Of a stretch of DNA of 64,000 nucleotides, positions 1 through 64,000 are shown one piece after another. The position numbers and the translations under genes were made by a program. Within the stretch, counting starts at the first letter, position 1. Each line of letters begins with the position of its first letter. This DNA comes from Mugil cephalus. Taxonomy: Eukaryota; Chordata; Actinopteri; Mugiliformes; Mugilidae. The DNA lies in contig NC_061770.1 of the NCBI RefSeq assembly GCF_022458985.1, positions 2,233,001-2,297,000 of the forward strand, read 5' to 3'. Below the pieces are notes generated by a model. That model did no database searches and had not been told where the DNA came from. It worked only from the letters and a program-made list of their open reading frames with translations.

Positions 1-74
1 TAAGAGCTGAAAGTAAATATTTAACACAAGGAATTGATGATAAAAGGGACAAACAGAAAATAAATGTCTCTGAC

Positions 75-12007
<11,933 letters not shown>

Positions 12008-12013
<6 letters not shown>

Positions 12014-12021
12014 CTTCCTTC
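12008..12021 (-). promoter_or_regulatory. YY1-type site overlapping the trim33 start codon
   Basis: On the minus strand, aagATGGCGG spans the start codon. This is the AANATGGCGG YY1 motif, which often sits at the transcription or translation start of housekeeping genes. A GGAAG (ETS-like core) lies just upstream. Binding is inferred. Confidence 0.45.
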
Positions 12022-12083
12022 CTCTGAGAAGCGCCGCACGTCCTGCGTAACTTCTCGAACCAGGATTACGTATGGTTACGTCG

Positions 12084-12090
12084 TGACGTC
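12084..12090. promoter_or_regulatory. CRE-like TGACGTC in the trim33/bcas2 divergent promoter
   Basis: TGACGTC lies about 70 bp upstream of the trim33 start codon, in a locally CpG-containing stretch. It is one base short of the full TGACGTCA palindrome. A CREB/ATF role is inferred. Confidence 0.35.
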
Positions 12091-12178
12091 GAGCAAGACC
12101 TATGCAACTTTTATCGCTATGCTACGCTACGCTATCTATCTAACTATACATTTTAATTATCCATTCATTATTTAAGTG

Positions 12179-12300
12179 AATAATAATTAATTAATAATAA
12201 TAATACTAATAAGACTTAATAGTAATAATAATAGTAATAATAATAATGATGATGATGATGATGTATTATTATTGTCATTATTGTTGTTGTTATTATTAGG
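12179..12300. repeat. Trinucleotide microsatellite (TAA)n/(GAT)n then (TTA)n/(TTG)n
   Basis: TAA-type units, then five GAT units, then ATT/TTG-type units, forming an imperfect inverted repeat. It sits between trim33 and bcas2 inside the divergent promoter region. Confidence 0.92.
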
Positions 12301-12807
12301 GAGTGACGTGTCATAGTATTTATAGCTTAAATATGTGAGACTTTTCAGTGGGTGCTGGCAACATGATGCCTTAATGAGCGAGAGAAGCACATAGAGAATC
12401 AATAAAACATGAATTATTAAATCTTATAGAAGGTGGACTGTATTGACCATGTGTAGTAACGTTATACGATTTCCCGTGAATGTGTAGATTTAAGGGTTAA
12501 AATTTAGTCTTGTGACCCCTTCTTGAGACTTTGCTTCTGCTTGGTTCTAGATAGCAATATCCATACGCTAATTTTGGCAGTGGATCTCTTTGTCAGTTGG
12601 ATGACCACGTCATCTGGGATTCAATAATAAATAGATAGAACTCTATTACCCTTATCTGAGTACTTTTTCAAATTTACACCTGTCGCACAGGCTTGGCTTC
12701 ACTAAGCATCAGTTCCACTCCACTCCACTAGATGCCGCAAAAAACACAACTCACTGCCAACAGTCACGCAGATCGCCTTACCCAGGGATTTTATTTTGAA
12801 GTTCATC

Positions 12808-12817
12808 ACCGGAAGTG
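12808..12817 (+). promoter_or_regulatory. ETS/GABP-type site in the bcas2 core promoter
   Basis: ACCGGAAGTG is a full-consensus ETS/GABPA motif 85-94 bp upstream of the bcas2 ATG. That position is typical of TATA-less housekeeping promoters. No TATA box was seen nearby. Confidence 0.6.
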
Positions 12818-12901
12818 GGTGCTTTTAGCTATCCGGACATAAAGCAGATAGCAGAAAGGGAAATCAATCGTCAAACTAAACATTGTAAAGACTGGTTGAA
12901 A

Positions 12902-15900
12902 ATGGCAGGAACGGCTTCGGTAGCTGGGGAGGTGTTCGTCGATGCGTTGCCATATTTTGATCAGGGCTACGATGCAGCAGGTGTCAGAGAAGCTGTGAGT
13001 AAATCTTCAGTGATGTAGTTAGCTTCAGGCAGCGTGTTACCCAACCAAGCTACATGGAAATGGAGCAAGGGACTATTCTATGCCTTCATTCATCCCACAA
13101 TGGGGAAATTGTTCTTAAGATAAACTATAGAAAAAATGGTATGCTTTATATGTGTGTAGAGGTAGAGGTGGAGGTGGCGGAGACATTTACTAGTTAATAT
13201 TGACAAAAAAAAAAGTTGCACAAATATTTAGCGTCCTAATATGTTTACCGAGTTATGTAGCTAAATAGTATTTCACTTTTGTATATGTTTACATGTTTGT
13301 ATTATTTCTTTGGAAGCCTTTTCTTGTTTGGGAAGTTTGCAGAACCCTTTATCCTGGTTGGTTATTCAGACTCGCCCTGTTCAGACACTTTTATTTGCCC
13401 AGATCCATAAATGTGGTGTATTTGTGCTCTGTTAGGGCCCAACACTGACATTTACACATCAAATTCACAGCAACGGCCTAATTACACTATAGTGGAAACC
13501 TAGAGTATTAACACTAGGGCTGGATTTAAAAATATCAATTTTCTTATTCAAATTGATCATGATTTAAAAAGATGACTTGACTGAATTTAGGAAAGTGGAT
13601 TCAGTAGATACCCACACTGAAACAGCATCTCATGGAACATTTTAGTTAACTGAAAAAAAGTTCTTGTGACATGTGAGAAAACGAAGCCGATGCTAGATGC
13701 CACATGAGCCATGCCCTCTCTATTGTACTATGATACACTGGAATATAGAGCCACTTGTCACTGCTTCATCTGCCTGGAAAGAATTCAGTTATTTAAATGT
13801 TAATGGGTGGGCTCAGACATGGCTTTGGAAAAAGACATCAAGAATAATACTCTACACTTTCCGAATTGTGTATAGTTACATTTATTAGGATTCACCACCG
13901 AATAAGAACACCCCCCACCTCCTGACCTCCCTGGATTTCCTAGACACTTCGACATGTGATACATGTCAGAACGTACGGTTAAACTAACGTCCATCGTCTT
14001 TGTTTGAACTTCAGGCACGCTTCATCATCCATCATCAGTCTGTCATGTTAAAAGTCTTCAGGATGTATCTCTCTTTACATAAACAGACGGGATATTTAAA
14101 GTACATAACGCCTGTAAACTCTCAGTCTGTGCTGTGGTTTTGATCCATTGTAAATATTAAGACAATTTAAAATACGACAAAAGCATCAATGGCTTATTTC
14201 AATTTACACTGAGATAGACTTTAATGAACTACATATCTTGTAGTCCATGTCAGCTATCAGACATTATATTTGCTGAAAGACAGTTTCTTACTTGTGTTTA
14301 AATGTGACGAGTAACAGATGAGTGTGGTTGTTACGAGAAACAAGGAACTAAGCAGGTCTATGTAGTCCTCAGAATTTCAGGGCTTGTCTTGTTGTCTTGT
14401 TTCATCCTGTAGGCTGCAGCACTGGTTGAAGAGGAGACCAGAAGGTACCGACCTACGAAGAACTACCTGAGCTACCTGCCCACGCCTGACTTCTCTACTT
14501 TTGAGGTGATAAACTCACCAGACCTATGATTCCTTATTTGAGGTTTCAGCTAACGACAAAAAAATAACGTCGCTTCATTTTTTTTGTCGTATCGCCTTTC
14601 AGACAGAAATCATGAGGAATGAATTTGAGCGGTTGGCGTCTCGGCAGCCAATGGATCTCCTGAGCATGAAGAGGTAAATCTGGAGCATTGTGGGAGCAAT
14701 ATGTGTTAACGTGAAGATACTATTTAGTCAAGCATTCAAATGTTTTTCAAGCTATTTCAAGCTACTAGATTTAGTTTGAAGTCAACCGTTGACTGTTTTC
14801 AAGGTTAAAACCAACCACAAATTTAGAAAATATGCTAATATGCTACTAGATGTTTGTGCTGCCATTAGACCTCCACATCCACCAATCTTCAAACATCATG
14901 CCGCCTGATAAATGCTAAGCTAAATAAATGAACAATTTTAGCTGATGTCAATGATTTGCTTCATGCTACCAACCAACAACCAAAGATGAAATAAAGTATA
15001 TGATAATATAATTTTATTATAGTAAATAATAATCCAAATATTTGCTTAAGTTTTTGATGATTGACAATTATTTTTTAAGCAGCTAAATCTTTCAGCTCTG
15101 AACTCTTGTCTTTTTGTGCTCGCAGTTATTAAAAAATAATGTGTGTCTTTCTCAGCTTTTTTATCTCTGTTATATCCAAAATGTAAAAAAACTGAAACTG
15201 CAGCTGTGGTCTTAATTTAAAACGACAGGAAGGGTTTCTATTGTTTCTGCATGGCTCATAAAGTTGCCGATTTCTTGCATTTTTCCACCCCTCCTTTTTA
15301 GATATGAGCTGCCTGCGCCCTCATCGGGACAGAAGAACGACATTACAGCGTGGCAGGAGTGCGTGAACAACTCGATGGCCCAGCTGGAGCACCAGGCGGT
15401 CCGCATTGAAAACCTGGAGCTCATGTCGCAGTATGGAACCAATGCATGGAAAGTCTACAACGAGTATGTGACTGCAGCCTTCACTCGCAGACGTTAACCA
15501 ACATTTCTAATGGCTAACATGTTGTCTTGGTTTTCTTCTTCAGTAACTTGGCTTTCATGATTGAGACGGCTCAAAAGGAGCTTCAAAAAATCAGGTAAAT
15601 GATGACTGGAAAATATTTTCTCACTGAAAGTGCTGTTAAACACATGTACCCATGTATTTTACTTCATTCATTCATTGATATTGGGTGACAGGAAACAAAT
15701 CCAGGATTTGAACTGGCAGCGTAAGAACGATCAGTTGGCAGCAGGAGCCAAACTACGAGAGCTGGAGTCTAAGTATGTTGTTTAAAGAGCTTACTTATTC
15801 ACATCACTGTACATACTGTAGAGAATATGTAGATTAGAGTCCCCTCTGTTTTAACGTCAATTTATTTTTATTTGTCCATCAACAGCTGGGTGTCACTGGT

Positions 15901-16012
15901 CAGTAAGAACTATGAGATTGAGCGGGCCATCGTCCAGCTGGAAAACGAAACCACTCAGCTCAGACAGCAGCAGGGGGATGAGAACAAGGAGAACATCCGA
16001 CAGGACTTCTAG
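12902..16012 (+). CDS. bcas2: BCAS2 / SPF27, PRP19-complex splicing factor (complete)
   Basis: Core subunit of the PRP19/NTC complex that activates the spliceosome in the nucleus (family knowledge). Seven exons: 12902-12994, 14413-14505, 14603-14673, 15302-15463, 15544-15594, 15692-15772, 15886-16012. They total 678 bp, or 225 residues, the same length as human BCAS2. All junctions are GT-AG and keep phase. The protein begins [18 protein letters not shown] and ends [10 protein letters not shown], both diagnostic. The SPF27 domain fills nearly the whole chain, and the last third (about 135-215) is coiled-coil-like. An ETS site lies just upstream, and trim33 is divergent 0.9 kb away, the same neighbour as in human. 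Nothing is broken or missing. Confidence 0.97.
12995..14412. other. bcas2 intron 1
   Basis: No gene is seen. It contains repeat-like text near 13070-13135 (cccacaatggggaaattgtt) and 13505-13580 (agggctggatttaaaaatat), both reminiscent of fish interspersed repeats. A short run of A lies at 13206-13215. Confidence 0.35.
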
Positions 16013-16696
16013 AGCAGCAGCACCATCACTCAGTCAGACAGGCTTCATCTTTTTTCATAAGGCTGACTGGACTGAGGAGCAGCCTACAAGTTACCTCTAT
16101 GGAGCAGCTTCAATTGTCCAGTAACTTTGATATTCAAAAGTGAGAAATCTCAACTAAAGTGGCAATCTCATATATCTCTTGAATCTCACAGAAACCCACT
16201 TCACAACACTTTACATGCTTTCATACAAATTCACCAACAGACAATGGGCTCCGTATCATTTTGTGGCACGTAAGTGACTTTATGACTTTTTTTTTTGAGA
16301 TGAAAGTCTTTGAGATTGCCACTTTAATGGGGCATGCTGTAAAAGCAAAGGTGGAATGTGGGGGATATTTATGGGAATCTTTTTTAAGGGTAATAGATTT
16401 TCAAAGCAGGACTCTGACAGAACATATTTGTCACATATGCAATACAACTCATCCACACTTTATTGCTGTGCAGCTGATGTCACTGAGTCAGTTCTATTGT
16501 CGTGCTGCTGCTGTACTGGCATTAACATTCAAGATGATTCCGCGGATGCCTCGTTATGTTGTGCATTCTTTCTTCAAAATCAAATGTTTCAGTGTTTGAG
16601 GCTGCCCTCTGACAGGAGCTACTATGAGAGTAAGTGTATATAATTTGTAATGTCTAGTAAAATTGACTACAATTCATGTCAGTTTTGAGCTGTTTT

Positions 16697-16702
16697 AATA
16701 AA
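16697..16702 (+). terminator. Likely bcas2 polyadenylation signal
   Basis: AATAAA 685 bp after the bcas2 stop codon. The T-rich stretch ttttgttatatttcc follows within 30 bp, as expected for a cleavage site. Confidence 0.6.
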
Positions 16703-17769
16703 ATCACCTTTTGTTATATTTCCTAGTGTCTGTCTTATATCTGCTTCATGGAACCAGTTTATTAGTTGCATTCAGGTACTAGTGTAATTATGATGCAGTG
16801 AACAAGTCCAAACAGTTCTACAACACATTTGATTAAAAGATTCATCTTATGGAATTACACCCACATCTGAAATTCTGATAACCTAATAAAGTAAAATACA
16901 CAGTTTGCTAAATCATAAGCATGTAACACTGCTGGCATCCACTGATGGTATTCCCAACAGAGTGACTTTGTGTTTGACCACCCTAGGTCAAGTCCTCGAT
17001 ATCAGATGTGTCATTGGATTTTAAAGATGCAACACACAGGTTATAGACAGTTACAGGACATGTTGGTGTCGATGCCAGCCATTATCCACCATGTGTATTT
17101 CCTCTTGTTAGATCAGTCCAAGATCTGGATCACGCTTTAGTCATGCATGTTCAGTGATGACAAGTGACTTCAAATTCTGATGAGAGACATTTGGCAGCAG
17201 GTTACTACTGTATTCATGATGAGTTGTGTGTTTCCATAACATAAATTGTATCACTTATCACTGTCTTGAAACATTTATAACTATGGTGCGTTGTTTCTCC
17301 TATAATCGTAGGATCATTAATCCAGACGCTTCAATTAAAACATTGTCTTTTTGTCTTACACACATTTTCTGTAGCGTGTCTTGAATGGTCTGGGCTGCCT
17401 GTCACTAGAAAATGACTGTATTTCCTCTTTAAAAGTGTGTTGAATTTTCTGCTGCACTGTTGTTGGCTTGTTTGACTGTGTGTTTTGATTGTGCCTTTGG
17501 AAAGGGTACATTTGAATAACCTGCAGAATGTACCCACATTAACTTCCAAATGAGGAACAATTGATACCACCTGGTTCTAAGAGGCACCATTTCCAGAGAA
17601 TCCCCCTGATTTGACTACAGAGGCCAGGTGATAAAAAGCTACTGAAAGGTAAACAGGTTGGGTCTGTTTTTTTTTTGTTTTTTTTTGTCATTTTGATGGG
17701 AAATGGGTGAAGGTTAATGCAGAAATTACGTTGTTTAAGTTCTCATTTTTGTGACTCATCTAAATAAAT

Positions 17770-17915
17770 ACTCATCTTCCATTCCATTAATCCTCACTAG
17801 AGTCGCAGGGGTTGCTGGAGTCTTTCCCAGCTGGCATCGGGCGAGAGGCGGGCTACACCCTGGACATGTTGCCAGCCTATTACAGGGCTAACACAGGGCC
17901 ATTCTCGGTACCTCC
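17770..17915 (-). repeat. Common teleost interspersed repeat, 3'-tail segment
   Basis: Words such as gtcgcaggggttgctggag and catcgggcgagaggcgggc belong to a repeat tail seen throughout fish genomes (remembered, unnamed here). Related tails occur at 50640-50750 and 52530-52680. Confidence 0.5.
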
Positions 17916-18401
17916 AGTCCATATTCTGCACAGATGTTCCACTACATCCAGTAGCTTCTAACACTGCCATGACTAATGCCTCTGTGCTGTCTTTCAGTCG
18001 AGACTTTTTTGGACAGTATTTAGTTAATTTTCGTTGCAATAAATAGGTCTTGACCCTTTACGGTAACACAGGGTTTGGGTTAGTCCAGAGAAACTGTTAT
18101 ATATAGTAACACTTCAGTATGCCGTGCTTTATGTCTTTTAATGTTCATTAAATTTCATTCTGCTATTTCCTCCCAAAAAAAAGAAAAATAAATTCTCTAA
18201 TATCCTTGAACACAACATGAAAATATCAGAGACTTATTCAGATGAATGTAGCTCTAACAAAAAGAACAACATGCAGCTCAAAAACATCCTTGATAATAAG
18301 AAATACATGATGGTGCACAGAAATACACTAGGTTATCACTATTATTAGTAGTAGTAGTATTATTTATTGCCACATTCCTTACACAGTGTGCGTAACAATC
18401 C

Positions 18402-18407
18402 TTTATT
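18402..18407 (-). terminator. Possible otud3 polyadenylation signal
   Basis: AATAAA on the minus strand about 470 bp beyond the otud3 stop. Other A-rich variants are nearby, so this is only a candidate. Confidence 0.3.
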
Positions 18408-18462
18408 TGTTGCTCTTCGTTACTTCCCTCTTTGATCACAAATCTGAAAATCTGTATAAACA

Positions 18463-18650
18463 TTAACTCATTAATCTGTGGCGAATCAAAAAGCCTGGCT
18501 GCACAGGATTATCTGCATGGTTGCCATGAAAAGCCTGATGTCCAATGTAGGAAGGTAGCGCAGTAGGTGGACCAGGCCCAAGGAGAACATATATACACTG
18601 ACACCAACCAGGGATCAAACTAAGTCCAAAAAAAATACTGATAGTCACGC
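18463..18650 (-). repeat. tRNA-derived SINE-like fragment
   Basis: On the minus strand, tttgatccctgg resembles a decayed pol III B box. It is followed by atgttctcct..gcctg text, as in the common fish SINE with the gggttcgaatcc head. It is degenerate and its ends are not defined. Confidence 0.4.
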
Positions 18651-18876
18651 TTCATCACTCTGTCTTTTTCACACATCTCACACACACTCGCTCACACACA
18701 GGTTTGCAGGCACCATTATGCTGTTGGCAAAGAAACTATAGGGTTCTCTTTAGGAAAAGTTATCCGCTGTGACTGAATCACATTTGACTATGTGCAAAAC
18801 TTTGTGAACAGCTGGCAGCTGTCCACAAAGCTGGTAGCTAGAGAAGCAGTAGGTACTTTTTTGGCCATGCTCCAGT

Positions 18877-21582
18877 CTATATACTGAGAGTGTTGAGAGC
18901 TGGTACTAAAGTAACAGCCTCAGGCAGGTTCTGGTTCTGGTCCTGGCTTCCTTTGCTTTGGAGAAACTTCTGCCGGTGCCTCTCCTCCTGACGCTTCTTC
19001 TTCTCTTGCCTCATTTGTTCTTTCCTCTGCTTATTAGACACCTGGAGGATGACCAAAATAAATATATCTCTGTTAAGACCTGAATTATTTGTCTCCCACA
19101 GACCAATTATGAAACGACATGTTGCTATATCAAATAAATAAATGATTAAGATAAATGGTTGTGAAAAATAAACTACGTAATTAGCAAAATCCTTTAAAAC
19201 TGTCAGCTGGAAAATGAGTTCTTAGATTCCACCTTAAGTTTTTGTATGTTGCTGCCCTCTGCTGGCTGCTTGTTGTCACTGCAGTCTGTGGCTGCAGCCT
19301 TGCAGGCTGAGCAGGATCCTGAGGCACACTGGCCCTGGCAGGACTGACACAATGCAGAACCAACCAGCCATTCAGCATTGATTGTGGCAGCACTCAGCTG
19401 GAGAAGATTCTCCTCTTCGCCTGAAACACACAAACACACAATTGATGCATGAACAGAATCCACCAGCATTAATCTGTTCATATCAACCAAACAAATCTAC
19501 TCACAGGCTCACAAATAATACATTTGGGTGAACAGAAAAGCTTCGAGTACAGAGGATATAAGGTCTGAAATTAAGCAGACTCCTAACTATCTGATATCAG
19601 CAAGAGAGCTAACTGCATCTTCTGACCCTGGATTCCTCGATTCTTGATGGAGTTCAGGATCACATTGTCGTCCTCAGACGTGGTAGGAGAAGGGTTTTTC
19701 CGTCTGTCCCTCTGACCATCTCCAAACTCACGCTGCTGTCCGTGAGAATTCTGCAAATTCTGGAAACAGCGATGATGTGGTAGAGGAGGGCTCAATAGAC
19801 CCACTTTACACTTGCACTAAATGCTTATGCTCAGTGTCTGATGAGTGCAATACTTGTTCCTAAAATTATTTACCTCTATGCGAAGCTGAGCCGGACTCTC
19901 AGAGTTGTCTCCAATCCGCCTGACACTGTCATAATGGTCTCCATAGCGGTAGGCAATGTGAAGCTCTCTGCACACCTGCTTTTCTGCACCATTTATCTGC
20001 AATGCAAAAGTAACATTTAAACTCTGGTAAGTAAATAACGACACATTAGATGATGTGATGTTATTTGAGAATCTCTGCACGTACCTCCCACAGCGGTGTG
20101 TTCAGCTGATGGATGACCACTTTCACCTGCTGACTGCGAGCAAAAGCCACAATAGCGTCATTGCCAGCAAACGTACCGGGCTGAGAAAGGTTGGACACTG
20201 GGTGAAGACAAACATAAAGTATAATGGACTGATTTCACATTCTTTCTACAGTTCAGTTTTATCTTAAAACCAAGAAGTGACATTTGACATTTTTTCTTTA
20301 TTTCATCTCCGAAATTGAGCAGATAGATGTCTTTGCAACCAAATATAATATCTGAACTGACTTACAGTGACAGATAGCACTGTTTTCCATGTGCATGTAG
20401 GCCTTGTAAGAGCCTGAATAGAATGACTTGTATTCAGTAGGTTTAAAAGAAAGATATGCACAACATAAATAGTGTGCAATAGAAACATTTTTTTTCTTCC
20501 TTAACATTGTGCCTCAGATTTACAATGCAATCTCCTATGGCTAACCTATCTCCTATTGACAAACATGGCACTTGCAAGAAGAGGCCCTGACCACCAGGGG
20601 TCCCTGCATAATTGCTGGTCTAAATTTCATCCGCTGACATGAATGCTGTGCTCATGTATGAAAACATCACAGAAACTGTGTATGGTGTGTTAGTAATCTC
20701 CTATCTTATCACAGACCTTTCCTTTTTTTGTTTCACAGGTCTCACATTGGGTCTTATTCTTACAGTGCTGTGCAAAGGGGACGTCATCCTCAACAAAGGG
20801 TTCAAAGTCCTGTCGGTGGGACGTCATATACTGGACAGTCTCCTGGCGAAGCCGCAGGTGACCCCGAGAGTGACCTTCTAATTGGTCTCCTAGAGCTCTG
20901 AACAAGCAGTTCCTGCGAGGGAGAAAGTCATGTAATGTTAGAACACATGGATGCCTATGATTAAAGGCCTCAATGTACCAATATACCCAACAGAAGTTTC
21001 TCTGTGGTAAAGTGTTGTCAGTGTATATAAAGTAATTGCTAACACTATACTGGTAATTGTTAGAGGTGACAATAGCTCACATACTTCCGCTGTTTTGGCC
21101 AACAATAATGAATTACACCCTACAAAACACAAGCCGCACAAGTAAATGTGACCGATGGATAAATTACAGCAGTACTGACATTTCTGCACAAATAATTAAA
21201 AAGACAGCAATTTAGTTAACAGAATAGCGACAGAAAAAAACGTACGTGAGAAAAAACATGACCACACACTGATCAAGTGGATTATAACACTTTTCTCATG
21301 GCAACAAGAGGATAACGGATAACGGATGTGAAAGGACAACACAGAGACTAGAGGATACCATTTTTTTGGCGCTCACCCATCTCCAGGGACTTCTCTCAGC
21401 TTGAGCCCCAGGGCTTGGAGCTGATTGGAGAAGCTGACAAATTCTGCACCTTCATCAGCATCCTGAGGCCGGTTCTTGCGGTCTTTCACGATGGCTCTGC
21501 GAGCTGCCCGTTCATCCCTCTTGCGCTCCAGTTCACTCTTTTTATTGCTCCGCACAGGTTTCGATGTCTGTTTTCTCGACAT
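18877..21582 (-). CDS. otud3: OTUD3, OTU-family deubiquitinase (complete)
   Basis: Cysteine protease that removes ubiquitin from targets such as PTEN (family knowledge). Seven exons, in transcript order: 21582-21377, 20912-20764, 20197-20085, 19996-19874, 19759-19627, 19420-19233, 19041-18877. They total 1077 bp, or 358 residues, with every junction in phase. The donor of exon 5 (gtcaga) is weak. The OTU domain follows a basic leader (MSRKQ, then [12 protein letters not shown]). It has the catalytic DGNC motif (D68, C71), NDAIVAFAR, and the catalytic His in [10 protein letters not shown] (H177). The basic C-terminus is [13 protein letters not shown]-like and the chain ends LNTLSI. Human OTUD3 has 398 residues; the shortfall falls in the UBA-like middle region. 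An acceptor just upstream of the ATG (near 21607) suggests a non-coding first exon around 22150-22330. Confidence 0.95.
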
Positions 21583-22549
21583 GCTGGTTGCAAATGTTAC
21601 TATGGGCCTGCAACACCAAAAAATGTCTTATGGTAACGAGCTGGCACTTCATTAAAGACTGCCACACATCTGCAGCCTGTTTGAAAAGACACAGAAACAG
21701 TAGTGGTTAATCCTTTATTTGTTCCACAGTGGGCAGACAATAATAATGATTATAATTTTCCTAGAATGTCAGAGCCATTTAATCAGCTGTAACTTCCAAG
21801 TCACAAACAACCAAACAGCAAAATTCCATCTGAATATGAACAACCTTTTTGTCTATTTTTCCCATGCACAACAAAACATAAACAACGTAACATGCAAAAC
21901 GTTGTTTCAGTGCAATCAGGATTTAGTTATCAATACAAAGACTTAATCCTAAATTTAAAATAATAATAATAATAAAGGCGATTTTGTAGAGTTTCATATA
22001 TGCTGTGAAACAACATTAACTGTGTTCCGCCTAATTGCTCTGTTCGTGTAACGCATTTACCCAAGTTAAATATCAGTTTGATTAGTTTTGATATATAATA
22101 CAGTAAAATATTTAACGATGGGTAGTAAATACGTACAATCTAGCTACTTGTTAGCTAACGTATTCACATGGAGTGTTGTCTCGACGTCCGGCTAGCAGCT
22201 AGCTCCAGAGCCTTCAAATACAGGATATTACATAACAAATCCTATCTCCCCGCCTGTAGCGTTAATCACGCAAAAAAATATTTAACCTAGTTAACACACT
22301 GAAACCGACCTTTAAGGAATTGTGATCGAGGAGCTATGAGTATTTTCCGTTTTAATTTTTTTTGGCTCAGAAAAGGAATGTAATGATTGTCCGTTTTGTT
22401 TACAACTGTAATTCCGCATACGCATATCCGTGTGCGTCAAAACGTACGGAAGAGGGGATGGGACAAAAAGTGAAAACGCGAATTAATATTGCTTCAGGAA
22501 AATAGTTTAATCTCTCTATCATTTTCAATTAATTTATTTTATTTTATTT

Positions 22550-22550
<1 letters not shown>
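21583..22550. promoter_or_regulatory. otud3 leader and promoter region
   Basis: On the minus strand, a T-rich tract and tgttgcag end 23 bp before the otud3 ATG, so the leader is probably spliced. A CpG-containing stretch at about 22390-22450 (with cgtacggaag, an ETS-like core) is the likely promoter end. The exact start site cannot be read. Confidence 0.4.
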
Positions 22551-22623
<73 letters not shown>

Positions 22624-22643
22624 GGTCCGTCCGTCCGTCCGTC
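22551..22643 (+). repeat. (CTAT)n microsatellite followed by (GTCC)n
   Basis: About 18 CTAT units (22551-22624), then about five GTCC units (22625-22643). It lies upstream of otud3. Confidence 0.97.
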
Positions 22644-24560
22644 TACTGTGTGTAGTCTAGTCATTTTATACTGTGACTCATGACAAAGTAGGAGGTTGAC
22701 TTACAATTGTGGAAGGAATATTCCCCCTCAAAATCCCTCCACCTTCTGCTCTGCCAAACTCTTGCAAATCTACTCACCACCAACTCCTTCTGATGCCTCC
22801 ACACAGTTGGTGAATAAAATGTGGGGGAGGAGTGGGCTGAGAAGCAATAAACAGGAGGTTTGCTATGAAAGAAGACAAGCAGACACTCTGAGACAAATAT
22901 ATATGAATATACTTTATGTCCCTAAAAACTGAAAATAAATAATGAATAAAGATATTTGCACCCAACCACCCGGCCAAGAAGAAAAGGCCAATATCTCTGT
23001 TGATGTAAGTTGGGGATGGTTTAACCTTACCAAGTGATGAACAGATGCACTGGCCTGAAGGCTATCCATGCATTTGTAGAAATCAGCCCCCTGAGTGGAA
23101 CAGAGGAACAGTAAGTCAAGTGTGATGAAAGTATAACACATCATGCACACTATATTTATTATTATATACAGTATGTTAAAATGGTTTGTGCATATCAAAC
23201 ACATTGAATCATTATGTTTTTATGTAGCAACTGTTGTAGTTATACATACAGTACTACAAGCAGAAATGGTAGTTTTCTTGGTAGTAGTAGTAATAATCGA
23301 AACAGTAGTAATAGCGGTACTGGTAGCTAAGTGATAGTAGTAACAGTAATCACCCCTGTGTTTTTAAACTGTTTTCATAATCTTGTTTGTTCCTGTTTCA
23401 AGTCCCTTTACTGTCAAATGTTTACATTAGCCCATTTCTCCCCCCTGTAGATTTTAATTAGAGGCCACTACACTCCTTCCCAACTTGGCTGTGCTTCTTC
23501 ACCGGGGGAGGCCGATATGAAGACTAAGAGAGTGTCTGTGTGTTGACAACAGCAGATGTTTTTGAATTCTGCTCCACCAAAGAGGAAGAGGGCAATTTAA
23601 AACCCTCATAATTAATCTAGTAGTTACTATATAAAAATCTACAAGTAATGAAATAATCCTGCATGTCTATTGTATTGTAGGAGAGAGAAGGCTGTGTGGT
23701 TGCTGTCCGTGGTGCTGAAACTGTGTCCACCACTGTTGGGCTGGTGGTAGCAGTGGTATGCAGTGGTAATAGTGCTACTGGTGGTAGCAGGAGTGGTACT
23801 GCTACACGTAGTATTAATAGTGGTAGAAGTGATAGTAGTAGTTTTTGTGGTAGTAGTAGCAGAAGTAGCAACCGAGTGATAGTGATTAGTACTAGTATTA
23901 GTTTCACTGGTAATAGTAGTAGTAGTTACATTAGTGGCAAGTGATACTAAAACGGGGTAGTAGTTACACAAATAGCATAAGTGACAGCAATGTTAGTAGT
24001 AGTACTAGTAATATGAGTACAAGTGCTAGTGGTACTCTTAATCGTTGTAAGATAAGATTCTTGGGTGAATTGAGGCAGGTAATCGCAGGTCCACGGGGTT
24101 TGTACTATACAAAAGTTTCAGTTTTAACATCAATAGTAATCGTTTTTAAAATTCCACTGAGAAGCTTCAGCTCAGATATCATAATACTTTATATGTAGTA
24201 TTATAGCATATTGTTATCACTGTATTACATTAATATTCACCTATTATATTTATTGGTGGTTAGGTTTGACATTATGCAAAACAATGAATTTTAAGGATTT
24301 CCATTCTGGTATCTGACAGTTAATGGAGCAAGTTTTCAGGTCAGATAATTTCTCTCTCTCTTCTCTCTCTGTTTTTTAGTCTCGGACTCACTTTGGGTAT
24401 GAAACATTAAACATGATAATATGAGCACAAACAGCAGTAATTGTTCGCAGAAGGAAAAGCAACACTGTCTGGAAGAGAAATAAGAAAGCTATGTAGCGTT
24501 TTCTTGTGGGTATGCGTGTATTCGAGAGTAAAAGGCTTGAAACCTTTCGAGTAAATGAAG
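22644..24560. other. Intergenic region between otud3 and tmem240
   Basis: No gene is supported. Most of 23256-24045 is a degenerate GTA/GTG-type trinucleotide tract, described separately. A short CT run lies at 24350-24372. Confidence 0.5.
23256..24045 (+). repeat. Degenerate trinucleotide tract rich in GTA/GTG/AGT
   Basis: Two blocks (about 23256-23345 and 23730-24045) consist largely of GTA, GTG, AGT and AGC-type triplets with many substitutions. About 385 bp of ordinary sequence separates them. The period of three keeps frames open on both strands and produces Ser-, Thr- and Leu-rich pseudo-proteins. It looks like an old, diverged (GTA)n microsatellite. Confidence 0.75.
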
Positions 24561-25454
24561 TTTACTCATAATAAAGAGGTTTCTTGTCCGTTCTTGAAGA
24601 TTGGCATCTGCAGGTATCCATAGGCCTGTGCCATGAAGGCAGTTTGCAGTTCTTCCCTCTCACACCGCCCACCACACACACAAGCGCGCATGCACGGGCA
24701 CACGCACTAGAGGTGGGAGTGGGTGCTCGTGTAGCTGCTGGAAGCCAGGATGGGATAATCATGCGTGTCTGGCTCCGGGCGTTGATGCAGCTGCCGTTGC
24801 TGGATACGGACTGGACTCAGGGCGCAGGGTGGGTCTAGTTCCCGACTGGAGCTAGCCTATCTGGACCTCATGTCGATGTTATCAAGCATTCCGAGAACGA
24901 CGAGGGCGATGGGTGTGAGTGGAGTTGGTGCAGCTCTTTGAAACGTCCAGGCGAGAGAAATCAGCCGTTTTCTTGGATGGAGGACAGGATTCACCGGCAT
25001 TAAAGCGCAGACCCGGCTTGGAATAACTTGGCAAAGAGGAGAGAGGATACCGAGGCATCCCTTGGAGGATATCAAGTGGAAGCCCTTCTTTTCGTTTCTT
25101 TACCCCCTTTTTTAACTGGGATAGCGACCGATCACTTTTGCATTGGTAATTAGGAGAAGACTGCCTCTTTGGAGCGAGCGGCAGCCGCATCCGACCCGAC
25201 CAAGCGGTGTTTGTGTGGAGGGGGGTGGATTCTTTGGATGGTGAGGGCGCAGTGAAGGCTGAGAGAGCGGCTTGCCGTGTGTAGGAGGAGACGGAGGGAG
25301 ACCGGGCAGTTTGAAGGGACGGGGAGCCAGGAGCGGCGCGGCGGCTCCATGAGCGGCTCCTGCCGGGACAGAGCGCCCAGAGCCCAGCCGGAGCGTCTCC
25401 ACCGCCGCGGGTAGAATCCCGGGCTACAGGACGGTGGCCAGTTTGGAAGTTTTG
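24561..25454 (+). promoter_or_regulatory. CpG-rich promoter and 5' leader of tmem240
   Basis: GC and CpG content rise sharply here compared with the AT-rich flanks, most strongly at 25150-25430 (gcggcagccgc, gagcggcgcggcggctcc). This is the usual appearance of a CpG-island first exon. The tmem240 ATG follows directly. No open frame here matches a known family. Confidence 0.6.
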
Positions 25455-39321
<13,867 letters not shown>

Positions 39322-39629
39322 CTCTAAAAATAAAAATAAAAAATAATCTAGGCCTTCCCTCTCCGTAAAAATTGTCCCTTCACTCCTTTCCAAAACACCT
39401 CCTTACCAAACTGCCCCAAAGGCCAAATGTTGCCTCAGAGACCCTGAAAAACTGCCCTCCCACTGTTCCATAACATGGCCCCTCTTAAAACCTCCCTGAC
39501 AGGACTTTCTTATGACTAAACCCCAGTCCCTGTCAGCCCTTAAAAAAAACCCAAAATGGAGGAAGATGACAATTATTTGTTGCCACTGAAATCTTGTCTT
39601 ATGTCCATGTCCACCATTGTGGGAGGAAG

Positions 39630-39661
<32 letters not shown>

Positions 39662-40230
39662 CATTTTTAAGGGTGTTTTTTCTGTATAGAGACATTTTCT
39701 GTGTTCATTGTTAAACTTGGCATGCTCTTTTAGACAGGGTAAGATGTGGGCAGCGTATGGAACGGGGCGGCAACACAGGCATCATGATATTTCTTTTTTT
39801 TTCTCTATTGGGTGGGACGGGGACTTTGCTGGCATACGGTGGGGTGAATGACACTGGTGGGTGGGTGGGTTTTTGTGACAGTTAGATTGCTGCTTCTGTA
39901 AATAGTTATAAATACGGGCAAGTGGGATTTAACAGTCTTTAAAAGTGGGGTGTGTGGGGGGATTTTTGTGTGAGTCGTTTATCAATAGAAAACATACTGA
40001 TGGACTGTGTGGGTAAAGATTACTGGAATGGAAACGAGTCTGTTTGAAAACTGGATGTGAAACCATGTGATTTCTGCTAAAACACAGATTAATTAGCTTT
40101 GTTACTTAGTGAATTAACTGAATGTATTAATTTTTCCTGTAAATATGTGAGGGGGAGGGGAGCGAGTCCGGTCGAGGTCGGGGTTCTCTTTGCTATCATT
40201 GTTTAGCCAGCCAACATGAATCAGTTCAGT

Positions 40231-40247
40231 ACACACACACACACACA
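40231..40247 (+). repeat. (AC)n microsatellite
   Basis: Eight to nine AC units in the probable tmem240 3' untranslated region. Confidence 0.9.
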
Positions 40248-40431
40248 TGCGCGTCCATGTTGCCCACACTGCGCCCTGCCGCTCAGTTCAATTTTCTTTA
40301 TCCAATTCCCTCTCACTTATCAGGAGCAACCAGCCTATCAGCAGAGGGAACCCTCACCCAGCACCCCCCTCGCCCCCTCTCTGTCCAGACATTGCTGTTG
40401 TGAGGATGAAATGTCTGTTTTATTAAAAGTG

Positions 40432-40437
40432 CCACTG
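40432..40437 (+). terminator. Candidate tmem240 polyadenylation signal (ATTAAA)
   Basis: An ATTAAA variant 1.1 kb after the stop codon, followed by a TG-rich stretch (gatgtttgattgtgtc). Plausible but not decisive. Confidence 0.35.
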
Positions 40438-41116
40438 AAGCACAACAGTGACCTCTGATGTTTGATTGTGTCATTCCAATCATGTGAACGGGGATGAGAG
40501 CACCTTCTCATAGCGAGAGGTTATTTCAGACGGACTGATTATACAGAGGATCCTGCTGACAACTCCAGTTTGGTTAATTATAATTCAAATAGCAAATGCA
40601 CTGACTAACAACACGTCTGAAAAGACTAACAATGACGATGACACCCAGAAGCAGCCAACACAAGTCTTCCACTGTTATCCAGCAGTATATTATGACACAT
40701 TCTTGAAGGCGCAAGGGGATAAAAGAATATTTTCATTTTGCTTGGATATATGTATATATATTAGGAAACACATGTTCTTCCATTTCTGGACATTGTTCAT
40801 GTTACTAGTGTCACAAAGATTTTGACAATGGCAGTAACTACCAGAGAGAAGACGACAGATAGAATGCAACAGTTCATAAATCCCACCGGTAATCCACTTA
40901 CTCCTGATATGTAAAGTTATTGAATGATAAACATAGTAGAAGAAGAGAAGACGATCAAGGTACAGGCTGCTATACCTGTTTTCATTCATGATTCATGATT
41001 TTATGAAAGATACCAAGTGATCCTTTTGTTGGACTAGATTTACCTTCACAGACTGGCTGGGTTCAGGTTATACTGTCAGTTTATCACTGTCTCTGCCTTA
41101 GTTTGGAGGAAATCTA

Positions 41117-41705
41117 CTAAGCAGTTGTTTCAGTCACCACACTCGATGCATCTTCTGCAGCCTCACTGGTTTTGGCTTCATCTTCCTTGGCAGCAGCCAC
41201 AGTTTCAGGTGGTTTCAAATCTTCTGTAACCACAGAGTCAGCCTCTTTGATATGACTTCTGCTCCCTTGGAAATCTCTGTGGCCTCCTTGGCAGTTCTCA
41301 CTGCAGGTAAAGGATCTTTCACAAGCTCTGTTGCTGCAGCCTTCACGACAATGTCTGCAGCAACCAGTCAAGCCTATTTACCTACCTCTGAGGATGGCTA
41401 TCCTGACTTTGTTTTTTTTTTTGGTCGCCATTCCTGCAGATAAAAGCTGCATCTTCCCTGCAAACCCTTGTCATCGCACGTCCTACCTCTTGAACAATCT
41501 CTGTAGTTCTCACACTAGTTCAGTGGTTGGTTCATCTTCAAGTGCTACATCTCAAGTATAGGTATAGGTAGTATAGGTCCTAGAATCTCTGCTATCAAAT
41601 CAGCTCCAATTTGGAGGATATCATCTGCTTTCTGTATCTTTACCTTTGAGCAAGTGAAGCAGCTCTCTGTGCTCCTTGTGTCAACAATCCTTAGGGAGGA
41701 ATGGG
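41117..41705 (-). pseudogene. Unassigned decayed coding-like sequence beyond the atad3 C-terminus
   Basis: Read on the minus strand directly after the atad3-like end, this stretch looks like former coding DNA. It has helix-type segments in shifting frames (DDILQIGADLIAEILGPILP; DPLPAVRTAKEATEISKG) and an Ala/Glu/Thr-rich end (KPPETVAAAKEDEAKTSEA) closing at a stop at 41117-41119. At least two frameshifts and several stops separate the pieces. I do not recognise the family. It may be a longer fish atad3 tail or the remains of another gene. Confidence 0.4.
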
Positions 41706-41890
41706 CGACCTTGTCAACCCCCCACACCTGCTTCCATCAGCAGCCAGTCAATTTTCTGTGCATGCTGTGCGATGGCATCATAAACTCTTGAGTCAATCAT
41801 TTGCTTCAGTCCAAACGCAACCCTCAGAAAAGTGGATGGAAACCGCTGGAGGATTTTCAACTAACCTGCCAGGCAACACCAAGTTTGGAG

Positions 41891-42787
41891 TCCATACTGC
41901 TGAAATATAGCACAAGAGGCTGTAAGTAGGATTTAACTTCTTTCCTGTGATTGGGAGTATATTTAATGGTGTCAAATAACCAACCCACTTTGCTTGTGTA
42001 CTACTCCTGAGAACTTAAGAACCATTTCATCATAGCAGTAAATCAGCCTCAAACACTACAGTGGTTTCATGGCTGAACACATTATACACACCATTATGCA
42101 ACTCGAGCTAGCGAGGTAGCCTCTTGGGACCAACGCTTTTCTTTGCGGTGGTAAAGCACCTTCCAAGTTGTTATACCGGCTATTACTGAAATACAATATG
42201 GGTACTCATGGTCTCCTTGTTGAAATTGAAGAGCATCAATCTTTCCCTCTCCTAAAAGATGCTGTAAGTTCAATTACCCATCAGGTTGGTAGTTAATGGT
42301 CCAGTCAAACAGCTCTAGCTGTTACTAGCAAGCACATAAACCAGAGGGGAAAATGAAGCAACTTATTCTCAGTCAGTGACCTTTTCAGTCAAGGCGATGA
42401 CCTTTTTATTTCATTTCATTTTTGCCCAACCATGCACAGTGAATAAAGTATGATACCAGCATGTTGCGCTGCCCTCCAGTGCAGGGGAGAAATATACTGA
42501 GCTCAGCTCTGAGGTCCTAAAATTATCTTCTGCGATACAAACATGTTGACCCATGACAATTACATTTTAACAAGCTTCATCTACAAACAGCAGGATGCTG
42601 CAGAGATCTAAGAACATCAAAGATAATTAGCTTAAAATGGACATGTTGTTTAGAGCCTTCAATGTCTTAGAGAGAATAACAGCAGTTTAAAATGTAACAG
42701 CTAATACACATTTTAGTGTCAAATCATTAATATTAATGGAGCAACTTTAGTGCCTTGCCTTCTTTTGCTGGTGTCAGCCGAGTCAAA
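41891..42787. other. Decayed interval inside the atad3 relic
   Basis: AT-leaning DNA. I looked for AAA+ domain exons (GPPGTGKT-like or DEADAF-like) on the minus strand and saw none. Confidence 0.5.
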
Positions 42788-43866
42788 TACAGCAGGTAAA
42801 ATAGGTATTAAGTAAGACATCACAATTTTTCATAGTAAACATATTTCTAAAGGTGCTATTGACATGACATTTTCACCAGGTGTTGGTAACAACCCAAGTA
42901 ATCCATACATAGAAAGAAACCAAAAGAATTAAGTTCAGAAATTAAGTTATGTGTAATAATGTAAAATAATATAGGGAAAAAGTATTGAACACACGCGGAA
43001 AGGGAGGTGGAAAAAGACGTGGAAAGCCAAGACACCAGCTGAAATCTATCAGTGATCAGAAAGTTTGCATTTGGTCAAGCTTGTAAAATACTAGGAGAAC
43101 ATAGTCTGGTCAAATGAGAGCAAAACTGAACACTTTGTATGCCATAGCACACACCATGTTTGTAGGACAAAATGCACTGCACATCACACCAAAAACACCA
43201 TACTAACAGTGAAGTTTGGAGGTGGGAACATCATGGTGTGGGGCTGTTTTTCTGCATATGGTACTGGCAAACTTCATATAAGGATGAATGGAAAAATGTA
43301 CAGAGACATTCTTGAGAAAAATCTGCTGCCGTCTACGTCTATATGATGAAGATGAAACAAGGGTGGACATTTCAGCAAGACAATGAACCCAAACACAGAG
43401 CCAAGGAAACTCTCAACTGGCTTCAGAGAAAGAAAATAAAGCTCCTCGAACGGCCCAGCCAATCACCTGACTTGAATCCGATTGAAAATCTATGGAAAGA
43501 ACTAAAAATCAGCGTTCATAGAAGTGGCCCCAATAACCTTCAAGATTTAAAGACTGTTTGTGTGGAAGAATGGGCCAAAATCACACCTGAGCAATGCATG
43601 TGACTAGTTTCTCCATACAGGAGGCATTTTAAGCTTCATTACCAACAAAGGCTTTTGTACAAAGTATTAAATAAATACCAGTAAGTATGTTCACTACTTT
43701 TTCCATGTGTCATTTCACATTGTTACACATAACTTAATTTCTGAACTTATTTGTTTTGGTTTCTTTCTATGTATGGATTACTTGGGTTGGTACCAACACT
43801 GCACCTTTAGAAATATGTTTACTATGAAAAACTGTGATGTGTTCAATACTTATTTTACCTGCTGTA
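42788..43866 (+). mobile_element. Tc1-like transposon, internally deleted, with long IR/DR ends
   Basis: The ends are long inverted repeats of about 200 bp: tacagcaggtaaaataggta at 42788 and its counterpart ending at 43866. Each arm carries an outer and an inner copy of an aagtattgaacaca-type direct repeat, the IR/DR layout of several fish Tc1 families. TA dinucleotides flank it. The interior keeps the C-terminal two thirds of a DDE transposase ([18 protein letters not shown]; then [10 protein letters not shown]...[11 protein letters not shown]). The N-terminal DNA-binding part is missing, and a stop and frame change lie near 43345. It is therefore non-autonomous. Intact Tc1 elements are about 1.6 kb; this one is 1.08 kb. 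Confidence 0.92.
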
Positions 43867-45039
43867 TCTTGTGCATGGCAGTGACTTCATTGCACCCCAT
43901 GGATGCCCCACCTTTCATAGTGGCATTGACCATCCCATAATGGAAAGCCGGCTTCTAAAGGGCAGTGCTAAGAGATGAATTAATTCAGCTAATATGTAAA
44001 AGATAAATATAGAAAATACACACATTTACAAAATGATTAACAGCACCTTTAATGAGATGTAAGGAATTATTTTGTTTGATATTTAATAATTTATTTTTGC
44101 ACTAAAACAGTAATTGCTGTTTTATATATATTATATTTAAAAAACAAATATATATAGTTTACTGTCCAAAGTTGAAGTTACAAAATTAGAACAAAATTAA
44201 TATATTTTCTTTTTTAATGAAATAACTACTTATAAACAGAGTCAGGGTATTCCATTAGGTCGAAAGGAAACAGTTCTTTTAAATGTCTTCATATGGTTAG
44301 TATATGGCAATACATAGATTTTAGCATTTTACAAAGAACCTTTAATTAAAATTGGCATAAATTATAAAAACATTCTAATTAATGAATTTATTTCTTGAAT
44401 TGTTCCTGTATACTGAAATATTTGTAAATTTTTTACTGAAAGACATATTTTTACAATTAAACAGTGGAGACATGGATTTTTATATTATTGCCATTTAGTA
44501 CAACTGAGACAAAATAAATGTTACCATATGACACAATGCAACAGAGGGATTTTTAATGGTTAAGAGGGTCTTAAGAAGTAAGGAAACAACTGTTTATTTA
44601 TGTAATGTAAAAGTTTGATGTTTTCATCTTCAACTACCACAAAAGTTACAAATTTTACATTCTAAAATCATTTAATCCATTAATTTCCTAGAATTGTTGA
44701 TTCTTTTTATTTCAGATGTTTAAGTCTTTATTAAGGGATGACAAACATCCAAATAATCAAATCATCTTAACGTAAAACATCCACATGTGATGTTCAGTAA
44801 ACAAACGTACAAATTATGATGTAATTGGCCACAGCAGCTAAACTGTTATCACTGAACCTCTCAGACCGGGGAAGGCTTTTCTTGACAAGGCTCACCTACT
44901 CCTGTCAGAATATACTACTGCTGCTTACAACTTTTAAAACAAACTGTACAACACATCACATATAACGACTGCTGCCTCCAGTAAACTTCTGCAGTCCTCC
45001 TGTGGTGAAAGTGTGACAAAGCATGACAAGTCTGACGTG
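43867..45039. other. AT-rich stretch between the Tc1 element and the atad3 exon relics
   Basis: About 1.2 kb, very AT-rich. No gene, exon or recognisable repeat is seen. Confidence 0.5.
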
Positions 45040-45380
45040 GATTTGTCGTGGCTATGAGTTTATCCCAGTTGGAGATGAAGGCCCCCAATCCGTCCCCAAA
45101 CTCTGCTCCTGCTGTCCTACCAGGAACAAAACACAATTATCACACTGACTGTCAGCTACAGTCTCTGCTGCCCTCTGGGATTTTTGTTTGACTGCGGCTT
45201 CTAGCTGAGAAGGGATACAAGAAGATAACTTGCCAGTTACTCCGAGGATTAAGGAAAGCCATTTCTCCCTCACCTCATAGATTCAAGGACAGTTTTATGC
45301 TGAGCAGCTTTCAGGTTGATGTGTTCTCAGATCAGATCTCCTGCTACACCTCCCACATGAGCTTTGGCCTCTGCTTCAAC

Positions 45381-46140
45381 CTGAAACAGGTCTGTCTTAC
45401 TGTTCACTGGTAGCTGAGGAAAAAATTCAAAGCAAACATTAATATGTACTCATACTACATGCCTATAAGCACTCTTGCTTAGAATTTGTCTTATTTTGTT
45501 TTTATTATTATTATTATTATTATTTATTTATTTATTTTATCAGTGAGGCCTAACTTATGATTCAATAACTTCACAACCTTGTTCTGCATGTTTATCTGAG
45601 GACAGGCATGTTTGTTTGGTTAGAGGACATAGCAAATAACATAAGCAAAATAGGCAAAAAATCATTGAATAAAGCTAAATAAAGATTAGAGGAAAAAATC
45701 CTATATTGAGAATAAAGTAGTGAGACAAATGTATCTGAATATAAAAGAATTAATTAATTAAAGAATAGGACAGTAACTTTAAAAATCTATACAGCACAAC
45801 ACTGCAGTGTTTTCCTGTATGGCTATATGTAACTGACCCTCACTGACGCCAATGAGAGTTGTGAAAGAGGCAGTTACATATGCCGCCTTCATGTGCAGTC
45901 GGAAATATATGTTCCATTCACAACCCAGCCAGGGGATTTAGTGTAGCGTCTATAGTGTCTTTATAAAAACGCGACAATTATATTAATATTTATGTTTTAA
46001 ATTATCTCCAGCTGCAAATACAACATACATATATATTATGTGTACAGTGGATATGCTTTCCATTTCTTGGCAGGATAAAAGAGCTGGAATGGTGTACGTG
46101 AAGGCAACAACGATGACGCGTCCTTGCGTTAAACCACGTA
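45381..46140. other. Interval between the atad3 relic and the sdhb promoter
   Basis: Contains a (TTA)n/(TTTA)n run at 45502-45540. Upstream atad3 exons were sought on the minus strand and not found. CpG content rises near 46100 as the sdhb promoter begins. Confidence 0.45.
45502..45540 (+). repeat. (TTA)n/(TTTA)n microsatellite
   Basis: Seven or more TTA units merging into TTTA units. Confidence 0.92.
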
Positions 46141-46150
46141 GGGGCGTGGC
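46141..46150 (+). promoter_or_regulatory. GC box (Sp1/KLF type) upstream of sdhb
   Basis: GGGGCGTGGC lies 82-91 bp before the sdhb ATG in a short CpG-rich stretch. A CRE-like gatgacgcg lies about 30 bp further upstream. Together they look like a TATA-less housekeeping promoter. Confidence 0.5.
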
Positions 46151-46231
46151 TTCGGCGGTAGTTCCTTGAGACAAAAGTGAACCGTGTGGTCTGTGGTGGA
46201 GTTAGTGTCATCAACAAAACGAGAGAAAAAG

Positions 46232-49217
<2,986 letters not shown>

Positions 49218-49606
49218 GCACCTGAAAATAAAACTGACTGGAGGTCTACCGACATTACCTCAAACTAAGTGGAAGAGGAAATGATGGGCCATTTTTTGCC
49301 TTCCTCAGGACTATTTATGATTTGAAAGTATCTGAGGTGTGGGAATATAATTGTATGTACAGTGTGAGGGAAAAAGTCATGAGAGAAGCATACAGGACAT
49401 ATTGAGTGTTACAACATGTTGGACCACAGTTCTGCTATTTGTCTGCATATTGAAATTTGTTGTGAAATTATGTTCATATTTAAATATGTGTAGATCTAAT
49501 TATGGAGGTTTCACACATAAAAAGTAACTATTTGTCGACTGCATTGCAACCTACATTGTAGTAAATATATGTATATAATATACTAAAGGATCTGCTGTGA
49601 TGAGAA

Positions 49607-49612
49607 AATAAA
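49607..49612 (+). terminator. sdhb polyadenylation signal
   Basis: AATAAA 390 bp after the sdhb stop, followed within 25 bp by the T/GT-rich stretch cttttttgttgtgag. This is a classical cleavage context. Confidence 0.75.
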
Positions 49613-50639
49613 CAACAAACCTTTTTTGTTGTGAGATTATTTTGTGTTTTAATTATGAAGTTGTGCATGATGAGAACAAGATTAAATCCTTATAAAAAAA
49701 AAAACACCACGCATACAAAGTGTCACAGCCCATTTTGATTTATCACAGTAGGAAAAGTGTAGAATCGTTAAAGTCATGATATTCTTAGATGTTTTAATAA
49801 AGCAATGTTGTGAATATGTTATCAAAGAGGATTCCAAGGGTCCAGGTCTGTATAGAGGACATTCTCTGAGTGATGACCAGTTGTAGCGAGCAGTGGAGTG
49901 TCCCTTGTTCTTCACATGCAGGTAAACCAGTGAGTCCTGATCTAAGTGGTTAGCTGCTCTGCCTTGTGAATAAGATAAGGCTTACTTGATCAGCAAGTGG
50001 AAAGTAGGTTGTTACCGTGGCCAAGCAAGACAGTGAAACAATATACTGTAAGTTGAATAAAAATAGAACAGGCCAGAGGAAAAAAATAATATCTAAGGCT
50101 ACATATATTAAGGGCACTTAAACTGCTCAAAAAGAAGCAATGCTTTTTAATTAGCTATGAGATGAAAAGAGAAATCACCACTTTTGCAATGAGGATCTTG
50201 AAGTTAACGTCTCTTTACTCCAGCAGTGCACAGGATCTGACACAACAAAAGGTTATGGGAGAGGAGCTCCATGAACAGAAAAATGAAACAGTATTTATAC
50301 ACAATGGTGTTATCTGCAGCACACGTTATGCTGCCAGGCAACATCTTATCTCTCTTCTGGAAGGAGGGAGTAACTTCTTTGAGATGGCACCAAGGCGTCA
50401 GGCCTCTTGCACTCTTGTTGAACTATTCTCTACAGAAACAAGACAAGGCACTTATTCATGCATAAATATAACCTGTTTACTAAATCAAGTTACTAAACCT
50501 AATAATCTTCTATAAGTAATAGAACAACAGGTGAACTAGAGGGGCAACAATGGGCAACAATGAGACGACCCCCAGAACAGGAATGGTTTTAGTGACATTT
50601 TTTCCCTCCTCATTTTTCTCAGATTTATTTATTTTTTTA

Positions 50640-50750
50640 AATATTAGTTTTGCCAGCCCATGTGATAGCCTGGCTGTACCCCAGCTCTTGGGTGATGACA
50701 GTTGTGATATACTCCAGCAACCCCCGCAACCCTAGTTACATGAGACTAGT
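50640..50750 (-). repeat. Teleost interspersed repeat tail, decayed
   Basis: On the minus strand, gttgcgggggttgctggag and the following text are a worn version of the tail seen at 17770-17915. Confidence 0.35.
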
Positions 50751-51164
50751 TTTACATCTGGCTAGGGTCAGTGTCACCACTGGTAACATGACACAATACA
50801 GTCTAACTCCTCCAGGATGGTGCATCAATATGTACCATTGCCAGAAGGTTTTCTGTGTCTCCCAGTACAGTCTGGATGGACATGGAGGAGATTCCAGGAG
50901 ACAGATAGTAACTCTGGGAGAGCAGGACAGGACGGTAGAAGGTCTTCAACCCATTAATAGGACCGGTATCTGCTCCTTTGTAAGAGGTGGAACTCAATGA
51001 GCACTGCCAGAGCTCTACAAAATGCATGAATGTCTCTTACCTAACAACCAGAAACAGACTTCATGAGGGTCCTCTAGAGGTGATGCCCCTCAGTGATACC
51101 TAGTCCAGATCTGGGAGGAGTTACCCCAGGTTGTTGTCAGGCATGCATACAAACCTGTGGGGGT

Positions 51165-51330
51165 CATACAAACTACCAGTGTTCTCAGTCATCCAAGTCA
51201 TAGTAATCCAAAAGGCATTTTTAAAAAAAAGGCAACTGGCCTTAGAGTTTTGAGAAGAAGTTTTGCCGCTCTAAGAGACTGGTGGGAAGTTCCCACTTCA
51301 CCAGTCTCGTCATGTGAAAGCCAATTGAAA
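51165..51330 (+). repeat. Interspersed repeat, copy B (same family as 38770-38915)
   Basis: Shares gttctcagtcatccaagtca and the following text, including a ctaagagactg word, with 38770-38915, with insertions between. Confidence 0.45.
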
Positions 51331-51949
51331 CTAAAATAAAACAAGATGGACAACCTTTTTGGATGAAGTCCCTAGATGAAGTCGCTAGAAAATCTTGGGT
51401 GGGTCTTCGAGTGAATAATCTCTAACTTTTTGGTTTTAATACATTCAAGAAGAACACAGTTAGCAACCCTTGTGCTTGTGACAGTTGGCAGTCATACAAT
51501 ACTTTGAAACTGACTCAGCTCGTTGGAATCCAGCATCATCTATTTTTCCAAAAACAACTGTGTGTGTTACTGGGATATAATTTGCAGAGCCTAGAAAATA
51601 ATTATATTACAGTAACAGTACACCATCTTATTACTTCATTCTGCAGCGATTTCAGAAATGGAATATAAGCCAATGAAAGCAGGCCACACATGTCCCACCA
51701 CAAAAGCAAAAGTAATAATGTTTATAAAAGGCTTACAAGGAAGGGACAAAGATTCTAGATTCGAGAATCATTTATTGTCATCACAATTATGAGTGATAGC
51801 TCCTGGCTAAAGAAGCTCAACTGAAGAATAGGAACTATATAACACAATAAAATAAAAAAGACAGTTGTTCTGACATATACATATATTATTTAATAACATT
51901 TGATAAAATGAGGAAGTGAGCACATGACGGATGGCAGTAAAACACCGTT

Positions 51950-52159
51950 GTAATCATAATGTTAATGGCAACGGTGTCAACGTAGCTCAACGGCCACACT
52001 CCGTGAGAATTCTGAACTCTGCGACTTGCCGTAGAAAGGTTGCAGCTGCTGTAGTTTTATGTTTTCAAAGAAACCCTTCTGTCTGACGAGATGACAGCTT
52101 GCGCTTACTTTAGAATGTTGTCAAAGTAGTCTGGTGGTGTCTGTCATCGTGACGGGAGG
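51950..52159 (+). promoter_or_regulatory. Probable atp13a2 promoter and leader
   Basis: CpG frequency rises compared with the AT-rich flanks (aacggtgtcaacgtagctc, catcgtgacggg). The stretch ends in an ATG with A at -3 and G at +4, followed four codons later by a consensus donor (gtaagt). No TATA box is obvious. Confidence 0.45.
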
Positions 52160-55100
52160 ATGGACAGGCGTGGTAAGTACGCGTGAATGGCGTTGAGGGA
52201 ACGTTTAATCCAGGAATCGTTCAGGGAGGCGTTTTTGCTAACTGTTAGCTCCGCGCTGAAGACAGCTGATAAATGTTGGCTGACTGCAGGTTTTATTCAT
52301 TTTATGCAGACAATGGGTTTATTGCAACAACGGGCACAAGAATCTGCTCCTAGCTCGGCTAGAACATTTCTCTGACTTTCCTTACCCTAAGTAGCCTAAA
52401 CTCAACAATCTCCAGTAATTATGTGCAACCCTAATAATGAAGAAGCACTAAAGCAGAAATATTAGTTAATATCAGATCACCAACTACAAACAAACAAGTA
52501 AAGTATCTAAAAGCAAATCTAAAAGAATGTGCATGTACTCCCTGTTCCTGCGTGGTTTTTCTTCGTGTGCTCCCTACATGCACGTTCATTTGTGACAGCT
52601 GGAAATGGCTTCGCTAGGCTCCAGCCCCCAGCCCCCGTTTAGGATGAGTTGTTACAGACAATGAATGAATGAATGAACAGCAAAAACGTGAGCCAGCAAA
52701 ACAAAATAAGAAACTGTTATCTGTTGAATGCATTTAATTTTGTCAGTAAGTGTGAGAATAGACACTCTTTGACACATGTCTAAAGAGTTACATTCTGAAT
52801 GATGTTTACTGAGTGTCCATTTAAGCAATTGGTTTGACATCTCAGATCAGAACAGTTTTAGTCAAGTTGACTACTATGTCAGCATAGTCAGAGTCTCTCT
52901 ATTCTGCTTGCTGCACTCACCTGCTCTCAGTTCCTCAATCAGCTCACCTTCCCCTTTGCTAATTGGTGCAATCTCTCTCTCACTTCCTGTCTTGTTTTAT
53001 TGAACCCCCTGTAGATGTCTGGTCACTGTGTGCGTATGTATATCTGTCTGTCTGATTGTTGTATGTAAACCAGCTTTTTGTTTCTTTTGCCTGCCTCCTG
53101 TTTCATACGTTTGGCTCCCCTCTGATTTAATCTCTCACAGAGCTGCTTCTACTTCCTGATTTGTACTGATCTGCTAGTAATATTGCTGCCATGTCGCTCC
53201 AACAAAGTTGCAAACACTGACTTAACAGAATAGGGAGGTTGTGGGGTGTTTTTTTGTTTTTTTTTGCATCCTCAGCTCAGATGACTGTCTGGTGTCTGTC
53301 TTGTCACACATGACATTTCTTGTTCTTGACACTGCACAAAAATAAAGCCGGGATTTTCTTAAATTTGTCCACAACTTCTCAGTAGACAATGCAGGATCTA
53401 TGAGGTCATACTTTGTCCATGTGACTGTGATTCAAGCTTGTGCAGTACTTTTGAACAATTTCATTTTCTAGTCATTTATTGTGTCTTGCTATTATTCTTA
53501 CTATTTTTGTTTAATGCCTGTTGAGCACTTGTAAGAAAGCAGTAAAGAGCATTTTTTTCTCTGTGGGGAAGTATTATGTTATTCATTAGAAGCTCTCCTC
53601 CCTTACAAATTTAGATGGCCCCTTGAACACAGTTAGTGATTGATATCTGAGACAATAATATACAGTATATCTATCAAAAGCTTAGAATTCCTGTGGGTGT
53701 AGAGTCAGTCTTTTTGGGTGGGGTATGTGAATGAATTGGTTACTCGATACCAACTGGAATTCAACACCACTTCAGCCATTAAGTAGGTGCAGCGGTAGCT
53801 TTATGTCACCAAGATATGTCTACAAACAGTTCATTCCAAATACCCTACACCACACACCAAACCATCTGTATTGATTGGAATCTCTAAATCTACAAAAGCT
53901 GGGTGGGTTGGCCTAATTACAACAAAGCATGTGATTTGGCAAACTAACTGAACTGTGCTGAACTTCCTCATGATTATACTAGCACGTAAAGAGATGATTC
54001 AGTACTTTCTGGTTCTCCTATCAGTGTAGAAGCAACTATTCCAGCACACGACACAAGTACTGCTTGGGTACTCTTACTTGCCAATTCATTAGGTACATTA
54101 GTGAAAAGTCTTCACTAGTGTCTTGTATTTGTGAAGGATGTGGTATTCAGCATTTTTTTAAAAATAGCTGAGTAGTAGTTTCTGTTGTGTTTTCATGTAG
54201 TACGGGTTTGTGTTTTTTTGACAGCCCTGTTTAGTCAGTGGGCCAGGCTAAATTGTTTTGAGCTTAATGCAGTCCAGTTTGACAGCACTGCAAATGACCA
54301 TACAGTTAAATTACAAAAGGATTGACAGATGTATCTGGAAGATTTTGACATCTGATTTCAAAGCTCAGTCACAGAATTATCCTTAAAATATCTACAAATG
54401 TATATTTAAAATAGTTTACAGTAGTCCTTTTATTCTTGATATAACACTTGCCAACATGCAACATCCATATCTGGCAAGCTGTGTTCTCTGCCTCCTCCAG
54501 AAATGACTATACACTTGAATTACCGCTTTTCTGACGCTGTTTCAGTACGAACATTATAACAGTCATGAGGTTAAGATTTAGTGTGGAACTGCTTTTATTG
54601 GAACACATTTATTTTCGCCAGTTGACTAATGTCTTGGCAAGGGAGGGCACATTGATAACCTCTGTAATCTCTCAGACTTAGACCTTCATTTAGACATATT
54701 TAATGATTCACAAGGGAATTTACTAGGTCATAGTAGCTTAGTTGCAGATAAAAGAAACACTCTTAAGAACCACAAGTAAAAAGAAAGATAGAATAAAACA
54801 GAATAAGATTAAAATAAAAAAAATAATGGTACAATCAAGTAAAATAAACACACAAAATAGAGATGGAAGAATATACACGCTATACATAGGTGTTATGTGT
54901 AAGGTGCAATAGTGTCAATTAACGTTAATAACACTGGGTTACATATTGCAGAAAGGTGAGTTTTTTGTTTTTTTTACAGCTGGATAGAGTACGGTATGAA
55001 AGTAGGTCCTGTGGGATTCACTGTGGGAAGGGGACTGAATCAGTCTGCTGTAGAATGAGCCCCACTGTCCCTCTATGTTTGGTGTAGTGGATGAGATTAG

Positions 55101-58100
55101 ATTAGATTAGATTAGATAGACAGTTTAAATGTTGACTTAATTTAACTAGTTTAAATGTTGTATTTGGTGCTTTGAATAGACTGTAAGGATATTAACAATT
55201 ATCAGACATTTACTGATTATTAATTTGAGTCAAAATGTTGAGATATCTGTCTGTCTTCCTGTTGCGTTTGGTGTTGTCATATTTGTGATAGTGTGATTAT
55301 TATTTCCCGTGGTAGGATTTGCAGTTAAGTAGGAAATCAGATAGGGTTATAAAATGTGCATAGTTTGATGTGTGCAGCCACAGTGATGTTGCGGTGGTGC
55401 AGGACCGCGTCCCATTCCTCTCTGGCTGGTTCAACCAGTCAGGTATCAAGCGCTCCTGGCGGCGCACGGCCGATAAAAGACGCAGCAGCAAGGCAATATT
55501 CACTGGTATACACCGACTGAAAAACCTGCCATTCAGCGAAACGTACATTTTATTCTCGCGGTGTCGAGTTGACGGTAAGCTCCGTTTCTTCCTCGAAGGT
55601 GTTGTAACTTTTAGAAAACTGGATTTGTGTCGATATTCTCAAAGTCTTTTGGAAGCGGAAGTGTTTTTTTAACGTCCTCTTCGTTATTGTACGTTCTATT
55701 TTTACCGATTTTACTGGTTTATAGCAGGCATGCACTAATACTTTATGAGGCTTTTTAGTTTCTTCCTTGGCTCTAAAAGTTAATGTTTATGTCGGAGCTC
55801 AAAGTGATCGCTCTTGCTAAGGTGCCTTTTTATTGCGAAAGGTGACAGTGGATTGCCGCTCTGTCTTCGCTCTGTTTTCTTACACTTTAATTGCGTTTGT
55901 GTCGGGGTTGTTTCGTACTGTGCGACCTTTTAAAGGACGAATAGTTGCAAGTCAGTGAATTAAAATGGGGGGACATAAAGAGCGTTTAACCATACTAACC
56001 CAGACTGTCACTGAAGAGATGTAAAATGTACCCTCCTCATACTTTACAAGGTAGGCTGTACATTTGTGTGTAGAAAGGTAGATTATTGTGTCTGACGTTT
56101 ACACACAAAACCATGCTGTTTTCCCCATCACTGAGTTTATTAAAATAATATGTAGTTTGAAGTTAAAACCAGAGGTGTGTTTGGTTAATGTATTGACTTT
56201 GAAGGTGTGTTGCAGTACGTGGCTGGGTTTATTGCCACTACATTAAAACCACCTGCCTTATTTGACAGTATGCGTCCTTCCGAAGGTGCCTTGTGGTCTC
56301 GGGCACTAAATTAGCAGTAGGACTTGAGGTCTCCCTAAAGAATATTGACCAGAGCCTCATAATGCCTCCACCAGCTTACCTTTTTAACCCTACAATATCC
56401 TGCTGTCATCTTTCCCCCCATAAGGCTACCTACATGTATACAAAATAAGTTATTTAGTTCTACATTACCATTGTAACACGTCTCACTGCTCCATGAACAG
56501 AGCTTCACAGCTCTGTTCATGGAGCTGGTGACCTCCTATCATATCAGCATTAAGCTTTCTAATAGTTTGTGCCACAGTGACTCCTCTATGAGATTTAGGA
56601 TGTGCTTTGATCCTCTGTCATCTAGCCATCACAGTTTGGCCCCTATCAAAGTCAGGATGTTATGTTTGTCCATTTTGTCGTCCTTCAAATACATCAACTT
56701 TATAAACTAGTTGACTGCCTGATATAGCCTGAGAGGTGCCATTGCCACAAAATAATACTGTTGTTCACTTATGTGTTCAATGCAGTTGTTGATCTGTGTA
56801 AATGTTACAGCAGTATTTGTTCATAGGCAGTGTGGTGGACCTGCAGAGCAGACTCCCCTCACCCAGTCCACAAGACCCCCTGCTCTGCCCTGACTCACAC
56901 ATGGTAAGACACACATGGCTCCTGAGTGTTTCTGTTGAACTGACACTGTCCACCACTGTACAACAAACAAAAGGATTTGTTTGTTGTAATGACAGTAAGT
57001 AAGATGTAGACATGAGGAGGAATGAGGACAAACAGGAGCCAGATAGGTAGTTTTCTTGATGTGGTGACTGACACCTGTCACCCGTAGATCTAGAACTTGG
57101 TCACTTTACCGTGTGTATGTATATATAGATATAGAGAGAGGAACCAGTGGTTTTGATTATTTAGTTTCAGTTTTGCAGTTGAAGGCAAATCCAACCCCAC
57201 AATCACGTTGGCCTTCTGACTGCGGCTCTTTATCATGTGTAGTAGGAACTAGTAAGTTAACCAGATTTATTAAAATGAGAGTCTGTTTGAATGTGAAGAT
57301 AAACCTGTTTTTCTCTCTGCCCCACCAGGATGTTCAGGGGTATAAGTGGGTGCGCTGGCGGGTGTGGTTGTGTCGTCTGGCTGCCGTGCTGTCCTTGGGT
57401 CTCCTCCTGATTGTGTTTCACTGGCGTCCACGGCTTGCTGTTCTCGCCCGCTGCTGCTCCTGTCCTCTGGCTTTGGCAGATATTCTGCTGCTAAGAGTGA
57501 GTAAATGAATCCATTGCTATTCAGAATTTAAATCACCTTGACATGGGGTCTTATCACTGACAATGAATTTCTCTTGGCATTGCAAGGATTATCCCTGAAC
57601 TTCCTAACAATATACTCCACATACACATTTTATGTCCTATGAAACTTACAGGGCTATATTTAGGCTGGTTAGATCAATCAGTCACATATATTATAAAACC
57701 TTTGGAAAAAAAAACTTCTATATTACTTTTAATTTACAGTACTGTATTTTCCAAATGACTAGAAATGAATGGCTTGTTTTGCAATATTATTTAGAAATTT
57801 AGCTAAAACTTGACTTCCTAATCAAGTTAATATTGTGTAGGTCTCCCTTGTGCCTCCAAAACAGTTGTGACTCATCAGAGAATGGACGTGAGTCCTCTGA
57901 GGGTGTCCTGTGGTGTCTGGTAACAGGACGTTGTTAGTGGGTTTCTTTGGGTCCTGTGGGTTGATGGGAAGGTCCTCTGTGGATCATCCCACTGATACTT
58001 TATCAGTTTGGGATCTAGTGAATTTAGAGGCCAGGTAAACACGTTGTGCTGTTCTTTATGTGTTTTTTTGAGTTATTCCTGTGTCTGTGTCTCAAGGAGT

Positions 58101-61100
58101 GTCATTGTTATGTGTTGGGGGCTACATGACTAAGTAACATCCACATGAATGGCAGGGCCAAAGGTTTCCCAGCAGAACACTGTATTGTCAAGATGTTATT
58201 TACTTCACCTGTCAGTGGTCTTAATGTTATGCTTCATAGATGTCTATTATTCAAGCTTCCCCTTCCCCATCTGTAACTGTAGGTTAATAATTAATATTCT
58301 TGATCACACTTTGACCCACTTTTCAGATATTACAGATGCATTTGTATGTATGTGGTCTTTTGCTTCAGGACAGTTTTGGCCAGCAGCATGTGGTGGAGGT
58401 CCACACGGAGGAGATGGAGGAAGGCAGGTGAGCTCCATGTCTGTTCTGTCAGTGTATCCTTTTGTCAGCACTATTCACATACTTGAAGTCATTTGCACTC
58501 ACAAACTTGGGCCACTGTTCTCTGTTTTATATGTGTAGCAGACAAAATGTGATCCATATCAGATACATACCCATGCACTTATCCCACCACAATTTGCTCT
58601 GTTCAGTCAGACTTTGTGTTAGAGAGGTGACAGACTGGTGTGGATATGTGCCTTCTCACATACAGCTCTCCCTATGGATTTCTAGAAAAGTTGCAGTGCA
58701 TTTGTGGAAACTGCTTTAGACAAGAGAAAGGGATGTGTGTTTTCAGCTCTGCTGAGTGGGTTGTTTTTTTCCAGTTTGGAGTTTCTGGGACAGCAGGAGG
58801 ATGCTGATTGGAGAGATACAGTTAAGCTGTACAAGGATGAGGTAAGAAAGGGGTGAACTGTGGGGAGGATTTTTCTTTTTTTTTTTGGAAGAATGATGTG
58901 CTGAGTGATATCCCTCGCAAGTCTGAAAGTGGCATTTACTGTTACAGAAAACGCTGCTGCGCTACTACATGTTTGAAGGGCTGCGCTACATCTGGCTGGA
59001 CAGGAAAGGAGCTTTCTGTCGTGTTAGGTACAGTAACAGGAAAACTTGAAAGCAATACTAGACCAATGAGAAGATTAGTTAATTGATATATTCATTTTTT
59101 TTTTAAAAAAACTCATCTTTAGTGTCCTCAATGAGGACTGGACTTGCAGAGACCTGCATGGCTTCCAGAATGGCCTAAGTCCCCTGGAGCAGAGCCTGAG
59201 GTAGGAAATGCTTTATACATTGAAAAATAAACAGATCATTTAATCTCAGAGGAAACTGCAGTAATTCATGACATGAATTCTTTCAGGAGACGCATGTATG
59301 GGACCAACCTTATTGACGTGCCTGTGAAGCCTTACACAAAGCTGCTGTATGAGGAGGTGAGATAACAGATTACATTTATATTCATTTTCTTCCATAATAA
59401 CGTCTTAAACATTAAATGTTTTTTCTCTCTTGTTCTGTCTCGTTAGGTGCTCAACCCATTCTATGTGTTCCAAGTGTTCAGCATCATCCTGTGGACGATT
59501 GATAACTACTATATTTACGCCTTATGTATATTTATTATCTCAATCATCTCCATCATTGTCTCACTTTATGAGACCCGCAAGGTGAGCCTGTAGTGGGTAC
59601 TGGTAGTTTGGTTTGCCTGTGGATATGGATGACAACAAGAGGACATAAACTTTATTTGATGTCACTCCACAGCAAAGCGTCACTCTTCGTGACATGGCTC
59701 GCTTGGTCACGGATGTCACAATACGTAGAAACTCAGGAGGTGAGTTTTTGTTGATGTTTTTCTATCAAACTGTACAAATTTTTAATGGAGTCCTTAAATA
59801 ATCTATTTCATTTTAAGCTGGAAGAGGTATGGAGGTCAAAGCCAAAAGCATCATTATCATAAGTAAATACATTACTGTAAGAAATGTGTTTACTTTTTAA
59901 TATCTATATCTATATATATCACACACACACACACACACTCACACATATATTTAATAATTTTTTGGTGCTTTTAACGGTTAAACCAGACATCGTATACAGC
60001 AGCATGATTTATGAGTGAGAAACCACTTTGGACTAGCTTGAATTTAGGATTTTGGGATTGATAACACTAATTTTAACAGTCAGAAACATTAAAGGATTTT
60101 TTTTTTTTAATTTGTTAATAGATACTGAATGTAACCAGGTGCTGTTTGCAGTGGAAGCCAATAATAGCTGCTGTGTGTTCTGAGTTATTTCTCAGCTTCC
60201 TCTTTGATACATTTGTCTTCAAGAGGGAGATTTGGTTTGCCAAAATATACAGCAAAGTCAGGTGTTGAAATTAAAGGTGCCACGTGGAGTTTCCATTATC
60301 AAGTTGTGCTAGAGAGCAGTGTTTGCAAACTGGTCACAGTTACAAAAATAACAGTGAAGAAATGGACTGCAAGCAAGTAGACAGTCTGTTGTTCATGTCT
60401 TTGACAAAGTCAGCTTTACCAGTGTTCTCTGATGAACGACAACATGTTTGTTTGGCTTCACGAGACGCAAAAGTAAGCAACACTAAATGTGAACCAGAAA
60501 AAAAAAACTCCACAAGGGAGACATGCAGAACTTGTGCATATAGAGAGGAATTTGGGACTGATGACTGGGGTTAAGAGGGCAAACAATATTTACAAAGTAA
60601 GTGGAAAATAAGATGAGTGACGTGGACGGTTGCAGGAGCAAAGAATTATTTATCTTTAAGGAAACTGCAAGTTTGAAGTGTAAAGTGTGTGAAGTTTTTC
60701 ATTACTGTAGTTAAGAAAGTGTGCCAGTAGAGTAAATCCACTTCAGTCAAGTCATTTTGCATTAAACCCCAAACTCTCCACCTGGACAGTCACTCTTGGG
60801 TGTTTGTTTTCTCAGCGGAGGAACGCGTGAGTTCTGTGGAACTGGTCCCTGGAGACTGTCTGATCATCCCTCAGGAAGGTCTGCTGCTGCCCTGTGATGC
60901 TGCCCTACTGGCTGGGGAGTGTCTCGTCAATGAGAGCATGCTCACAGGTAAACAACAGTTCTCAATAGTTCCAACAGGCGAGCACTCAACCAGATAGTGG
61001 ATTTGTCTTAACAACACTCTTTATTAGTAGAAAATTGCTGCGTCTTTTTATTTAGGATTTTATTTTCAACCCTTCAAAGCCTGGATTTCGTCCAATTACA

Positions 61101-63919
61101 CTTGTCCAAACTGGACATCAGATGTGGTCTGCATGTTTTATATTTGATCCTGTGGTAAATGCAGGCCTCGAGTCAACATGAATTACTTCACATCACAAAT
61201 CCAAACGATCTTTTGTGATTCTGCAAGCTGCCTCTCTGAAGGAGAATCAGTTTACTAACCAGTTCTTGTTAATTCTGTGTCCAGGTGAGAGTGTCCCGGT
61301 ACTGAAGACCCCTCTGTCAGCTGTTGACACAAAGTACAGCTCAGAGACTGAACGCAGACACACCCTTTTCTGTGGTACCCATATTATTCAAGCCAAAGGT
61401 GGGAACCCTGGAGGCGGCGGTGCTCTTGCAGTGGTCACAAGTACCGGTGAGCAGACAAACTGATAATGTGGCCTTCAGCAACTTTAAACTTTTTAAACTT
61501 AGACTTTTGAGGCAAAAATCTGTCTCAGGTCCATTTGTGTGGACAAACCTTCATGTTAGCTTGTGTTAATTGTCTAAGTCAAAAGAGTTGTCCTGTCTAT
61601 CTCTTATTCACAGGGTTTTTCACAGCTAAAGGAAACCTGGTCAGCTCCATTTTGTACCCTCAACCAATCAACTTCCGCTTTTACCAAGATGCTGGCAAGT
61701 TCCTGCTCATCCTCGGTTTTGTTGGTAAGAGCTCTAACAGTGCATTCACTTTCAAGAATGTACAGTGAAACTAAAGGTATCTTAATGTTCAAGTTAACTA
61801 CTCAGATTTTACGTTATTCCTTTTTTGACTAATAATAATTTGTTTTTCAATATTAATTTTCATTCTGCAGCTTTCATTGGCTCCATTTACGTTTTTGTGG
61901 TCCTCTATAGATCAAATGTAAGTGCAACCTACAATTAACATATTTTCTGGCCCGTCTTCGTTAAATGAATGAATTAAAGTGCCGTCAGTGACCTGTAGCT
62001 GGTCTGTGTACTATATCCAGGCGACCTGGATGCAGTTGATTATTAGAAGCCTGGATATCGTGACCATCGCAGTTCCTCCCGCCCTTCCTGCTGCCATTAC
62101 CACAGGCACTATCTACGCTCAGCGCAGGTTGAAGAGTCAGGGTATCTTCTGCATTAGTCCCCCACGCATCAACATCTGCAGCAAGATCTCAGTCTTTTGC
62201 TTTGACAAGGTGAGGGAGGAACCTATATATAGACAGACATTTACTGTTTATCCAGAGAAGAGTTATGACTGCTTTACATGTTGATGAATCAGTGTACCGA
62301 ATCAGTGTACCGGTGCATTTGGTTTCCCAGACAGGAACTCTGACGGAGGATGGTCTGGATGTGTGGGGAGTGATGGAGGGGGGGCCTGCCGGGTTCTCGG
62401 AGCTGGTCCCAGACCCCAGACTCCTACCTGCAGGGCCCATGCTATCTGGACTGGCCTGCTGTCACACTGTCGCAATGCTGCGAGGTGAGCCGCTCGGAGA
62501 CCCTTTAGAGCTCAAGATGATGGAGTCCACTGGCTGGGTATGAACTTTATTTTATTCATTTAAAAGAACTTGAATCTGCATTATATGATCTTATTTTCAA
62601 TATTAATCAGTATGTTCCTTACATTATATAGTGATTCTACCTTTCTTACTCGACATAACATAAAGACATAACATTTTATTGTTGAATCACGACACTAAAA
62701 TGTAAATATATTTCAATAATATTTCCTGTTCTTTTAAAATTGAGCTGGAAGGATTATAAATCATAAATACTCTGATCATAAGTGTTATTTTCTTATTTCA
62801 AGTCTAGTAAGAACTGTATTTCAAAACAAAAGTCTCCTCCACTTTTATTATAAACACTCTACACATCTTCAGAAATTCAGAATAACTTCTATTTTAAATT
62901 AAATAATAAAGAGATTATCAGACTGCACAGATTATATGGCTGAGTAGCACAGTAAGAGATGAATGCATGCAAATGGTTGGAGGGTTTCCCAGGCCACTAA
63001 ACGAGTGCTGTAAGTCCAGATCCGGATAATTTCATGTCAGGACCTGAACATTGGTCCTCCCTTTAGTGACCTGTGTTCTAACCTTTGATGCAGCAGTACA
63101 CAAAAAAGAAGTAAAGCAGCCACAGTCACCTATCTACAGTATAGATAACATATGGTATGGAACAAGTAACAGTGTTATTGTAAATGTGAAAGCAGGTTTT
63201 TTAATTCAAATAAAATAAGGATTTAAAAGTTTCCTTCTCATTCACTGTTGCTGAAAGAACAACTTAAAACAATGTTTGTGTTTATCAGTATTTTTATGTT
63301 GTTTTTAACTTTTTAGGCTCTCCAGGAGCCAGATGGAGATGGAAATGGGCTGAATGTTGAGTTTGGAGGCCACAGGGTTTTGGCTGTAATGAGACCTCCT
63401 ACTCAAAGCAATGTGAGTGTCTCTCCAGCACTCACACATCTTGATCAATAGGCCTTATTAAAGTGACAGTGCTATAATGATGGTAATGCTGTTGTTTATT
63501 GTCTGTTAATCTAACTTAGACTTTATTCCAAGGGCCCCACTTGATGCCAATAACTGTTTTATTCTCTTTCTGGTGAAAAATGCAAATGAAAAATGAACTC
63601 CTCAACTAAAGCACATATGAGGACAAGGGAACCTCAGTGTTACTGTTTTTAGTATGTTCTAGCCGTGTTTATTGTGTCTTTGCTATGTTCCCTGGATAAT
63701 TTTAAAAATTGTCTATCTGTCTGGACTTATGCATTTATTCTTCTCTTTCATTTTCCTCTTAGTCCACAAGCGAGGCAGTGGCCATTGTGAGGAGGTTTCC
63801 TTTCTCCTCAGCCCTGCAGAGGATGAGTGTGGTGACGGTGGCCTACAGGGGAAGCTCAGCTACTGCCTTCATCAAAGGAGCCCCAGAGATGGTGGCAAGC
63901 CTCTGTCGTGCAGAAACAG
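52160..63919 (+). CDS. atp13a2: ATP13A2 (PARK9), P5B-type transport ATPase, 5' half (partial, runs off right edge)
   Basis: Lysosomal polyamine exporter of the P5B family; human loss causes Kufor-Rakeb parkinsonism (family knowledge). Exons: 52160-52172 (probable), 56827-56903, 57329-57496, 58369-58427, 58775-58841, 58948-59027, 59123-59200, 59287-59356, 59447-59581, 59673-59739, 60816-60947, 61285-61446, 61614-61724, 61871-61917, 62021-62209, 62331-62537, 63317-63412, 63763-63919. This gives 638 residues, all in phase. Seen: N-terminal hydrophobic segment in [20 protein letters not shown], first transport helices in exon 59447-59581, A-domain TGES (315-318), P5B signature PPALPAA (441-447), phosphorylation motif DKTGT (D484, split by an intron), and N-domain [10 protein letters not shown] and [16 protein letters not shown] and PVKPYTKLL favour ATP13A2 over ATP13A3/4/5. 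The start is uncertain: an ATG exon at 56026-56050 is also phase-compatible. Confidence 0.93.
52530..52680 (+). repeat. Teleost interspersed repeat tail ending in (GAAT)n
   Basis: Order of words: ctgcgtggtttttcttcg, ggctccagcccccagcccc, gaatgaatgaatgaa. This matches the common fish repeat tail also present at 17770-17915, with its terminal short tandem repeat. Confidence 0.45.
54700..55090 (+). repeat. Interspersed teleost repeat, unclassified
   Basis: Runs from cacaagggaatttactagg through A-rich text to gggaaggggactgaatcagt and agaatgagccccactgtccc. It resembles an abundant fish repeat of similar layout. Ends and class are not resolved. Confidence 0.4.
55390..55580 (+). promoter_or_regulatory. 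CpG-rich block, possible alternative first exon of atp13a2
   Basis: Locally GC-rich (ctcctggcggcgcacggccg) with a TATA-like gataaaagacg and a good donor (gacg, then gtaagc) at 55574/55575. No ATG in the frame that would join exon 2 lies inside it, so it would be a non-coding leader. Transcription here is inferred. Confidence 0.3.
56026..56050 (+). other. atp13a2: Alternative atp13a2 first coding exon candidate
   Basis: An ATG followed by seven further codons and one base, then a good donor (caag, then gtaggc). The leftover base completes Gly with the GC that opens the exon at 56827, so the frame is kept. The Kozak context is weaker than at 52160 (T at +4). Either or both starts may be used. 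Confidence 0.3.
56488..56525. repeat. Perfect inverted repeat, 17-bp stem, 4-nt loop
   Basis: 56488-56504 (gctccatgaacagagct) is the exact reverse complement of 56509-56525, with loop tcac. It sits at the edge of the Tc1-like fragment that follows. Confidence 0.92.
56505..56770 (-). mobile_element. Decayed Tc1-like transposon fragment in atp13a2 intron 1
   Basis: On the plus strand, tttgtgccacagtgactcct, tctagccatcacagtttggc and cctatcaaagtcaggatgtt are the reversed N-terminal half of the transposase gene in the fish Tc1-like family that also left pieces at 46905-47299 and 57827-58240. It is broken and without open frame. Confidence 0.7.
57827..58240 (-). mobile_element. Internally deleted Tc1-like element in atp13a2 intron 3
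   Basis: It starts with attgtgtaggtctcccttg and ends with cacctgtcagtggtcttaat, both characteristic edge regions of the same fish family. Between lie the reversed C-terminal transposase text (tttgggatctagtgaattta, aggccaggtaaacac) and aagtaacatccacatgaatg. The middle is deleted. Confidence 0.75.
59740..60815. other. atp13a2 intron 10
   Basis: 1.1 kb with a (TA)n/(CA)n microsatellite at 59919-59950 and a T-run near 60095-60108. No gene is seen. Confidence 0.5.
59919..59950 (+). repeat. (CA)n microsatellite
   Basis: About ten CA units preceded by TATATC-type units, in an atp13a2 intron. Confidence 0.92.
62538..63316. other. atp13a2 intron 16
   Basis: 0.8 kb of AT-rich DNA between the phosphorylation-domain exon and the next exon. 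No feature is recognised. Confidence 0.5.
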
Positions 63920-64000
63920 GTTTGGTCTAAGACTTGATATTAGTCATAACTACTGCTCACTGAAATTTCCACAGGTAAATTTAGGTGAACCATTTTATTA

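Follow-up and report, generated by a model that had tools for sequence, protein, structure and literature searches.

The window analysed here, a 64-kb stretch of DNA (C1:2233001-2297000) from a genome of 634.8 Mb in 24 contigs, very probably carries on its minus strand an unprocessed atad3 pseudogene, which stems from an old duplication of the block tmem240-atad3-sdhb, most likely the teleost genome duplication, and whose partner on another contig, hereafter called C4, kept its function. An earlier sequence-only reading had proposed that a dead atad3 remains next to tmem240 in its ancestral position, and eight colinear exon remnants with lesions were found there. The C1 locus is probably without function today. 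Its features, with exons numbered as in the C4 gene, are:

25898..39318, plus strand: tmem240, exon matches at 25898-26038, 29425-29652 and 39166-39318; the 3' neighbour of the relic.
41717..41828, minus strand: e16 remnant (C-terminus), with one extra base ahead of MIDSRV.
41866..41889, minus strand: e15 remnant, exon end only, reading SKLGVAWQ; donor GT present.
42216..42335, minus strand: e14 remnant, with three frame breaks and a stop in the alignment; acceptor AG gone.
42463..42516, minus strand: e13 remnant, from the exon alignment.
42573..42596, minus strand: e12 remnant (Walker B), reading ILLFVDEA.
42748..42787, minus strand: e11 remnant, piece beyond the transposon, reading FDSADTSKRR; end approximate.
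42790..43864, no strand assigned: Tc1-like transposon of 1,075 bp in e11, with TA on both sides, inverted ends and a DDE_3 piece on the plus strand.
43865..43954, minus strand: e11 remnant (AAA+), piece preceding the transposon, with protein and DNA matches.
45047..45118, minus strand: e7 remnant (65 %, E 5.5e-8), open; acceptor AG present, donor GT gone.
45273..45416, minus strand: e6 remnant (coiled coil; 43 %, E 2.7e-7), with an in-frame TGA and small indels; AG/GT borders intact.
46232..49211, plus strand: sdhb, seven exon matches at 47428-49211 and a likely first exon at 46232; the 5' neighbour of the relic.

When the genome was searched with the ATAD3_N family, three exon matches were obtained, every one on C4. 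The atad3 gene at this place (C4:4585386-4580800, minus strand) consists of 16 exons, separated by GT-AG introns, whose joint reading frame stays open over 685 amino acids and in which Pfam recognises ATAD3_N (352.7 bits) and AAA (78.8 bits). From its exons and its Pfam identity it is therefore an intact atad3 in the same genome, and the other copy that had been expected elsewhere was thus located. As far as the genome search with ATAD3_N reaches, a third atad3 copy appears to be excluded. A PDB sequence search gave no outgroup, none of the 60 matches listed out of 266 being named ATAD3.

The 16 exons of the C4 gene were aligned singly with positions 46220-41001 of the window (minus strand), allowing frame breaks, with 300 dinucleotide shuffles and 39 other tiles as controls; 500 shuffles were used in searches of single gaps. 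Half of the exons (8/16: e6, e7 and e11-e16) remain, colinear with the C4 gene and starting at 45416, 45118, 43954, 42596, 42516, 42335, 41889 and 41828. For e6, e7, e11, e13, e14, e15 and e16 the score was reached by none of the shuffles (0/300) and none of the tiles (0/39), and for e12 by one of the 300 shuffles, no tile (0/39) and, within its own gap, none of the 500 shuffles. The three minus-strand pieces that had been recognised as ATAD3 beforehand, e6 (45416-45273), e7 (45118-45047) and e16 (from 41828), are among those reached by no control. The AAA+ exons had been declared absent, which proved incorrect, as e11, e12, e13, e14 and e15 survive as remnants. We take e10-e15 as the AAA+ core, since e10 has Walker A (GPPGTGKT) and e12 has Walker B (LLFVDEA); of these exons e10 alone was not found.

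Direct comparison of the DNA of window positions 38001-50000 with C4:4575001-4596000 yielded 13 matches. Seven of them belong to sdhb, and one, 33 bases long, lies at 38774 (E 0.005); the five in the relic are e11 (E 2.7e-10), e7 (7.3e-10), e14 (2e-9), e16 (5.3e-9) and e15 (0.005). The piece comprising e6 and e7 matched the Pfam family ATAD3_N (PF12037) with 37.2 bits (cut-off 25, E 2.7e-9), and the joined piece of e11 and e12 matched no family at E up to 1.

No remnant of e1-e5, e8, e9 or e10 was detected in window 46220-41001, where 50-243 of the 300 shuffles scored as well. When the expected gaps were searched again for e1-e5 and e8-e10, the best result, e5, was equalled by 6 of 500 shuffles and was not significant; because eight exons were tested, e5 is not considered supported. 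The expected place of e8-e10 (window 43957-45046) is AT-rich and, in a genome search which leaves out simple repeats and words of very high frequency, matched itself alone. It therefore does not resemble a recent dispersed repeat, and the replacement of e8-e10 by such a repeat was not supported. Just past the relic C-terminus (window 41117-41377, minus strand) lies an open stretch of 86 amino acids rich in Ala and Glu and ending in ...SEAAEDASSVVTETTA, similar in composition to the acidic tail of C4 Atad3 and without significant likeness in sequence. As the C-terminal tail of the relic this stretch (41377-41117) was rejected, with 140 of 500 shuffles scoring equally and no Pfam family matching, even when E up to 1 was allowed.

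The borders of the relic exons were taken over from the C4 gene. At these borders the coiled-coil exon e6 is preceded by AG and followed by GT, both splice sites having been claimed for it, and its in-frame TGA stands where the C4 copy has CGA (Ile-Ile-Arg-Glu), the very change that had been surmised at Ile-Arg. The one-base insertion described between TEA and MIDSRV is also seen in the alignment of e16. The acceptor of e14 has changed from AG to TG, the likeness of e12 stops after VDEA, and intron 15, ahead of e16, has shrunk to about 20 nt. The disabling lesions are the stop in e6, the frame breaks in e14 and e16, the lost splice sites, the insertion in e11 and the missing exons. Similarity beyond chance, ordered exons with introns, lesions and an intact relative in the genome, the marks of an unprocessed pseudogene, were all found, and since introns are present between the relic exons, it is not a processed copy. 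Compared with ATAD3 (ATAD3_N, PF12037, and AAA, PF00004), the relic has eight exons which follow the C4 order, and its e6 and e7 exceed the ATAD3_N cut-off, whereas it has no open frame, lacks recognisable e1-e5 and e8-e10, and carries a transposon in e11.

The transposon (43864-42790) starts with CAGCAGGTAAAA, finishes with its complement and sits between two TA dinucleotides. When the flanks of e11 are joined with one TA, the frame continues without a stop. A DDE_3 piece was recognised in it (37.9 bits), and the other open piece tested matched nothing. Inverted ends, a TA target site, a DDE transposase and many copies characterise it as Tc1-like. Among 1,320 candidate relatives in the genome 40 were scored, 39 of them non-self and 82-89 % identical over the main match, which ends at query position 795-805 in 31 of the 39; the copy in the window therefore seems to be without an inner piece that is present in most of the scored relatives. 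The two ends differ by K2P 0.095 over 180 sites, plus two gaps, which corresponds to a divergence of about 0.05 per end if they were identical at insertion. The sequence-only reading had included neither this insert (42790-43864) nor sdhb next to the relic, nor the intact trio of C4.

Both neighbours of the relic are doubled. In the genome, tmem240 gave five matches (three on C1, two on C4) and sdhb fourteen (seven on each), with none elsewhere, and the layout of the trio is identical on C1 and C4: tmem240 on the plus, atad3 on the minus and sdhb on the plus strand. In the window tmem240 and the relic face each other tail to tail, as had been noted before, and the last exon match of tmem240 reaches to 39318. 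The sdhb copies (the second at C4:4588519-4593087) are identical in 244 of 255 amino acids over seven exon pieces. The second tmem240 (C4:4576167-4577989) is strongly diverged, with 47 of 100 amino acids identical, and the last part of the family was not matched on C4. Fourfold K2P distances between the C1 and C4 copies are 1.17 for sdhb (93 sites), 1.03 for tmem240 (18 sites) and 0.90 for atad3 (59 sites); being alike and large, they point to one old block duplication. This duplication would most likely be the teleost genome duplication, judging from sequence divergence. A partner from that event had been suggested for the relic, and the doubling of tmem240 and sdhb alongside, at about equal age, fits the suggestion; the dating itself we infer.

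The open frames of the window were compared with 250 kb of C4, 11 queries with more than three hits being dropped as repeats. The trio comprises the only genes seen in both, the remaining matches being repeat-like stretches at about 17.7-18.1, 32.7-32.9, 46.9-47.1, 50.7 and 57.9-58.5 kb of the window. Two stretches, 46892-47384 and 57802-58535, are repeat-like with several similar copies on C4, and the first follows the likely exon 1 of sdhb and precedes the next exon. Of nine pieces around the trio in the window, seven matched Pfam families (OTU, P5-ATPase, RING and B-box; E1-E2_ATPase below the cut-off), as did six of ten on C4 (VWA, Fndc10, F-box, mitochondrial carrier, cadherin and 7-transmembrane). 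Several of these flanking genes on C1 and C4 presumably have their human versions in 1p36; two ancient copies of a single region, each with its own losses, would be consistent with this.

Between the relic and C4 atad3, K2P distances at codon positions 1, 2 and 3 were 0.218, 0.182 and 0.626. The third-position distance is thus about threefold that at the first and second positions. Part of this is expected, as constraint on C4 alone would give about twofold for a relic evolving neutrally from the duplication onwards. In 196 codon columns which also included human ATAD3A as third sequence, all three agree in 112, the relic alone is changed in 56, C4 alone in 2 and the remaining 26 are otherwise. 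On these comparisons the C1 copy seems to have retained its protein for part of its existence and to have died afterwards. At positions 1+2 the distance is 0.19 in codons in which C4 equals human (359 sites, bootstrap 0.144-0.252) and 0.26 in the remaining codons (64 sites). In a simulation of the alignment, for which an indel rate was assumed, the true decay came out near 0.2 from the distance and near 0.4 from the sites recovered (423); had it been 0.5, a distance of about 0.285 over about 346 sites would be expected. A decay of about 0.2-0.4, compared with half of the fourfold distance (0.45-0.6), suggests that the loss of atad3 on C1 most likely followed the duplication with some delay and clearly preceded the insertion of the transposon. 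The figures are rough, with few sites, near-saturated distances and pieces picked as alignable, and no dates are claimed from them. We consider it possible, though somewhat less likely than not, that the second atad3 worked through much of the history of teleosts and that different lineages lost it late and independently, the C1 relic marking the loss in this one; some living fishes may then still have two working atad3 genes, each between tmem240 and sdhb.

The block could instead have been duplicated later, by a segmental duplication in the lineage of this fish, and the C1 copy of atad3 would still be dead. Such an event would agree with only three adjacent genes being common to the 64-kb window and 250 kb of C4, but it is distinctly unlikely in view of the fourfold distances near 1, the tmem240 copies with only 47/100 amino acids identical and the flanks of the trio, where each side has different single genes, as ancient reciprocal losses would leave them.

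With regard to the cause of the loss, the Tc1-like element interrupts an AAA+ exon whose joined frame has no stop, and its insertion into exon 11 might have killed the gene. Its ends, however, are only about 0.05 per copy diverged (K 0.095) and its 39 scored relatives are 82-89 % identical over the main match, as opposed to a relic decay of 0.19 (0.144-0.252) at positions 1+2 of conserved codons and a simulated true value of about 0.2-0.4. It was therefore probably not the killer, and we regard this cause as very unlikely. That the locus is still alive, giving a shortened transcript or a regulatory RNA from the surviving exons, is very improbable: e7 is open and e6 has both splice dinucleotides, but e6 contains a stop, the donor of e7 is gone, e14 and e16 have frame breaks, intron 15 measures about 20 nt, the first exons were not found, and no Rfam family reached the gathering score in 39000-47500.

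For the old duplication followed by decay on C1, the order of events that we infer would be as follows. An ancient duplication, most likely that of the teleost genome, would have doubled the block tmem240-atad3-sdhb, and atad3 on C4 would have retained its function. On C1 the protein may have been maintained for part of the time since then, until selection stopped; e1-e5 and e8-e10 would then have been deleted or eroded past recognition, while stops, frame breaks and splice losses built up in the remaining exons. The Tc1-like transposon would have entered exon 11 afterwards.

Many duplicates from old genome duplications have left no readable trace. The loss of atad3 on C1 is the usual fate of a duplicate, and a readable relic is mildly unusual; as C4 atad3 is intact, the loss need cost nothing. 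The gene order of the human ATAD3 copies, which adjoin TMEM240, is presumably the same as here. ATAD3 is also duplicated in the human ATAD3A/ATAD3B/ATAD3C cluster, but those copies are neighbours on a single chromosome, whereas here the second copy and its neighbours are on another chromosome. In zebrafish, atad3 is said to be without paralogs in a knockout paper (PMC12001410), so the second copy would be missing there too, with one working atad3 per genome as in this fish. After the teleost genome duplication both early and late gene losses have been inferred, according to a study that scores presence and absence (PMC7161988); there, as here, one of a pair was lost, but here the lost copy is still readable in eight exons. 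Among the literature titles listed, none concerned an atad3 pseudogene in fish. An eight-exon relic together with a working partner and doubled neighbours allows the loss of a second copy of a mitochondrial gene to be timed, and the trio lets one ask why sdhb and tmem240 remained double but atad3 did not. In this genome sdhb is still present twice, though the atad3 lying between it and tmem240 is gone on one side.
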